A stretch of DNA of 64,000 nt from Olivibacter sp. SDN3 (GTDB lineage Bacteria > Bacteroidota > Bacteroidia > Sphingobacteriales > Sphingobacteriaceae): positions 4,960,001-5,024,000 of the forward strand of contig NZ_CP060497.1 in the NCBI RefSeq assembly GCF_014334135.1, in the 5' to 3' direction. The notes beneath the pieces are model-generated. The model did no database searches. It saw nothing but the letters and a program-made list of their open reading frames with translations, and had not been told where the DNA came from. The position numbers and the translations under genes are program-made. Shown piece by piece: positions 1-64,000 of this stretch (its first letter is position 1; each line of letters begins with the position of its first letter).

Positions 1-573
1 GAAAGTACAAAGGAGATTTCACGCGATCATAAATTAATGGTTAGCACTTCTGGTTTAGTGACCATCACCGGTGGGAAGTGGACTACCTATAGAAAAATGG
101 CAGAAGACACCGTTAATCAATGTATAAGATCTGGCAATCTACAGCCTGCAAATTGCCAGACAGCGGATATTAAAATACATGGAGCCACAAATGGTGTCTC
201 AAGTGATCACTCATTAAAAATATACGGATCAGACGCTGCTCAAATACAATCGCTCGTCGCTGAAACTCCCCGGTTAAGTGAAAAAATTCATAAAAACTAC
301 CATTATATCCATGCAGAGGTTATTTGGGCAACTCGACATGAAATGGCACGCAATGTGGAAGACATTTTAGCCAGGCGCTTACGCGTCCTCTTCCTCGATG
401 CGCGGGCTGCCATAGAAATGGTTCCTATCGTGGCAGCATTAATGGGCCAGGAACTACAGAAAGATGAAACATGGCAGAAACAGCAAATACAGGATTTCAA
501 ACAGCTTGCACAGGGGTACTTATTAGAAAACAAAAATAACACACCCTATCAAAAACATACCATTACTAAATAA
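1..573 (+). CDS. glpD: Glycerol-3-phosphate dehydrogenase, C-terminal part
   Basis: This is the end of a gene that begins before the window; the reading frame is open from base 1. GlpD is a membrane-associated FAD enzyme that oxidises glycerol 3-phosphate to dihydroxyacetone phosphate and passes electrons to quinone. The visible part has the family's conserved stretch with residues TGGKWTTYRKMAED, which belongs to the FAD-binding fold, and then the helical C-terminal cap domain with ATRHEMARNVEDILARR. The frame ends in TAA at 571-573. glpK follows 53 bases later and glpF after that, so the three form the usual glycerol catabolic cluster. Only about 190 residues are visible, so the catalytic N-terminal half cannot be checked. 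Confidence 0.93.
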   Translation, partial: ESTKEISRDHKLMVSTSGLVTITGGKWTTYRKMAEDTVNQCIRSGNLQPANCQTADIKIHGATNGVSSDHSLKIYGSDAAQIQSLVAETPRLSEKIHKNYHYIHAEVIWATRHEMARNVEDILARRLRVLFLDARAAIEMVPIVAALMGQELQKDETWQKQQIQDFKQLAQGYLLENKNNTPYQKHTITK

Positions 574-626
574 TATGCGTTTTTCTTAATATGTAAACCA
601 AAACATCGTAGACCAAAAATAAAATT

Positions 627-2168
627 ATGACAAAAGCAAAATACATATTATCACTTGATCAAGGTACCACCAGCTCAAGAGCTATTGTTTTCGATCATTC
701 GGGAGAAATCATTTCCATAGCCCAAAAGGAATTCACACAACTTTATCCTAAATCGGGTTGGGTGGAGCATGACCCACGTGAGATATGGTCTTCCCAGATA
801 GCCGTAGCAACCGAGGCATTGGTGAGAGCAGATATAAAATCAGCAGAAATCGCCGCCATAGGCATTACAAATCAACGTGAAACAACCATCGTTTGGGATA
901 AGGAAACAGGTAAACCCATATATAACGCCATTGTATGGCAAGATCGTAGGACCGCCCCCTACTGTGACGACTTAAAAAGTCAGGGATACGAAGAAAACAT
1001 CAGAAAAAAAACAGGACTGCTTATAGATTCTTATTTTTCCGCTACAAAAATCCGGTGGATTTTGGAGCACGTGGAAGGAGCTAAAGAAAAAGCTGCCGCA
1101 GGGAAATTGTTATTTGGCACCATTGATACTTGGTTAATTTATAACCTTACCAATGGAGAAAACCACGTAACAGATGTCACCAACGCCTCAAGAACCATGC
1201 TTTATAACATTGTTGACATGAAGTGGGACCAAGAGCTTCTAGAACTCTTCGAAATTCCAAAAAGCATGCTACCGGAAGTTAAAAGCTCAAGCGAAGTTTA
1301 CGGGAAAACTGCTGGAAAAATCTTAACTGAACGGATCCCGATCGCCGGTATTGCAGGAGATCAACAGGCAGCGCTGTTCGGACAGCTATGTACAAAGCCG
1401 GGCATGGTTAAAAACACCTATGGCACTGGTTGCTTTATGCTCATGAATATCGGGCACAAACCAATCGTTTCAAAAAATAATCTTGTTACTACCGTTGCTT
1501 GGCAAATTGGCGATCAGGTAACTTATGCTTTAGAAGGAAGTATATTTATTGCAGGAGCTATTGTACAATGGCTACGCGATGGCTTGGGTATTATCAAGTC
1601 TTCTGAAGAAATAGAGTCGTTAGCGGCGCAAGTGCAAGATACTGACGGGGTATACCTTGTGCCTGCCTTCGCCGGACTGGGGGCACCTCATTGGGATTCC
1701 TATGCCCGCGGAACCATAGTAGGCCTGACACGTGGAAGCAAAGCTTCGCACATAGCACGTGCGGCACTGGAAGGTATCGCTTTTCAAACAGTGGATATAT
1801 TGAAAGCTATGGAAGCTGATGCAGAAAAAGACATACATGAACTTCGCGTAGATGGAGGTGCCACCAACAATAATCTGCTCATGCAATTTCAGGCAGACAT
1901 CCTGCAAGCAGAGGTTGTTCGGCCGAACATAACAGAAATCACTGCTATAGGTGCCGCCTATTTAGCTGGATTAGCTGTAGGCTTCTGGGAAAATATAGAC
2001 GATCTGAAAGATCAATGGCAAGTTAATAAAATCTTTAAACCAGATGCAGCTACTCCTGTAGAAGAACAGCTCGGCAACTGGCATAGAGCTGTCGAGGCCG
2101 CAAAAGCATGGGCCAAACTAACAGCATCTTTTCAACAGAAACAAGAACAGCTAACATCCGAAAATTAA
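627..2168 (+). CDS. glpK: Glycerol kinase
   Basis: Cytoplasmic FGGY-family kinase that phosphorylates glycerol to glycerol 3-phosphate with ATP. At 513 residues it has the usual length. The N-terminal phosphate-binding motif [13 protein letters not shown] is at about residues 11-23. The substrate region [20 protein letters not shown] and WQDRRT follow at about 80-110, [13 protein letters not shown] is near 240, and the C-terminal ATPase motif [15 protein letters not shown] is near 410. It lies between glpD and glpF on the same strand, as expected for an operon. The start is the only ATG close to the preceding gene. No Shine-Dalgarno sequence is visible, which is normal for Bacteroidota. Nothing looks broken. 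Confidence 0.97.
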
Positions 2169-2234
2169 AACCAATGAATAAGGTCCCAATGCAATCGCTA
2201 TTGGAATTGGGACAATCAGAACCAATATCTAATT

Positions 2235-2969
2235 ATGACACCTTTTATTGCAGAACTGATCGGTACATTCATACTTATACTACTGGGGGGAGGTGTAGTA
2301 GCAAATGTACTCCTAAAAGACACTAATGGTAATAATGGCGGATGGATCGTCATTACAACTGGCTGGGCATTAGCTGTTTTCACTGGCGTAGTTATCGCCG
2401 GGCCTTACAGCGGAGCTCACCTTAATCCAGCGGTCACGTTAGCGATGGTGATCACAGGTAGTTTATCATTAAACGATGCCGGCTTATATGTCATGGCACA
2501 GTTTGTTGGTGCAATGGCCGGATCTATGTTAGTATGGGTCATGTATAAAGACCATTTCGACAAAACAACGGATGCCCCGGCAAAGCAAGCCGTGTTCTGT
2601 ACTTCTCCCGCTATTCGCAATTTGCCTATCAATCTCATTAGCGAAATAACCGGGACATTCGTACTTATTTTGGCAGTATTCTTTTTCACCGATGGAGAAA
2701 TCGCTTTAGAAGAAACAGCAACGCCTGTTGGGTTGGGCTCTATAGGCGCGATCCCCGTTGCTTTTGTCGTTTGGGTTATTGGCCTCTCGTTGGGCGGAAC
2801 CACGGGTTATGCCATCAATCCGGCACGCGACCTCGGACCACGCATTGTACATGCCCTTCTACCTATTGAAAATAAGGCCGGTTTCAACGCGGGGTACGCT
2901 TGGGTTCCTTTTTTTGGGCCTTTAATCGGCGCGTGTATTGCTTGTCTATTTTACCTGATGCTACAGTAA
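2235..2969 (+). CDS. glpF: Glycerol uptake facilitator (aquaglyceroporin)
   Basis: MIP-family inner-membrane channel with six predicted membrane segments in 244 residues. Both pore half-helices are intact: HLNPAVT near residue 62 and the second motif INPARDLGPR near residue 195. The aspartate after the second NPA-R (NPARD) is typical of glycerol facilitators as opposed to strict water channels. It admits glycerol, which GlpK traps by phosphorylation. It begins 66 bases after glpK and completes a glpD-glpK-glpF run. The 220 bases that follow, before the susC-like gene, contain no gene. Confidence 0.95.
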   Translation: MTPFIAELIGTFILILLGGGVVANVLLKDTNGNNGGWIVITTGWALAVFTGVVIAGPYSGAHLNPAVTLAMVITGSLSLNDAGLYVMAQFVGAMAGSMLVWVMYKDHFDKTTDAPAKQAVFCTSPAIRNLPINLISEITGTFVLILAVFFFTDGEIALEETATPVGLGSIGAIPVAFVVWVIGLSLGGTTGYAINPARDLGPRIVHALLPIENKAGFNAGYAWVPFFGPLIGACIACLFYLMLQ

Positions 2970-3189
2970 AAAGAAAGTAAACGTAAAAATCACAATAACA
3001 CACTAGCTTCTAGTACCAAAAAGCCATAGTCTCCCTGTCCAAAGGGTCGTTTATGGCAATTTATAACCAATTAATAATTACTTAACATAACGTTAACTGT
3101 ATTAAAACCTAGCAATACTAATATTGCAGCTTTCATTTTTGGTGCTTTTGCACAAAGCGGAGCACCTATAGACGATTTAATGAAACATT

Positions 3190-6100
3190 ATGAAAACAAC
3201 TGAAACCAAAACTCAACTTTTGCCGTTAACCCGAGCTTGCACAAAGCGATCTCCCCTGTCCAATTGGAAAGCTATTTGTTCTATGATGATCCTTTTTTCG
3301 TTGGATTTAAGCGTAGTCCACGCAAAGATAACGCCTAAAGTCATCACGAACGAAGTTAAACAAGAATCCTTCGAAATTTCAGGCATTGTAAAAGATGAAA
3401 ACGGAGAACCGTTACCTGGCGTAACCATCGCTTTAAACGGTAAAGCCACCACCAGAACAGGTATCAATGGCGAGTTTAGTCTCAAAGCTCCGAATAACAG
3501 TACCTTGTCGGCCTCTATGATCGGCTATCAAATGTATACTACCACGATCACTAAAGCGGAAAGCCAACTCGCAATCATGCTGAGTGATGATGCGAATGAG
3601 CTGAATGAGGTAGTAGTTACCGCACTGGGGATCAAACGGGAATCCAAGGCATTGGGTTACGCCGTGTCCACCGTTAGAGGTAGTGACATTTCAGAAGCTA
3701 TGCCAAACAACTGGACAGACGGTTTAAAGGGCAAAGTAGCGGGTCTGAATTTAACGCAAGCAGGCTCTGGCCCTATCAATTCCACTAGAATCAATTTACG
3801 GGGAGACCGATCTTTGAATCCTGCGAAAAATGAAGCTTTAATTGTGGTGGATGGCGTACCAATGATTAATGGCAGGGTTAGTTCCGGTGTAGATCAGGCT
3901 TACGGAGCAGGGGCTACTGGCGAAGATAAAGATGTGCCTGTAGATTTTGGCAACGGGCTATCAGATATTAATCCCGACGATATCGAATCTGTAACAGTAT
4001 TAAAAGGCGCTGCCGCAGCTGCCTTATATGGCAGTAGAGCTGGTAATGGCGCACTCATCATTACCACGAAAAAAGGAAGTAGAAAGAACGGACTGGGCAT
4101 TACCATAAATTCCAATAATAGTATAAACGATGTTCTTCGTTGGCCCGATTACCAATACGAATATGGACAAGGTAATTTAAATAGAAATAGTGCAGGTGAT
4201 TTATATTATTCTTATGGCTTATCAGAAGATGGAGCAAATACAGGCTCCACTTCAAGTGCTTTCGGACCAAAGTTCATGGGACAATCCTACTTTCAATATG
4301 ACCCAAGTGTTGAAGGACAATCGGCCAGTCGACAACCGTGGAGGCCTTATGAAGACAATATTAAAGACTTTTGGCGCACGGGCTATACCCTTACCAACAG
4401 CGTAGCGGTAGATGGCGCTGGAGATCGCTTTTCGGGCAGAGCGTCCATTACTCATACCAAAAACGAATGGATTATGCCCAACACTGGTTTCGAAAGGCTA
4501 GTTGCATCTTTTAACTCCAGTTTACAACTAACCGATAAACTTACCATCAATACCAAGGTAAGTTATACAAATAAGAACAGCGACAATTTACCTGCTACGG
4601 GCTACAACAATCAGTCGATCGCCTACTTTATGATTTTTCAGAATCCAAATGTGGATCTAAAATGGTATGAACCCCGCTGGCAAAACGGTCTTGACCAAAT
4701 ACAACAAATACATCCTTTCAGCTCATATATCGAAAATCCTTATGTTATTGCACACGACATGACAAACTCATTGGATAGTTATAATATGGATGGAAATTTA
4801 CAGGCTCACTATGCTTTCAATGACAAATGGAACTTAATGTTGCGCTCCGGCTTAAATATGCGACAAGACCGCAGGACACAACGTAGACCTTTCAGCTCCG
4901 CCAATTTTCCTCAGGGGTATTATAAAGAGCAGGATGTGTATTTCTATGAATCAAATACCGATGCTTTACTAACCTACACGGAAGATCTCAGTTCCAGAAT
5001 AAAAATGACGGCTTCTTTAGGTGGCAACCTATTGAGTAGTCAAATCAAAGAAAGTGTAGGAGTTGCGCGCGGACTGGTAATTCCCGGAATTTATAAACTA
5101 TCCAATGCCGCCAATCAAGCATTAGCAGAGTTTGACTTGTCCAGAAGAAATTTGAATAGCGTTTACGCATTGACTAATTTTTCATTTGATGAGAAAGTCT
5201 ATGTAGATGTTACAGCCCGCAACGACTGGGCCTCCTCCCTACCCAGACATAACCATTCTTTCTTTTACCCATCGATAAGTTCGAGTTATATTCTCAGCGA
5301 TATATTTCAGTTACCGCGGCAGATCAGCTTTGCTAAAGCCCGCTTATCTTGGGCGCAGGTTGGCAACGACACAGATCCTTACCAAACTGCGAAGTATTAT
5401 GCCACTTCAGCCTTTCCCGGCTCTTCACAGGCTCCGTCAGTGCTTTTCAATGCAGATTTGAAACCGGAAATATCAACTTCTTGGGAGGCTGGTTTAAATT
5501 TCGCCTTATTCAATAATCGGATTACTTCGGACGTAAACTTTTACACAAATAGGACGGTCAATCAAGTATTATTAGTGCCCTTAGATGTAACAACGGGTTA
5601 TAGCCAAGCGTTCATCAACGGTGGTACTGTTCGAAACCAAGGTATTGAGCTTATGTTCACAGGCACACCTCTAGCCAGTCAAAATTTCACTTGGAACTCT
5701 ACCATCACCTGGGCTAAGAACGTGAATAAAATTTTGGAGCTCAGTGACGATATAGGTGGCGATCAACAAATTATAGCACAAAGTGGTACGGCATCTGTCA
5801 TCGCTAAAGTTGGTGGTACTACCGGTGATATCTATGGTTTTGGCCTAGTGCGAAATGAAGATGGCGAAGTTGTTTTTGATGCACAAACAGGTTTAGCTTT
5901 ACGCCCCAATGATATACAAAAGATAGGCACCGCTTATCCAGATTGGAGAGGTGGTTTTCTCAACGAATTCAACTATAAGAACTTCCGAATGTCGGTTTTA
6001 CTAGATGGTCAATACGGAGGGATTGTTTATTCACAAAGTTTCCATAAAATGAGCGAACAGGGAAAATTAACACATACCCTAGCTGGTCGCGAAACTGGCC

Positions 6101-6474
6101 AGTTAGTTGGTGAAGGCGTTGTTCAGAATGCCGATGGATCTTACTCACCCAATACAACTCCGGTAAATATCAATACCTGGTATGGCGATTACTACAGAAG
6201 GGCCAATATCGAAACCAATAGTTTTGATGCGTCTTACATCAAGTTACGAGAAGTTAGGATTGAATACACCTTCCCACAAAGCTTGGTCTCACGGTGGCGG
6301 CTTAACGGTGCCAGCGTCGCGATTTTTGGAAGGGATTTAGCCATGATTTCAAAATTTCCGGTATTTGACCCTGAGACAGCGGCCCTGAATGGTGCTGTTG
6401 TTATGCCTGGTGTTGAAATGGGACAATTGCCAACACCACGGACATGGGGACTTAACCTCCGCTTGCAACTCTAA
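3190..6474 (+). CDS. SusC/RagA-family TonB-dependent outer-membrane receptor
   Basis: 1094-residue outer-membrane transporter. It has an N-terminal export signal (hydrophobic stretch near 28-45), a carboxypeptidase-regulatory-like beta domain at about 60-140 (start SGIVKDENGEPLPGVTI), a TonB plug with LNEVVVTALGIKRE and VTVLKGAAAAALYGSRAGNG, and a 22-strand barrel ending in LNLRLQL. SusC proteins import bulky substrates in an energy-dependent way with a SusD lid, which is encoded next. The ligand is not readable from sequence. The neighbours (glpDKF upstream; glycerophosphodiesterase, esterase and phosphoesterase downstream) suggest a glycerophosphodiester or related phospholipid head-group compound. 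That substrate is an inference. Confidence 0.95.
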   Translation: MKTTETKTQLLPLTRACTKRSPLSNWKAICSMMILFSLDLSVVHAKITPKVITNEVKQESFEISGIVKDENGEPLPGVTIALNGKATTRTGINGEFSLKAPNNSTLSASMIGYQMYTTTITKAESQLAIMLSDDANELNEVVVTALGIKRESKALGYAVSTVRGSDISEAMPNNWTDGLKGKVAGLNLTQAGSGPINSTRINLRGDRSLNPAKNEALIVVDGVPMINGRVSSGVDQAYGAGATGEDKDVPVDFGNGLSDINPDDIESVTVLKGAAAAALYGSRAGNGALIITTKKGSRKNGLGITINSNNSINDVLRWPDYQYEYGQGNLNRNSAGDLYYSYGLSEDGANTGSTSSAFGPKFMGQSYFQYDPSVEGQSASRQPWRPYEDNIKDFWRTGYTLTNSVAVDGAGDRFSGRASITHTKNEWIMPNTGFERLVASFNSSLQLTDKLTINTKVSYTNKNSDNLPATGYNNQSIAYFMIFQNPNVDLKWYEPRWQNGLDQIQQIHPFSSYIENPYVIAHDMTNSLDSYNMDGNLQAHYAFNDKWNLMLRSGLNMRQDRRTQRRPFSSANFPQGYYKEQDVYFYESNTDALLTYTEDLSSRIKMTASLGGNLLSSQIKESVGVARGLVIPGIYKLSNAANQALAEFDLSRRNLNSVYALTNFSFDEKVYVDVTARNDWASSLPRHNHSFFYPSISSSYILSDIFQLPRQISFAKARLSWAQVGNDTDPYQTAKYYATSAFPGSSQAPSVLFNADLKPEISTSWEAGLNFALFNNRITSDVNFYTNRTVNQVLLVPLDVTTGYSQAFINGGTVRNQGIELMFTGTPLASQNFTWNSTITWAKNVNKILELSDDIGGDQQIIAQSGTASVIAKVGGTTGDIYGFGLVRNEDGEVVFDAQTGLALRPNDIQKIGTAYPDWRGGFLNEFNYKNFRMSVLLDGQYGGIVYSQSFHKMSEQGKLTHTLAGRETGQLVGEGVVQNADGSYSPNTTPVNINTWYGDYYRRANIETNSFDASYIKLREVRIEYTFPQSLVSRWRLNGASVAIFGRDLAMISKFPVFDPETAALNGAVVMPGVEMGQLPTPRTWGLNLRLQL

Positions 6475-6656
6475 GAACCAACAAAGTATTCAAACGAATT
6501 TAGATTATTCAAATGAACCGCCCATGTTTTAATTCTGTTTATCAGCAAAGGAGTACAGCCTTTAGATACCATCAGCTACTTAGCTAGTGTCGACCAAACC
6601 GCACAGCGGTTCATAAGTCTCTTAAAAATAAACATGGACAAACTAATTATTTAAGG

Positions 6657-8114
6657 ATGAAAAATATTATTATAACAGCAATAAGTTTCGCTACATTATT
6701 CAACTTCTCTTCCTGCACGAAGGATTTTGACAATATAAATACCGACCCCAATCGATTAGAAAGAGTTACCCCTGGTAGCCTAGTAACCCCAACGGTATAT
6801 GGCATGGCCACTTATTTTACGGTTAGGAGTTATGACTTTACCTGGCAAATCATGCAGGTAGGTCTACCCAATCCAAGTGCAGCTAACGGCGTGCACCGCT
6901 ATGAAGTCAATGAAACGGCCGGTAATGGCACTTGGAACAATGCCTATCAATATTTAAGAAATGTTCGTGAAATGGAACAAACTGCCGTCGAAAATGAACA
7001 ACCTGTATACCAAGCTATTGCCAATACGCTTAAAGTATATATCGCCGGGATTCTGACGGACAGCTTTGGCGATGTCCCTTTCTCCGAAGCACTTTTGGCA
7101 GAAGATGGCATTACCAGTCCTCGCTTTGACGAGCAAGAGCAAATTTACCACAATTTCGTCGACCTGCTGGAGCAGGCCAATCAGATATATACTCAGGACG
7201 GTGAAATGACCGGAAATGACTTGCTTTATGCCAACAATAAGGGACTTTGGCGAAAATTCAACAACTCTTTATTACTCCGGGTGTTGCTTAGGGCATCGAA
7301 AAGACCTGAATTCAACAGTTATGAAAGAATTCAAACCATGTTAAATAACCCAACAGATTATCCTATATTTGAAAATAACGAAGAGGCTGCCTTTGTAACG
7401 ATCAATGGCAATTCACCTTACGACTATGCTTGGGGCCGCAGGCAAGATTATGTTAATTTCGAAGCCATGAGTGAATTTTTTGTAGACATATTAAACGATC
7501 TTGAGGATCCTCGCCGTCCCCTATTTATGACACAAGCATCCCGCCTTGTAGACGGTCAAATACAACCGATCGGTTACAAAGGTATTCCCAGCGCCCACTC
7601 GGGTGACGAGTCCCAATTTGATTTTAGTCCAAGCACGCCCAATGGCAACCTGATGGTTTATACGGAGCTTGGCACCGAAATAATCGAAGTGATCATGAGC
7701 TATGCTGAAGTAGAATTTATCAAAGCAGAAGTTGCCCTACATTTCGGCGACTTAGAGGCAGCGAAGATTGCTTATGAGCAAGGTGTAACGGCTGCAATTA
7801 CCCAATGGAAAGACGGTGCGATTGCGGCAGACTATTTTGAAAACGAGCACGCTAAATTCAATGGCACATTGGAACAGATTATGAATCAAAAATACCTAGC
7901 GCTTTTCTTTAATGATTACCAGCAATGGTTTGAGTATAGGAGAACTGGCTTTCCTGTACTCCCTAAAACGGAATACATGTGGCACGATGGCGTGATGCCC
8001 ACTCGATTTATGTACCATATTGATGTTAGAAGGTTTAATCCGGAGAATTACCAGGAAGCTGTGGAACGGATAGGCGGAGACAACGTACTGACTAAAGTTT
8101 GGTGGGAAAAATAA
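6657..8114 (+). CDS. SusD-like outer-membrane lipoprotein
   Basis: 485-residue substrate-binding lipoprotein that partners the SusC receptor upstream. The signal sequence ends in a lipobox with the modified cysteine near residue 20 (NFSSC). The mature start TKDFDNINTDPN is typical of the SusD-like_2/RagB branch and not of the classical starch-type SusD. The remainder is helical (TPR-like) and ends in a Trp-rich tail. It lies 182 bases after susC, with no gene between, and 34 bases before the phosphodiesterase gene, so all three are probably co-transcribed. Surface-exposed SusD lipoproteins cap the SusC barrel and bind ligand. The specificity here is unknown. Confidence 0.93.
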   Translation: MKNIIITAISFATLFNFSSCTKDFDNINTDPNRLERVTPGSLVTPTVYGMATYFTVRSYDFTWQIMQVGLPNPSAANGVHRYEVNETAGNGTWNNAYQYLRNVREMEQTAVENEQPVYQAIANTLKVYIAGILTDSFGDVPFSEALLAEDGITSPRFDEQEQIYHNFVDLLEQANQIYTQDGEMTGNDLLYANNKGLWRKFNNSLLLRVLLRASKRPEFNSYERIQTMLNNPTDYPIFENNEEAAFVTINGNSPYDYAWGRRQDYVNFEAMSEFFVDILNDLEDPRRPLFMTQASRLVDGQIQPIGYKGIPSAHSGDESQFDFSPSTPNGNLMVYTELGTEIIEVIMSYAEVEFIKAEVALHFGDLEAAKIAYEQGVTAAITQWKDGAIAADYFENEHAKFNGTLEQIMNQKYLALFFNDYQQWFEYRRTGFPVLPKTEYMWHDGVMPTRFMYHIDVRRFNPENYQEAVERIGGDNVLTKVWWEK

Positions 8115-8148
8115 TACAACAAATGTAAATAACAAAAAACAGACAAAA

Positions 8149-8931
8149 ATGAACAGACATTCCTTTTTATTTACTTTAATTTGCTTATTTGCAGTCATGC
8201 AAGTAAGTTACGGGCAGTTTAACAAAAATGTAGTCATCGCACATCGAGGTGCTTGGAAAGCACAGGACATTCCGCAAAACTCCTTAGCATCGTTAAACCA
8301 AGCCGTAGAGATTGGCTGCCATGGCTCAGAGTTCGATGTTCACCTTACCAAAGACGAAGTATTGGTAGTTAACCATGATCGGGACTATTTTGGCTTGGAC
8401 ATTGAGTCGTCCACCTATCAAGAACTATTAGCAAAAAAACTCCCCAATGGCGAAAGCATTCCTACATTGGAATCTTATCTGAAAGAAGGGATGAAACAAA
8501 AGAAAACCCGACTAATATTAGAAATCAAACCGTCGACAGCCAAGAAAGAACGCGCTTTGAAAACAGCAGAGCTATGCGTAAGCACCGTAAAAAAGCTGAA
8601 GGCACAAAAATGGGTTGATTATATCACTTTTGATTACGAGGCAGGTAAACTGGTAGGAAAGCTAGACCCCAAAGCTGAAGTAGCCTATTTAAACGGCGAC
8701 GTTGCACCCGCCCAAGCAAAAAAAGACGGTTACACTGGCTTAGATTATCACTTCAAAGTGTATAAGGCCAATCCAACATGGATTAAAGAAGCCCAAGATC
8801 TTGGGCTCTCCGTTAACTGTTGGACTGTTAATGACGAAGCTGATATGGCTGAATTATTAAATCAGAAGGTCGATTTTATTACAACAGATGAGCCGGAAAA
8901 ATTATTTGAGGTGATTCAGGCACATGAATAA
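8149..8931 (+). CDS. Secreted glycerophosphodiester phosphodiesterase
   Basis: 260-residue GDPD-family TIM-barrel enzyme with a Sec signal peptide (cleavage after about residue 22, SYG). It hydrolyses glycerophosphodiesters to glycerol 3-phosphate and an alcohol. The catalytic set is present: HRG with His32 and Arg33, the metal ligands Glu61 and Asp63 in EFDVHLTKD, and His76-Asp77. The C-terminal part has NCWTVND and FITTDEPE, also typical of the family. It directly follows the SusCD pair, and glpD/K/F lie upstream. The product glycerol 3-phosphate is the GlpD substrate, which ties the locus together. A hairpin lies just downstream. Confidence 0.95.
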   Translation: MNRHSFLFTLICLFAVMQVSYGQFNKNVVIAHRGAWKAQDIPQNSLASLNQAVEIGCHGSEFDVHLTKDEVLVVNHDRDYFGLDIESSTYQELLAKKLPNGESIPTLESYLKEGMKQKKTRLILEIKPSTAKKERALKTAELCVSTVKKLKAQKWVDYITFDYEAGKLVGKLDPKAEVAYLNGDVAPAQAKKDGYTGLDYHFKVYKANPTWIKEAQDLGLSVNCWTVNDEADMAELLNQKVDFITTDEPEKLFEVIQAHE

Positions 8932-8957
8932 TAACTTTACAGTTAAATAAAAAGATT

Positions 8958-9000
8958 CTTCCCTAGGTTGAACCTTAAAAAAAGCTCAGCCTAGGGAAAA
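8958..9000 (+). terminator. Hairpin after the GDPD gene
   Basis: A 13-base-pair stem with one G-U pair (TTCCCTAGGTTGA at 8959-8971 with TCAGCCTAGGGAA at 8986-8998) is followed by a short A-rich stretch and no strong T run. It may be an attenuating terminator or an mRNA stabiliser separating the SusCD-GDPD part from the esterase-phosphoesterase part of the locus. Confidence 0.5.
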
Positions 9001-9051
9001 ATGATATTGCTGTATTAGAAGCGCACCGATATTACAAGAAAAACATTTATT

Positions 9052-9729
9052 ATGAACCTGATAAAATTATTTACCATATGCTTTTGCTTTTGCGTTAACC
9101 AGTTGCATGCTCAATCCAGTGTATGGGATAGCACCCATAGACCTGATAGTTACCAGCTAAAGGTAAACCAGTTCAAATCATTTAAAAAAAGTAAACAAGA
9201 TATCATATTTTTAGGCAACAGCATCTCTGCCGGTACAGATTGGAGCGAACTATTACAAATTCCTGAAGCAAAAAACCGTGGAATATCTGGAGATATTACC
9301 TTTGGGGTACTCGAACGTTTAGATGATATAATAGCAGGGCAACCAGCAAAAGTATTTGTTCTCATAGGTATTAATGATATCTCCAGAAACATTCCCGACG
9401 ACATCATTCTTTGCAATTATGAAAAAATAATCGACAGAATACAAAAAGGTTCTTCTGCTACCGAAATCTATTTTCAGACCCTACTCCCGGTAAACGAAAC
9501 ATTCAATAAATTTAAAAACCACTATGGTAAGGATGAACACATTCTCTACGTTAATCAAGGACTTAAGAAATTAACGCAGATCAAAAACGTGCAACTCATT
9601 GATCTTTATCCTGCTTTTCTCGATTCGAACAAGTGTCTGAAAGCCAACTATACCTATGACGGATTACACCTTACCATTGATGGGTATAAAGCCTGGGCAG
9701 AGCTACTTAAAGAAGGAGGATACCTATGA
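9052..9729 (+). CDS. Secreted SGNH/GDSL-family esterase
   Basis: 225-residue SGNH hydrolase with a signal peptide (MNLIKL to HAQ, about 21 residues). Block I is FLGNSISAG with nucleophile Ser57, block II has Gly in NRGISGD, block III is IGINDISR with Asn, and block V is DGLHLT with Asp203 and His206. The four SGNH residues are therefore all present. Such enzymes remove acyl or acetyl esters from lipids or glycans. Its stop overlaps the start of the phosphoesterase gene (ATGA), so the two are translationally coupled. Within this locus it may deacylate lysophospholipids before GDPD acts; this is inferred from context only. Confidence 0.88.
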   Translation: MNLIKLFTICFCFCVNQLHAQSSVWDSTHRPDSYQLKVNQFKSFKKSKQDIIFLGNSISAGTDWSELLQIPEAKNRGISGDITFGVLERLDDIIAGQPAKVFVLIGINDISRNIPDDIILCNYEKIIDRIQKGSSATEIYFQTLLPVNETFNKFKNHYGKDEHILYVNQGLKKLTQIKNVQLIDLYPAFLDSNKCLKANYTYDGLHLTIDGYKAWAELLKEGGYL

Positions 9730-10808
9730 AACGCTTCGTGGTAACTATATGTATTTTAATAATTTGGATAAACTGTTTCACTAACTCCCTTGCCCATTGC
9801 CAATCGTACATTCGGCCAGCCCTTACAGATTCAAGCTCATGGTCAATGGTACTGCTGCCAGACCCTCAAACCTACGTAAAGTTTGCGCGTAACCAACCTA
9901 TTTTCGAATTGATGACCGCATGGATCAGTGAGAATATTCAACCCTTAAATATCGGTATGGTCCTTTGCACCGGCGATTTGGTAGAGCAAAACAACATCTT
10001 AACAGGCGATGGAAAAAATGGTGATCAAAACAGTGGCGAACAATGGCGATCAGTTGCTAGATCTTTTGGCAGACTTGACGGCAAAGTGGCCTACATAGCG
10101 GCAACAGGCAATCATGACTACGGATTTAAAAGTGCCGAAAATCGCGAAACTGTTTACAACGACTATTTTCCCGCCGATAAGAACTCAAAATCGCAAGCGC
10201 TTTTAAAAGAGGTCGGCCTAGATGTTCAAGGTCGGCCGAGCCTCACCAATGCCGCTTATGAATTCATCTCCCCTCAAGGCACCAAATACCTTTTTATGGT
10301 TTTGGAATTTGCACCACATGATAAGACACTAGCCTGGGCTAAGGAAGTTGTTGATGCGCCTAGATATCAACAACACAAAGTTGTTTTGTTAACACACTCC
10401 TATCTAAATGCCAATAACGAATATATAAAGCAAGAGCATTACGCAGTGGAGGAAGCGAACTACGGTAAGGCCATCTGGGAAAAACTTGTCAAACCATCAA
10501 AAAATATAGTTCTGGTTTTTGCCGGACATATCGGTGCACCAGATGACGAACAGGCACATGTCGCATTTAAGACGGATGTAAATGCGGCGGGTAAAAGAGT
10601 GCAACAAATGGTGTTCAATGCTCAAGCGCTCGGTGGTGGTTGGCATGGCAATGGAGGCGATGGTTGGCTAAGGATATTGGAATTTCTTCCCAATGAGAAG
10701 ACCGTAAAAGTCAAGACATTCTCTCCCTTCTTCGCTATTTCGCCTACTACACAACATTTGGCTTGGCGAACCAAAGACTACGACGAGTTTTCATTCGAAA
10801 TAGATTGA
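9726..10808 (+). CDS. Secreted calcineurin-like metallophosphoesterase
   Basis: 360-residue metallophosphatase with an N-terminal signal peptide of about 25-30 residues. The binuclear-metal motifs are readable: DPQTY (first metal aspartate; the usual DxH histidine is replaced by Gln), CTGDLVEQNN, ATGNHDYG, LTHSY, and the final FAGHIG in which the customary GHxH is shortened. It overlaps the esterase gene by four bases and ends the glycerophospho locus. It probably releases phosphate from a phosphomono- or diester in the periplasm; the exact substrate is unknown. No gene follows for about 600 bases. Confidence 0.88.
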   Translation: MKRFVVTICILIIWINCFTNSLAHCQSYIRPALTDSSSWSMVLLPDPQTYVKFARNQPIFELMTAWISENIQPLNIGMVLCTGDLVEQNNILTGDGKNGDQNSGEQWRSVARSFGRLDGKVAYIAATGNHDYGFKSAENRETVYNDYFPADKNSKSQALLKEVGLDVQGRPSLTNAAYEFISPQGTKYLFMVLEFAPHDKTLAWAKEVVDAPRYQQHKVVLLTHSYLNANNEYIKQEHYAVEEANYGKAIWEKLVKPSKNIVLVFAGHIGAPDDEQAHVAFKTDVNAAGKRVQQMVFNAQALGGGWHGNGGDGWLRILEFLPNEKTVKVKTFSPFFAISPTTQHLAWRTKDYDEFSFEID

Positions 10809-10889
10809 TAGCCAATCCATCTGATTTCCGTACTAAGCTATTTAGAATTTTGAGTACAAAGCCGACTAAATGGCCTTGCGCGTGACCAA

Positions 10890-10957
10890 ATAAAAAAGAC
10901 CTCCAACCGGGGAGATTGAAGGTCTTAACTAACCAATTATAAACCTAAATTATGAAT
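10890..10957 (-). ncRNA. Candidate small RNA, copy 1
   Basis: Reading the - strand there is a perfect -7 element TATCTTTG (10962-10969), a conserved unstructured stretch of about 28 bases, then an 11-position hairpin with loop TCCCC (10898-10924), followed by six T residues (10892-10897). That is a complete small transcription unit of about 65 bases ending in an intrinsic terminator. A second copy at 21268-21331 shares the leader and the hairpin, with a compensatory base change in the stem. No protein is conserved between the copies. The RNA family is not recognised with confidence. Confidence 0.55.
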
Positions 10958-10992
10958 GACACAAAGATAGTGTGTATTATACACTATTAAAA
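10958..10992 (-). promoter_or_regulatory. Promoter of candidate small RNA, copy 1
   Basis: TATCTTTG at 10962-10969 (as read on the - strand) matches the Bacteroidota -7 consensus TAnnTTTG. The -33 position 20 bases upstream is TTT and not TTG. The promoter overlaps a 7-base inverted repeat ATAGTGT/ACACTAT, which may be an operator. Confidence 0.5.
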
Positions 10993-11040
10993 ATATTTTT
11001 ATCGAATTCACATTTTCATGACAATATCAAAGTTAAAAAT

Positions 11041-11073
11041 AAGCCCTGCAACGTTTTACTTTTTGCAGGGCTT
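11041..11073 (-). terminator. Intrinsic terminator, possibly of a third small RNA
   Basis: A perfect 11-base-pair stem AAGCCCTGCAA/TTGCAGGGCTT (11041-11051 and 11063-11073) is followed on the - strand by ATTTTTAA. The sequence just upstream on that strand (11074-11100) resembles the conserved leader of the two small RNA candidates (GTTTATATTGGG-like), so this may be a diverged third member. No clear -7 element is seen. Confidence 0.4.
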
Positions 11074-11412
11074 AACAAACCCAATATAAACAAAAACTAC
11101 CCATAAGACGCGAGATATTTTGCAAGGTTACAAATAGCTCACTATATTTAACACTATTTAACAGATTTGCCATCAACTTCAAAATTATCTCAGAATTTGC
11201 GTATATTTTGCTTCAAATTCGCATACTAAAGATAGAAAGTGTTGTTTGAAGCATAAACTTTAGCTATGTTTATTTAAAAATAAAGTTTAAGAAGTGGAAC
11301 CTACATAAATTAGCTATCGCCCTTAAAAGTAAAATATTACAATTGAGAAAGCCTATGTAACTCTACCTACGGTAGGCAGGGTTTCATCGCCTTAAAACAC
11401 AAGTTTAGAAAG

Positions 11413-12096
11413 ATGAAAATATTGGCCATAGAAGATAATGAAGAGCTTGCCAGCAGCATTTACGATTATCTTGCTCACGAAAATTATATCTGTGAACTGG
11501 CTTATAACATGGATCAAGCTCGTGAGAAGTTGCTTTTCTATTCTTACGACTGTATTGTCCTGGATATTATGTTGCCTGATGGAAATGGCCTAGAATTATT
11601 GCATTTCATGAAAAGCGAACATATACAAAGCCCCATATTGATTGTGTCTGCCAAAGGAGCGCTCGATGATCGGATACAAGGTCTGGAAAGTGGTGCCGAC
11701 GACTACCTCACCAAACCGTTTTATTTACCGGAGCTTCATGCGCGACTAAGAGCTATTCATCGGAGAAAAAATCTAGATGGCAACAGCATAGTATCTTTTA
11801 AAGAAATAACCCTTAACACGAATACCTTTGAATTACAGATATATGGAAAAACTGTTGACATTACCAAGAAAGAATTCGAGCTGCTTCTTTATTTCCTAGT
11901 CAATAAAAACCGGGTAATCTCCCGACAAGCGATAGCCAATCACCTGTGGGGTGATTATACAGACAATCTCAGCAACTTAGATTTTGTTTATCAGCACGTC
12001 AAAAATCTTCGTAAAAAAATCAATCATGCCGGCGGTGAAGATTATATTAGCACAGTATACGGTTTAGGGTATAAATTTAATATTCATAAGACATAA
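11413..12096 (+). CDS. OmpR/PhoB-family response regulator
   Basis: 227-residue regulator. The receiver domain (residues 1-120) has the acidic pair Glu7-Asp8, the phosphoacceptor Asp51 in VLDIMLPDG, the Ser/Thr position in LIVSAKG and Lys in TKPF. A winged-helix DNA-binding domain (about 128-225) ends in VYGLGYKF. The matching histidine kinase lies 147 bases downstream, and a TolC-RND-adaptor operon follows that, so this regulator probably controls the pump. A tandem 11-base repeat before the tolC-like gene is a plausible binding site. About 600 bases upstream have no protein gene. Confidence 0.95.
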   Translation: MKILAIEDNEELASSIYDYLAHENYICELAYNMDQAREKLLFYSYDCIVLDIMLPDGNGLELLHFMKSEHIQSPILIVSAKGALDDRIQGLESGADDYLTKPFYLPELHARLRAIHRRKNLDGNSIVSFKEITLNTNTFELQIYGKTVDITKKEFELLLYFLVNKNRVISRQAIANHLWGDYTDNLSNLDFVYQHVKNLRKKINHAGGEDYISTVYGLGYKFNIHKT

Positions 12097-12243
12097 AAAA
12101 ATAGGTTCATCAAAGACTAATAAGTGAACCAAACATTGTGAATACATTAATATCATATAAAATAACGAATAATAGTAACAAACAACTAAGAGGTAACTTG
12201 ATGCTTGCCTCAGAACACATATAAAAACGAATACATTACATAG

Positions 12244-13563
12244 ATGAAACTCGCCAATAAATTTACGCTATGGTTCATCGGAATTATTCTTTTAATTACA
12301 CCGATTAGCATGCTCAATACCTTTAACGGTATTCGTAAAAGAATAGATAATTCAGAAATCGAACGGCTTAAAACCGTTAACGACGAAGTGTCAAAACAAT
12401 TAAGTGAAGGCGTCGCTCCCGATAAGTATACACAAGGCAGGCCTATTGTTATTACACCGCTTGACACACCTATACCCGAAGAAAAAGTAAACGTACTGAA
12501 GCAATGCTATGATGCCCAAAACACTGACGATGAATGCCGCATCACCGTTACCAGTTACTATGCCATCAATAATCACTTTTACAAAGTTTCATCATATAAC
12601 TACGTTACCCAGTCCCGGCAAATTTTTAATGGCATGCTCCAAACAGCTATCATTAAAATATTGATTACCAGTCTCATTGTACTGGCAACCGTACGCCTAG
12701 TATCCAAAAAAATTTTATCGCCTTTCAATCAAACCCTTCGAAACATTCAACAATTCAGTATCCGGAAAAAGCAACCATTAATTTTAACAGCCACCAACAC
12801 TATCGAATTCAAGGAACTCAATCAATTCTTGAAAAGAATGACAGATAAAGCTATAAACGAATATGGATTAGTCAAAGAGTTCAGCGAAAATGCTTCTCAC
12901 GAGCTGCAGACCCCATTAGCAATTTTACGTAGCAAACTTGAACTTTTGACAGAAACAACCATCCAAAGTAACCAGGCACTACTCATTGTTGATATGCAGA
13001 ATGCTATCGAAAAACTTTCCAGGATCAATCATTCACTTTTATTATTAACAAAGCTCGAAAATCAGGAGTTCGAAGTCACCCATGAGATCGATTTTTCACA
13101 GCATGTGCGAGAACTGCTATCTGTTTACGAAGATCGCATAAGTATCAAAGGCATTACTATCGATCCTCAAATCGAGGGATCCGTCTATTTAAAAATGAAT
13201 GCCGCACTGGCGGACATGCTGTATGACAACCTATTAAGCAACGCCATCCGTCATAATATAAACAATGGCAATATATTTTTAACCGTCAATAGCGCAGGCA
13301 TCAGCATCAGCAACACCGGACCGGCACCCTTCTGTCCTACCGAAGAACTGTTCCAACGCTTCAAAAAAAGCAATCAATGCAACAACAGCATAGGCTTGGG
13401 TCTTTCTATTGTCAAGAGAATATGTGAATTGAATAATTTCAACATATCCTACGTGTATCAAAACGGTTTACATACATTAAAGGTGATATTTCCGGAGACA
13501 GCGCTCACTAAAACAACAACAATGATGGCAGGTAAAACATCTACCAGCAAATTGTTACAATAA
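12244..13563 (+). CDS. Sensor histidine kinase
   Basis: 439-residue membrane kinase with a first membrane segment at about 8-27, a periplasmic sensor region of about 105 residues, a second segment at about 135-155, then the dimerisation domain with phosphoacceptor His219 in ENASHELQTPLA. The ATPase domain follows, with an N box in DNLLSNAIRHN and a G box in GLGLSIVKRI. It pairs with the preceding response regulator. The short periplasmic domain has two cysteines (CYDAQNTDDEC), which could form a disulfide. The signal sensed is unknown. Confidence 0.94.
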   Translation: MKLANKFTLWFIGIILLITPISMLNTFNGIRKRIDNSEIERLKTVNDEVSKQLSEGVAPDKYTQGRPIVITPLDTPIPEEKVNVLKQCYDAQNTDDECRITVTSYYAINNHFYKVSSYNYVTQSRQIFNGMLQTAIIKILITSLIVLATVRLVSKKILSPFNQTLRNIQQFSIRKKQPLILTATNTIEFKELNQFLKRMTDKAINEYGLVKEFSENASHELQTPLAILRSKLELLTETTIQSNQALLIVDMQNAIEKLSRINHSLLLLTKLENQEFEVTHEIDFSQHVRELLSVYEDRISIKGITIDPQIEGSVYLKMNAALADMLYDNLLSNAIRHNINNGNIFLTVNSAGISISNTGPAPFCPTEELFQRFKKSNQCNNSIGLGLSIVKRICELNNFNISYVYQNGLHTLKVIFPETALTKTTTMMAGKTSTSKLLQ

Positions 13564-13591
13564 AACAGAAGAATATCAAAAATCAGCGCAT

Positions 13592-13613
13592 TTTCTTCAA
13601 AATTTCTTCAAAA
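13592..13613 (+). promoter_or_regulatory. Tandem 11-base repeat, probable response-regulator site
   Basis: TTTCTTCAAAA occurs twice in direct head-to-tail tandem (13592-13602 and 13603-13613), 47 bases before the tolC-like start. Two direct half-sites at 11-base spacing are the typical binding arrangement of OmpR/PhoB-family regulators, and such a regulator is encoded immediately upstream. Binding is inferred. Confidence 0.5.
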
Positions 13614-13659
13614 TCGTGTACGAATTTTACAAAAGACATTAACAATACGTAATATTTTT

Positions 13660-15075
13660 GTGAAATACAGATTCAGAAGCGTAATAAGACATCTTATAAC
13701 ATGTCTTTTGCCATTAGCCCTTACAAATGGTTTGGAAGCGCAGGAAATTTTAAGCCTGAAAGAAGCGCTGAATACCGCCGTAAATAATTACAGTACCGTT
13801 AAAGCCAAAGAAAATTTTGCGCAAGCTGCACGGCTTAGCGCCGAACACGCAAAGCGGGAATATCTCCCGAATCTCGTGCTTTCAGGTCAACAAGATTACG
13901 GAACCATCAACGGACAAAATGGGCCGCTCTATGGTTTTGGGGGATATGGCGTAGCTTCTTCCGGTCTGCCACTCCCGAACCAGAACTGGAATGCTGCTTT
14001 TGGTTCGCTTTATTTAGCTAATATCAACTGGGATTTTTTTGCTTTCGGAAGAGCAAAAGAGCGCATAAAAGTCGCCCAACAAACAGCCGATAGAGAAAAT
14101 AGGGATCTACAACAAGAACTTTTTAATCATCAAGTAAAAGTAGCAGCCGCTTACCTAAATTTGTTAGCCGCACAAAAACTCACACAATCTTATGAAAAAA
14201 ATCTTCATAGAGCCGATACCTTTCGGCAAGTAGTGGTGACCAGAGCATCTAATGGATTAATTGCCGGGGTAGACTCTTCTTTAGCGAATGCAGAAGTATC
14301 TAATGCCAAAATAGCGTTCACGAACGCAAAAGACACCGAACAGGAACAGGCTAATTCTTTGGCTCAGCTCATGGGCGTTCCGGCCCAAGAGTTTATACTC
14401 GATAGTATTTTTATTTCAAATGTGCCTCGTGATATCGAGCATGTAGTAACACTCGATTTAAAAGCGCATCCCGTTCTACAATGGTACCAATCACGCATCA
14501 ACGTAGGTGAAGAACAATCGAAATATCTAAAAACATTCTATTACCCAACCTTTTCGTTAATAGGTGTCATGCAAACACGGGGATCCGGCTTTTACAGTGA
14601 TTACGCAGTAAATCAAACATCATATACACAAAATTATTTTGAAGGAATCAAACCTACCCGTAGCAATTACCTCATTGGCATCGGCCTTACCTGGAACATT
14701 ACCCAACCACTCCGCGTTTCAAAACAATTAAAAGCACAAGACTTCAACAACCGCGCATTGGCAAATGAATATGAACTGGCAAACCAACAATTAAGTGCCC
14801 AACTCGTTCTCGCAGATACTAAAATACAAAATGCACTCAGCAATTATCGGGAGGTGCCTACACAGATTAAAGCCGCTTCAGATGCTTTCTTACAGAAGAC
14901 CGTATTATATAAAAACGGACTTACCAACCTGGTGGATGTCACGCAGGCACTCTATGCTTTAATAAGAGCGGAAACAGATCGTGATATTGCATACAATAAC
15001 CTTTGGCAGGCTTTGCTTTATAAAGCGGCCGCCGCTGGAGATTTCAGTTTATTTATTGATAAAGTTACATCATAA
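13660..15075 (+). CDS. TolC-family outer-membrane efflux protein
   Basis: 471-residue outer-membrane factor with two repeats of the OEP fold (alpha-helical tunnel plus barrel). Helix stretches such as SLKEALNTAVNNYSTVKAKE near the start and LVDVTQALYALIRAETDRDIAYNN near the end are typical. The start is GTG at 13660; it gives a credible signal peptide cleaved near EAQ (about residue 28), and no in-frame ATG serves better. It is the first gene of a pump operon followed by the RND permease (53 bases) and the adaptor. It forms the exit duct across the outer membrane. Confidence 0.93.
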   Translation: MKYRFRSVIRHLITCLLPLALTNGLEAQEILSLKEALNTAVNNYSTVKAKENFAQAARLSAEHAKREYLPNLVLSGQQDYGTINGQNGPLYGFGGYGVASSGLPLPNQNWNAAFGSLYLANINWDFFAFGRAKERIKVAQQTADRENRDLQQELFNHQVKVAAAYLNLLAAQKLTQSYEKNLHRADTFRQVVVTRASNGLIAGVDSSLANAEVSNAKIAFTNAKDTEQEQANSLAQLMGVPAQEFILDSIFISNVPRDIEHVVTLDLKAHPVLQWYQSRINVGEEQSKYLKTFYYPTFSLIGVMQTRGSGFYSDYAVNQTSYTQNYFEGIKPTRSNYLIGIGLTWNITQPLRVSKQLKAQDFNNRALANEYELANQQLSAQLVLADTKIQNALSNYREVPTQIKAASDAFLQKTVLYKNGLTNLVDVTQALYALIRAETDRDIAYNNLWQALLYKAAAAGDFSLFIDKVTS

Positions 15076-15128
15076 GTAATTGTTTTTTCAATTGAAAAAA
15101 TTAGTAAAACGCACATAAACTAGCTACT

Positions 15129-18100
15129 ATGAATTTAATTCGCTTTGCATTACGTAAACCTATAACCATCATGGTTATTGTAGCAGGGCTATTCTTCTTC
15201 GGCATTAAAGCCGTTACATCTATAAAGATCGACATATTCCCAAAACTCGACATGCCTGTCATCTATATATCGCATCCATTCACAGGATACACGCCGGAGC
15301 AGATGGAATCATTTTTTGCTAAGCAATATGTTAACATATTATTATATACCAATGGTTTGAAGAGTATTGAGACAAAAAACATTCAGGGTTTAACCCTGAT
15401 GAAGTTAAGTTTTTATCCCGGAACCGATATGGCACAGGCCGCGGGTGAACTCGCCTCATTCACCAACCGTATCCAAGCTGTTTTCCCTCCCGGGTCCAAT
15501 CCACCATTTATTATTCGTTTCGACGCCTCTACCTTGCCAGTTGGTCAGCTGGTAATCAGTAGTAAAACACGTAATAATAATGAGTTGTCCGATTTAGCTA
15601 ACACCTATGTTCGATCTTCCTTCACCTCAATAAGCGGATTGGTAGCTCCTCCCCCTTTTGGTGGCAACGTTCGTACCGTAGTTATTAATGCCGACCCGGC
15701 CTTATTACGGTCGCATAATATGACGCCCGATCAGTTGGTGGAGGCACTTCGTTTAAATAATCAAACGGCACCTTCGGGAAATGTCCGGATTGCCGATAAA
15801 AATTATATCACCCCTACTAATACAACCATAAAACAAGTAAAAGACTTTGAAGATATCCCCTTATTTAAAGAGGGTGTACAAAACCTGTACCTGCGAGATG
15901 TAGCTAATGTGCAAGATGCGGCCGATATTACTTCGGGGTATGCCCTTGTAAATGGCAAACGTTCTGTATATCTTAACATAGCCAAAAGTGCCGACGCTTC
16001 CACTTGGGAAGTCGTAAAAAACCTAAAGGCTGCTGTACCTCAAATTCAAAGTCAGTTACCAGAAGATGTAGAAGTCAGCTATGAATTCGATCAATCGGTG
16101 TATGTTATGAATTCTGTTAAAAGCCTGCTTACAGAGGGGGCCATTGGGGCTATTTTAACGGGTCTAATGGTGGTGCTTTTTCTTGGCGACCTGCGCGGGG
16201 CCCTCATCGTAATATTAACGATTCCTACTTCCATTATATCGGGTATTCTATTTCTCGATCTTTTTGGACAAACCATCAACATCATGACCTTAAGTGGCCT
16301 TGCCCTGGCCATTGGTATACTGGTGGATGAAAGTACGGTAACCATTGAAAACATCCATCAACATCTGGATATGGGCAAACCCAAGGCTTTAGCCATCTGG
16401 GAGGCTTGTAAAGAAATTGCCTTTCCTAAACTGCTCATTCTATTTTGTATATTGGCTGTTTTTGCCCCGGCCTTTACCATGGGTGGTATCCCGGGATCCC
16501 TCTTCCTTCCTCTGGCTTTGGCCATAGGATTCAGTATGATCGCTTCCTATTTTCTCGCACAGACCTTTGTACCTATCATGGCCAACTGGATCATGAAAAT
16601 CAAACACCATCAAAAGGATCAGGCTACTCCCTCAACGGAAACTAGACAGCAACCATCGTCGACGGAGCAAAAAATCGCTTCCGCTGAATCAGCGGATATT
16701 AACCGTGACGGAAAAATCGGTATTTTTGAACGCCTACGTAACCGATATTTACGTTTTCTGGAACGCCTGATCCCGCATAGAAAGCCTATCGTAATCGCTT
16801 ATCTAATCCTTATTTGTGCATTAGCTACATTATTGATGTCACAAATTGGCCGTGATGTGCTACCTAAAGTAAACGGCAATCAGTTTCAAGTGCGCTTACG
16901 TGCCCCTGAAGGCACTCGAATTGAAGCAACCGAGCGCAAAACCGCCCAAGCGATAGATGAGATCAGAGAACTCGTAGGGCCGGATAATGTGTCGATTACA
17001 TCTGCTTATGTGGGTACGCACCCCTCTTTATTTTCTACAAGCCCCATCTACTTATGGATGGCCGGACCACATGAATCGGTTATACAAGTCGCACTGGAAG
17101 AACACTTCCATACAGATATCGACGAATTAAAAGAGCAGATCCGTACCGCATTAACGAAACGTATGCCCGAAATAAAACCCTCGTTCGAACCGATTGAGTT
17201 GACAGAAAAGATATTAAGTCAAGGTTCTCCAACCCCTATTGAGGTACGTTTTTCGGGCAGGGACAAGAAACTCAATGAAGCGTATGCACACCAATTGATT
17301 ACCAAACTACAGGCAATAGACTACTTACGCGATGTACAGCTGGGTCAGTCTACTAAATATCCTGCCATAAATATTGAAGTGGATCGCATGCGAGCAGCAC
17401 AATTGGGTGTCGATATGAACGATATATCCCGATCGCTTATAGCATCTACTTCCTCATCAAGATATACGGACAAAAATATATGGATTGATCAAACAATCGG
17501 CAATAGCTACAGTGTACAGGTACAAATACCCGAAGGTAAGATGAATAATATGGATGAGATCAGCGAAATCCCTTTGCTAAGGAACAGTTCCCGGCCGGTA
17601 CTGGGTGATGTTTCCCAACTCACAACAGGTACCACGTACGGTGAGGTGGATAACCTGGGAGCCATGCCGATGCTCACCGTAACGGCTAATATTAGTGACA
17701 AAGATTTGGGTACAGCTGCTACGGACGTAAAAGCGTCCATCGCATCAATGGGAGAATTACCGAGAGGTCTTGAAGTAGAATTAATTGGCTTAAGTGATAC
17801 GCTTGAGGAAACGATGGGCAGTCTCGAAGGTGGGCTACTGATTGCAATAGTAGTTATCTTTCTGATGTTAGCCGCTAACTTCCAATCTTTTAAAGTTTCT
17901 GGTATCGTTTTAGCTACCGTACCCGCTGTCATCATGGGATCAACGGCATTGCTCATGCTTACAGGGGCTACTTTAAACCTGCAATCCTATATGGGCTTGA
18001 TTATGTCAGTAGGTGTGTCGATATCCAATGCGGTTTTGTTGATAACCAATGCAGAGGAAATACGAATGACAACCGGAGATTCCATTCTTTCCGCTACTAA

Positions 18101-18380
18101 AGCTGCTTCCCTCCGGTTACGCCCTATAGTTATGACGGCCTTGGCCATGATAGTAGGCATGATCCCATTAGCCAGTGGACTGGGAGAGGCCGGTGATCAA
18201 TCCGCACCACTTGGAAGAGCGGTTATTGGAGGGTTAATCGCTTCAACCTTTGCTGCACTATTTATTTTACCTCTAGTATTTGCATGGGGACAAAATAAAA
18301 CAAGTATACAAAGTGTTTCGCTTGATCCAGAAGATGAGGAAAGCATTCACTATATACCTTCTATCACTAAAAGAAATTAA
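15129..18380 (+). CDS. RND-family efflux permease
   Basis: 1083-residue inner-membrane proton-driven exporter of the AcrB/MMPL superfamily, with 12 membrane segments and two large periplasmic loops. The acidic pair in the proton-relay helix is DE in GILVDESTVTIEN. The central cytoplasmic linker (about residues 497-550) is longer than usual and contains a canonical 12-residue EF-hand loop, DINRDGKIGIFE (523-534), with Asp, Asn, Asp, Gly, Ile and Glu at the expected places. The operon order is tolC-like, permease, adaptor. The substrate is unknown; the two-component system upstream may sense it. Confidence 0.95.
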   Translation: MNLIRFALRKPITIMVIVAGLFFFGIKAVTSIKIDIFPKLDMPVIYISHPFTGYTPEQMESFFAKQYVNILLYTNGLKSIETKNIQGLTLMKLSFYPGTDMAQAAGELASFTNRIQAVFPPGSNPPFIIRFDASTLPVGQLVISSKTRNNNELSDLANTYVRSSFTSISGLVAPPPFGGNVRTVVINADPALLRSHNMTPDQLVEALRLNNQTAPSGNVRIADKNYITPTNTTIKQVKDFEDIPLFKEGVQNLYLRDVANVQDAADITSGYALVNGKRSVYLNIAKSADASTWEVVKNLKAAVPQIQSQLPEDVEVSYEFDQSVYVMNSVKSLLTEGAIGAILTGLMVVLFLGDLRGALIVILTIPTSIISGILFLDLFGQTINIMTLSGLALAIGILVDESTVTIENIHQHLDMGKPKALAIWEACKEIAFPKLLILFCILAVFAPAFTMGGIPGSLFLPLALAIGFSMIASYFLAQTFVPIMANWIMKIKHHQKDQATPSTETRQQPSSTEQKIASAESADINRDGKIGIFERLRNRYLRFLERLIPHRKPIVIAYLILICALATLLMSQIGRDVLPKVNGNQFQVRLRAPEGTRIEATERKTAQAIDEIRELVGPDNVSITSAYVGTHPSLFSTSPIYLWMAGPHESVIQVALEEHFHTDIDELKEQIRTALTKRMPEIKPSFEPIELTEKILSQGSPTPIEVRFSGRDKKLNEAYAHQLITKLQAIDYLRDVQLGQSTKYPAINIEVDRMRAAQLGVDMNDISRSLIASTSSSRYTDKNIWIDQTIGNSYSVQVQIPEGKMNNMDEISEIPLLRNSSRPVLGDVSQLTTGTTYGEVDNLGAMPMLTVTANISDKDLGTAATDVKASIASMGELPRGLEVELIGLSDTLEETMGSLEGGLLIAIVVIFLMLAANFQSFKVSGIVLATVPAVIMGSTALLMLTGATLNLQSYMGLIMSVGVSISNAVLLITNAEEIRMTTGDSILSATKAASLRLRPIVMTALAMIVGMIPLASGLGEAGDQSAPLGRAVIGGLIASTFAALFILPLVFAWGQNKTSIQSVSLDPEDEESIHYIPSITKRN

Positions 18381-18391
18381 AAAATTAAGCC

Positions 18392-19510
18392 ATGAATATT
18401 AATCGAATTATCACTTTGTGCTGCTTTTCCCCCATTGTGTGCATCTTCGCTAAATGCGCTTCACCGTCCAATAGCGCTGAAAAAGCACGCGACGATAGCA
18501 ATACTGCCGTTATTGAAACCTTTCAATTAACTAAGGGGCAATTAGTTTCTGTCATCCGGATACCCGGTGAGCTCATTGCCTATCAGCAAGTTGACATCTA
18601 TGCAAAAGTCAATAGTTTTGTAAAGCGGCTATATGTAGATGTTGGAAGTGAAGTGAAGGCCGGCCAATTATTAGCTGCTATGGAAGCTCCTGAGATTACT
18701 TCTCAGCTATCCGGGGCGGCGTCTCGTTTAAAATCTCAAGAGGCAGTTTATCTAGCCAGTAAAGCGACTTATGATCGTCTGCTGGAAACCAGCAAGACAC
18801 CCGGCACGGTATCACAAAATGATCTCGACCTGGCGTTGGCGAAACAAAACTCCGACCTTGCGCAATTCGAAGCTGCCAAAGCAGCATACAAGGAAGTGGA
18901 CGATAATAAGAATTATCTTGAAATAAGAGCCCCTTTCGCTGGAATAATTACTGGAAGAAATGTAAGTTCCGGAGCGTATGTGGGCCCATCGGGAAAAGGT
19001 TCAGAGCTACCAATATTTACTTTACAGGAACAAGATAAGCTGCGTCTGGTGGTGAGCGTACCAGAACTTTACTCTTCTTATCTCAAAAAACAGCATGAGG
19101 TAAGTTTTACTGTCAAAGCTCTTCCGCATAAACCCTTTACGGCAAAAGTTAACAGACTTGCCGGGGCGCTCGACACCCGTTTGCGTGCGCAACGCGTGGA
19201 AATGGATGTCAACAATACAGATAAACAATTATTACCAGGTATGATTACAGAGGTAGACATCCCACTTAACGGGCAAGATGAAACCTTTATAGTACCCTCT
19301 GAATCAATTCTGGAATCTACCATGGGAACGTATATCATTAAGGTTGAACATGATAGCACGAAGTGGGTACCTATAAAGTTAGGTCGTCAGACAGATGATA
19401 AAACTGAAATTTATGGCAACCTTAATGAAAATGAGCAAATGATTAAATTAGCCAGTGAAGAAATTCGAGATCAAAGCCCTGTTGCCGGAACGCTAAATAT
19501 AAGCCAATAA
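18392..19510 (+). CDS. RND efflux periplasmic adaptor (membrane fusion protein)
   Basis: 372-residue HlyD/AcrA-type adaptor, probably lipid-anchored through a cysteine near residue 22 (FAKC). It shows a barrel-sandwich hybrid (IYAKVNSFVKRLYVDVGSEVKAGQLLA and LEIRAPFAGIITGR halves) around a helical hairpin, then beta-barrel and membrane-proximal domains. It starts 11 bases after the permease and closes the three-gene pump operon. It connects the permease to the TolC-like duct. Placing the adaptor gene last, after the permease, is less common than adaptor-first order. Confidence 0.93.
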   Translation: MNINRIITLCCFSPIVCIFAKCASPSNSAEKARDDSNTAVIETFQLTKGQLVSVIRIPGELIAYQQVDIYAKVNSFVKRLYVDVGSEVKAGQLLAAMEAPEITSQLSGAASRLKSQEAVYLASKATYDRLLETSKTPGTVSQNDLDLALAKQNSDLAQFEAAKAAYKEVDDNKNYLEIRAPFAGIITGRNVSSGAYVGPSGKGSELPIFTLQEQDKLRLVVSVPELYSSYLKKQHEVSFTVKALPHKPFTAKVNRLAGALDTRLRAQRVEMDVNNTDKQLLPGMITEVDIPLNGQDETFIVPSESILESTMGTYIIKVEHDSTKWVPIKLGRQTDDKTEIYGNLNENEQMIKLASEEIRDQSPVAGTLNISQ

Positions 19511-19631
19511 CTCGATCTGTGTATTAGCTACCATAGGTGAGTGCATCATATATCTCCGTTCGCAAGCTCTTCTCCTACGCTAGAGGCCGATCCTGACTGT
19601 TTTTGCGTAACGTTAAGCTTTGACTTAAAAT

Positions 19632-19811
19632 TTATGAAAATCCCTTCGGATTTCTACTTGTCTTTGGAGCATCGTGTTTTCTTGGATGTTTACTATCCGA
19701 AAAACTCTCATCCCGGTCTTTAATAGCTTTTAATGCTGCAGCGGAGGGATTTGATTTACTCTCTGATTTTTTCATCTCGTTTTTTGACGCTTCTTTTTTA
19801 TCCTTATTCAT
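19632..19811 (-). CDS. Small Lys/Ser-rich hypothetical protein
   Basis: 59-residue, very hydrophilic and basic protein (MNKDKKEASKNEMKKSES at its start, then NPSAAALKAIKDRDESF). It has no membrane segment and no cysteine. The ATG at 19811 is preferred over an upstream TTG. It is convergent with the efflux adaptor gene. Small charged proteins of this kind are frequent in Sphingobacteriaceae, but I cannot name a family. It may also be a chance frame. Confidence 0.45.
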   Translation of the reverse strand: MNKDKKEASKNEMKKSESKSNPSAAALKAIKDRDESFSDSKHPRKHDAPKTSRNPKGFS

Positions 19812-19905
19812 AATCAAGATATTAATTATTTATAACCTATTTTCATTACTACTTTATAAAGCAAGTTTATTATACATAATAACAAGAAATCTCTCAATAT
19901 GTTTG

Positions 19906-20727
19906 TTAATATCTATTTAAGCTAGCATTGATGTCTGCCAACCTTACAGCTAGTTTATCAACCCCTTCGGTCTGAATACCAAACAGCCCGTTTAAAACCT
20001 GCAAGACCTCTTCTACGGATCGAAGTACTTGCGTTTCCTTCTTACCACTCAAGAAACGGATAGTTAGCACATTATCGTTCAAAGAGTAGCGAACCCCATC
20101 ATCGACTTTCGCTGCAATCAACTGTTTTCTAAAGTGAGAATTAGGATGGGTTGACACGTACCAGTTACCCACTTCATAATCAGCAGGGGCAGTTGGTTCT
20201 GTATCAAAATAATAGACGGGTCGCCACTCCTTTTCTATTAAAACTTGTTGTAAATAGATCTTTTCTTTCTTTATTATCCGAAAAATACCGTGTGGGGTCT
20301 CCTGCACGACATTGGGTGCCAAGAGCAAAGGCGCAGTTAATGTCATCACGCCAAAACCAACATCTACAACATATTGTTGTTCCTCGAGTAACACCAACAA
20401 TAACATATGTGTACGCGCCGTAATCACTGATGCGTCTATATTCCACGCTACTCGCCCCGAAAGACCCGTAACTTCAAAGCCCAATGCTGTGAGTGCCTCT
20501 TTCAGTAGCAAGTTTTGTTCAAAGCAATAACCTCCCCTACGTTGATATACCAGTTTCTTATTAACATCTTCGATCGCCAAGCTAACATTTTTCCCGGTCA
20601 ATGGATCCAAATTTTCAAAGGGAATATGTTTAGGATGCAAACGATGAATTGCCATCAACGATTCCAACGAAACGTCTGTGCGTCCACTATGGTGAATCCG
20701 TTCTAAGTATGCGTTAACATTCATCAT
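19906..20727 (-). CDS. Arylamine N-acetyltransferase
   Basis: 273-residue NAT-family enzyme that transfers acetyl from acetyl-CoA to arylamines and hydrazines. The catalytic triad is at the canonical positions: Cys68 in RRGGYCFEQN, His107 in RTHMLL and Asp122 in VVDVGFG. Length is normal. The start at 20727 is followed by a second Met one codon later; either may be used. It stands alone: the small Lys-rich gene is downstream and decayed gene fragments are upstream. Confidence 0.95.
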   Translation of the reverse strand: MMNVNAYLERIHHSGRTDVSLESLMAIHRLHPKHIPFENLDPLTGKNVSLAIEDVNKKLVYQRRGGYCFEQNLLLKEALTALGFEVTGLSGRVAWNIDASVITARTHMLLLVLLEEQQYVVDVGFGVMTLTAPLLLAPNVVQETPHGIFRIIKKEKIYLQQVLIEKEWRPVYYFDTEPTAPADYEVGNWYVSTHPNSHFRKQLIAAKVDDGVRYSLNDNVLTIRFLSGKKETQVLRSVEEVLQVLNGLFGIQTEGVDKLAVRLADINASLNRY

Positions 20728-20749
20728 AACGTATCTTTTATTTTTTAAT

Positions 20750-20884
20750 TTACTTGAGTACCACTCTAGCAGTGCGCCATTTGGCCCATTGACCGTTCAC
20801 AAAATCCAATTGCGATATCAATAAATTCTGCTCGGCCAGCAATATCGCTGTATAACAAGTATATGAACCGTAATTTAACAGTTT
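20750..20884 (-). pseudogene. Remnant of a TolC-family efflux gene (C-terminal end)
   Basis: On the - strand a 45-codon stop-free stretch ends in TAA at 20750 and reads LLNYGSYTCYTAILLAEQN followed by LLISQLDFVNGQWAKW. This matches the last helix of OEP/TolC proteins (pattern YGSxTYxxVLLAEQNLLxxQL). An in-frame stop lies directly upstream (20885-20887), and no signal sequence or second OEP repeat is present. Only the tail of a former gene is left. Confidence 0.55.
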
Positions 20885-20894
20885 TTATTGTAAT

Positions 20895-21318
20895 CTATGT
20901 TTTTTCCAATGTTTTTAACTGTCCGGTTCTTTCCCATTCTTGTTTCAAAGTTGTTTGATAGTTACAAAGTGCATCAGAAGCTTCCTTAACAGCTTGTGGC
21001 ACCAACTTTCTGAAACCTAAAAGTTCCCTTAGTTGCTCACGCTATGCGTAGGAGCATACGGCTGAATATCAAAATCATCAAGATTTATTTTACTTATTAA
21101 AAGCATTTTCCGGTATATGGTCCTGCGCGGATCTAATTAAGGCTTTATCAATCTGGATTCGCCTTCAAGCGATATTAGGAGCAGATGCAACTATAGAATG
21201 GATAGACCATACATTAACTGGAGTAAGAATATGTGCTGACAAGATCACTAACTGTAAGAAACGATATAAAAAAGATCTTCAATCGGGGAGACTGAAGATC
21301 TTTACTAACCAATTATAA
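20895..21318. other. Decayed, unassigned coding remnants
   Basis: Two stop-free stretches without start codons fill the rest of the gap before the AraC gene. One is on the - strand (20895-21041, ending LKQEWERTGQLKTLEKT). One is on the + strand (21052 to about 21318, containing GIWSCADLIKALSIWIRLQ). Neither is recognised. Together with the TolC remnant they suggest a region losing genes. The right end overlaps the second small RNA candidate. Confidence 0.3.
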
Positions 21319-21331
21319 ACCTAAATTATGA
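21268..21331 (-). ncRNA. Candidate small RNA, copy 2
   Basis: This is the second copy of the unit at 10890-10957. On the - strand it has the same leader of about 28 bases, then the hairpin at 21274-21300 with loop TCCCC, then six T residues (21268-21273). Compared with copy 1, the third pair of the stem changes from C-G to T-A and a C-A mismatch becomes T-A, which supports a selected structure. It starts just after the AraC gene's stop codon on the same strand, so the hairpin could alternatively serve as that gene's terminator. Confidence 0.55.
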
Positions 21332-21367
21332 TGAAACAAAGATAGTGTACTAAAAACACTAATACAA
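21332..21367 (-). promoter_or_regulatory. Promoter of candidate small RNA, copy 2
   Basis: As read on the - strand, TTG (21365-21367), 20 bases, then TATCTTTG (21337-21344). This fits the Bacteroidota sigma-A consensus fully. A TAGTGT/ACACTA inverted repeat overlaps the spacer, as in copy 1. Confidence 0.6.
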
Positions 21368-21403
21368 ATTTTAATTGTAATTTATTTGTAACCTTAAACC
21401 ATG

Positions 21404-22282
21404 CTAATTGGCTTTTTCGTTTACCTGAAGAAACCTATTACGATATGTTAATGGGCTTATTTTCTTCCTTTTCCTGAACGTTTTGTAAAAGCTAGACACA
21501 TCATTAAAACCACTTTCCAAGGCAATCTGAGCCACCGGCAAATCCGTATAAACTAATTGACGGGCAGCCAAATCGATTCTATAATCAATAACCATCTCCA
21601 TCAGTGTCTTGCGTGTTATACGTTTAAAATATTTGCAGAAAGCATGGGGGGTCATGTGGACTAAAGCAGCCACTTCATCTACAGACACCTTTTGAGTAAA
21701 ATGCTCAACGATGTATGCCGTCACACGATTAATTTTTTCTCTTTCAACTACCGCCATACTGTCGTAGGGATTCCCTTTTTCCAACACTACAAAATCTTCC
21801 CAAAAAGCTAGTTTATTTAAAATGGTAAGGAAAAGGCAAACCCTCTTTACGGGGCTTTGTTCATCCAGCAAGTCCAGCATTAAATGGTAAACTTCTTGAA
21901 CCCCACGACCTGTAAACTGTAACCCGTTTTTACTTAAGTCAAGCAGTCTGCTTACTGCTTTCATTTCTGGAATATCAAAAAAATTGGTGCCTAAAAAATC
22001 TTCTTTAAACTGGATTACTATGGAGCTCGCATTAATTTCCCCATTAACAACCTGTTCTGTTTTCCAGCAATGAGGTAAATTCTTACCTAATAGGACTAAA
22101 TCATCCTTATTATAGTCGTCCATCCGAGTGCCTACATACCTCTTGCCATAACCTTTAATAATAAAGGTCAGCTCAAATTCCGGATGATGATGATAAGGTG
22201 CTGAAAAATATTCTTCTTCAAAATGCCTAATCGTAAAAGAGGTATCTGCCATATTAGCAACTGATTCGAAGGTTGCTTTCAT
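21404..22282 (-). CDS. AraC-family transcriptional regulator
   Basis: 292-residue regulator with a cupin-type sensor domain at about 15-110 (HHHPEFELTFIIKGYG) and two C-terminal helix-turn-helix motifs at about 190-285 (VDEVAALVHMTPHAFCKYFK and LPVAQIALESGFNDVSSFYK, then PLTYRNRF). It is divergent from the glycoside hydrolase gene at 22436 with a shared 153-base intergenic region, which suggests that it controls that gene in response to a sugar. The effector is unknown. Confidence 0.94.
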   Translation of the reverse strand: MKATFESVANMADTSFTIRHFEEEYFSAPYHHHPEFELTFIIKGYGKRYVGTRMDDYNKDDLVLLGKNLPHCWKTEQVVNGEINASSIVIQFKEDFLGTNFFDIPEMKAVSRLLDLSKNGLQFTGRGVQEVYHLMLDLLDEQSPVKRVCLFLTILNKLAFWEDFVVLEKGNPYDSMAVVEREKINRVTAYIVEHFTQKVSVDEVAALVHMTPHAFCKYFKRITRKTLMEMVIDYRIDLAARQLVYTDLPVAQIALESGFNDVSSFYKTFRKRKKISPLTYRNRFLQVNEKAN

Positions 22283-22435
22283 TTGTAAAACTTGTTAAAA
22301 ACACTAATATATAGACAATATTAAGCTATTATCTCTAAAAATATCATCAAAAAACAATATTATCCAGTAAATAAACAATATTCCCCTTTTTTATCCATCA
22401 AATCGAGCGTTATTTTGAAATAAACAAAAGCAATT

Positions 22436-23578
22436 ATGCGTACAATGGTTCATACAAGGTCTGACAAACTATTTAACAAGATGCTAGCCATACTATTTGT
22501 ATTTTTAGTTACCGACTATTTAACAAGACCAGTTTTTGGGCAAGCACAACAAATACCTGCTAAACGCTGGACAAAAAAACAAGCTTGGGATTGGTACAAC
22601 AAGACTTCCTGGTATTGTGGATTCAATTATATTCCCGCATATGCTATCAATTACACTGCCATGTGGGATAAAACATCCTTTGATCCAAAAGCAATAGAGC
22701 GAGAGCTGGCGCTGGCAAAAAAAACAGGCATGAATGCCTTAAGAGCCGTTTTACAGTATGCTGTTTACGAAGAAGATCCGCAATATTTCTTAAACACTTT
22801 GAATACCTTTATGGACATATGCGCAAAGTATGATATTCAATTTATGCCTGCCTTATTTGATGATTGTTCTTTCGGAATTGAAAATGATCCTAAAACAGGT
22901 AAACAACCAGAACCGCTAATTGGGTGGTATGCTTGGGCTTGGTCGCCTAGTCCAGGACATAGTATGGTAACAGATACTAGCAGCTATCCAAAATTAGCAC
23001 AATACGTAAAAACCGTCATCAGTCACTTCAAGGACGATCAACGCATTATGTTATGGGACCTTTACAACGAACCGACAAATAGCGGGCTTGGCACAACCAC
23101 TTTACCTCTTCTCCAAAAAGTCATTATTTCAGCCCGTGAAGCAAACCCAAGTCAACCTATAAGTATTGGGGTATTTGATCAAAACGAGCGTCTCAACGAG
23201 ATTATACTTAACAATTCGGATATTATCACTTTTCATAACTATGGTAATCAGGAAAATCTGCAAAAGCAAATAGAAGAATTAAAGAAACATGGACGCCCAC
23301 TCATTAATACGGAATGGCTCAACAGGCCCACTGGCTCCACGATTGAAAATAATTTAGCAGTTTTTTTTGAAGAAGGGGTTGGGTGTATGCTTTGGGGTTT
23401 AGTAAATGGCAAAACACAAACGCATTTACCTTGGGGACATCGACCGGGTGATCCAGAACCAAGTGTTTGGCAGCACGATTTATACAATGGTAGTTTTAAA
23501 CCTTACCGCAAGGAAGAAGTGGCGTTGATCAAAGCATACATCAATCGAGCAATGGAGAAAAAGGCAAGTGAAAATTAG
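22436..23578 (+). CDS. Secreted glycoside hydrolase, GH5-like TIM barrel
   Basis: 380-residue clan GH-A type enzyme with an N-terminal signal/anchor (hydrophobic 15-35, cleavage near FGQA). The acid/base glutamate is Glu212 in WDLYNEPTN, and the probable nucleophile is Glu293 in INTEWLNR near the end of strand 7; both are where a retaining (beta/alpha)8 enzyme has them. Relatives are often labelled cellulase or 1,4-beta-xylanase, but the exact glycan is not determinable here. It is divergent from the AraC regulator. No SusCD pair is adjacent. Confidence 0.85.
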   Translation: MRTMVHTRSDKLFNKMLAILFVFLVTDYLTRPVFGQAQQIPAKRWTKKQAWDWYNKTSWYCGFNYIPAYAINYTAMWDKTSFDPKAIERELALAKKTGMNALRAVLQYAVYEEDPQYFLNTLNTFMDICAKYDIQFMPALFDDCSFGIENDPKTGKQPEPLIGWYAWAWSPSPGHSMVTDTSSYPKLAQYVKTVISHFKDDQRIMLWDLYNEPTNSGLGTTTLPLLQKVIISAREANPSQPISIGVFDQNERLNEIILNNSDIITFHNYGNQENLQKQIEELKKHGRPLINTEWLNRPTGSTIENNLAVFFEEGVGCMLWGLVNGKTQTHLPWGHRPGDPEPSVWQHDLYNGSFKPYRKEEVALIKAYINRAMEKKASEN

Positions 23579-23601
23579 GTTTAGATTGACTGTTGAATTA
23601 C

Positions 23602-23775
23602 TTAGTTGGCACTGTTACAACGAACGATACCATAAAAAGGATCGCTTTCTGTGGGTGTTGCAGTGCTACTAACAGAACTGCATACCCTAGAAAAATTGGC
23701 TTTACCGCCAACGATGTCACGCGATTCTTCAACAGTAATTTCTAATAAGTCTTCCGATTCCAATTGATTTTCCAT
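23602..23775 (-). CDS. Small peptide with double-glycine leader
   Basis: About 57 residues, ATG at 23773-23775. The N-terminal part MENQLESEDLLEITVEESRD followed by IVGG has the layout of a double-glycine leader cleaved by C39 peptidase transporters (acidic, L-x-x-I-x-x-E pattern, Gly23-Gly24). The core begins KANFSRVCSSVSSTATPTES and is Ser/Thr rich with one or two cysteines. The last dozen codons and the exact stop (about 23600) are less certain in my reading. No exporter or modification enzyme is adjacent. It could be a bacteriocin- or RiPP-like precursor. Confidence 0.5.
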   Translation of the reverse strand: MENQLESEDLLEITVEESRDIVGGKANFSRVCSSVSSTATPTESDPFYGIVRCNSAN

Positions 23776-24033
23776 TTTTACTTTATTTACTCTTTTACCT
23801 GCTCTTCAGGGTTTCGGTAATCCCTGGAAGCAAATATCTTTGATGAAATCTAATGTATCACCCCCCGAAATCAGCTATTTTCAATATCTTATCACCAGAC
23901 CTTTTTAAATAAAAGGGCAACCCAATTCTTTCTATCCTTATCAGCTTATTATCCAAATTGAAGCATAAATCACCATTGCGGTTGATATATAACTAAAGGA
24001 TATTTTTGATTAATCCCACAAAAGATGAGAACA

Positions 24034-24062
24034 AAAAAGCCTAGCTTTGGAGCCAGACTTTT
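24034..24062 (-). terminator. Terminator of proC
   Basis: An imperfect 10-base stem (AAAGTCTGGC with GCTAGGCTTT on the - strand, loop TCCAAA) is followed by a T run, 10 bases after the proC stop codon. Confidence 0.7.
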
Positions 24063-24072
24063 TCGTTTTGAT

Positions 24073-24903
24073 TTAGCCAATCGCCGTAGAGCTGGCAGCA
24101 AATTCCTTTCCCAATTCGGCGGCCCGTTTGAAAGCAGCATATGCAGCATCTTTTATCCTCTCCTTCACATGATTTTCTTCCATTGATTCGAGAGCTGCTT
24201 GTGTAGTACCTCCTTTTGAGGCCACCTTTCTCATCCATTCGTCAGGATTAAGGTCAGAAGAATTAAACAACTCAATAGCACCCAAAAAAGTTTGGCTAAC
24301 TAATAGTCGGGCATCTTTTGTTGAAAAACCCATCTTTAAAGCCGCTTCCATCATTGACTCCATAAAATAAAAAACATAAGCCGGTCCGCTACCCGATATA
24401 CCGGTGGAAGCATCAATTTGCTGTTCAGACTCCATTCCTATAGACCTACCCGTGGTATCTAACAAATTTTCTACTGTAGCGAGCTCCAATCGCGACACTT
24501 CGGCCGCCGCAGTGAAGGAAGTCATCCCCAACCCCACCAATGCTGGCAAATTTGGCATAGCACGCACGACCTTAGTTATACCTAATCCGTTTTTCATTGC
24601 CTCGATAGTAACACCTGCCATAATTGATATAAACAGCTGTTCATTACTCACCAGAGGATTCATTTGCTGCATAAGTTCAGCGGAGTGCACGGGCTTTACA
24701 GCTAGAAACACCACATCAGCTTGAGGGAGGCAATCTCCCAAACGATCATATACATCAAAAAGTTTTCGCTCCCGCAACTCATCGAGCTTAGTCTCACTCT
24801 TGTCGAAAATCATTAGATCCCCGTTATTTAAAAAATTAGATTTGGCAATAGCTTCTGCATAAGTTAGCCCCATGTTTCCACCTCCAATTACAAGTACTTT
24901 CAT
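24073..24903 (-). CDS. proC: Pyrroline-5-carboxylate reductase
   Basis: 276-residue cytoplasmic enzyme that reduces pyrroline-5-carboxylate to proline with NAD(P)H. The Rossmann motif is VLVIGGGNMGLTYAEAI at residues 3-19. Then come VVRAMPNLPALVGLG near 112 and the dimer/active-site region GISGSGPAYVFYFMESM near 165, with GGTTQAALESM near 228. Length and all signature segments are normal. It is transcribed alone and ends at a terminator hairpin. Confidence 0.96.
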   Translation of the reverse strand: MKVLVIGGGNMGLTYAEAIAKSNFLNNGDLMIFDKSETKLDELRERKLFDVYDRLGDCLPQADVVFLAVKPVHSAELMQQMNPLVSNEQLFISIMAGVTIEAMKNGLGITKVVRAMPNLPALVGLGMTSFTAAAEVSRLELATVENLLDTTGRSIGMESEQQIDASTGISGSGPAYVFYFMESMMEAALKMGFSTKDARLLVSQTFLGAIELFNSSDLNPDEWMRKVASKGGTTQAALESMEENHVKERIKDAAYAAFKRAAELGKEFAASSTAIG

Positions 24904-25256
24904 TATTTATTTATGTTTTTAATTCCCAGATATATTTTCCGGCTTTATCATTACTTGGCATAAATAGCACAAGCATCGTACTGTTACGCTATTTTTTGTC
25001 AAATTGTACCATTCTTCACATCCAAAATCAACAAATAATATAAATTCAGGTATGCGAACTAGCCCTATCTCCTTCAAATCGTGTACCAAGTACACGAATG
25101 TAAATATGACAGTCTAAAAAAAATAATTTCATCATTAAGTAAATCTGTCAGGTAACATCTATTGCTTTACCTTATCACTAAAGCACTTAAAAGGGTTATC
25201 AAACAAATGTTGGCAACTACTGTTATTAACGTAACTATTAACAAAACGGAGGAAAA
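24904..25256. other. Divergent intergenic region proC / csbD
   Basis: No gene is seen in 353 bases. A perfect 8-base inverted repeat TCGTGTAC-CAA-GTACACGA (25079-25097) is the one clear structure and may be an operator for either divergent gene. Confidence 0.5.
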
Positions 25257-25442
25257 ATGAGTAACTTAAAATTGAGAGGTTCTTGGAATGAATTAAAGGG
25301 CAAGGTTAAGCAAAAATGGGGAGAGTTAACAGATGATGACTTAACTTACGCAGATGGTAAAGAAGAAGAGTTGCTCGGAAAGCTACAGCAAAAAACCGGC
25401 AAGACGCGAGACGAGATTGTTGATTATCTCAACAGCCTATAA
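25257..25442 (+). CDS. CsbD-family stress-response protein
   Basis: 61-residue hydrophilic helical protein with the CsbD pattern: [20 protein letters not shown], then [20 protein letters not shown] and a final [12 protein letters not shown]. Family members accumulate under general stress (sigma-B regulon in Bacillus, phosphate or osmotic stress elsewhere). The molecular role is unknown. The ATG follows AACGGAGGAAAA, a real Shine-Dalgarno sequence that is rare among the neighbouring genes and hints at strong translation. Confidence 0.92.
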
Positions 25443-25458
25443 GATATTGGGCTGATTT

Positions 25459-25498
25459 AATGTGCAAGGGTCGTCCTTCTGGGCGCCTCTTGCACATT
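25459..25498 (+). terminator. Hairpin after csbD
   Basis: A 10-base perfect stem AATGTGCAAG/CTTGCACATT (25459-25468, 25489-25498) with additional inner G-C pairs starts 16 bases after the stop codon. There is no T run. Probable transcript end. The rest of 25499-25918 shows no gene. Confidence 0.6.
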
Positions 25499-25918
25499 AA
25501 CAAACATTTATCGAAAAGTAATATCAAAAAACCGGCAGACACCCGTTCTAAAAAGCATATCTAACTCAACCGATCTATAATTGGAAACCATCTTTACTCT
25601 TAACAAAAAATTGATACCTGAATATTGATTACATTCACGCTTTGTGACGTGTCATACTTAAAAGCAGCTACGACATCTGTTCATTTTGAACGAGCGATTT
25701 GATCTCATAAATATTGATTTAATAAGTACGGCCAATCGTCGGTAATTGTGTCTTTTCACTATGTTAAAGTTTTAACATTTTACACAGCCATTACCTGCCT
25801 CACCTGTATCAGAACTCCCAAGTCAAAAAGAAAGGTTTTCTTCGCCAAAGAAAAACTACAGCTGATATTGGCAATTTAAAATTTGCAATATAAATTTATA
25901 ACAGCTATTTTTATAACA

Positions 25919-26701
25919 ATGATAAAGATTTACCAAGTAGACGCATTTACCGATCAACTCTTCTCAGGCAATCCGGCTGCTGTGTGCCCGTTAAACCAAT
26001 GGTTGGAAGACGATATACTTCAACGTATCGCTGCGGAGAATAACCTATCAGAGACGGCATTTTATGTAAAGAAAGAAAATTACTATGACATTAGGTGGTT
26101 TACGCCAACTGTAGAGGTTGATCTATGTGGCCACGCAACTTTAGCCGCAGCTTATGTACTTTTCAATTTTGAAGGACATGCAGGAAACACTATTGCCTTT
26201 CACTCTTCTAGGAGTGGTTCTTTACCAATAACAAAATCAGGCGACTTTTTTTCACTTGATTTTCCTGTCGACACACTCGAACAACTACCTCTTGAAGAAA
26301 GCTTTCAGCATGCAATTGGCATCAGTCCAATAGAAGTATATAAAGGCAAAACAAATTACATGTTTATTTATCAAACAACTGAACAGATTTCAACCGCCAC
26401 ACCTAATCTCTATTACATACAATCTCTGAACGTGCGCGGCCTGATCATCACCTCCCAAGGGAAAGATGTTGACTTTGTCTCACGTTTTTTTGCGCCGCAG
26501 TCGGGAGTTGACGAAGACCCCGTTACCGGCTCTGCACACACCACATTAACGCCCTATTGGGCGCGACAACTTAGAAAGAAAAAACTGACAGCCATGCAAC
26601 TTTCCTCACGCATGGGTTTTCTCAAGTGCGAAAGCACTGGCGATAGAGTTAAAATATCAGGTAAAGCCAAACCGTTTCTTATTGGAGAGATTATGCTGTA
26701 A
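25919..26701 (+). CDS. PhzF-family isomerase-like protein
   Basis: 260 residues counted from the ATG at 25919; an upstream in-frame TTG at 25883 would add 12 non-family residues and is rejected. The fold is the two-lobed PhzF/diaminopimelate-epimerase type: YQVDAFTDQLFSGNPAAVC at the start, catalytic Glu45 in NNLSETAF, VDLCGHATLAAA near 70, and GVDEDPVTGSAHTTL near 197. PhzF itself isomerises a phenazine precursor, but no other phenazine gene is near, so a phenazine role is not implied. Substrate unknown. Confidence 0.9.
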   Translation: MIKIYQVDAFTDQLFSGNPAAVCPLNQWLEDDILQRIAAENNLSETAFYVKKENYYDIRWFTPTVEVDLCGHATLAAAYVLFNFEGHAGNTIAFHSSRSGSLPITKSGDFFSLDFPVDTLEQLPLEESFQHAIGISPIEVYKGKTNYMFIYQTTEQISTATPNLYYIQSLNVRGLIITSQGKDVDFVSRFFAPQSGVDEDPVTGSAHTTLTPYWARQLRKKKLTAMQLSSRMGFLKCESTGDRVKISGKAKPFLIGEIML

Positions 26702-27008
26702 TGTAAAATGCCATTTAAAAACTTTGATGTTAATGGCAACTTGGTTTGGTTAGATTGTGTAGACAATTATACGCATTCAGAAGTATAACTGGAATTAAAA
26801 ACATCTGACGTGACTTCTACCACTGACTGCCTGAATAGCAGAGAGATAAACACATGTGATAACTTAGAATAAATACCTGCTGACAAAACAGTGGATTATG
26901 GATCCTGCTGGTACGGTTTTTATTTTCAATAAGGAAAAAATGACTGTCGCTTTTGTTCTATTTTGAATTTTAGCACCTAGCTATCTTTACCAAAAAAATC
27001 TAAATGCC
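26702..27008. other. Intergenic region phzF-like / DUF1772
   Basis: No gene is seen in 307 bases. TATCTTTA lies about 20 bases before the next start codon and resembles a -7 element, but no TTG sits at the right distance. Confidence 0.4.
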
Positions 27009-27500
27009 ATGACAGTCAGACTACTCTTATTACTAACCACATTGACAACCGGCTTGATCAGTGGTTTTTTCTATGCCTACTCATGTTCTATAAATATCGG
27101 TTTGAGTAGACTGACCGATGCAGAATATATTCGAGCAATGCAGCATATCAATCGTGCCGTGTTAAATCCCACCTTCTTCTTAAGTTTCTTTGGCACACTA
27201 ATTTTACTTCCAATGGCAACCTGGGTAATTTATGTAACAGCAGGTAGCACTTCTTCTTTTTACTGCCTTTTGGCAGCTTGTACGTTCTATTTTTTTGGTG
27301 TCTTTTTGATAACGGCCATGGGCAACGTTCCTCTCAATGAGTCTTTAGACCATTTTAATACTTACGTCGCTACGGCAGAGGAGCTAAATGAGCAAAGGAT
27401 CGCCTTTTCCAATTCATGGAACCGTTTCCATACAATCCGCACCCTAGCTAATATAATCACTTTTGTCAGCTTGATTTGGGCAGTACTAAAATGGGATTAA
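27009..27500 (+). CDS. DUF1772 (anthrone oxygenase-like) membrane protein
   Basis: 163 residues with four hydrophobic segments. The start LLLLTTLTTGLISGFFYAYS and the sequence AMQHINRAVLNPTFF, then GNVPLNESLD, are characteristic of DUF1772 proteins. Some relatives are annotated anthrone oxygenase or noxB-like; no function is established for the bacterial ones. Monocistronic, convergent with tpx. Confidence 0.85.
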   Translation: MTVRLLLLLTTLTTGLISGFFYAYSCSINIGLSRLTDAEYIRAMQHINRAVLNPTFFLSFFGTLILLPMATWVIYVTAGSTSSFYCLLAACTFYFFGVFLITAMGNVPLNESLDHFNTYVATAEELNEQRIAFSNSWNRFHTIRTLANIITFVSLIWAVLKWD

Positions 27501-27621
27501 AACTTCTAACAACTAGGGGCTGTTAAATGCTTAAATTTCAACGGCCCCTAATCCCTAAGGCGATAAGATATACAACAGCCGCTTGTTTACAAAACCATAA
27601 AATTATCGTATAACCTCTTCA

Positions 27622-28119
27622 CTATTTTACTGCAGTTAACGCAGCATCATAATTTGGCTCCTGTGCAATCTCAGGCACTTGTTCTTCATATATTATCTTA
27701 CCATCTGCATCTATAACCACAACTGCTCTACTCAATAAACCTCTTAACGGACTATCTCGCAATTCTACACCATACACCTTACCAAAGTCAGTGCGGAAGT
27801 CTGATAACATTACCACATTTTCTATTCCTTCTGCACCGCAAAACTCGGCTTGCGCAAAAGGCAGGTCTTTTGAAATACATAAAACAGTAGTATTAGGCAG
27901 TTTGGCTGCATCTTCATTAAATTTGCGTACGGATGCGGCACATACCCCTGTATTTACACTCGGAAATATATTAAGAATAATAGACTTCCCTTTAAAATCC
28001 TGCAAGCTTTTTTCAGATAGATCGCTAGCGGTCAAGGTGAAATCTTTAGCTGCAGTACCTATTGTGGGAAGCTCTCCTATCGTATTAACAGGGTTACCTT
28101 TAAATGTGATATTACTCAT
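27622..28119 (-). CDS. tpx: Thiol peroxidase (Tpx-type peroxiredoxin)
   Basis: 165 residues when started at the ATG at 28117-28119 ([11 protein letters not shown]), which aligns with Tpx starts; a longer frame adds 11 unrelated residues. It reduces hydroperoxides using thioredoxin. Peroxidatic Cys60 lies in [12 protein letters not shown], resolving Cys94 in AQAEFCG, matching the Cys61/Cys95 layout of the family. [12 protein letters not shown] and [18 protein letters not shown] are also typical. It stands alone. Confidence 0.96.
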
Positions 28120-28432
28120 AGTTCTAAAAATTATTTTATTTCTCCTGTCCAAATTTACATTTTTTTTCTTCCTTAAGTTCCTTCACGCTGTTACAATAAG
28201 TAAATACTTAGTCATTTTAAGTATCTACATAATCTTTAATATTTTCGAGATAGCTATATCTTCAGCTGAACAGGTCACCAAATCCTGGCCAAACGACTGC
28301 GTTATATCGGAGGTGATTTGTTTTTTATTGGGGGTTAGCTTTGGTTTCATCGGGAAATGCATAAAAAAACCGAACTGAAACTAGTGATGTTTTAAGAATG
28401 AGGTATACCTTTCTTACCTGTGAAGAATAAAA
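28120..28432. other. Intergenic region tpx / tRNA-Val
   Basis: I see no supported gene here. A long + strand frame that crosses this stretch comes mostly from the antisense of tpx and is not believed. Confidence 0.5.
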
Positions 28433-28484
28433 ATTAAAAGCAGGTCCTTTAATATAAAGGCTTATTTCCGTATCCTGCTTTTTA
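28433..28484 (-). terminator. Terminator of tRNA-Val
   Basis: Stem AAAAGCAGG/CCTGCTTTT (28436-28444, 28474-28482) with a smaller hairpin CCTTT/AAAGG inside its loop; on the - strand it is followed by TTTTAATTTTTATT. It sits 24 bases after the tRNA 3' end. Confidence 0.65.
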
Positions 28485-28507
28485 ATAACTCGTACTGATA
28501 ATATTTG

Positions 28508-28582
28508 TGGGAAATACAGGGCTCGAACCTGTGACCCCTGCCTTGTCGAGGCAGTGCTCTAAACCAACTGAGCTAATTTCCC
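28508..28582 (-). tRNA. tRNA-Val (GAC)
   Basis: A full cloverleaf can be folded on the - strand: acceptor GGGAAAT/ATTTCCC, D stem GCTC/GAGC, anticodon stem CTGCC/GGCAG with loop TCGACAA, T stem ACAGG/CCTGT with TTCGAGC, discriminator A. The anticodon is GAC (Val). CCA is not encoded. Position 33 is C where almost all tRNAs have U. Confidence 0.92.
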
Positions 28583-28614
28583 CTATTGTTTAAGTCAGCA
28601 AAAATAAACTTTTT

Positions 28615-28845
28615 TTATGTTTTACTGTTATAACTCATCTGTAAATCAATAAAACCATGGTTACCAAATAATAAGCCTATTATGAAGAATCCATACAACC
28701 GACGATCCATAAAAAGATCCAGCACCAAATAAGTGAACTCGGGCAACCTTACCCTTATATCCCAGAAAGGATTAATTGCTTGAACCAATACATGTTTATT
28801 GCGATGCATGGCCGCTTTATAAAGCGTTTCATACAAAAATAACAA
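28615..28845 (-). CDS. Doubtful small hypothetical protein
   Basis: A 76-residue frame with ATG start, containing RNKHVLVQAINPFWDIRVRL and a hydrophobic stretch LYGFFIIGLLFGNHGFID. It is unrecognised and lies between the tRNA and an acetyltransferase gene on the same strand. It may be a fragment of a larger membrane protein or a chance frame. Included because the composition is protein-like. Confidence 0.25.
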   Translation of the reverse strand: MLFLYETLYKAAMHRNKHVLVQAINPFWDIRVRLPEFTYLVLDLFMDRRLYGFFIIGLLFGNHGFIDLQMSYNSKT

Positions 28846-28900
28846 AATGAAGCTAAAATAAATAGCGGATAGAATCTTTTAAAGCATATAGTCTGCAGCT

Positions 28901-29347
28901 TTAAGAAACTACCGAAATATGTCTGGTACTGGGAAGAAAAACCTGTCTTTGTTCGTCGACCTTTTTGTTGATTTTCAGATCAACTAATCCATAACAATAT
29001 TTTGCCAACTCTTTTATTTGATTAAAAGCTTCTATCAATAACGATTTATTTCGGTAAGTTGGAAGTAACGTTCCTCCAAAAATATGTTGATTCCCTTTGT
29101 TTATATCACGGTATATCAGACACGCTCCTATAATTTTATCCGGATCCGATTTTAAGCGAATGGTATAAGCGCATTTCGAAAGCCATAGCAGTCTTTGCGT
29201 AAAACTTACACCAGATTCGCCTTTAACATATAGTGCTTCAAAATAACTACCGCATACTGTTGGATAGTTGTGTAAACTAAGAAAACCATCAGCTTCTTTT
29301 ACATCCAATTTTTTTAAAACGATACCTGAAGATCTTTCCTCTTTCAT
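28901..29347 (-). CDS. GNAT-like N-acetyltransferase
   Basis: 148 residues from the ATG at 29345-29347. It has features of the RimJ/RimL branch of GNAT: IVLKKLDVKEADGFLSLHN at the start, IIGACLIYRDI as the central strand, and TLLPTYRNKSLLIEAFNQIK as the acetyl-CoA binding loop and helix (the usual R/QxxGxG/A is degenerate, here YRNKSL). The C-terminal part is short. Substrate unknown. It is downstream of the patatin-like gene on the same strand but separated by 332 bases without a gene. Confidence 0.65.
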   Translation of the reverse strand: MKEERSSGIVLKKLDVKEADGFLSLHNYPTVCGSYFEALYVKGESGVSFTQRLLWLSKCAYTIRLKSDPDKIIGACLIYRDINKGNQHIFGGTLLPTYRNKSLLIEAFNQIKELAKYCYGLVDLKINKKVDEQRQVFLPSTRHISVVS

Positions 29348-29679
29348 AACGAGCAAATTTAAGTTAGCGAATAAGTTTATTATTCAAATTTATCGTTTTA
29401 CATAAAGTTATTTAATGATAAAACACAGTGTTTTAAGTGATTATGATCACATATCTTCCCTTACCACACAATAACCACTTGCTAAGATTTAAAAAAGGAT
29501 TATTATCTTCGCAACTTATCTGTCCAAGTTTTCGGGTTTTATGGTAAATGAGTTTATTGTATGATAGTTATTGTTAACTTCCAGAAAATGTAGGTGATTA
29601 CATTGCAAAACCTTCATCGGTGATTTACAGGAAAAAATCAGGAAACACCTTGTCTAATGAAGCTAAATAGCCATTGGAG
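29348..29679. other. Intergenic region before the patatin-like gene's end
   Basis: No gene is seen. On the + strand TTATCTTCGC near 29506-29516 resembles a weak -7 element, but no coding sequence follows it in that direction. Confidence 0.4.
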
Positions 29680-32049
29680 TTACCAAGCATTACCAATATA
29701 TTGATTTATCGATAAACTGTCTAAATGCTGTTTCATCGTATCTATACTATGACGAGGTAGCATTCTCGTCAGTGGAATATCAACCTTAAGCGGCAACTGC
29801 AATGCTGTATCAGGTTTATTGGCTATGTTACGTAACATATTTTTATAACTGAAACGTTGATGCCCACCGAATGGGACATTGAAAGCCGCTGTTAGTGTAT
29901 TAAAAACGGTAGACGACTTATATAGAATAGGAACAAATTCATCTCCCATAAGGCTATTCATCACATTAATAGCCACCAACCTGACATTTTCGTACTTCTT
30001 ATCTGCAATATGTTTACGCAGCGCTTCATATATTTCTAAAGTAGTGGTAGTTCCAGAATTCTCATACATTCCCCCATCCATTAACCTACCGGTAGATTCC
30101 ATATAATTATATGCGTTGATAAAAGGAAAAGCCTGACTTTGATTTACACATGTAATGAGCGGAATATTATAGAGATGACTCTCGTAGTATGAACCGACAT
30201 AATACTTAAAATTTGCATATAAATCTGTAGCCAAACTGAATTCTTCCAAACGTACTGGTGAAAAGACGCCACGTTCTCCACGTTCAACAATGCTGGAGTT
30301 GATAAAGAACAAGGGTAAGGAATAGTTATCGATTTTACTATTTTTTTTATCCACCTCGTTACCCTGCCTCGTTAAAAAGTAAGATGCTAAATAATCATTT
30401 CTAAAAAAACTATCAACTTGTGCATCAAATTTAGTTCCGACCGAAGCTTTATAGGCGTTTATCTCCTCTTCCTGAAAATAATAGTTTCGATCTTTGGGAA
30501 ATTCCTTTCGCGCATCCTGTAAAAGATGCCTAAGCCCCTCGTACCCATCGCCTAGTAGCAAGCCCCAAAGTGCGCTGCTGATATAGTTTCTGCCATAAAT
30601 GGTCTGAATACGCTGCACATTTACCGAATCAATGGACTGTTTTAGATGGATATCTGCCAGGTACATAGCAGCTCCGGAGGTGGATCCTGAAACCGTTGAA
30701 ACAGCAAATAAATTTTTGCTAAAATTCGGATCCAAAGTATTAAGGTGTTGCATGGCCATTATGAACCACGCCGCTGCCCGAGAGCCTCCCCCCTGTCCCG
30801 AAACCAAATAAACAGTTATTTTTTCCACTGTATCCCTTTGGGCTAACCATCCATCAAAATAATCTGTTAATGCTGGACGGGCATCTTCTTGAAAATATGC
30901 TGCCAAACCAACCCGCTCGGAACGAATACGATGTGAATTGATAGCATTAAAAAAGACTATATATATAAAAAAAAACACTGCTGTGTAGATAAATATTTTA
31001 TAGTATTTGCTTACGCGGCCACTATACGTAGTCAATACCCGTTCCTTTTTTCTTATACGATTATAAATCCCCGTGATATTCAGCTGACTTGTCACCAAAA
31101 TATCCACCGTAAAGAGGTAAAAAGAAATCACGATAATCAGTACATATACCGGGGAAAAATAGCCGATTTCTGCTGGCCAGAGATATTCATTACTCAGACC
31201 TAACATGACAGCCGAACATCCCATAAATGCCAAGCAAGTGAGATGGACAGATCTGCTGATCAAATAAGGTTGCTCAATATCTCGAAAATCTTCATGAATA
31301 TTTTCTGAGAATTGCATAAATAAATAAATCATCACCAAGCCAACAAGATTGATAATTACAATAAAGTATTTGATTACATCGTTGTTGCCAGGCCCTGCAC
31401 CGACAATAGCTGATATGAAACCGGCGAAAACTAAGAAAAGTATAAATGACAATGCCAACAATCCAATATACAGCCAAGCCTTTACACGTGAATCTGCACT
31501 AATACGCATTGTTGCACCACACATACTCCGAAAGAAAACAAATACAAGGTTCTTCTTATAAAAGCGATCTATCAGGACAATAATCAGCCAAATTATAAAA
31601 AAGGCAATAAAACTTAAATATTCCCGATGTTCAGGCAAGAAGGACCGTACCACAACAAATAAAAAAATGCTCCAAGGTAATATTGCCACATACCGCGATG
31701 GAAACTGCAGTTTACGACCTCCTCCCTTCGATCCGTTATACAAGGGAATAAGCCGAGCATATATGAAAAGACTATTGGGCTTTTTTCCAGTAAAAAATTG
31801 CCATACATTTATTGTAAGAACCGGGATAACCCAATTACTTAATGTTAATAACGTAAATGATAAAATAATCAATGGAATATTTATGAACTGAAAATTATGT
31901 ATCTCGGTTAAATCCAAAACGATGTCACGCCCAATATCGATAGCCCATAATACAATGGGCACAAAAAGCGACAAGATGATATAGAACCAGTTGTAAACAA
32001 AGGTGTAATATAAACGGGCCAAGTAGTTATATAACTTATCGAAGATCAT
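29680..32049 (-). CDS. Membrane-anchored patatin-like phospholipase
   Basis: 789-residue protein. The N-terminal half (about 1-390) has about ten hydrophobic segments. The C-terminal half carries patatin elements: the glycine-rich oxyanion loop SGQGGGSRAAAW near 420, the nucleophile elbow VSGSTSGAA (Ser in GSTSG) near 453, and the catalytic Asp in MDGGMYENSGT near 658. Patatins are serine lipases acting on phospholipids or other acyl lipids; the catalytic domain is probably cytoplasmic or attached to the inner membrane. A multi-spanning N-terminal domain fused to a patatin is unusual outside Bacteroidota. No partner gene is obvious. Confidence 0.75.
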   Translation of the reverse strand: MIFDKLYNYLARLYYTFVYNWFYIILSLFVPIVLWAIDIGRDIVLDLTEIHNFQFINIPLIILSFTLLTLSNWVIPVLTINVWQFFTGKKPNSLFIYARLIPLYNGSKGGGRKLQFPSRYVAILPWSIFLFVVVRSFLPEHREYLSFIAFFIIWLIIVLIDRFYKKNLVFVFFRSMCGATMRISADSRVKAWLYIGLLALSFILFLVFAGFISAIVGAGPGNNDVIKYFIVIINLVGLVMIYLFMQFSENIHEDFRDIEQPYLISRSVHLTCLAFMGCSAVMLGLSNEYLWPAEIGYFSPVYVLIIVISFYLFTVDILVTSQLNITGIYNRIRKKERVLTTYSGRVSKYYKIFIYTAVFFFIYIVFFNAINSHRIRSERVGLAAYFQEDARPALTDYFDGWLAQRDTVEKITVYLVSGQGGGSRAAAWFIMAMQHLNTLDPNFSKNLFAVSTVSGSTSGAAMYLADIHLKQSIDSVNVQRIQTIYGRNYISSALWGLLLGDGYEGLRHLLQDARKEFPKDRNYYFQEEEINAYKASVGTKFDAQVDSFFRNDYLASYFLTRQGNEVDKKNSKIDNYSLPLFFINSSIVERGERGVFSPVRLEEFSLATDLYANFKYYVGSYYESHLYNIPLITCVNQSQAFPFINAYNYMESTGRLMDGGMYENSGTTTTLEIYEALRKHIADKKYENVRLVAINVMNSLMGDEFVPILYKSSTVFNTLTAAFNVPFGGHQRFSYKNMLRNIANKPDTALQLPLKVDIPLTRMLPRHSIDTMKQHLDSLSINQYIGNAW

Positions 32050-32102
32050 AATGCACGTTTCTTAAATATATAAAGCCCTTATTAAAGACGTCTATTTTAT
32101 AT

Positions 32103-32885
32103 TCAGAATAACTTTGCCACCTCAAAATGCATCCCATCCTTTCTGGTAAAATGCCCTCCCCAATAAAAGCCGTTGTTATTGGCTATGCTCACCAACTCCC
32201 TTACGGATCCTTCTTGCCCCACAAAGGCCGGTATGGCTCCCAATGGGTTCCAGGCCGCATTAATATCGAAAGCAGTACCAAAAGCATGGTTACTCAGTGA
32301 CGTACGACTTCCTCTAACAAAACGCGAATTGAAACTTCCTTGCCAGGTTAATACTAGAGAAAGTAATCCCAACGCTTCCCAATCAGACCATAACTTCTGT
32401 AATTGCTTAACAGCCAATCTATGAAAATTAATTCTTTCAATACCGGCAATAGCTGTGAGTTGCGGAATTTCTACGGCAAGAATATTTTCGCTCTGCCAAT
32501 TACCCAATATCCTAATGTGTTCAGGGTCTCCCGGTACAGGGTGGTGCTCATATGAAAATTTACCAAAAATTCCAGCTCTTTCAGCATCATTAGTTAAAGG
32601 TTTAAAATCTGGCTTTGAAGGCCAGTTGCTCGCTTGCTTGTCAGTTGCTGTATCTGTCGCCCCTTCGAAACCAATTAACATAGCTTTCCCATAGGTCTTG
32701 TTACCGACCACGCCATCAGGAAGGAGACCCTGTGACTGCTGAAATGCTTTGCTTGCTTCAAGGGTTAACAAACCAAACTTTCCATCGACCTCCCCTTTAT
32801 AAAGCTGCTGGCCAAGAAGAAAATATTGCCATCGCCTCACCTCTACACCCTTGCTGCCAACATGAAGTGCCTTCAGATTTGCCAT
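32103..32885 (-). CDS. Peptidoglycan-binding M15-type peptidase
   Basis: 260 residues from the ATG at 32883-32885 (MANLKALHVGSKG); the longer frame adds a non-homologous lead. Residues 5-70 form a PG_binding_1 domain (VEVRRWQYFLLGQQLYKGEV with DGKFGLLTLEASKAFQ). The C-terminal half is a VanY/M15 D-Ala-D-Ala or L-Ala-D-Glu peptidase with the zinc site SNHAFGTAFDINAAW (His, Asp) and HFEVAKLF (final His). No signal peptide is visible, as in phage-type endolysins of this architecture, so it could be a lysin from a former prophage or a cell-wall enzyme exported by another route. Confidence 0.85.
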   Translation of the reverse strand: MANLKALHVGSKGVEVRRWQYFLLGQQLYKGEVDGKFGLLTLEASKAFQQSQGLLPDGVVGNKTYGKAMLIGFEGATDTATDKQASNWPSKPDFKPLTNDAERAGIFGKFSYEHHPVPGDPEHIRILGNWQSENILAVEIPQLTAIAGIERINFHRLAVKQLQKLWSDWEALGLLSLVLTWQGSFNSRFVRGSRTSLSNHAFGTAFDINAAWNPLGAIPAFVGQEGSVRELVSIANNNGFYWGGHFTRKDGMHFEVAKLF

Positions 32886-33026
32886 GATTCTTAACGATCT
32901 AATTATTGATAATATTAAGCAGTGGTGATAGCCAAAATCTATTCGCAGCCAGACCATTACCTACTTCTTAAACAACCAATTGGCAGTGGTTTTGTTAGCA
33001 AAATATGCGAGAGAATTCCATATTTC

Positions 33027-34238
33027 TTAAAGCTTGAGACGAATATGGATTTTGGCTAATGCTATTGCAAATCCAATCATTGCCATTGCCCACACCAATG
33101 AGCCTGCCACAGCTAAAAGCTGGCTCGTTTCCTGTTTATAGAAAAAAAGTGGTACTCCCAATCCCCAACAAACGAAATATATCACATCCGGCGCTAAATA
33201 TGTTGTCAATGAGTTTTTTCCAGCTGCTCCGAACATGTTTATCCACCGATAGTATCCTAAAACGTCAACGATAAAATACAATAACACATATATTAACATG
33301 CTTACTCCGTTACAGATCATGGCCCAACTGGGTGTACCATATATCTTTGAAACAATAAACCAGTTACGTAGAAAAAAGCCTAGCAATAAACACCCTATTC
33401 CAAGTGATATAATTATCAACACCAACTTTTTATGGCGTCTTTCTGGCATACTAAGCAATGAACCCACCACTAAACCGGCAAGCACGATGGCAGGCACATT
33501 GCCACTCAACAACACTCCTAAAACAGGTGTCAAAAAATCAAACCATTTCAATAAATCTATTTGGTTACCTATATTTAACAAAATGAAAAACAACCATACG
33601 GCAATATTTGCAAGCAACTTTGAACCACATAGCAAAAAAGTAGTAGCGGCAGCGAAATATCCCCACCCAATCAAGCCAAGAATACCCCACCAACCGATCT
33701 CCAACCATGCTGGTTCTGCCGAGCTTCCTGCTCTGAATATACAAGCAAGAACCACCAAACCGACTATTCCCATAACCCGACATGTAAGATAAAGTTTGTT
33801 ATGGCGACTGTCAGTGGGATAATTATTCCAAATCAAAAAGATAGAAACATATAATAATATTGCCCATAGATTCCGATCGATACCCGTTAAAGTCGGGTTG
33901 AGTCTATCGATATTCATAATCAACACGCCAATCAATAATAAACTAAGGGTACGCAGAACAATATGGCCAAAAATAGTGCTATTTGACTGTCCCTTCTTTC
34001 TCCTAGACCTAACTGCGTATGGAACAGACATGCCAACCATAAAAAGAAAACCAGGGAACACCCAATCAGCAAGTCCCATACCGTCCGCGGATGCTTCAGT
34101 GTGTACCAACCATGAAGGTACACCTGGTATATATAAATCATTCACGAAAAGCATCAGAAAAAGGGTCAGCCCTCTCATGATATCAATTGACAACACGCGT
34201 TGCGTTGGTGGCTGGTAGTTAATCCATCTTTCGTTCAT
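33027..34238 (-). CDS. HGSNAT/DUF5009-like membrane acyltransferase
   Basis: 403 residues with about ten membrane helices. The start RVLSIDIMRGLTLFLMLFVN and then LADWVFPGFLFMVGMSVPYA match DUF5009, the bacterial relatives of heparan-alpha-glucosaminide N-acetyltransferase. These proteins are thought to move acetyl groups across the membrane onto amino sugars; direct evidence for the bacterial ones is sparse. A neighbouring glycan locus is not adjacent. Monocistronic between two - strand genes. Confidence 0.82.
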   Translation of the reverse strand: MNERWINYQPPTQRVLSIDIMRGLTLFLMLFVNDLYIPGVPSWLVHTEASADGMGLADWVFPGFLFMVGMSVPYAVRSRRKKGQSNSTIFGHIVLRTLSLLLIGVLIMNIDRLNPTLTGIDRNLWAILLYVSIFLIWNNYPTDSRHNKLYLTCRVMGIVGLVVLACIFRAGSSAEPAWLEIGWWGILGLIGWGYFAAATTFLLCGSKLLANIAVWLFFILLNIGNQIDLLKWFDFLTPVLGVLLSGNVPAIVLAGLVVGSLLSMPERRHKKLVLIIISLGIGCLLLGFFLRNWFIVSKIYGTPSWAMICNGVSMLIYVLLYFIVDVLGYYRWINMFGAAGKNSLTTYLAPDVIYFVCWGLGVPLFFYKQETSQLLAVAGSLVWAMAMIGFAIALAKIHIRLKL

Positions 34239-34304
34239 AAAATCAGTTTATACCTAGTGAAGATATTAGTAAGAAAAGCGCCATTGTCTATAGGACAAAG
34301 TTGC

Positions 34305-34985
34305 TTACTTTGCCATTTTTTCTACATCGCGTAGGGTAAGCACCCTATAATCGATATTCATTTTTTTTGCATTTTCTTCAATGGTATCTTCAAAACCCGC
34401 CTGCTGTCTGCGTTTATTAACGTTAGCGGGATCTTTGACCGGCCAAATAAAATAGATAAACTCGTTCTTACCCTTCTCCACATTAGTTACAGTCATACCT
34501 TTGGCTTGAGTACCATACAACTGCTCTTTACCTTCATACATTAACAACCTATCTTCCATCATAGCAACTAATCGAAAAGGTATTTCTCCTTTTTGTCCGG
34601 CTTCTTTCACTAAAGGAAAATATTGCGGTATTTTATCCGAATGCTGAAGTACCAGCCATGCAGTTTCATTGGTCGGCTCCCCCACCAGCGTTTTTCCCGG
34701 ATAACCAACACCAGCGATTATCTGCTCTACAAAAATTAAATTCAGCGAATCATGATAAGGTAAAATCTCAAATTTGCGCTCATCTAATTCTTCTACGGTA
34801 TAACCTACAAGCTGTGCGATTGAATCTTTTTGAAGTGAATCGCTATTTCCCATATACCTCCTCAAACCCTGGTCAAATGCATAAATAGAGTCTAATCTCT
34901 CTTTCAGGTCGAGGTTTAAGCTATCCTGTCCTACGCTTAAACCGAAGTTGGTGAGCATTAATAATATTACAAGAATTATACGCAT
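34305..34985 (-). CDS. DUF6624-like secreted protein
   Basis: 226 residues from ATG 34985 with a signal peptide (MRIILVILLMLTNFGLSVGQ). The body contains LDSIYAFDQGLRRYMG, then AGVGYPGKTLVGEPTNETAW, LVLQHSDKIPQYFPLVKEA, and a stretch DRLLMYEGKEQLYGTQ, a pattern I associate with DUF6624. Function unknown. It follows the acyltransferase gene's upstream region on the same strand with about 66 bases between. Confidence 0.7.
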   Translation of the reverse strand: MRIILVILLMLTNFGLSVGQDSLNLDLKERLDSIYAFDQGLRRYMGNSDSLQKDSIAQLVGYTVEELDERKFEILPYHDSLNLIFVEQIIAGVGYPGKTLVGEPTNETAWLVLQHSDKIPQYFPLVKEAGQKGEIPFRLVAMMEDRLLMYEGKEQLYGTQAKGMTVTNVEKGKNEFIYFIWPVKDPANVNKRRQQAGFEDTIEENAKKMNIDYRVLTLRDVEKMAK

Positions 34986-35161
34986 AACTGGAAGTTTATC
35001 CGTTGAATATAAACAAATAATTTTAAATGTACATATCATTACACATCCATTCTGACACTGTATACTCGCGTTAAGATCCGTAGTTATTTCAAACTAAAAT
35101 AGACGGTGATACGTTGCACTTATATACAAAAAATAGTTTTTCCCGATTAAAACAATTAACT

Positions 35162-35824
35162 ATGAAAAAACAACGGGTCCTAATTATTGGAGCAAATGGA
35201 AAAATTGGTAAACTTGTTTGTGAAAAATTAATACTTTCGAATGAATTCGAGCCAATAGCGGCTATCAGAAATGCAAACCAAGCAGCTCATTTTAATGAAC
35301 GTGGAATAGTATATCGTTTAATTGATCTGGAAGGCAGTGTGCAAGAACTTCAGCAAGCATTTGAAACAATAGATATTATTGTTTTTTCAGCTGGATCAGG
35401 CGGGCATACTGGGCATGATAAAACACTGACCATAGACCTGGACGGAGCAGTAAAAAGCATGGAAGCCGCTAAAACTTCAGGAATAAAACGGTATATAATG
35501 GTAAGTGCTATACATGCGGATGACCGCGAAGCTTGGGATGAAACCGGCATTAAACCCTATTTTATAGCAAAACATTACGCAGATGAGCTACTGAAAAGCA
35601 GCGAATTAACATATACTATTCTTAGGCCAGCCAGATTGTTAGATGGTAAAGGTACTGGAAAAATTTCTACGAGCGTTAGTCCAGAAAGTGATCTACAGAT
35701 TTTCCGGGAAGATGTAGCAGAAGTAATAATAGAAACGATACCAAATGAGCTAACCATATATAAAGTGATTGACATTATTAATGGCCACCAAGATATTTCC
35801 AAAGCATTAGCTTCCCTATCATAA
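35162..35824 (+). CDS. NAD(P)-binding SDR/NmrA-like protein
   Basis: 220 residues from the ATG at 35162; an upstream in-frame TTG is rejected. The Rossmann motif is RVLIIGANGKIGKLVCEKL at residues 4-22, then DIIVFSAGSGGHTGHD near 77 and YIMVSAIHADDREAW near 120, with YFIAKHYADELLKSSELTYT near 138-160, all typical of atypical SDR proteins (YwnB/NmrA type). It is probably a flavin- or quinone-related oxidoreductase or a redox sensor; substrate unknown. A strong terminator follows. Confidence 0.88.
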   Translation: MKKQRVLIIGANGKIGKLVCEKLILSNEFEPIAAIRNANQAAHFNERGIVYRLIDLEGSVQELQQAFETIDIIVFSAGSGGHTGHDKTLTIDLDGAVKSMEAAKTSGIKRYIMVSAIHADDREAWDETGIKPYFIAKHYADELLKSSELTYTILRPARLLDGKGTGKISTSVSPESDLQIFREDVAEVIIETIPNELTIYKVIDIINGHQDISKALASLS

Positions 35825-35831
35825 TTTTTTT

Positions 35832-35853
35832 GGGCATGCTGTTCGGCATGCCC
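35832..35853. terminator. Bidirectional terminator
   Basis: Perfect 8-base stem GGGCATGC/GCATGCCC (35832-35839, 35846-35853), loop TGTTCG, with a T/A-rich flank on each side (ATAATTTTTT before, TTAATTAAT after). It separates the + strand SDR gene from the convergent bacteriocin-like gene. Confidence 0.75.
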
Positions 35854-35877
35854 TTAATTAATGAGCTGAAATTGTAA

Positions 35878-36117
35878 TTATTCAAGACAAAACTGTGCTG
35901 TACCGAGCAAAGCCCCCCCTAACGCGCCTATAGCTGCTCCTCCTAAAGTTCCGATTACAGGAATCACCGAACCTGCAGCAGCTCCAGTTAGTGCACCGCC
36001 AATAGCAGATCCTGCTGCCCCAGCATTACACCTTAAGGTTGTGCCCCCATTTACATCCACTAAATCCTGATTGCTTAATTCTTCAAGTCCTAAATTTTCT
36101 ACTGATAATGTTCTCAT
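35878..36117 (-). CDS. Bacteriocin-like peptide with double-glycine leader
   Basis: 79 residues. A 25-residue leader ends in Gly24-Gly25 (LGLEELSNQDLVDVNGG), the cleavage signal of C39-peptidase ABC exporters. The 54-residue mature part is a glycine-zipper sequence rich in Gly and Ala (GAAGSAIGGALTGAAAGS, then LGGAAIGALGGALLG) with cysteines at positions 30 and 77 near its two ends, which could form a disulfide. This composition is like class IIb/Blp-type membrane-inserting bacteriocins. No immunity or exporter gene is adjacent; the next genes are an SDR and a broken DUF6157 gene. Confidence 0.75.
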   Translation of the reverse strand: MRTLSVENLGLEELSNQDLVDVNGGTTLRCNAGAAGSAIGGALTGAAAGSVIPVIGTLGGAAIGALGGALLGTAQFCLE

Positions 36118-36363
36118 TTTAATAGATTTACGAATTTTTGCCTACTCTATTTAAGCTTTTCGGCTTTCGCTTTTTAATCAATTTATTTAACAACAGCTAA
36201 ATTAAGCTCGAAACCTACCATTGTCAATCCCAATTTATGGTGATTTATTCTCCCTATAATCCGGGATTTCACGTTTCTTGAGATTCTACTACTAACAAAA
36301 CACTGATCATTTTGAAGTTTAAGGGCTGAAATGATCTTGTTATAATTTGTTATATATAGGAGC

Positions 36364-36755
36364 GATTACAGAAACACTTTCATCACAGTGGCGGAAGACT
36401 GTCGGGCTGCTCTAGGGGAAAATCCATCAACAAGAAGAGAAAAAAAACACTGTAGGCTTACAATTCGACCTCATTTATAATAATCCTTATAAATTTACGT
36501 CAGATGATATATTATTTCAGGTTTATGCTGAACGGAATAATTTGGCGAAAAGCGGGCTCGAAAAAGCGCGACTGCTTTTTTCCCTAAGGCCAACCCTGTT
36601 TCAGAGCAACACCGCTTGCTAAGCGCTATGGATGGGGTGTTCACCATAATGCAGAGGAGAAAGTCGCCGTCTACGGCTGCGAAACGCCCGAATATCAAAA
36701 ACTTGCAAACGACAATAAACTAACGACTGTTAAAGCAATGAGGTCGAGCAGATGA
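36364..36755 (+). pseudogene. DUF6157 gene, broken by frameshifts and a stop
   Basis: Successive frames on the + strand read DYRNTFITVAEDCRAALGEN, then (shifted) TVGLQFDLIYNNPYKFTSDD and ILFQVYAERNNLAKSGLEKA, then (shifted, with TAA in place of a Lys codon) GQPCFRATPLAKRYGWGVHH up to VKAMRSSR and TGA at 36753-36755. These pieces in order are a DUF6157 protein of normal length (about 130 residues). Two frameshifts, one of them near an eight-A run, and one in-frame stop show that it is dead. No start codon is visible in front. DUF6157 has no known function. Confidence 0.75.
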
Positions 36756-36793
36756 CTTACTACTTATTTTTGTTGCTAATTACTGATATTTAT

Positions 36794-38266
36794 TCATTTT
36801 AAACGCCTCACTTTAATATTTCGAAAAAAAACCGCATCATTATGATCTTGCAGTATCAAATGTCCGGAAGCTGTTTCTCCGTAATTTCTGTACTCTTTAA
36901 ATTTGGTTGTTTCTATCAAGTTCCTAAACTCTTCCGAACCTAGTTTGTAATCAACCACCTTTTTCCCGTTGAGCCAATGTTCAACACTCCCTCCATTTGA
37001 AACAATCCGCATGGTGTTCCATTTTCCAACAGCTTTTAATTCTTTATCCTCTGGCGCATAGATTAAATATAAGGCTCCGGTACTACCTTTTCCATCTTGA
37101 TCGCTTTTTACCTCAGGATGATTAAAATCGTCGATGATCTGAAACTCTGGTCCGTTGAATACAATTTTATTGCTTTTAGCACTCTGTAGTTCGTTTACAA
37201 AATATTTCACCCCGCTGTTGGCACTTTTAGTTAATTTAAAATCTAACGTTAATTCGAAATCCGAAAACTCCTCCCGGCTGATGATATCTTTCCCCCTACC
37301 TCCTGGTAAGATCTTTAGAGACTCCTTTTCTATAGTCCATCCCTCCTGGGGAAAATCGTCTCCGTTAACACTTCTCCAACGAATACTGGGATCAACACCA
37401 TCAAAAAGTAATTCCCAACCGTCGGCCTTTTCCTTGGCAGTGAGCCGATTACACCTTCCTTTTACTGTTTTTCTATTATTAATCACTTGATGCTGTACTT
37501 TTAACATTGCTTCTGCAAAACGTTTTCCAAAAGTAGAAGCAGAAGGACTATCAAAATGAGTTCCATCACCTTTGTGCCACAAACCCTCAGATGAGACCAG
37601 ATATGTATGAGGAACCTTCTTTGGAAGGTCTACTAAAACTTTATTAATATTCAAATAATCAGCCCGGTATTTTCCTAGCTCACCAACCACAAAAGGAAGC
37701 TCAGGGTTGCCTACAACATCCCGCAAACGCTCAATAAGTATCGCTAGATTTTCCAGATAAGTGTCACTGCCCGACTGGCTATCTCCTTCTCCCTGGTGCC
37801 ATAAAATGCCTTTTATAGTGCCCGCTTTCATCGCCTCTTTAATGCGAAGCACGGCGTCGTCATAAGGGTGTGTATTGGTAACATCGTCATAGGCATTTGG
37901 ACGCCATTTGGTAATCGATGTCCCGCCAACTGCGCAAGGGACCAATCCAATTATATTTTCAGGATAAGCTTTTGCCATCTCCACTCCAAACCTTAGCCCT
38001 AAACCAACACCTGCTACTTCAGGTTTATCGAAATGTAAGGGGTGAGATGCCTTCACCCAATCATTATTTTTATTCAGCATCAAAACACGGGAGTGGACTT
38101 GACTACGATAGTATGTTGTAACCTCTCCCCTTCCTGCCATATTTGACTGTCCTAATAAAAGGTAAATATGATAACTACTATCCTGATGCTTGATGTTTTG
38201 GGCCTTTAAAAGAAAAACCGAGGTCATCAAAGTTAAAAAGATATATATATATGATACTTTTTTCAT
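36794..38266 (-). CDS. Secreted sialate O-acetylesterase-like / DUF1080 fusion
   Basis: 490 residues with a signal peptide (about 1-22). Residues 30-260 are an SGNH-type SASA/CE6 carbohydrate acetylesterase: YLLLGQSNMAGRG with the nucleophile Ser, PCAVGGTSITKW, WHQGEGDSQ and a final DGTHFDS. Residues about 285-490 are a DUF1080 domain (3-keto-disaccharide hydrolase family): DGWELLFDG, DFELTLDFKLTKSANSGVKYF, WNTMRIVSNGGSVEHWLNG, and GHLILQDHNDAVFFRNIKVR. It is last in the SusCD operon and would remove acetyl groups and cleave or bind the imported glycan in the periplasm. Which sugar is unknown. Confidence 0.85.
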   Translation of the reverse strand: MKKVSYIYIFLTLMTSVFLLKAQNIKHQDSSYHIYLLLGQSNMAGRGEVTTYYRSQVHSRVLMLNKNNDWVKASHPLHFDKPEVAGVGLGLRFGVEMAKAYPENIIGLVPCAVGGTSITKWRPNAYDDVTNTHPYDDAVLRIKEAMKAGTIKGILWHQGEGDSQSGSDTYLENLAILIERLRDVVGNPELPFVVGELGKYRADYLNINKVLVDLPKKVPHTYLVSSEGLWHKGDGTHFDSPSASTFGKRFAEAMLKVQHQVINNRKTVKGRCNRLTAKEKADGWELLFDGVDPSIRWRSVNGDDFPQEGWTIEKESLKILPGGRGKDIISREEFSDFELTLDFKLTKSANSGVKYFVNELQSAKSNKIVFNGPEFQIIDDFNHPEVKSDQDGKGSTGALYLIYAPEDKELKAVGKWNTMRIVSNGGSVEHWLNGKKVVDYKLGSEEFRNLIETTKFKEYRNYGETASGHLILQDHNDAVFFRNIKVRRLK

Positions 38267-38322
38267 ATGCTTTATTACTTAAAATCCATCACTTCCTTTA
38301 TTCAATGTTCAATCATGGTTTA

Positions 38323-39534
38323 CTAAAATCTCCATTGCTGAAAAGTTTCCTTCTCTGCCGCCTCATTGGCCATACACACAGCAATAGCTGCATCTTTGCC
38401 CGTAAATACATCCGAAAAGGGTTTTTTACCCGTACGTATACAATCGGCAAAATCTAGTAAGGCATAAGCTGTTGGGTCCCGTTTCTCTTCATCTTGATAG
38501 TCAAATTCCACAGGTATAGCTTCTCCCTGCCCCCAAGAATCGGCGGTAGCGCCTGTTACACCATCTACAACCATCTTTTTTTTATTTTTAACTTCTTCCC
38601 GATACATATAAGCTTTTGATTGTTGTATCTCAATAGTTGCCTCGGTTCCTAATATACGAATCGAATATCCTTTAAAAGCATTGCTAAGTAGAGCACTCAC
38701 ATTGGCCTTTACACCTTTAGGGTACTCGAAAACGGCCCTTATATTATCATAAGTTTCGCGTCCATCCTTCCAGTTATCTATACCGCCCATTGCTGTAACT
38801 TTTTGCGGATGACTATTGGTTAACCAATTAACCACATCTATTTGATGAGAGCATAATTCGGCCATAAGACCTCCAGAATATTCTTTATACATACGCCAGT
38901 TAATCTGCTGATCTTCTGCACCTTTTGGCACAGGTTTCCGCCAGTCGTTATTACGGTGATACTGGCATTCATATTGCTTAACCTCGCCTAACCAGCCTCT
39001 GGCAATCATATCTGCTATTTTATGATAAAGTCTAAAATAACGGTACTGATGTCCTACTTGAAAAACCAAGTTTTTATGCGCCTCTACCTTTTTTACTAAG
39101 TCTAGCGCTTGCTTAATGTCATAGGTCATGGTTTTTTCCAGGTATACGTGTTTACCTGCCTCCAATGCGTCTATTGCCATCTGATAATGTAAATACAACG
39201 GTGTAGCAATGATTATAGCATCCAAGTCTTTATTGTCAAGCATTTGTCTATAATCTGTATATGCTTTAGCCTTAGGCGCTGCTAGTGCCATTGCCACCCT
39301 TAAATGCGGGTCGAATACGTCACAACAGGCCGAAAGTTCAATTCCCGGTAAACTTTTCACAATATTGGCTATTCCAACACCCCGACTACCTGTCCCCAAA
39401 ATTCCCAATCGGATCACCTCCTTACTTGACTTTGTCATATTAATCAATGGCACTGGCACCAAAGGGATTAGGCTCACCAGAGCTAAACTACCTCTTGCCA
39501 AGAAATTGCGTCTTGAAACATTTTCCTTCTTCAT
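38323..39534 (-). CDS. Gfo/Idh/MocA-family oxidoreductase, Tat-exported
   Basis: 403 residues. The N-terminus has a twin-arginine signal, ENVSRRNFLARGSLALVSLI. The NAD-binding motif is RLGILGTGSRGVGIANIV, followed by IIATPLYLHYQMAIDALEAG, then the catalytic-domain segment HVYLEKTMTYDIKQA with the conserved EK. Such periplasmic oxidoreductases accompany SusCD systems and DUF1080 proteins in 3-keto-sugar pathways. The co-occurrence with DUF1080 in this operon fits oxidation at C3 of a sugar before cleavage; this is an inference. Confidence 0.9.
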   Translation of the reverse strand: MKKENVSRRNFLARGSLALVSLIPLVPVPLINMTKSSKEVIRLGILGTGSRGVGIANIVKSLPGIELSACCDVFDPHLRVAMALAAPKAKAYTDYRQMLDNKDLDAIIIATPLYLHYQMAIDALEAGKHVYLEKTMTYDIKQALDLVKKVEAHKNLVFQVGHQYRYFRLYHKIADMIARGWLGEVKQYECQYHRNNDWRKPVPKGAEDQQINWRMYKEYSGGLMAELCSHQIDVVNWLTNSHPQKVTAMGGIDNWKDGRETYDNIRAVFEYPKGVKANVSALLSNAFKGYSIRILGTEATIEIQQSKAYMYREEVKNKKKMVVDGVTGATADSWGQGEAIPVEFDYQDEEKRDPTAYALLDFADCIRTGKKPFSDVFTGKDAAIAVCMANEAAEKETFQQWRF

Positions 39535-39699
39535 TTTTTTATAAATACTTCGTTATTACCAACCTTAAATATTATTACTGGAAGCATTCGTAGCTTCTGT
39601 TTTGGACAATGGTAAGATCACTCTTCCTTCAGAAATCTGGATCTTACCATTACTACCTACCTTATCTACTATTTTTGATTACTAAAATTTTATGACCGG

Positions 39700-41388
39700 T
39701 TACCTATAGCCTGGATTTTGCTTTAACGTCTCGACACCGTCTTCACTGCTTAGAAAAATTTCATTCAATGGTATAGGCATATATTCATTAATGCCCGTAC
39801 TAAAACTTCCACCTGATAAATAGCCAGTAATACTACTTTCCCGCTCAATATATCGATTAATGGTTTGGTCCGCAATGTCCCATCTAACTAAATCAAATGC
39901 ACGATGGCCTTCAAGTGCAAGTTCTAGTCTCCTTTCAAAATAGACCGCATTTCGGGCCATTTCTTGATCGGTCCACGGAGTTTCATATAAAGAAATTTCA
40001 TAATTCGCGGCATTGCTGCCATCGTCCATCTTTACAAAACCTTCGCTATTAGCTGCTCTTTCTCGAATCATATTCACATATGTCCGGGCCTGTTCAAGCG
40101 TACCGATTTCTACTTCACACTCTGCGGCCATCAGCACGACATCTGCTAGGCGAATAACATTAATATTCACGGCATTATCTCTTGAATTTGCGCCTTCAGA
40201 ATATTCGCCATTCTGATCTTTAGTATAGGTATATTTTTTTGTCATATATGGCCCACCATGCGACTGATCTCTGATCCAGTTTTGACCAGGAAAATTTCCC
40301 CAGCCCAAATAAGGTATTCCTCTACGTGCTACGGCCCAATCTAGTCTGGGATCTAAGGACCCAGTATGAGGTTCAAAAGGTTGGCTTGACGAAAGTCCCA
40401 AATCGCTTTTGACCCCTTCTAAATAATACTCATTTAATAAAGGAAGTCCATTTTCCGTTCTAAAGGCATTAACTAAATCCTGCGAGGGCTGAAAATAGCC
40501 CAAAGAGTTAGGTGCGTCTGGCCCTGCGTTGTATACACCAGTGCCCCAATTCCCCCTATTACCATTTGCGCCGTTCGCTCCATCATTTACCGACATCTGA
40601 ACTTGGAAAATCGCTTCAGAATTATTTTTAAAGGCAGCATTAAAATTTTGCCAATATAGTGGAGCCAAGCTATAACCGCGCGCAGTTATGACCGTTTCTA
40701 ATAGCGGTTTAGCGCGTTCATAATCTTTTAAATACATATATGATTTAGCAAGATAAGCTTCTGCTGCACCTTTGGTAGCTCTTCCGGGTTGAGATTGTGT
40801 TTGTGGAAGGTATTCTGCTGCATATTCAAAATCTGCAAGAATATCCGGCCATATATCCCGGTCATTGGGCACATTGTGATTTTCCAGATCCTCACCTACA
40901 TAAGGCACATTATTCCATAGTCGCTTCGCTTCAAAATGATAGTGTCCTCTTAAGAACCGCGCCTCAGCAGTCAACTCATTTCTCGTTTCGTCGTCTATTT
41001 CTTCAACTATTTTAATGAGTGATAACGCGTCATTGCACCTGCCAATAGCGTGATATAGACCTTCCCATTTCTCCAATAAATAGATATTAGCTGACTGAGG
41101 TTCCTGACGTTCTAATTCGGCCATCTCAACACCGCAGCCTGGATCGCAACCTTTGTGTAGTTCATCTCCCCGTAAACTTCCCCATATTAAATTAGCGGGA
41201 TATGCACCCATGGTACCATTACCATCCAGCAACGCATAGGCACCAACCAATAGTGCGTTAATACCCGCTTCATTTTCAAGAGTTGAAAGGTCGACTTCTC
41301 CCTGTGGTTGCTTGCTAAGAAAATCCTTGCCACAAGACACTAGTAAAATAATGCTTATGAACCATAATATACCATATTGTGTTTTCAT
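39700..41388 (-). CDS. SusD/RagB-family outer-membrane lipoprotein
   Basis: 562-residue lipoprotein with lipobox LLVSCGKDFL (Cys19). Four TPR-like helical pairs are present in the first half (ARFLRGHYHFEAKRLWNNVP and AAEAYLAKSYMYLKDYERAK). The C-terminal half has the SusD fold with AYVNMIRERA-type residues (TYVNMIRERAANSEGF), then ELALEGHRAFDLVRW and a typical tail IPLNEIFLS to LKQNPGYR. It lies 17 bases after the susC gene and binds glycan ligands at the cell surface. Confidence 0.95.
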   Translation of the reverse strand: MKTQYGILWFISIILLVSCGKDFLSKQPQGEVDLSTLENEAGINALLVGAYALLDGNGTMGAYPANLIWGSLRGDELHKGCDPGCGVEMAELERQEPQSANIYLLEKWEGLYHAIGRCNDALSLIKIVEEIDDETRNELTAEARFLRGHYHFEAKRLWNNVPYVGEDLENHNVPNDRDIWPDILADFEYAAEYLPQTQSQPGRATKGAAEAYLAKSYMYLKDYERAKPLLETVITARGYSLAPLYWQNFNAAFKNNSEAIFQVQMSVNDGANGANGNRGNWGTGVYNAGPDAPNSLGYFQPSQDLVNAFRTENGLPLLNEYYLEGVKSDLGLSSSQPFEPHTGSLDPRLDWAVARRGIPYLGWGNFPGQNWIRDQSHGGPYMTKKYTYTKDQNGEYSEGANSRDNAVNINVIRLADVVLMAAECEVEIGTLEQARTYVNMIRERAANSEGFVKMDDGSNAANYEISLYETPWTDQEMARNAVYFERRLELALEGHRAFDLVRWDIADQTINRYIERESSITGYLSGGSFSTGINEYMPIPLNEIFLSSEDGVETLKQNPGYR

Positions 41389-41405
41389 TATATTAATATT
41401 TTGAT

Positions 41406-44400
41406 TTATAGTGATAGATTAATACCGAGATTAACAGATCTTGTTACAGGATATGCGCCCTGATCGATGCCCATATCTACCAAACCACTATTAAACAATT
41501 CGGGATCTATACCTGAATATTTCGTAAACGTTAATAAATTAAATCCCTGTAAGTATATCCTACAATTTTGAATCTTAATTCTTTCAAGAAATTTCGGTTG
41601 CAGGTTAACGCCTAACTGAACATTTTTCAATCGCAGATAAGAACCGTCTTCGATATAATAATCAGATGCCCTAGAATCCAGTTGTGTCCTATTTCGATTT
41701 AACAGAGGTAAGGTGGCATCGCGATTTGTTTCAGTCCAGGTGTCCAACATACGTACACTTCTATTTCCTCCAAAGTTGTCAAAATCAGTAAACCATTTCA
41801 ATGTATTAACTACATCATTACCTTGCGACCCCTGAAAGAAAAGCACTAAATCTATATTTTTATAATTGAGTGATAAATTCAATCCATAAGTAAAATCAGG
41901 ATGCGGATTACCTATCCACGTCTGATCATTTGCATCAATGATTCCGTCGCCATTGATATCTTTAATCCGAAAAGCGCCAACCGCTTTCCTTTCCTGCGAT
42001 GCATGTGCTTCAACTTCCTCCTGGTTTTGGAAAAAACCATCGGTTTGATAGGTATAAAAAGCAGATACGGGATGTCCTTTTTGTATTCTGGTAAAAAAAC
42101 CGGGTCTGGTATCACCACCAGCGATAAAAGTATTATCATTATCATCGATCTTAAGCACTTCATTCCGATAGAGCGAAAAATTGCCACCAACCGCATATTG
42201 CAGATCCCCCCCGATCGTACCTTGATAATTCAGCATGATATCTATCCCTTTATTAACCATTTCTCCAATGTTTTGAAAAGGGGGAGCGGCACCCCCGGCA
42301 GTTGAAGGCAGCGGTGTTCGATATAGCATATCTTTAGTTACATTCCGATAAATATCTATCGTCATATCTAAGCGGTTATCCATCACCGCTACATCTAAAC
42401 CTAAGTTTGTTGAAATAGAGGTTTCCCACCTCAAATCAGGATTACCCAAAGCCGCTATTGCGAAGCCATTGATAAGACTACCGCTTGTGCCCGCTAAATC
42501 ATACGAAGTAGTGCCAGGAGCTGTAGTATAGGTACTAAACGCAGCATAGTTGCCAATTTCCTGATTACCTGTTTTACCAACCCCACCTCGGAGTTTAAGA
42601 TTATTGACGAAAGTTGAATTACGGAGCATATCTTCCTCCGAAATAACCCACCCTAATCCTACTGCCGGAAAAAAACCGTATTGATTATTTTCTCCAAAAC
42701 GTGAAGAACCATCTCTTCTTAATGTGGCGCTAGCTAAGTACTTACTTTTATAGCTGTAGTCTATTTTTCCAAATATAGAGAACAATCCCCATTGTGCTCC
42801 GGTACCACTATTAACGATATTCGTTTCACCAGCACTCAAATAACGATAGTTTGGGTCTAGGGTAAAGTAATTTTCTCTACCTCCACTTATACGCCTAAAA
42901 TTATCCTGAATAGCCTCCGTTCCCCCTAACACATTTAATAAATGAGACTCATTAAATGTTTTACTATAGCTCAAGGTATTCGTCCATGTCCAATTTAGCG
43001 TACTCTCGGCATATTCACTCAGTCCGTTACGCAAGCCTGGTTCGGAAGCTTCAACTTGGACGAAATCAAAACTATGCCCGCTATTATAGGCGTAATCTAA
43101 TCCAAAATTACTTCTTGCCTTTAACCCTTCAAGGATATTTATTTCCGCGAACATGTTTCCAAAAACACGACTTTCCTTAGCCCTGTTATCTTGTCCTCTA
43201 CTTAATTGCGCTAATGGGTTATACGAGTTTCCCAGTCCAGCGGCACGGGAGCCGGCAAAATTTCCGTTAATATCATAAGCCGGTATGATGCGGGGGAGCC
43301 TGAATGCCATTGTTAACGGATTGGTTTGACTCTGATAGCCCGTCACTCCCCGATTCTCCGTATATGCGAACTGCAAATTTTCACCGATTTTCAGTTTGTT
43401 GTCTAAAAAACCAAACTCTGTGTTTGCCCGGATGCTGTAGCGATTAAAACCGGTATATTTTAAGAGGCCATCCTGTCCGAAATACCCGGTAGAAAACACG
43501 TATTTACTGAGATCGGTACCGCCGGTCGCCGTTACCTGATAACTCTGAATAGGTGCTGACTGAAAGATTTCATCAAACCAATCGGTACCCATTTTATTTG
43601 CTCGAGTTATGGGATTATCTTGGCTGGTAACCATCAGCGGATTATAACTATATAAAGCTGGATCTGCCCTAGGATCACCATCCATTGCTCCCGCCGGCCA
43701 AGTGTAGTCTGGCAATACCGGGTTGGTTCCGTTTCCATACTGTGGATGGCTCGGTGTGAGCCCAGAATTTCGTTGTAGTGCCCACTCTATCTCTGCCGCC
43801 TGTATTGGCGTTACCATCTCTGGCATTTTGCCGGCAGATTGGATGCCGTAAAAACTTTCAACAGCGAGCCTTGGTTTTCCAGATCGCCCTTGTTTCGTTG
43901 TGATTACAACCACTCCATTACTTGCTCTAGAACCGTAAACTGAAGCTGCGGCTGCATCCTTTAAAATCTGTATCGTTTCAATATCGTTCGGGTTTATGCT
44001 ATTCAGGTTTTGTTTTGTGGGGACTCCATCAATGACATATAAGGGATTACTATTATTTATGGTCCCAAAGCCTCTAATCCGTACGGTTTGATTACCTCCG
44101 GGCCGCCCATCATTTACTACAGTTACTCCCGCAGCTCTGCCTTGAAGGGCTTGTCCTAAATTAGGAGCAGGGACGGCTTTCAAATCTTCGGCAGCAACGC
44201 TGGTGATAGCACCTGTTATATCCTTCCGTTGTTGCGTACCGTATCCAGTAACAACTACTTCGTTTAACGACTGAAAATCTTGTGCTAACAAGACTTTTAA
44301 CGTGTCTTCCGAAGTCTTCAGCTCAAGAGGAATGTATCCTATCGAGGTAAACACTAAGACATCTTCTATGTTAATGGTTATTTGAAACGTTCCATCGGCA

Positions 44401-44576
44401 GACGTGTTAATATGCTGTCCACCAGGTTTTGCAGTAATATTGACTCCATGAATAGGCGTTTGGGTTAAACTGTCGAGCACTATTCCAGTAACCTCTCTCA
44501 CGTTCTGCCCCCTGGCACTTAAAGCAGATAAGACCGCAAATAAAAATGCTATTGCCTTAAATTTATAACTTTTCAT
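41406..44576 (-). CDS. SusC/RagA-family TonB-dependent receptor
   Basis: 1056 residues. Signal peptide MKSYKFKAIAFLFAVLSALS cleaved near ARGQ. A carboxypeptidase-like beta domain (EVTGIVLDSLTQTPIHGVNI) spans about 26-105. The plug starts LNEVVVTGYGTQQRKDIT and includes IQILKDAAAASVYGSRASNG. The barrel runs to the terminal NLGINLSL. It is the first gene of a four-gene - strand operon (susC, susD, Gfo/Idh/MocA, acetylesterase-DUF1080). No anti-sigma/sigma pair or hybrid sensor is adjacent; the palindromic operator-like sites upstream instead suggest control by a LacI-type repressor. Confidence 0.96.
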   Translation of the reverse strand: MKSYKFKAIAFLFAVLSALSARGQNVREVTGIVLDSLTQTPIHGVNITAKPGGQHINTSADGTFQITINIEDVLVFTSIGYIPLELKTSEDTLKVLLAQDFQSLNEVVVTGYGTQQRKDITGAITSVAAEDLKAVPAPNLGQALQGRAAGVTVVNDGRPGGNQTVRIRGFGTINNSNPLYVIDGVPTKQNLNSINPNDIETIQILKDAAAASVYGSRASNGVVVITTKQGRSGKPRLAVESFYGIQSAGKMPEMVTPIQAAEIEWALQRNSGLTPSHPQYGNGTNPVLPDYTWPAGAMDGDPRADPALYSYNPLMVTSQDNPITRANKMGTDWFDEIFQSAPIQSYQVTATGGTDLSKYVFSTGYFGQDGLLKYTGFNRYSIRANTEFGFLDNKLKIGENLQFAYTENRGVTGYQSQTNPLTMAFRLPRIIPAYDINGNFAGSRAAGLGNSYNPLAQLSRGQDNRAKESRVFGNMFAEINILEGLKARSNFGLDYAYNSGHSFDFVQVEASEPGLRNGLSEYAESTLNWTWTNTLSYSKTFNESHLLNVLGGTEAIQDNFRRISGGRENYFTLDPNYRYLSAGETNIVNSGTGAQWGLFSIFGKIDYSYKSKYLASATLRRDGSSRFGENNQYGFFPAVGLGWVISEEDMLRNSTFVNNLKLRGGVGKTGNQEIGNYAAFSTYTTAPGTTSYDLAGTSGSLINGFAIAALGNPDLRWETSISTNLGLDVAVMDNRLDMTIDIYRNVTKDMLYRTPLPSTAGGAAPPFQNIGEMVNKGIDIMLNYQGTIGGDLQYAVGGNFSLYRNEVLKIDDNDNTFIAGGDTRPGFFTRIQKGHPVSAFYTYQTDGFFQNQEEVEAHASQERKAVGAFRIKDINGDGIIDANDQTWIGNPHPDFTYGLNLSLNYKNIDLVLFFQGSQGNDVVNTLKWFTDFDNFGGNRSVRMLDTWTETNRDATLPLLNRNRTQLDSRASDYYIEDGSYLRLKNVQLGVNLQPKFLERIKIQNCRIYLQGFNLLTFTKYSGIDPELFNSGLVDMGIDQGAYPVTRSVNLGINLSL

Positions 44577-45397
44577 TATTTTATATTAGCGTTAGTTCAT
44601 CTAATGATTGCTTTCAACATTTACTTTGTCAACACCTATTTTATGGGGATCTACACCTAAGAAAATAAATATTCATAATAGTGGCTTTTGGTATAGTCTT
44701 ACAAACAATGTTTGAAACTACGTTAACGTTACCGTTATTCTATCAATAAATAGTGCTTATTATATTCAACACCACCGATACTTAAGCGATCAAGAGATAT
44801 TTATGTTCTTGATGCTTACCTTTCAAAAAAAATTCCACGCAGTTTCTCATATATCGGCTATTTTTATTAACACTGTATTAAATTTAACCGGGATGTTATG
44901 GTAACTTTCCCGAATTTTTACAATGAAATCACTAAATATAGCTTACAGACCCGAAGCAAATTATTGCTTAAATGGCAAACAAAATGTGATTATCAATAAA
45001 AACAAAGCCTCAGGTTTACAATTACGTTAGCGTTACCGTAAACTAAGGTAAAAAAAAGTTCTCATCCAAATTTTTATTGATTTTTATCAAAACGTTTTGA
45101 ACAAGACATCGATATAAACTTATTATTTTCACACATTAGCGTAGCGGTAATAAAACAACTCACGACAATCTTAGCTGACGAGAAAAAAAGAACGATTGGG
45201 AGTCTCCTTCCTTTTATAAATCTGCAAAACATGTTTCCAATAATACTTGTTAAACATCATATACCATCCAGCAACATAAAGACATTGTAATGCAGGAACG
45301 CTTTGCTTTATATATATCCGAAAGTAATAGTGAAATAAACATCAACACCTGAAGGTGAGCTCTTTTTTAAAATGATCAACAATATAAAAAAGCACGC
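44577..45397. promoter_or_regulatory. Regulatory region of the second SusCD operon
   Basis: This 821-base gap has no gene. It holds three related sites: ACGTTAACGTTACCGTTA near 44720-44737, TTACGTTAGCGTTACCGTAA at 45022-45041 (8 of 10 positions symmetrical), and ATTAGCGTAGCGGTAAT at 45135-45151. A perfect 14-base palindrome TCAAAACGTTTTGA lies at 45087-45100; its CAAAACGTTTTG core is LacI/GalR-like. The exact transcription start is not apparent. Confidence 0.5.
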
Positions 45398-45775
45398 ATG
45401 ACAAAAGAAGAAACAATGATCAGGGAATATATCGACGCCTACAACAAGTTTGATATCGAAAAAATGCTCGAAAATCTCGATGAAAATTTGAGATTTGAAA
45501 ATATTGCAAACGGCGTATCCAACATGATACTGAAAAATAAAAAGGAATTTAAGGCACAGGCTGAGCTTGTCGTAAGCTTCTTTTTAGAAAGAAGACAAGT
45601 AATAAGCAGTATATCACATAGAGATAACACGTATGAGGTAATATTGGACTATTATGCTAAACTTGCCAAAGATCTTCCCAATGGTCTAAAAAAAAACGAG
45701 ACAATAAACCTTCAAGGAAAATCTATTTTTAAAGTTTCAGGTAACAAAATTGCTGCAATTACCGACATAAGTTAG
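45398..45775 (+). CDS. NTF2-like (SnoaL-type) protein
   Basis: 125 residues with the cone-shaped NTF2 fold pattern: an N-terminal helix pair MIREYIDAYNKFDIEKMLEN, then strands LDENLRFENIANG, VILDYYAKLAKDLPNG, and a closing ETINLQGKSIFKVSGNKIAAIT. Such proteins are small-molecule binding or isomerase-like domains; no function can be assigned. Alone on the + strand. Confidence 0.8.
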   Translation: MTKEETMIREYIDAYNKFDIEKMLENLDENLRFENIANGVSNMILKNKKEFKAQAELVVSFFLERRQVISSISHRDNTYEVILDYYAKLAKDLPNGLKKNETINLQGKSIFKVSGNKIAAITDIS

Positions 45776-45829
45776 CGATGTTTGTATCGATTAGCTACGA
45801 TTGTTCAGTGTGATGTTATCGTCTGAAAA

Positions 45830-46162
45830 TTAATGAATGGATGTTTTTGAAAATAGATTAATAACAATTACACCTACAATAATCAATACCTGTCCAATAA
45901 CAGCGGGAAAATCTGGGACTTGCTTATAAAGGAAAATGCCAACCACCGTTATTAAAACTATCCCTATACCTGACCATAACGCATGCGCAACGCCGATTGG
46001 AATAGATTTAAGCGTTAAGCTCAAAAAATAAAATGCTCCAATATATCCTGCAAGAGTTACTGCTGTAGGCAGCCATTTACTAAATTGATCTGAACTTTTC
46101 ATTGCCGAGGTCGCTATAGTTTCCAACACTATGGCAATCGCAAGAAAAAGAAATTTTTTCAT
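45830..46162 (-). CDS. SMR-family multidrug transporter (EmrE-like)
   Basis: 110 residues, four membrane segments. The conserved membrane glutamate is Glu14 in IAIVLETIATSAMK. The second segment has GYIGAFYFLSLTLKSIPIG and the third VAHALWSGIGIVLITVVG, both SMR signatures (YxxxFxxLsxaLk, AyAvWsgiG). It works as a dimer and exchanges protons for cationic drugs. Downstream of the Crp-like regulator on the same strand (65 bases), so the two may be linked. Confidence 0.93.
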   Translation of the reverse strand: MKKFLFLAIAIVLETIATSAMKSSDQFSKWLPTAVTLAGYIGAFYFLSLTLKSIPIGVAHALWSGIGIVLITVVGIFLYKQVPDFPAVIGQVLIIVGVIVINLFSKTSIH

Positions 46163-46227
46163 ATTTACTTTTTTGATAGAAGCAAATATGACAATTATTT
46201 GTATTCATAAATTTGACATATGTCAAA

Positions 46228-46788
46228 TTACTCTTTTCTTATTCGACTTAAGGTCTCTTGAGTCACTCCCAGAAAAGAAGCAATGTGTCCTAGTGAGACC
46301 CGCATAACTAAATCAGGGTAGTCTCCCAGCAGTCTTTTATATTTTTCTATGGCGGTTAAGGTCTGCAACGCAGCTATACGCTCTTCTAAAAATACACAGT
46401 AAGATTCCGCAGTTTTTCGCCCTATACTGTTCATCTCAGGAAAATCACTATAGATTTTAAGTAGATCTGTAGTTGTTAAAGGGTAGATTGTCGAGTCTTC
46501 TAAACATTGAATGTATTCTGTTGCTGGTTTATTAAGGTATAACGGCAATGTAGACCCTAAAAGGGTGTGTTCAAGACCAAACCAAGTATTGATTTCTTTA
46601 TCAGTCTGTATATAAAAAGCCCTCACTAACCCCGTATCAATTACAAACAGGTTACCAAGTATTTGTCCGGCTTTTAATAAATAGCCTCCCTTGGACTTCT
46701 GAATAATTTTGGTTCTGCTGGTTATAACTTTCTTGACGCTTTCTGCTATATGACCAAATTTTTCCAATTCATTAATTAGTGGATTCAT
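46228..46788 (-). CDS. Crp/Fnr-family regulator
   Basis: 186 residues. The N-terminal cyclic-nucleotide-binding-like beta roll includes GGYLLKAGQILGNLFVIDTG, and the C-terminal helix-turn-helix has HIASFLGVTQETLSRIRKE at the extreme end. The DNA-binding domain is short, as in other Bacteroidota Crp-like proteins. Many such genes sit beside a transporter they regulate, here the SMR gene. The ligand is unknown; cAMP-binding residues are not conserved in an obvious way. Confidence 0.9.
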   Translation of the reverse strand: MNPLINELEKFGHIAESVKKVITSRTKIIQKSKGGYLLKAGQILGNLFVIDTGLVRAFYIQTDKEINTWFGLEHTLLGSTLPLYLNKPATEYIQCLEDSTIYPLTTTDLLKIYSDFPEMNSIGRKTAESYCVFLEERIAALQTLTAIEKYKRLLGDYPDLVMRVSLGHIASFLGVTQETLSRIRKE

Positions 46789-46996
46789 TATATTTTAGGA
46801 ATTCAAAATACTAATGGTAAGATTAAACATCATACCATAGCTGGACTAATCCAGAAGGAAAGGTAATACTCTTTTTAAAATTTTAGCGATATAGCCATCC
46901 AGGCTCATAGCTGTGTAAAGATTTAATTTCCGTTCCATTTATGGTTTATCCGGTTAAAGATACAAACTGATGTTCATAACAGACAGCCAATTAAAA

Positions 46997-47734
46997 TCAT
47001 TCAAATAGACTTATTGTATAGTCGAGCAGTTCCGCCCCTCCCAATTTTCCATGCCCAGGAACAACTACTGATGTTTCAGGATACTTTGCTTTCACCTTTT
47101 TGACTGTTTTCGCCCATTCTTCCACATTAGCATCTTCTAAATTTCCCTTGGTTGCATTTATCTCCTTTATCAAACAACCACCAAACATGATTTTTTCTGT
47201 TGGAAAATAGCCTATTATATTGTCTCTCGTATGTCCTTCCCCAAGAAATTCTACGTTCACCTTTTCATCGCCTACATTCAGTTCGAGAAACTCTTCGAAG
47301 CTATTTTGTGGCAGAACTATTTCCTGCTCTTTTGCCAAGTCTATAGTACGTTGATTTGCATAGGAAGGAACGCCATGACTATGAAAGGCCTGTAAGCCAC
47401 CTAAGCAATCGTCATGAAAATGCGTTGCAACAACCGATTTTATCTCCGCTTTCAGTGATCCTTTCACCCAATTTATTAATTCTTCCGAAGCTTCATTATC
47501 TGCTGGTGTATCAAAAACTAGTGCTTGACCATCGTCTAAAACGATCATTCCATTGCAGGCAACTTTCCCAAAGCTTTCGGAGTTAAAGAAAGACATATGT
47601 GTGTAAACATGATCTGAAATTTTATCAATGACTAAATTGTCTGACACATATTGCTCACCTTCTTCCTTAACTTTTGAAAAGTTACAACCACAAAAAATAC
47701 TTCCGACAACTAATAAGAACAAAATCTTCTTCAT
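46997..47734 (-). CDS. Subclass B1-like metallo-beta-lactamase, lipoprotein
   Basis: 245 residues from the ATG at 47732-47734. A lipobox (IFCGC, Cys17) implies a membrane-anchored periplasmic protein. All B1 zinc ligands are present: His105, His107 and His168 (THFHDDCLGG; GEGHTRDN) for the first zinc, Asp109, Cys187 (FGGCLIK) and His228 (VPGHG) for the second. Lys190 and the Asn198 loop (KGNLEDANVEEW) fit substrate binding in B1 enzymes. It would hydrolyse beta-lactams including carbapenems; activity is not shown by sequence. It stands alone with no mobile-element sequence beside it, so it is probably a resident gene. Confidence 0.85.
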   Translation of the reverse strand: MKKILFLLVVGSIFCGCNFSKVKEEGEQYVSDNLVIDKISDHVYTHMSFFNSESFGKVACNGMIVLDDGQALVFDTPADNEASEELINWVKGSLKAEIKSVVATHFHDDCLGGLQAFHSHGVPSYANQRTIDLAKEQEIVLPQNSFEEFLELNVGDEKVNVEFLGEGHTRDNIIGYFPTEKIMFGGCLIKEINATKGNLEDANVEEWAKTVKKVKAKYPETSVVVPGHGKLGGAELLDYTISLFE

Positions 47735-48197
47735 ACCTCTTTTTTTTAAACTAGATGGATAAAAGTACATAAAATCGACAAATTATTCGGTGCTTCGTAG
47801 ATAAGTATTATTTAATTAATAGGCTCACCAACTTCATCTTATCTTTTAGTTATTTAACATGTAAACTTGCATATATAATCAAGATTATATAATATTGCAA
47901 CATGTTTGTATATATACCAAAAAGGTAGCTACTCTACCAATAGACCTTTCGAATTCTATTCTTCTTTTTTCTTTGGGAGATATTTCTGTTGTTGATTTTT
48001 ACACATAACAATGGATTCAATTGGATAAAATTGAGAGAACTCAACGAGTGCCTCCTGTCGACGAGTCAATATTGATCTATTTTTATCAACACATTACCTT
48101 GAAAGTGAAAAGAAACAGAGAGATCTATAAAACACTACTAAATGGATTATTAGCTTTAAATTAACACCTATAACATTGTTTAAAACGATTACCCGCA
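47735..48197. other. Divergent intergenic region, beta-lactamase / MFS gene
   Basis: 463 bases without a gene. The one visible structure is a short AT-rich palindrome TATATAATC-AA-GATTATATA around 47870-47890. No regulator gene is adjacent to the beta-lactamase. Confidence 0.4.
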
Positions 48198-49460
48198 ATG
48201 GAAAAGACTTCCCCCTCCTCTTTCAATAGTTACCAGATACTAGTCATAGCTATATTAGCCGTCACGCAGTTCACGGTAATTCTGGATTTCATGGTCATGT
48301 CGCCCATGGGGGATCTGATGATCAAGTCGATGGACATGGACGCAAAAGCATTTGGTTTAGCGGTATCTGCGTATGCGTTTAGCGCTGGAGCCTCAGGATT
48401 GTTGACAGCCGGTTTTGCTGACAAGTTCGATCGTAAAAGACTGCTGTTATTCTTTTATGTCGGCTTCATTATTGGCACCTTTCTATGTGGCTTAGCAAAC
48501 AGTTTGGTAACATTAATTGCTGCGCGCATCATTACAGGACTTTTTGGTGGCGTTATTGGATCTATTTCTATGGCAATTATCACCGACCTATTTTCACTTG
48601 CGCAGCGAGGTCGTGTTATGGGCTTTGTACAAATGGGCTTCGGTGCGAGTCAGGTTCTCGGAATACCTATCGGTTTGTACATAGCTAATAAATGGGGATG
48701 GGAAGCGCCATTCCTAATGATTGCCACAGCTTCTATTTTTATCGCATTAATCATTGCCCTGCGCTTAAAACCTATTAAACAGCATCTTGGTATGCAACAG
48801 CAGCAAAAAGCCATTAGCCACTTGTGGCATACATTAAAGAACAAACATTACAAGGTTGGCTTCGCTGCAACAGCATTCCTTTCCATCGGTGGATTTATGA
48901 TGATGCCCTACTCAACGGTATTTGCTGTAAACAACTTGGGTGTAGATCACGAGCAACTACCTCTTTTATTTATGGTGTCTGGTGTTTGTGCCTTAATTAC
49001 TATGCCAATTGTAGGACAGTTAAGTGACAAAGTGAGCAAGTTCAAACTTTTTGCAATAGCCAGTATATGGCTTATGATGATTTGTGTAATATACACCAAT
49101 CTGTCAATTACTCCTTTTTGGCTGGTCATTTCACTCAATATCTTGATGATGATTTCTATTATGGGAAGAATGGTACCTTCTTCGGCTTTAACGAGTGCCG
49201 TTCCACAAAAACAAGATCGAGGGGCTTTTATGAGTATTAATGCTTCTCTACAACAGATAGCTGGTGGTATTGGAGCGGTGATATCCGGTTTGATCGTTTA
49301 TCAACAAGACAAAACAACTCCTTTGATGCATTATAATTACGTGGGATATACGGTGGTGGCCATAACCATTATTAGTATCTTGATGGTAAGACGAGTGGAT
49401 GGTTTGATTAAAGCACAGTCTGTAGCTATAGATGATAATCTGCCTCGAACATCTAGTTAA
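48198..49460 (+). CDS. MFS drug-exporter-like transporter
   Basis: 420 residues with 12 membrane segments. The start LAVTQFTVILDFMVMSPMGD, the loop 2-3 motif ADKFDRKRLLLFF (G-x-x-x-D-R/K-x-G-R-R-like) and the segment 5 region GFVQMGFGASQVLGIPIGLY are typical of the DHA1 drug:H+ antiporters. Substrate unknown. It is divergent from the beta-lactamase gene with 463 bases between. Confidence 0.9.
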   Translation: MEKTSPSSFNSYQILVIAILAVTQFTVILDFMVMSPMGDLMIKSMDMDAKAFGLAVSAYAFSAGASGLLTAGFADKFDRKRLLLFFYVGFIIGTFLCGLANSLVTLIAARIITGLFGGVIGSISMAIITDLFSLAQRGRVMGFVQMGFGASQVLGIPIGLYIANKWGWEAPFLMIATASIFIALIIALRLKPIKQHLGMQQQQKAISHLWHTLKNKHYKVGFAATAFLSIGGFMMMPYSTVFAVNNLGVDHEQLPLLFMVSGVCALITMPIVGQLSDKVSKFKLFAIASIWLMMICVIYTNLSITPFWLVISLNILMMISIMGRMVPSSALTSAVPQKQDRGAFMSINASLQQIAGGIGAVISGLIVYQQDKTTPLMHYNYVGYTVVAITIISILMVRRVDGLIKAQSVAIDDNLPRTSS

Positions 49461-49585
49461 CAGTATTATGACACGTCTTCAAGGTTGACGTGGCCCAATC
49501 CCCCCCTTCCAATGTCGTTTTCACATCCCTCACGGAAAGGATTAGCTGTGTATATTTGCTATATATACTATAAAACAACTGAACT

Positions 49586-50434
49586 ATGAAGAACTTAATT
49601 TTTCCATGTCTTTGGTTTGACGGTAAGGCAAAAGAAGCGGCAACCCTCTATTGTTCGCTTTTCAATAATTCGAGTATCACCACAGAGACCGAAATGGTCG
49701 TAAACTTTAAATTGAACGGACAGCTCTTTATGGGTCTGAATGGCGGCCCACAATTTAAACCAACTGCGTCAATATCATTTTTTGTTACGTTTGAAAATGA
49801 TCATGAGCTTGAAAGAGCCTGGAAAGGTCTTGCAGACGGCGGCTTTGTTTTTATGCCATTAGATAAATATGATTGGAGTGAAAAGTATGGTTGGGTACAA
49901 GACCAATTCGGTATCTCTTGGCAATTAAGTTTAGGGAACATAAGGGAAATAGGACAAAAACTTGTTCCCCTACTAATGTTTTGTGGAGATTATCAAGGAA
50001 TGGCGAAAGATGCGATAGATCATTACGTTTCAATCTTTGACCAGTCTAAAGTAGATATGATAGCTACGTATAAACCAGAACAGGTAACGCTCGATGCAAC
50101 AATTGTACATGCTCGTTTTTATTTAGGGAATAATCTATTAATGGCGATGGATAGCAATGTACCGCAGCCGTTCACTTTTAACGAAGGTATATCGTTGGTT
50201 GTTGATTGCAAGACGCAGGAAGAAATTGATCATTATTGGAGTAAACTTAGCGAAGGTGGCGAGGAAAGTATGTGCGGCTGGCTCAAGGATAAATTTGGCG
50301 TATCATGGCAAATTGTACCTACCGTCTTGCATGAGCTCATGAGCGATGCCCAAAAAGCACCTAAAGTAATGCAGGCCTTTATGCAAATGAGGAAGTTTGA
50401 CATAGAGGGTCTCTTAAGAGCGACAAAAGCATAA
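49586..50434 (+). CDS. VOC-family (PhnB-like) two-domain protein
   Basis: 282 residues made of two similar halves of about 140, each a vicinal-oxygen-chelate fold: LIFPCLWFDGKAKEAATLYC and VPLLMFCGDYQGMAKDAIDH begin them, and each ends in GVSWQIVP or GISWQLSL. These 3-demethylubiquinone-9 3-methyltransferase-like proteins are mostly of unknown function. Single gene after the MFS transporter, 125 bases apart. Confidence 0.88.
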   Translation: MKNLIFPCLWFDGKAKEAATLYCSLFNNSSITTETEMVVNFKLNGQLFMGLNGGPQFKPTASISFFVTFENDHELERAWKGLADGGFVFMPLDKYDWSEKYGWVQDQFGISWQLSLGNIREIGQKLVPLLMFCGDYQGMAKDAIDHYVSIFDQSKVDMIATYKPEQVTLDATIVHARFYLGNNLLMAMDSNVPQPFTFNEGISLVVDCKTQEEIDHYWSKLSEGGEESMCGWLKDKFGVSWQIVPTVLHELMSDAQKAPKVMQAFMQMRKFDIEGLLRATKA

Positions 50435-50472
50435 CGTAGCCATGTGAAAGGGATAAGTATTTACCAGTCTAC

Positions 50473-51717
50473 TTATCCAGGTAAAGAGCTGGATTCATTT
50501 CCGGCAGTTTTACCTTTAAACAAGACTATAAAAACAACTAATACAGCAGCGGCTATCGTTGCCGGGTACATCCATAACTGCCACCAATAATTCGTTACGT
50601 CCTTTGCTTTCAAGTACTCACCAATATAGCCTGCAATCCAGAAACCTATCAACATCCCTACACCGTACATGGCGACCGTAACTAAACCCTGCGCGGAAGA
50701 TTTATATTGTTCACCAGCTATTGTATCGGTATAGATTTGCCCTACTACAAACAGGAAGTCATAACAAACACCATGAAGAATTATCCCTAATATAAGCATA
50801 AATGCTAAACTATCTGCATCGCCATAAGCAAATAGCAAGTATCTGATGACCCAAGCAGTGATACCGATTATAATCATTTTCTTATATCCCAATTTACGAA
50901 AGAAAAGGGGCACCAATAACAAACACAATGCCTCGGAAAACTGGCCCAGTGCCATTTTAGCTGTTGGATTTGGTAACCCAATAGCGGTTAAAAATGGATT
51001 AGCATTTTGATAGTAGAAAGACAAAGGAATACAGATTAAGATCGCTGTTATGATAAATATAAAAAAATCTCTTCTCCTCAATAGACGGAGCGCATCCAGC
51101 CCAAGCAACGTAGTAATATTCTTTGATGCTGTTATATGCTTAATAGGAGGTGTTGCGGGAAGTGTAAAGCTAAATATTCCCAACAATAAGGAAAAGAGTG
51201 TTCCCAAAAGGAAAGTGTTTCCAAGCGCACCCATTGCGATCGCCTCCTGTTGATCCCAATGGAAAATATAACTAATCGCTACGCCTGAAGTAATCCACCC
51301 GATAGTTCCCCAGACACGAATAGTCGGAAATTGTTTCTTAGCATCAGGTAAATGCCTGAATGAAATCGCATTGCTTATGGCCAACGACGACATATATGCA
51401 ATAAAGTAAACCAGTACATAAGGATAAAAACTTGCTGCGCTCGTAGAGCTGTACATCATATACAGTAAAAAAGCTCCAAAAAGATGCAATACACCCAATA
51501 ATTTTTCAGCATTGATATATCTATCTGCTATAAGACCGATAAAAAAAGGAGCAATTACTGCTCCTAAAGACTGCGTCGAAAAAATATTAGCAGTTTCGAG
51601 CCCAGTAGCCTTTAAGTTAGTTGCAAGGTAAGTTCCAAGTGTGACAAACCATGCGCCTTTGATGAAATATTCCAAAAACATCATCAAAGACAGTTGAAAG
51701 CGTAACGTAAAATCCAT
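50473..51717 (-). CDS. Nucleoside transporter of the NupG/XapB type (MFS)
   Basis: 414 residues, 12 membrane segments. The N-terminus FQLSLMMFLEYFIKGAWFVT followed by LGTYL is the signature of the nucleoside:H+ symporter family (NupG, XapB), with IADRYINAEKLLGVLH at loop 2-3. It imports nucleosides by proton symport. Convergent with the VOC gene. A hairpin lies in its upstream region. Confidence 0.92.
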   Translation of the reverse strand: MDFTLRFQLSLMMFLEYFIKGAWFVTLGTYLATNLKATGLETANIFSTQSLGAVIAPFFIGLIADRYINAEKLLGVLHLFGAFLLYMMYSSTSAASFYPYVLVYFIAYMSSLAISNAISFRHLPDAKKQFPTIRVWGTIGWITSGVAISYIFHWDQQEAIAMGALGNTFLLGTLFSLLLGIFSFTLPATPPIKHITASKNITTLLGLDALRLLRRRDFFIFIITAILICIPLSFYYQNANPFLTAIGLPNPTAKMALGQFSEALCLLLVPLFFRKLGYKKMIIIGITAWVIRYLLFAYGDADSLAFMLILGIILHGVCYDFLFVVGQIYTDTIAGEQYKSSAQGLVTVAMYGVGMLIGFWIAGYIGEYLKAKDVTNYWWQLWMYPATIAAAVLVVFIVLFKGKTAGNESSSLPG

Positions 51718-52044
51718 AGAAACATAAAGCTACACAAAAAAATTATTTCAGGTCACACAAAATGTTCTGCTTACAACAATTTGCAGTGCTTAGATAAGGC
51801 TTAGACAGGCTCGTTGTTGTGTTACGGTCAATGAAACAATATTTAATAATAATAAGCATATACCTAAGTTTTTTTAGGTATATGCGCTATAAGTACCCAA
51901 TAAGTAAGACAAATAATTTACAGCTGAATAAAATAAAACAGGGATAACCTCAGCTACACTCCAGTGAACCTTGAACGGGAGAAGGATCGGCTGCGTCGCG
52001 CTGGTCGTTCACACAACGGCAGCAGCCACCCCTATATGGGAGGC
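51718..52044. other. Region between the nucleoside transporter and the island
   Basis: No gene. A perfect 12-base stem GCATATACCTAA/TTAGGTATATGC (51856-51867, 51874-51885) is a candidate operator or leader hairpin for the transporter. At 51964-52015 a GC-richer stretch could fold as a long hairpin (GTGAAC at one end and GTTCAC at the other). Confidence 0.4.
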
Positions 52045-52093
52045 GCCAAACAATAGAAAACCCGACGATGAGTCGGGTTTTCTATTGTTTGGC
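52045..52093. terminator. Strong terminator hairpin next to the tRNA-Ser remnant
   Basis: A perfect 22-base stem (GCCAAACAATAGAAAACCCG at 52045 and its complement up to 52093) closes on the loop GATGA. It begins right at the CCA end of the tRNA remnant on the - strand and was probably the original tRNA terminator. Confidence 0.8.
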
Positions 52094-52114
52094 GGAGAGA
52101 GAGGGATTCGAACC
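52091..52114 (-). mobile_element. 3' remnant of tRNA-Ser: left attachment site of the island
   Basis: On the - strand GGTTCGAATCC is followed by CTCTCTCTCCGCCA, the T-loop and 3' acceptor of a serine tRNA with encoded CCA. Sequence further upstream on that strand (above 52114) is AT-rich and not tRNA, so the 5' part is missing. A tyrosine integrase gene starts 186 bases away. This is the classic left end (attL) of an element inserted in a tRNA 3' end; the restored tRNA should lie at the far end. Confidence 0.7.
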
Positions 52115-52234
52115 TTTCAAACAAAATCATGATCAATCGTTCTCAATACTCTTAAAGAAAAGCTTATAAGCATCTTTAATGTAGTATTATGCTTGGATTT
52201 ATTTGGATTTGTCTGGAAAAATACGCTACCTTTT

Positions 52235-52275
52235 TTGCTACCATATTGTTTTTAGGTAGCAATTGTTTATCTTTG
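52235..52275 (+). promoter_or_regulatory. Integrase promoter with overlapping inverted repeat
   Basis: TTG at 52246-52248, 19 bases, TATCTTTG at 52268-52275, then the integrase ATG at 52300. This is an almost ideal Bacteroidota promoter. It is flanked and overlapped by TTGCTACC (52235-52242) and GGTAGCAA (52255-52262), an 8-base inverted repeat that may bind the integrase arm domain and autoregulate. Confidence 0.7.
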
Positions 52276-52299
52276 ACGTGAGTTTTAAAAAGCAATATT

Positions 52300-53691
52300 A
52301 TGAAAGGTACTACACGCCTAAACCTCCGCCTTGACAAGGTGAGAAAAGACGGCAAATGCTCTCTGGAAATCATCTATTCAGTCCGGGGTCAGCGTAAATA
52401 CATCTACCCTGGTATTAGCGTTTTCCCTGAGCAATGGGATGACAACAATCAGCGCTTTATAGCTATCGATAAAAAGTCGGCTAAAAAGATCGCTCCCAAC
52501 AGACCCTATTACGAACTATCAGATCGTGACGACATCTCCACCTTTGAAGGAGTCATCTCAGACACTTTGTTACAATTGGACAGAATCGAGAAGAGATTTG
52601 AGGTCAATGGCGAGGCTTTTAGCGCAGAAATGGTTACTGGAGCATTCAAGAGTAGTAAGCCGGGAGCGACAAAAAAAGAGTCTTCTTCCAAGATGGTATA
52701 TGACTTTATTGATAAGTACATTATCGAAAATGCACCAAGTAGAGCCAAGGGCAGCTTAAGTGTTTATAAGGCGCTAAGAAAGCATTTATCGGCCTATGAA
52801 AAGCATACAAGAAAAAAGATACGTTTTGATGAAATGAGCTATTCTTTTATGCAGTCTTTCCATAATTTCTTGATTGAATACGTAACAGACAAAGGAATAA
52901 CCCTCAACAACATCACCATAGCCAAGCAAATAAGTACGCTTAAGACTTTTTTAGGTTATGCAAGGCGACATAATATCCATATTTCGGATGGATACCGAGA
53001 TTATAAAGTCACCCGTCAAAAACTTGAAGTTATAGCTTTTACTGAACGGGAATTTCTCTCACTATACAGACTTGACTTATCTGACGGTACAAACAAAGCT
53101 CCATTAGTAATAGATGACGAAGGAAATGTAACAAGATATATTTCATACGATGCTTTGGCGAAAGTGCGCGATGTATTATGCTTTAGTTGTACAACAGGGC
53201 TTCGCTATTCGGATCTTGAGCAATTACGCAGAACACATATAAAGGAAACAGAGATCAAATTGACGGTTAAAAAAACACGTGAAATGTTGACCATACCACT
53301 TAATGGTTATGCTTACGAAATACTATCCCGTTACAATCACCCATTGTATCCGCTGCCTATCATCAGCAACCAGAAGTATAATCTTTACATAAAGGCCTTA
53401 TGCCGACTTGCCGGCATAGATGATACGGTTGAAATTATCCGTTACAAAGGCGCTGAAAAAGTTACTATTGAATATCCTAAATATGAATTGATTAGCTCTC
53501 ATACCGGACGAAAAACATTTTGTACATTATCACTGGAGCGTGGTGTACCCGCAGAAACTGTAATGGCTACAAGTGGGCACACGGACTATAAATCATTTCA
53601 AAGATACGTTAAGGTCACTGAGGAGCGCAAACGCAACGAAATGCAAAAAGCATGGGGCGCTCCGAAACATCTTAAAGTGGTCAACGAATAA
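52300..53691 (+). CDS. Tyrosine integrase of the island
   Basis: 463 residues. An N-terminal arm-binding-like domain (1-110, LNLRLDKVRKDGKCSLEI, as in Bacteroidota integrases) is followed by the SAM-like core-binding domain (about 125-235) and the catalytic domain. The catalytic residues are Arg302 (CTTGLRYSDL), His401 and Arg404 (SHTGRKTF), His427 (SGHTDYKSF) and the nucleophile Tyr436 (FQRYVK). It catalyses integration and excision of the element at the tRNA-Ser site. The start is ATG 52300, 25 bases after the -7 element. A regulator gene follows. Confidence 0.96.
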   Translation: MKGTTRLNLRLDKVRKDGKCSLEIIYSVRGQRKYIYPGISVFPEQWDDNNQRFIAIDKKSAKKIAPNRPYYELSDRDDISTFEGVISDTLLQLDRIEKRFEVNGEAFSAEMVTGAFKSSKPGATKKESSSKMVYDFIDKYIIENAPSRAKGSLSVYKALRKHLSAYEKHTRKKIRFDEMSYSFMQSFHNFLIEYVTDKGITLNNITIAKQISTLKTFLGYARRHNIHISDGYRDYKVTRQKLEVIAFTEREFLSLYRLDLSDGTNKAPLVIDDEGNVTRYISYDALAKVRDVLCFSCTTGLRYSDLEQLRRTHIKETEIKLTVKKTREMLTIPLNGYAYEILSRYNHPLYPLPIISNQKYNLYIKALCRLAGIDDTVEIIRYKGAEKVTIEYPKYELISSHTGRKTFCTLSLERGVPAETVMATSGHTDYKSFQRYVKVTEERKRNEMQKAWGAPKHLKVVNE

Positions 53692-53725
53692 ATTTTTCAG
53701 ATATTTGCTATCAAAGTGTTATATA

Positions 53726-54088
53726 ATGGAACAAAGAGAGCTTAAAAAGCCGAGAAAAGCCGATAAGGATATTGCAGCCAGATTCAAATCATTCCGCCTA
53801 AGCAAAGGCCTAACGCAAGGCGATATTTCCGGAGATACAAGCTATAGCCGTAAATATATCAGCGAGATCGAGCGTGGCGTAGTTTCGCCAAACACAGACC
53901 TTGTTACAAAGATGTCAGATAAATATGGATTAAATGCCGAATGGCTCACTACAGGTAAGGGTAAAGCTGATAGCAGGTCCAAAATAGACGAATCTTCTAA
54001 TGAAAATATATTAGCCAAGGTAAACAGGCTAGAAAGGGAGCTTACCGATATTAAGGCGCTGGTTGTCAAGTTGATTGATAAGATTTAG
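53726..54088 (+). CDS. XRE-family helix-turn-helix regulator
   Basis: 120 residues from the ATG at 53726, which lies after the integrase stop; a longer frame overlapping the integrase is rejected. The HTH_3 domain covers about 15-72: FKSFRLSKGLTQGDISGDTS, YSRKYISEIERGVVSPNTDL and NAEWLTTGKG. The C-terminal part (ENILAKVNRLERELTDIKAL) is a short coiled coil for dimerisation. It is probably a repressor of the integrase or of the following cassette. Confidence 0.92.
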   Translation: MEQRELKKPRKADKDIAARFKSFRLSKGLTQGDISGDTSYSRKYISEIERGVVSPNTDLVTKMSDKYGLNAEWLTTGKGKADSRSKIDESSNENILAKVNRLERELTDIKALVVKLIDKI

Positions 54089-54202
54089 AATGTTGCAGAG
54101 AAAAAACCATTTAGTTACATAGCAAATATTTTAACATTTTTCTGATAGTAAAATTTTGTTTTGAGAGTATTATTTTCTTTATATTGCATCATTAACTAGA
54201 CC

Positions 54203-54679
54203 ATGACAATACTAGAATCAAGACTTCCAAGATCTTTTGCTAAAGCTTTGGTGTGGATGTTTTGTATTGTGACTGTAGGCTGTGTGCAAATTGGAATAAT
54301 TCTCTTTCTTTCTTTGTTTTCTAATGCGGTTGGATTGAACTTTATAAAGATAATAGAAGAGGGTTTTCTGTTGCTTCTTGGTATATCTATCGTGTTCAGC
54401 GTTTGCTATGAGTTTTATATGGAAGCTAAAATTAAAGCGAATAGATACCTTCATGTTGCAATAGTGATTGTTACGTTCGGGATAATACTTGTAGCAATGG
54501 GTTCTTACGCTATAGCTTATTTATCCAATGCACTAAATAGCACTCTTAATTTCAATTTTGAGGTGTTTCAAAACATACAGATGTTCTTATTTGTTTCAAG
54601 TATATGCTGGACAGTTATTTTAAAAACGGCCATATATTACGAATCTTATTTGAATAGTAAAACAATTAAAAAAAGTTAG
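54203..54679 (+). CDS. Unrecognised four-helix membrane protein
   Basis: 158 residues with four hydrophobic segments at about 16-40, 51-70, 83-110 and 125-145 and a short basic tail (NSKTIKKS). No family is recognised. It is the first of three tightly packed genes (3 and 6 bases between them) that follow the XRE regulator in the island. TATATTGC near 54180 is a possible -7 element. Cargo role unknown. Confidence 0.7.
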   Translation: MTILESRLPRSFAKALVWMFCIVTVGCVQIGIILFLSLFSNAVGLNFIKIIEEGFLLLLGISIVFSVCYEFYMEAKIKANRYLHVAIVIVTFGIILVAMGSYAIAYLSNALNSTLNFNFEVFQNIQMFLFVSSICWTVILKTAIYYESYLNSKTIKKS

Positions 54680-54682
54680 GTC

Positions 54683-55039
54683 ATGGAGATGTTGATATAT
54701 TTTTTATTAGGATTGCTGACGTCAATATTTATTGCCGCATCGTTTATTCTATTTAAACGATTGTACAAGGAAGAGCAAAAATTGTACGATATTGAAGAAG
54801 CAAAATCTCTTGACAATATACAGCTAATTAAAAGATATATAGAACTGAAGAAATTTCATATACAGTTTGATGCGCACGTAGATGATTCCTTCGAAATATA
54901 CGTCAAAAACCTATATTTGCACGCCTCTGAAGTTAACGAGCAAAGAAAAAAAACTCAGAATATAAAGAAAACCCATTTAATAAAAGATGTAATCACCCCT
55001 AAAAAGTTGGAATATCATTATGAATTTAATTACAACTAA
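54683..55039 (+). CDS. Unrecognised membrane-anchored small protein
   Basis: 118 residues: one N-terminal membrane segment (EMLIYFLLGLLTSIFIAASF at about 2-24) followed by a charged, probably helical cytoplasmic part (YKEEQKLYDIEEAKSLDNIQ, LIKRYIELKKFHIQF). It starts 3 bases after the four-helix protein, which points to a joint complex at the inner membrane. No homologue is recognised. Confidence 0.65.
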   Translation: MEMLIYFLLGLLTSIFIAASFILFKRLYKEEQKLYDIEEAKSLDNIQLIKRYIELKKFHIQFDAHVDDSFEIYVKNLYLHASEVNEQRKKTQNIKKTHLIKDVITPKKLEYHYEFNYN

Positions 55040-55045
55040 TTACTA

Positions 55046-55480
55046 ATGTTATCATCGGAATATAGGATAATATCAATAGAAAACAACAGCCAAAGCATAA
55101 ATCTGCCTGACTGGTTTATTGATGATTACGATAAGTTTAAAAAGGAGGTAAAAGGGAAAACCTCGTTTGGTATTGGCTTTAATATTGAAAAAAAAATTAT
55201 TTCTATCGAAGTTACAATTTCATACCATATAAATGTTAATGACAGTGATTTAGAGTTGTTTAGCGTGAAGGTAAACACTGGTTTCCTTATTTCTAATATT
55301 GATAAATACATTAGAAAGGGAGACGATGGAAATGTAATAGACAATACACTGCTATCCGAATTAACCGCCGTTTCCATGTCTCATTCCAGAGGTATTCAAT
55401 CATTTTTAGTCAGTAATACAGTATTAAAAAACATGTTGCTTCCTAATAAATTACCAAACTTCGATTCTCCAGATTCATAA
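55046..55480 (+). CDS. SecB-like fold protein (tentative)
   Basis: 144 residues. The order of predicted strands and the C-terminal helix (FGIGFNIEKKIISIEVTISY, then FSVKVNTGFLISNIDKYI, then LSELTAVSMSHSRGIQSFLV and a final helix) resembles SecB-like chaperone-fold proteins found in Bacteroidota, where a strand with SRG precedes the last segment. This is a pattern match by eye. It ends the three-gene cassette and a terminator follows after 170 bases. It may chaperone or neutralise a partner from the cassette. Confidence 0.4.
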   Translation: MLSSEYRIISIENNSQSINLPDWFIDDYDKFKKEVKGKTSFGIGFNIEKKIISIEVTISYHINVNDSDLELFSVKVNTGFLISNIDKYIRKGDDGNVIDNTLLSELTAVSMSHSRGIQSFLVSNTVLKNMLLPNKLPNFDSPDS

Positions 55481-55648
55481 TTACAGCTTATGTATTAATC
55501 CAACATACTTTACTGCCCCCCCTTTTTTTCCTTCAATTAACCGAAGCAATATTACCGCCTTCCGTCACACAACACATTACCGCCCGTTGTACCCTGTCTA
55601 TCCTCATCAAAAGTGCTTTAAATTTAGATCCACGAAAGTGGGTGGTCT

Positions 55649-55676
55649 GGCCCGGTAACTCCGGGCTTTTCTTTTT
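55649..55676 (+). terminator. Terminator of the three-gene cassette
   Basis: Stem GCCCGG/CCGGGC (55650-55655, 55661-55666) with loop TAACT, followed by TTTTCTTTTT. Upstream a CCAC-GAAA-GTGG mini-hairpin (55630-55641) with a GNRA-type loop precedes it. The terminator overlaps the end of the convergent HTH gene. Confidence 0.8.
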
Positions 55677-55959
55677 ACATAATGCCTATTTTAGATATTT
55701 TTACGTCCCCCTGCCTTGCCGCTTCCAATTCAAGTCTTTCCAGCCTCCAGTGTTTATTTTTACCGGATTGCCTCTTTGTTATCTTTTTTTCACCCAACCA
55801 TCTGTTTACGTTGGCCTCTCCATATATCCTATAAGCCTCCTGCTTGGTCAGGTCGGGTTTTATAGCCCCCATTCGGGTAAGGACATCGACAGCCGTCAGC
55901 GTTGCTGCCACCTTGGCTATTATTTCGGCCTCCCTTAATGAGTATACTTTAGTTTCCAT
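55675..55959 (-). CDS. Small HTH-like protein
   Basis: 94 residues. Composition and order suggest DNA binding: an N-terminal helix pair (SLREAEIIAKVAATLTAVDV), then LTKQEAYRIYGEANVNRWLG with a following basic stretch EKKITKRQSGKNKHWRLERL. It resembles the small site-selecting proteins of Bacteroidota phages and elements but no family is named. It follows three other - strand genes at 76 bases distance. Confidence 0.6.
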   Translation of the reverse strand: METKVYSLREAEIIAKVAATLTAVDVLTRMGAIKPDLTKQEAYRIYGEANVNRWLGEKKITKRQSGKNKHWRLERLELEAARQGDVKISKIGIM

Positions 55960-56034
55960 TATTTTATTTATTAATTGTTAAACTTGTTGCAATACTTATG
56001 GGCGTCGCGTTTCACGACACCCGGTGCTCTAAAT

Positions 56035-56376
56035 TCATTTTTTGATGGCCACGCCAGCATCCATGTTGGTTATCCAATTATTGGGATCGTTAACACCTTC
56101 ACTGAATCCGTCTACGAAAGACACACTACCGTGCAGCGCGGTTATAGTGCCTAAAATATACGTGACTTCATTTAGTGTTTTCAGATCGTCCAATGTTAAG
56201 GATAATGAATTGTTTTTTTGTGTACCAATTGATTTGATTTTATCCCTTGTTATGGCGGCTAAACCAGCTATTAACTTATCCAAATCACATTCGGACACCA
56301 CAGAACTTACCTTTTCCCCAAAGCTCGTATAGGTCTCTTGAGATAATTCAGATAACGATGTTCTTTGATCACTCAT
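56035..56376 (-). CDS. Unrecognised small helical protein A
   Basis: 113 residues, hydrophilic to amphipathic helices, no membrane segment (SLSELSQETYTSFGEKVSSV, LDKLIAGLAAITRDKIKS, LTLDDLKTLNEVTYILGTIT). Third of three - strand genes; its start overlaps the end of the preceding gene by eight bases, so translation is coupled. Weak similarity in helix pattern to protein C of this cassette (LDxxxxLNxV) suggests a common origin. Function unknown. Confidence 0.65.
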   Translation of the reverse strand: MSDQRTSLSELSQETYTSFGEKVSSVVSECDLDKLIAGLAAITRDKIKSIGTQKNNSLSLTLDDLKTLNEVTYILGTITALHGSVSFVDGFSEGVNDPNNWITNMDAGVAIKK

Positions 56377-57028
56377 GGCAGCTCCTTTCTTTCTTTACAA
56401 CCTCCTTAATCCAATCGGCGCACATTCCTTCAAATTCTTTGATACCGGCCAGCACTTCTGAGTATGCATTGATTATGTAAGTGTTGCCGTCCGCAGAAGC
56501 GATCCGAAGCAGTTCAGAGGACTTCTTACGGTTGGAGCTAAAGAGATCTTTACATATAATTCTGGCTCTCGCGCTGGAAGCGATGGAAACCCCGCTTACT
56601 GATTCCGGTTTTTCGAACATTGGATCGAAAGCGCTGTTTTTTATGATTTTATCCAAATATCCGGTGTTCATTTTTTCGGAGCGCGAGAAGAAGCGTTCCA
56701 GCATAAACTTGGCAGAAATGAGAGTATTTACGATAAACATAAGACCTGCGCCGCTATCTATACGCCATTCGAGATCCTTTTCAAATTGATGTTCGCGTGA
56801 GTTTTCTTTAGTATCACTGGATATAAGTATCGATAAATAGCTAAATAGATCCATGAGTTCTTCTATCTCGAGAGAGTTGAACTTGGTCTGCAACGCCGAT
56901 AAAGTTTCGTTACAATGCTTTACCTCAGAGGCCAGGTTAGCTGCGGTTACACCGTCAAGTTGTAGCATAGCCATGTCGCGAGATTCGGTCCTTGACTTCA
57001 TCCCCGATGATCTTTCGGTATACCCCAT
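56369..57028 (-). CDS. Unrecognised helical protein B
   Basis: 219 residues, all-helical by composition (CNETLSALQTKFNSLEIEEL, IKNSAFDPMFEKPESVSG, YSEVLAGIKEFEGMCADWIK). It lies between proteins A and C (overlap of 8 bases and gap of 3 bases) so the three form one operon. No signal peptide, no catalytic motif seen. Possibly a structural or regulatory factor of the mobile element. Confidence 0.65.
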   Translation of the reverse strand: MGYTERSSGMKSRTESRDMAMLQLDGVTAANLASEVKHCNETLSALQTKFNSLEIEELMDLFSYLSILISSDTKENSREHQFEKDLEWRIDSGAGLMFIVNTLISAKFMLERFFSRSEKMNTGYLDKIIKNSAFDPMFEKPESVSGVSIASSARARIICKDLFSSNRKKSSELLRIASADGNTYIINAYSEVLAGIKEFEGMCADWIKEVVKKERSCHE

Positions 57029-57031
57029 AGC

Positions 57032-57355
57032 TTAACTATTAAGTGGTGTATAACTTTTTATATGGTAATAACATTCCGATATTGCACAGATAACATTGTT
57101 CAGGCTCTCTGCCTCATCTAGTGCATACGAGCAAAGCTCACTGTCTCCCTCATCACTGTATGACCCCGCTTCTATAAGCCGGTCACTCAAAACGGAATTG
57201 AGCGTTTGTAACACAGCCGGGACTTCAAGGGCGTTGATAACCGCGGCTATCGATTTGACCAGTTGTTCTAATTCTTGATTTCTGACGTCGATATTAGCGT
57301 CGTTTTTTGTGGATGCAGGTTTCGCAGTCCTGCTGATAATTTGGGTAGTTCCCAT
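57032..57355 (-). CDS. Unrecognised small helical protein C
   Basis: 107 residues, first gene of the - strand operon. After a flexible start (residues 1-25) come amphipathic helices LEQLVKSIAAVINALEVPAV and LQTLNSVLSDRLIEAGSYSD, then LDEAESLNNVICAISECYYH. No family is recognised. A 13-base inverted repeat in the upstream region may control the operon. Confidence 0.6.
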   Translation of the reverse strand: MGTTQIISRTAKPASTKNDANIDVRNQELEQLVKSIAAVINALEVPAVLQTLNSVLSDRLIEAGSYSDEGDSELCSYALDEAESLNNVICAISECYYHIKSYTPLNS

Positions 57356-57624
57356 GATGACTTTTATTAAATAGCCGGGTCGCTGCGAAACACATCCAAA
57401 GTATGGAAAGTTTCGGTACTTTCACCCGATCGCCCGGCATTATAATTAATAAATTTTTTATCTGAATCTCTTCAGATGTGTTTCGCACTACAATAGTACG
57501 AACGGGAAACAATATTAGCAAATAAAACTTCAATTAACTTTAAGTGTGTAAAAATTGCTACATATATACATTATATCACAAATTTGTAGGATTATATTTC
57601 ATAATATTTAACATTATTTCTTTA
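57356..57624 (-). promoter_or_regulatory. Upstream region of the - strand cassette with 13-base inverted repeat
   Basis: TGCGAAACACATC (57384-57396) and its perfect complement GATGTGTTTCGCA (57475-57487) flank a 78-base interval. The repeat could be paired operator half-sites or the stem of a leader RNA. No exact -7 consensus is visible on the - strand. Confidence 0.45.
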
Positions 57625-57654
57625 TTGATATTGTTCTATCCTTACCTATATTTG
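57625..57654 (+). promoter_or_regulatory. Promoter of the CPFTGRRC protein gene
   Basis: TTG at 57625-57627, 19 bases, TATATTTG at 57647-57654: a full Bacteroidota promoter. It places the transcript start near 57661 and therefore decides for the ATG at 57690 over an upstream in-frame GTG at 57654. Confidence 0.7.
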
Positions 57655-57689
57655 TGTATAACTTACTTTTCGTTAGATATTTAGATAAA

Positions 57690-58274
57690 ATGAGCCAGCG
57701 ACTAGATCTATTGCATAATTTCACTATCCAGGACCTCTGTTACAAGATGCCTAAATCGGGCACCCAAATATTCAAATTGCTGCTTTGTAATAGGAGTGGT
57801 GTATGGGTAGATATATCGGGAGCCATCGAGATTGAGGGGAACGAAGGGTATATAAATCTAAAATACTCAATTAGAGGCTCTCAGCTGCACCAAACTATAC
57901 GTCTGGCATCAATACCTTCTAATATCGGAAATAGCCGCGTGTGGTACTTTATATGTCCTTTCACAGGTCGTAGATGTCGGAAAATATATTTGTACAGATC
58001 ATATTTCAGGGATCGGCACAATTTTGACCATATTTACAGATCTCAAACACTGACCCCTAATCAGAAGAACTACCTAAGGATTGCCGAAGCGGCCAATGAA
58101 GTTGATCGATTGACTACGATGTCCTTTGAAAAGAATTACCGAAAATTCTATTACAATGGCAAACCGACAAAATGGCTTAGCCCTATATTGGAGGCAAGAT
58201 CAATGCTTGCTAACGTTGATAAAGTAGCTTACCAAAGAAGCGGTTATAAATACGGGTGGTTGCTTCTTACTTAA
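57690..58274 (+). CDS. Hypothetical protein with CPFTGRRC motif
   Basis: 194 residues. An N-terminal part of mixed strands (SGTQIFKLLLCNRSGVWVDI, INLKYSIRGSQLHQTIRLAS) is followed by WYFICPFTGRRCRKIYLYRS, a short C-x6-C motif that may hold zinc, and a helical tail with a KW/YG ending. Proteins with the CPxTGRRC motif are common in Bacteroidota mobile elements, but no function is known to me. It stands right before the repeat array. Confidence 0.7.
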   Translation: MSQRLDLLHNFTIQDLCYKMPKSGTQIFKLLLCNRSGVWVDISGAIEIEGNEGYINLKYSIRGSQLHQTIRLASIPSNIGNSRVWYFICPFTGRRCRKIYLYRSYFRDRHNFDHIYRSQTLTPNQKNYLRIAEAANEVDRLTTMSFEKNYRKFYYNGKPTKWLSPILEARSMLANVDKVAYQRSGYKYGWLLLT

Positions 58275-58304
58275 TAAGAACAATCGGTCTAGTCACCCCT
58301 CCCT

Positions 58305-58575
58305 CCCTAAAATCGACCATGAAGAGTTTTGTAAGTCCATAAAAAAGGGCAAAACCTAACAAAACACAATACTATAAAAATCGATCGCAAAAAGTGCACG
58401 AAGAATTTTGCGAGTCCAAATATATAGCCGTCAAAGAGTTTTCCGCCTCCATAAAAAAAAGTGTCCAGTACGTCGGTTGAGTTTTCTAAATAGCGCTACG
58501 AACGATTTAAAGTATTTTCCGAGTCCATTGAAAAAGGTTCATGTTGAATTCTGCGAGTCCATTCATAAGGGCAAG
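58305..58575 (+). repeat. Five degenerate GAGTCCA repeats
   Basis: Units related to GAATTTTGCGAGTCCATAAA occur with their AGTCCA cores at 58334, 58413, 58446 (CCTCCA variant), 58522 and 58556. Spacings are 79, 33, 76 and 34 bases, so pairs recur about every 110 bases. They lie between two genes and contain no credible ORF. Iterons or protein-binding repeats of a replication or transfer origin are the best explanation. Confidence 0.6.
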
Positions 58576-58585
58576 GAGGTCGATT

Positions 58586-58892
58586 CCGCCAATATTCCCA
58601 CCGCTACTAATAGCAAACCGCCAAACCGCCAAATTTCCGCCAATTACATTTTTTTATAACTAATTGTTTTTTAATGAATTATACTTTAAACCGCCAAACC
58701 GCCAAAACCGCCTATAAAAGCTATTTTCTATTATTATTATATAAATATAACATATACGGCGATTTATATACTATTGTTATTAAATGTTATTTAGTGGCGG
58801 TTTTGGCGGTTTTGGCGGAACTCCATTTAAAACACTGACAGTTAACTTATTAAGAAAACCGCCAAAGTAAAATCATTTTGGCGGTTTGGCGG
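58586..58892. repeat. CCGCC-box array, origin-like
   Basis: Thirteen copies of CCGCC or its complement occur in 307 bases of otherwise AT-rich DNA: + at 58586, 58618, 58626, 58637, 58691, 58699, 58708 and 58859, and - (GGCGG) at 58796, 58805, 58814, 58880 and 58888. Many are spaced 8-9 bases apart by A or T runs. A triplet at 58691-58712 is mirrored by one at 58796-58818, and AAACCGCCAAA (58856-58866) pairs perfectly with TTTGGCGGTTT (58877-58887). Confidence 0.8.
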
Positions 58893-59224
58893 AAACTGTA
58901 CCATTGGTATTTACTTCTATGAAGCCGTTTAATATGCTTTAATTACTACCATAAAAGCTACCATATTTTTTAACTATCTATTTATCAAATATTTAAATAC
59001 AAAATTTAAGAGAAATGTGGATTATAACCTACTTTTTTGACTTTACCGACCTTAATGTCTTAAAGTTATAAATTAACTATTCATAAATACAAATCCGAAA
59101 AGAATAATACATTTTATAACACTATATATCAATCGTTTACATACAAATCGAGTAAAAACAAATGTAACCTATAGGTTTATTAGTGAAACCACAATATCTT
59201 TGAATTATCAAAACATCACACGCT
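58893..59224. other. AT-rich stretch between repeat array and HTH gene
   Basis: No gene. Very AT-rich, as expected of a DNA-unwinding element beside iterons. TATCTTTG at 59195-59202 is a -7 element for the next gene, although no TTG stands at the expected -33 distance. Confidence 0.5.
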
Positions 59225-59497
59225 ATGCTAGTAATTAATAGTAAAGAGGATTTTAAAAGATTGCTTATCGAATCTTTGATTGAATCAGGGATATTGAAGA
59301 GATCAGAGACAGCAACTAAAGATTTAGCTGTTGAAGAGCTTATTGACAATAACACACTGATGGAAAGGCTTAATGTTGCAAGGTCTACGATTATTGAGTG
59401 GCGCAACAAAGGTAAAATTAGGTACATGAAAGTTGGGGGAACGTATAGATATAACTGGAAACATGTCCTTGAGGATTTAGAAAGAAAGGGGGCATAG
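59225..59497 (+). CDS. Excisionase-like helix-turn-helix protein
   Basis: 90 residues. The C-terminal half is a MerR/HTH_17-type winged helix (DNNTLMERLNVARSTIIEWR, NKGKIRYMKVGGTYRYNWKH) as in Xis/AlpA-like and Bacteroidota element regulators; the N-terminal part is a helix. It is first in an eight-gene + strand run. It could direct excision, or bind the adjacent repeats to control replication. Confidence 0.8.
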   Translation: MLVINSKEDFKRLLIESLIESGILKRSETATKDLAVEELIDNNTLMERLNVARSTIIEWRNKGKIRYMKVGGTYRYNWKHVLEDLERKGA

Positions 59498-59498
59498 C

Positions 59499-59762
59499 AT
59501 GAGAAAAGATCTAACCCCCGCTCTCAACTCAGAACATGACAAATATAACGAGGAGAAACTGATTTTCAAAGCGCTATATAAAAACCAGCCGGTTACTCGG
59601 CGTGAGTTATCTAATGCTACCAATATCGAGATAGCTTCTCTGTGCCGTGTATTGTTCAACTTAGTTTATTACACCGGGCAAGTGAAGATAGCGTACCGTA
59701 AAAAATGTCCGAACACTGGACGTACGGTTATGCATTTTGCTTTAAAAAATTGGGAGGGATAA
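59499..59762 (+). CDS. Small winged-helix-like protein
   Basis: 87 residues. LIFKALYKNQPVTRRELSNA followed by TNIEIASLCRVLFNLV has the shape of a winged helix (a domain that separates or recognises DNA), and the end GRTVMHFALKNW gives the wing. It starts one base after the stop of the HTH gene and two bases before the DUF3987 gene, which implies tight co-translation. Probable accessory of the DUF3987 protein. Confidence 0.6.
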   Translation: MRKDLTPALNSEHDKYNEEKLIFKALYKNQPVTRRELSNATNIEIASLCRVLFNLVYYTGQVKIAYRKKCPNTGRTVMHFALKNWEG

Positions 59763-59764
59763 CA

Positions 59765-61150
59765 ATGGCCGGGAGTTTAGTGAAGTCAATGAGCGATTTT
59801 ATCGCAAGATCTGAAAGTATAAAACAGGGTTGTTCATTTCCGATTGAAGTGTTTCCTAAGAAGTTTCAGAAAATCTTAAATCACTACTCATCCATTAAAG
59901 GTTATCCGATAGACTACTTTGGGTCGTCGGTAATAGCGGCATTGTCGGCAAGCATCGGCAGTAATTACTCACTACGAACCATAGACGGATATAAGGTGAA
60001 ATCAAATATATATTTAGCGATAGTCGGTAGTCGAGGCCTGAATAAATCAGAAGCCGTGAATGACGCCTTTAAGCCGGTGGATGAATACACTTCTGAACTC
60101 TATTTGCAATACAAAGAGGAAATGGAGGATTACCGTGAAGCTAAAGAAAATAAAGACGAGGGCGCGATAAAACCGTTGTTTTTAAAACCCATAATAAATG
60201 ATGCTACACAGGAAGCTGTCATAAGTCAGTTAGCGAACAATTATAAAGGTACTACTATAAAGGTCGATGAGCTTGCCGGACTGCTAAAATCATTTAATAA
60301 ATACAGGGAAGGCGGCGACCAAGAATTTTACCTTTCGGCATGGAGCGGCGGATCTTATAGCAAGGAGCGTGTAGGAAGTGATCATGTTTATATAGCTAGC
60401 ATGTATCTTTCAATCGTCGGAACTATACAACCAGCGGTAGCAGAGCAATGCTTTCAAGACAAGGAAGAGTCTGGACTATTTGATAGATTTCTTCTTTGTT
60501 GGCCTGAGCGAACAGTGAAGCCATACCCATCGCATAGATGGTTAGACCCTGCGATTGAGGGGGAATATTCTTCAATGCTAACGCGTCTTCTTAAATTCAA
60601 GTTAAAAACGGGAGAACACATAATACAATTGTCCTATTCTCGAGAATCTGGAGACATTGTGAATAACTGGGTAATGGCGAACATTGATCACGAGAACATA
60701 GATGAAATAACAGAGCGAGAACGCGGTATAAGAGCAAAATTGGATATTTACATACACCGGTTTGCGCTCATTATGCAGATAGCCTACAACGTCTCAGACG
60801 ATCTTATAGACGATGAAATGACTTATATATCCACTGAAGCCGCAACCGCAGCTGTGAGTCTATGTAATTACTTCTTAATCATGGCTGATAGAACTCGGTT
60901 AAAACCAAAATCCGACATGCTGACCGGCAATTGGAAGGAACTGTACGACATGCTGCCAGATGATGGAGCAACATTTAATACGGCGTCTTTTAAGCTTGCT
61001 GCTGAAATGATAGGTATTAGCCCGCGAAGTGCGGAGCGGTGGTTAAAAGATAATTCGCAAAGGAAAGATCCTGATAGGATTTTTGAGAAGATTAAACATG
61101 GTCATTACGCAAAAACATTAAGAAATGACACCAGTAAAGTTAATGGTTGA
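59765..61150 (+). CDS. DUF3987 P-loop protein
   Basis: 461 residues from ATG 59765, which is preceded by GGGAGGGATAACA and lies 2 bases after the upstream stop; a longer frame overlapping that gene is rejected. It has a P-loop GSRGLNKS (88-95) and a Walker B-like TTIKVDELAGLL near 165, then SIVGTIQPAVAEQ near 222 and a helical C-terminus. DUF3987 proteins occur in phages and integrative elements, often near primase or replication genes, and are thought to be helicase-like ATPases. With the repeat array just upstream, this is the best candidate replication initiator. Confidence 0.8.
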   Translation: MAGSLVKSMSDFIARSESIKQGCSFPIEVFPKKFQKILNHYSSIKGYPIDYFGSSVIAALSASIGSNYSLRTIDGYKVKSNIYLAIVGSRGLNKSEAVNDAFKPVDEYTSELYLQYKEEMEDYREAKENKDEGAIKPLFLKPIINDATQEAVISQLANNYKGTTIKVDELAGLLKSFNKYREGGDQEFYLSAWSGGSYSKERVGSDHVYIASMYLSIVGTIQPAVAEQCFQDKEESGLFDRFLLCWPERTVKPYPSHRWLDPAIEGEYSSMLTRLLKFKLKTGEHIIQLSYSRESGDIVNNWVMANIDHENIDEITERERGIRAKLDIYIHRFALIMQIAYNVSDDLIDDEMTYISTEAATAAVSLCNYFLIMADRTRLKPKSDMLTGNWKELYDMLPDDGATFNTASFKLAAEMIGISPRSAERWLKDNSQRKDPDRIFEKIKHGHYAKTLRNDTSKVNG

Positions 61151-61598
61151 GTTGGAGGATTTTAGAGCCAATGTGCCCGAGATCAACGGCAAACGGCAGG
61201 CTATTCCCATTAGAGTGGGAGGTGTTACATGGCCTTGTGTATTTTCCGCTATAAGCGCACTGGTTGATAGGTTTCTAATGGCTCAACATGATCAAAGCAT
61301 AATATGTCAGATGAAATCGTTTTACGAAGTAATATCTGGAAGCGCTATTGAGCTGGATCAAGTAACAGTAGTTGACCCAAATAAACAGCTAAAAAATCTA
61401 TTTAAAGAGATTCAAAGGCTTTTGGAAGACAATATATCTTGTACTGTCGGAGGTGAGCCGGTTTCATGTCTCAAGAGCACTATAAGAGCTATATGGGAGG
61501 GATATAGATGCACATTGGGACGGCAAGAAAACACTTACTGGCAAGATCAGATAAGGAATGTATACGAAATTTTTAATTTAAGCAATTCAGAACAATGA
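61125..61598 (+). CDS. Unrecognised island protein D
   Basis: 157 residues, or 151 if started at the ATG at 61143, which would reduce the overlap with the DUF3987 gene from 26 to 8 bases. Mixed alpha/beta composition: VELEDFRANVPEINGKRQAI, then IRVGGVTWPCVFSAISAL and a helical end. It overlaps the next gene by four bases (ATGA). Function unknown. Confidence 0.6.
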   Translation: MTPVKLMVELEDFRANVPEINGKRQAIPIRVGGVTWPCVFSAISALVDRFLMAQHDQSIICQMKSFYEVISGSAIELDQVTVVDPNKQLKNLFKEIQRLLEDNISCTVGGEPVSCLKSTIRAIWEGYRCTLGRQENTYWQDQIRNVYEIFNLSNSEQ

Positions 61599-62023
61599 AG
61601 AAGAACAAAAAAAACCGATCTAGTAGACGATCATCCAAAATGGGAGGCATCAAAATAACCGACCTGATACCTTCCAAGTACGTCAGGTTAATGATGTCTA
61701 TACAAAACAAATCACACATAAAGGGAATGCCCGATCTCTTTGATCCTGTCGACCTGTACTGCATGTTCATTCACCGAAACGTTAATTTCTTCTTAGGAAT
61801 TCGAAACGGATTTCCAGTGTGTGTTTTCCATGCCGAAGAGATAGGGAAATTCGGGTTTATTATGGACGACATGTTTGCTAGATCAATGGGATACAGAAAC
61901 GCTGACGAAATGGCGGGCAGCGATGAAATGCTGGATTTAGCAAACAACCTATCAGGTACGGGAGAGGAATTTCCAATAGTAGATTCGATGAGAACCCTGC
62001 TAAAGCAAGAAATAAACAAATAA
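61595..62023 (+). CDS. Unrecognised island protein E
   Basis: 142 residues with a strongly basic start (KKNKKNRSSRRSSKMGG), suggesting nucleic-acid binding. The body has ITDLIPSKYVRLMMSIQNKS and LDLANNLSGTGEEFPIVDSM. The ATG overlaps the previous stop. Function unknown. Confidence 0.6.
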   Translation: MKKNKKNRSSRRSSKMGGIKITDLIPSKYVRLMMSIQNKSHIKGMPDLFDPVDLYCMFIHRNVNFFLGIRNGFPVCVFHAEEIGKFGFIMDDMFARSMGYRNADEMAGSDEMLDLANNLSGTGEEFPIVDSMRTLLKQEINK

Positions 62024-62034
62024 AAACAATCAAT

Positions 62035-62727
62035 ATGAACACAGCAATTGAAAAACAAAAAGAAAAGGCTTTTGAGCCTATATTGATCTATGACGGAGTC
62101 AAGGATGCTAATGGGTTTCTTTCAAAATTATCGCTATTAGGGATAGATTTGCGGAAACTGAAAAATGACTTTATAGAATTTGCGGAACCCATTGGTGGGG
62201 TATGGAATAAACAAACCGCTAAAATCGCTATAAATAGTGGAATGACAGCGTTGATAGACAGTTTATGTATAGATTTCATTGGTAAACAGAACAAATACCT
62301 AAGAAATGCCGTAGATAAAGAGCTTGCCCGCCCACGGGAAGAATTTGACGCTAAAGTATATGTTTTTAACCGGGCTGTGGAAAGGTCTAGAATGGATAGC
62401 GTACACGGTTATTACCCAAGCAATTTAACTTCAGCAGACTTCCTGCCCATCAATGATACCGGTGAAATCGTGGTAACAGAGGAATATAAAGCATTGGTGA
62501 AGGAGCAGTTCAATAAATATATAACCAATGAGAAGGATGCCGAAATTTTAACCTTGGTAAAAAACCTATTAAAGGAATGGGACGAAATGAAGTCTAAGTT
62601 GGGGGACTATTCTTATCATCTATTATCTAGTATGAAAACGGATGGTCCTGACGGTTCGACCTTGAAAATGCCTTCAAGTACAACTCTTGCATGGATAATT
62701 GAAGAAAGGAAAAAAACAACTAAATAA
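62035..62727 (+). CDS. Unrecognised island protein F
   Basis: 230 residues, helical and soluble (MNTAIEKQKEKAFEPILIYD; IGKQNKYLRNAVDKELARPR; ILTLVKNLLKEWDEMKSKLG). Twelve bases after protein E. No motif recognised. Position between DUF3987 and small coiled-coil proteins suggests a role in element maintenance. Confidence 0.6.
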   Translation: MNTAIEKQKEKAFEPILIYDGVKDANGFLSKLSLLGIDLRKLKNDFIEFAEPIGGVWNKQTAKIAINSGMTALIDSLCIDFIGKQNKYLRNAVDKELARPREEFDAKVYVFNRAVERSRMDSVHGYYPSNLTSADFLPINDTGEIVVTEEYKALVKEQFNKYITNEKDAEILTLVKNLLKEWDEMKSKLGDYSYHLLSSMKTDGPDGSTLKMPSSTTLAWIIEERKKTTK

Positions 62728-62744
62728 ATAAGGAGGAAATAAAT

Positions 62745-63197
62745 ATGGATTTACATAGAATTGCCCAAAAAGTAGTAGCTGATCAAAAAAAGAAAGAACA
62801 AGAAGGGGCTCAAAAAGCTTCTGCTAGCGAAATGGTTGATCTAATGAAACAGATGGCCGCGGAACTACAGGCTTTAAAGAGCGCGAATCCCACATCCGGT
62901 CAGGCTGATAAATTAAACCAAAGTAGAAAAGAGGATCTTTTACTAGCAATTACAGAATCGAGCAAAGAACACAAGCAAAAGGTATTGAGGAGCTTCGAAA
63001 GGATGAGTTTCACGTCGGACGACGACTTTAACCAATTCCTTGAAGATGAAAAGGCGTACGTGCAAACACTTCAGCAACAGGAATCGAATTCGAAGCTTGG
63101 AAAGGATTTTCCCAAGCCGGGTATACCTGGTAATTCTGGCGTCGCCTCTATTGACGACCCGGTACTTGACGAGGTTATGAAGAATATTCGTATTTAA
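62745..63197 (+). CDS. Unrecognised coiled-coil island protein G
   Basis: 150 residues, Lys/Glu/Gln rich with a long helix (IAQKVVADQKKKEQEGAQKA, SEMVDLMKQMAAELQALKSA) and a flexible end. An AAGGAGG Shine-Dalgarno sequence stands 11 bases before the ATG, which is rare in this window. A terminator hairpin follows directly. Function unknown; a scaffold or adaptor by shape. Confidence 0.6.
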   Translation: MDLHRIAQKVVADQKKKEQEGAQKASASEMVDLMKQMAAELQALKSANPTSGQADKLNQSRKEDLLLAITESSKEHKQKVLRSFERMSFTSDDDFNQFLEDEKAYVQTLQQQESNSKLGKDFPKPGIPGNSGVASIDDPVLDEVMKNIRI

Positions 63198-63202
63198 CAT
63201 TA

Positions 63203-63230
63203 CCGCCCCTGGTAAACAGGGGCGTTTAAT
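63203..63230 (+). terminator. Terminator after protein G
   Basis: Perfect 8-base stem CGCCCCTG/CAGGGGCG (63204-63211, 63217-63224), loop GTAAA, followed by TTTAATTTAA. It ends the DUF3987 operon 6 bases after the stop codon. Confidence 0.8.
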
Positions 63231-63241
63231 TTAATGTAACG

Positions 63242-63730
63242 ATGAATAAAAAAAACAGCCCCCCCCTACTCACCAAAGAACCGGTCGTCATAACCAACAT
63301 GGATGATGTTCAGCAGTGGAAGGCAACTTACCTATCCCTAATACCCGCAGTGGACCTAATTAGGAAATGTTACAATGAGTTGTCTACTGTCACAAAAGAT
63401 AGTTTTTCGCAAGGCACACTGGTTAAAATCTATAAGGACCCGGCCTTTATTCAAGATGTAGTTGACAAAATTGAAAGCCACTACGGCACGAAAGATTTTG
63501 TCTTATATATGGCGAAGGTTGAAAAGCTATATCAAGCGATAGATGCTTTTAAAGGTATAATTAAGCTCGATAAAAACCAGCACAGCAACATTGACGGCCG
63601 ACCATTCGGTAAAGACGATCTCCTACACCCTTCAAATTATCACTTTGATGGCGATAGGCTAGTGTGGTCAGGTCAATACGAAATGTATGTTAAGTATTAT
63701 TTTCGAGAGTACATCATTTGTGAAGATTAA
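63242..63730 (+). CDS. Unrecognised island protein H
   Basis: 162 residues, mostly helical (MDDVQQWKATYLSLIPAVDL, IRKCYNELSTVTKDSFSQGT, VEKLYQAIDAFKGIIK). It begins 11 bases after the terminator, so it either is transcribed by read-through or from its own promoter. No family is recognised. It is the last gene before the right part of the window. Confidence 0.6.
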   Translation: MNKKNSPPLLTKEPVVITNMDDVQQWKATYLSLIPAVDLIRKCYNELSTVTKDSFSQGTLVKIYKDPAFIQDVVDKIESHYGTKDFVLYMAKVEKLYQAIDAFKGIIKLDKNQHSNIDGRPFGKDDLLHPSNYHFDGDRLVWSGQYEMYVKYYFREYIICED

Positions 63731-63785
63731 GTTTGCTATCGGGCTTACTCGATTTTAGGCTATCAAAACAAACATTTATACCCTG

Positions 63786-63820
63786 AAATCATAGGTTCGA
63801 ATCCTCATCACTCTCACAAA
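63786..63820 (+). mobile_element. tRNA 3'-end-like sequence near the right side of the island
   Basis: GGTTCGAATCC (63794-63804) followed by TCATCACTCTCAC looks like the T arm and 3' acceptor of a tRNA on the + strand. No matching 5' half precedes it. It is inverted relative to the remnant at 52091-52114 and shares only the common T-arm core, so it is not the simple attR of the same event. It may mark an older insertion. Confidence 0.35.
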
Positions 63821-64000
63821 AGCGCAAATAAATATTCTTATCTGGACTATACAGGTGTATTTTTTATTTTAGGCAGCAATTTTGGTAGCAAACAACCTTC
63901 AATTCGTTGCCTTATTTTATTTTGTTTTTCCGATTGGCCTGATTGAACACTATCCGTTTTCGTAAGTGCTCGCTTCTACCCTACTTTTATATAGTGTTTT
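63821..64000. other. AT-rich end region with GGYAGCAA direct repeats
   Basis: No gene. GGCAGCAA (63872-63879) and GGTAGCAA (63884-63891) are direct repeats at 12-base spacing and match the inverted repeat in front of the integrase at 52235-52262. These may be the integrase arm sites of the right end, with the junction just beyond the window. Confidence 0.4.

Follow-up and report, generated by a model that had tools for sequence, protein, structure and literature searches.

PICI origins always have two sets of iterons flanking an AT-rich region (PMC6092414, in the excerpts drawn on here). The origin lies immediately 3' of the initiator gene, and the initiator helicase binds the iterons by its C-terminal domain. 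A specific attachment site with flanking repeats, helper-phage-dependent induction and packaging are further PICI traits. The SaPI Rep and Cch/Cch2 proteins are of the DUF927 or Primase_Cterm/D5 types, and in the Cch2-CCPol-MP system of SCCmec, which has three AAGTG iterons and its own primase-polymerase, the helicase is putatively self-loading and uses its C-terminal domain to bind direct repeats that lie downstream of the helicase gene (excerpts of PMC7581432).

DUF3987 (PF13148) is by name still a protein of unknown function in Pfam and is rarely mentioned in the open literature; it has been presented as a predicted helicase of mobile elements (PMC5862659, in part). The model of the Vibrionaceae PICMI comprises int, AlpA (PF05930/PF12728) and DUF3987 or DUF5906, with insertion by fis, and in PICMI115 deletion of prim, whose family model is DUF3987 and DUF5906, lowered the copy number of the element; the word iteron is absent from that paper (PMC10803314). 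A search for DUF3987 together with iterons found no paper in the open literature searched, subscription papers and preprints being outside its scope. The cryptic prophage CP4-57 of E. coli has the gene order intA-yfjH-alpA-yfjI.

The window, i.e. the whole stretch of 64,000 nucleotides analysed, covers positions 4960001-5024000 of the single 6.12-Mb contig of Olivibacter sp. SDN3 (Sphingobacteriaceae) and contains part of an integrated island with the following features:

52092-52114, no strand: attL, an exact direct repeat (23 bp) of the tRNA-Ser(GGA) 3' end
52300-53691, plus strand: tyrosine integrase of the island (Pfam Phage_integrase 2.9e-12, Phage_int_SAM_5 3.9e-14, Arm-DNA-bind_5 7e-9)
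58586-58712, minus strand: seven CCGCC boxes, the left half of the array, at 58586, 58618, 58626, 58637, 58691, 58699 and 58708
58713-58794, no strand: stretch between the mirrored triplets, 82 bp, 15.9% G+C
58796-58818, plus strand: right mirrored triplet, GGCGG boxes at 58796, 58805 and 58814
58856-58892, no strand: inverted box pair (CCGCC at 58859, GGCGG at 58880) and an extra GGCGG at 58888
58893-59224, no strand: AT-rich leader ahead of the operon, 24.7% G+C
59225-59497, plus strand: HTH_17/excisionase (AlpA-like) protein, 90 aa (Pfam HTH_17 7.3e-8; PHROG excisionase 4.8e-6; TIGR01764 1.4e-5, below cut-off)
59499-59762, plus strand: small winged-HTH-like protein, 87 aa (phrog_1123 of unknown function, 2.6e-8; TFIIE_alpha/TrmB weak, below cut-off)
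59765-61150, plus strand: DUF3987 putative replicative helicase/self-loading initiator, 461 aa (Pfam DUF3987 1.2e-44; PHROG DNA helicase 8.7e-39)
60905-61147, plus strand: predicted winged helix at the C-terminus of the DUF3987 protein (81 residues), with PRSAERWLKD as its predicted recognition helix

The attR partner of the left repeat is found beyond the window, at 5032401 on the chromosome (72401-72423 in the window frame), within an intact tRNA-Ser (L004:8401-8489). Since the 23-bp repeat is found at the tRNA-Ser end and the integrase lies just inside its left copy, the island is taken to be about 20.3 kb long; its ends were absent from an earlier note on this DNA. No empty site was seen among the four congeners searched, nor is one demonstrable, because in them the two flanks and the tRNA match at different places. 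The island thus shares with PICI an attachment site with flanking repeats, and it has the int, AlpA-type HTH and DUF3987 combination of the PICMI model, whereas its insertion at tRNA-Ser rather than by fis, and its size of about 20 kb against the 6.1 kb of PICMI115, set it apart from the PICMI (PMC10803314, in part). The order int, AlpA, DUF3987 is also that of CP4-57; unlike the window, E. coli K-12 yfjI has neither an adjoining box array nor a recognition helix of the E/K type described below. The island also differs from the PICI/SaPI elements in having a tape-measure-like gene.

This 1366-aa tape-measure-like protein is encoded in the right part of the island, beyond the window (L004 184-4284, window frame 64184-68284; PHROG tail tape measure 3.7e-25), and it has matches in 17 other genomes of the 151 family genomes, at no more than 42% identity. 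The five small genes between it and the DUF3987 gene (61125-63730) are almost without family matches, and tblastn matches to them were absent in three of the tape-measure-positive loci. A 144-aa protein (55046-55480) matching the PADLOC candidate model PDC-M64C (2.4e-9) is a possible defence cargo.

Thirteen CCGCC boxes, mirrored three-box clusters at 8-9 base spacing and a hairpin with a perfect 11-base stem had been reported in the earlier note, and all were recovered. Exactly 13 CCGCC/GGCGG boxes occur in 58586-58892, eight CCGCC and five GGCGG on the plus strand; 12 of them read CCGCCA, and the aligned consensus is AAACCGCCAA. The last three boxes of the left half form a triplet (58691-58712, spacing 8 and 9), which is mirrored at 58796-58818 with spacing 9 and 9, and the 82 bp of low G+C between the two triplets (58713-58794) is a candidate DNA unwinding element. 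The inverted pair gives the 11-bp stem (58856-58866/58877-58887) with a 10-base loop. The AT-rich stretch and the operon of two HTH proteins and DUF3987 reported to follow are also present, the second HTH protein having weak family matches only.

The densest other 307-bp stretch of the 64-kb window holds three boxes. In first-order simulations with the region's own composition a maximum of eight boxes was reached in 20,000 draws, and with the composition of the in-window part of the island a maximum of four, also in 20,000 draws. The sequence TGGCGGTTTTGGCGG has two matches in its own genome, both within the array, and blastn of 58275-59224 against plasmids and phages gave no match. Left of the array, at 58321-58572, five degenerate copies of a direct repeat of about 30 bp (consensus about AAGAGTTTTGCGAGTCCAT), which are absent from the earlier note, start at 58321, 58400, 58433, 58509 and 58543 (spacing 79, 33, 76 and 34) and represent a decayed tandem unit of about 110 bp adjoining the array.

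With a probability of roughly two in three, the array 58586-58892 is the replication origin of the integrated element, of PICI/SaPI layout, whose boxes would be bound by the DUF3987 helicase via its C-terminal winged helix. The mirrored triplets around 82 bp of 15.9% G+C are like the pri-rep-ori arrangement of PICI and SaPI, and the earlier note's statement that no described origin of such a motif was known does not hold for the layout, which has a precedent in these published origins (PMC6092414 and PMC7581432, in excerpts). The location is different: instead of following the initiator gene immediately on its 3' side as in PICI, the array sits in the 950 bp that precede the operon, about 330 bp from its first gene and some 870 bp ahead of the start codon of DUF3987 (816 bp if the stop-to-stop frame is taken), and the 3' flank of the window DUF3987 gene has no CGCCA box, unlike that of its relatives. 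This position, and the fact that most DUF3987 loci and E. coli K-12 YfjI are without a strict array, were counted against the origin reading. The helicase family is also another one than the DUF927 or Primase_Cterm/D5 types of SaPI Rep and Cch/Cch2; the SCCmec system resembles the island in its putative self-loading helicase and differs in the family of that helicase, in its iterons and in its primase-polymerase (excerpts of PMC7581432). As for a DnaA-dependent iteron plasmid origin, with DnaA boxes and a RepE/RepA-type initiator, the leader has one DnaA-box-like site (TGTGGATTA at 59016, one mismatch against the consensus), and RepE54 was found with Foldseek only at E about 1.

The DUF3987 protein scores 153.5 bits against the curated cut-off of 27. 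A winged helix is predicted with confidence at its C-terminus, and the model of the whole protein is unreliable (pLDDT 46). The likeliest binder of the boxes is the DUF3987 helicase, via this predicted winged helix, rather than either small HTH protein, as judged from the correspondence of helix and box sequences given below; it would then bind them as the PICI initiator helicase binds iterons, by the C-terminal domain.

Elsewhere, mirrored arrays are in strong excess right next to DUF3987 genes. To count as a strict mirrored array, a non-palindromic 6-mer had to recur exactly, all within 350 bp, in two or more copies spaced 7-13 bp on one strand and two or more on the opposite strand; the interval scored ran from -60 to +320 relative to the stop codon. 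Of 50 DUF3987 genes, 12 have such an array in this 3' interval, as do 3 of 438 other ORFs taken from these loci and from control loci (p = 1.3e-10, odds ratio 46), the 50 being those of 53 loci left after three with short 3' flanks were dropped, and the 12 including L254 and L019, which are 97% identical; one of the three positive control ORFs is the ORF after the DUF3987 gene of L269. The criterion was framed after a k-mer clustering test, and newly fetched loci served as its test on new data: 7 of 51 DUF3987 genes (54 loci less three duplicates) were positive against none of 103 other ORFs, the positives including a pair at 97% identity, L324 and L326, as well as L327, which shares 81-82% identity with both, and 6 of 50 when one 97%-identical copy was dropped (p = 0.001). 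For intergenic gaps of both sets pooled, a control that reuses the same loci and is not independent, the counts were 13 of 57 for DUF3987 against 2 of 321 (p = 4.8e-10; L019, L270 and L017 left out), and one of the latter two gaps lies 212 bp 3' of a DUF3987 gene.

The preceding k-mer clustering test was weak (48 DUF3987 against 40 integrase loci, rank test p = 0.004; p = 0.027, 0.14 and 0.12 at cut-offs 6, 7 and 8). Applied first to whole loci, the mirrored criterion picked out 17 of the 48 DUF3987 loci, four loci of this set being longer than the controls, against 2 of the 40 integrase controls and 1 of 13 other stretches; the flank counts given above carry the argument instead. In a small plasmid/phage set no strict array was seen at any of 11 DUF3987 loci (frames were obtained for 11 of 12, L379 being left out), and loci without one are the majority throughout (38/50, 44/51 and 11/11); the strict criterion misses some arrays, as the box clusters of L331, L012 and L377 fail it. 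The array is 3' of the gene in 18 positives, a set without L019 that includes the kin L324, L326 and L327, and its first box starts at -17 to +89 bp relative to the stop. Of the 70 intervals of 5-20 bp between same-strand GCCA-type neighbours at 15 loci including the window, with spacing unfiltered, 20 measured 8 bp, 30 measured 9 bp and 12 measured 11 bp.

The closest DUF3987 relatives in the sampled family and order genomes are 26-40% identical. At 30 class-level DUF3987 loci three GGCGG boxes at 7-9 bp steps occurred in none, and a single such step in one, so the box sequence is element-specific; other elements have GTGCCA, GGACCA, CGGACA, CGTTCC, AACTGCA and further boxes. CGCCA arrays with 8-, 9- or 11-bp steps were nevertheless found beside the DUF3987 genes of L331, L339 and L107. 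Directly 3' of the gene lie mirrored CGCCA clusters (8 and 11 bp) in L339 and repeated TGGCG triplets (spacing 8 and 9) in L331; these two loci were retrieved via their protein. L107, a Bacteroidia contig picked by its box pattern, has GGCGG boxes at 8-bp spacing inside the DUF3987 gene and ACCGCC boxes 29 bp past its stop. Two mirrored TGGCA triplets (8, 9 and 9, 8) occur in L013. Arrays are therefore present in related DUF3987 elements, the lack of which the earlier note had named as speaking against its origin and initiator-operon reading; this enrichment supports that reading in part, and the place of the window array 5' of the operon is atypical for it.

Among 399 family genomes the three-box pattern matched in eight, the other seven at 9-bp spacing only, as expected of Gly-rich coding, from which these matches may come. 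Further viral pattern scans gave 26 more stretches, none of them comparable, and another scan gave none. A 19-base scan of genome contigs yielded 69 stretches; seven scan loci were viewed, and a DUF3987 gene was noticed in L107.

In one helix class the recognition helix of DUF3987 and the box base correspond: R[ST]xER goes with CGCCA and RTxKR with TGCCA (p = 3.3e-4 over 6 and 8 proteins). The test took 24 of 104 proteins (strict motif, flank of at least 250 bases), with the p-value from the E and K types only and these classes set after part of the data had been seen. With close kin removed p was 0.0022, and because L107 had been picked by box pattern the test is also given without it (p = 7.8e-4; 0.0048 without L107 and kin). 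Five helix-box predictions recorded in advance were all borne out, two of them at loci that are close kin of known ones (L331 of L339 and L322 of L013). The window protein (PRSAERWL) is of the CGCCA type, which fits its AAACCGCCA boxes, and E-type proteins occur in more than one core lineage, the cores of the window and L107 proteins being 16% identical. Helices of D and Q type likewise go with CGCCA (L324, L326 and L325), and three members under the E/K rule, L015, L342 and L361, showed no box enrichment.

The array, its syntax, the strong link of arrays of this kind to DUF3987 genes and the match of helix residue to box base in one helix class are shown here, and beside them a possible course of replication can be outlined. 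The island would excise via its own integrase, and the AlpA-like and small winged-HTH proteins, to go by their families, would control excision and the operon. The DUF3987 putative helicase would then bind the AAACCGCCA boxes with one assembly per mirrored triplet, which is supported by the box/helix correspondence across elements. By analogy with the PICI/SaPI Rep, the AT-rich stretch between the triplets would melt and two helicase rings would load face to face.

It is also conceivable, and judged unlikely, that the boxes are iterons or operators of one small HTH protein (59225 or 59499), with DUF3987 recruited later or merely co-operonic. The array precedes the HTH genes by about 330 bp, a usual position for an operator of that operon, and AlpA, present in the CP4-57 order given above, is a DNA-binding transcriptional activator. 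The arrays of the positive relatives, however, lie directly 3' of the DUF3987 gene, away from the HTH promoter, and the box base tracks the recognition-helix residue of DUF3987, in a comparison that covered the DUF3987 proteins.

A transcriptional operator or attenuator with no role in replication is quite improbable. Its location within the 950-bp gap upstream of the operon and the ability of mirrored boxes to form hairpins, such as that with the 11-bp stem, would suit this function. The gap, however, has no match to a Bacteroidota promoter pattern, in a weak scan whose four window matches are at chance level, and the arrays of relatives follow the gene directly on its 3' side, where they could not serve their own operon as promoters.

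Mirrored repeats and hairpins occur also at partition, transfer and priming sites, and the iteron region of SCCmec is a preferred priming site as well (excerpts of PMC7581432). It is nonetheless very improbable that the boxes serve the element as a transfer origin, for partition or for ssi-like priming: the link is with a helicase gene, and the island proteins scanned, which are part of the island set, gave no recognisable relaxase or ParA/ParB family.

Neutral repeat expansion or composition, for which 8-bp tandem GGCGGTTT units in unrelated genomes and 26 viral triple-box matches, all 9/9 and inside stop-to-stop frames of at least 100 codons, could be cited, is scarcely credible in view of the two orientations, the separated triplets, the AT-rich spacer, the 13 boxes reached in 0 of 20,000 simulations and the specific association of mirrored arrays with DUF3987 genes.

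For the reading of the array as a DUF3987-bound origin, what is new on the best reading is that a PICI-type origin layout goes with another helicase family and with a partial protein-to-box rule. The wider proposal that DUF3987 is a further widespread family of self-loading initiator helicases, with one origin syntax (short boxes in mirrored runs, spaced 8, 9 or 11 bp) and a box partly readable from the recognition helix (E with CGCCA, K with TGCCA), is tentative and falls just short of an even chance. If it is true, the origin of an element, and perhaps its incompatibility group, would be predictable from protein sequence. A conserved syntax with such a rule would give DUF3987 elements a replication mechanism, allow origins to be found computationally and provide a basis for Bacteroidota vectors.

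Some loci showed further array types. L331 (G790) has three near-identical TGGCG triplet units in a row 3' of DUF3987, suggesting a recent duplication of the origin triplet. In L371 (Bacteroides), 3' of a DUF3987 gene that follows a BT4734-like gene, GCTTTA/TAAAGC boxes alternate strictly in 9/13-bp steps, a different array syntax of which the phage contig L373 has a weaker form. The long 8-bp tandem CCGCCAAA arrays of L101 (Methanophagales) and L118 (Paenibacillus) are probably simple tandem repeats. DUF3987 proteins with another C-terminal HTH (KKSTMxRxLKKAI-like) are found in L062, L063 and L014 and have CGTTCC/CGTTTC boxes in common, forming a second helix class which may have a rule of its own.
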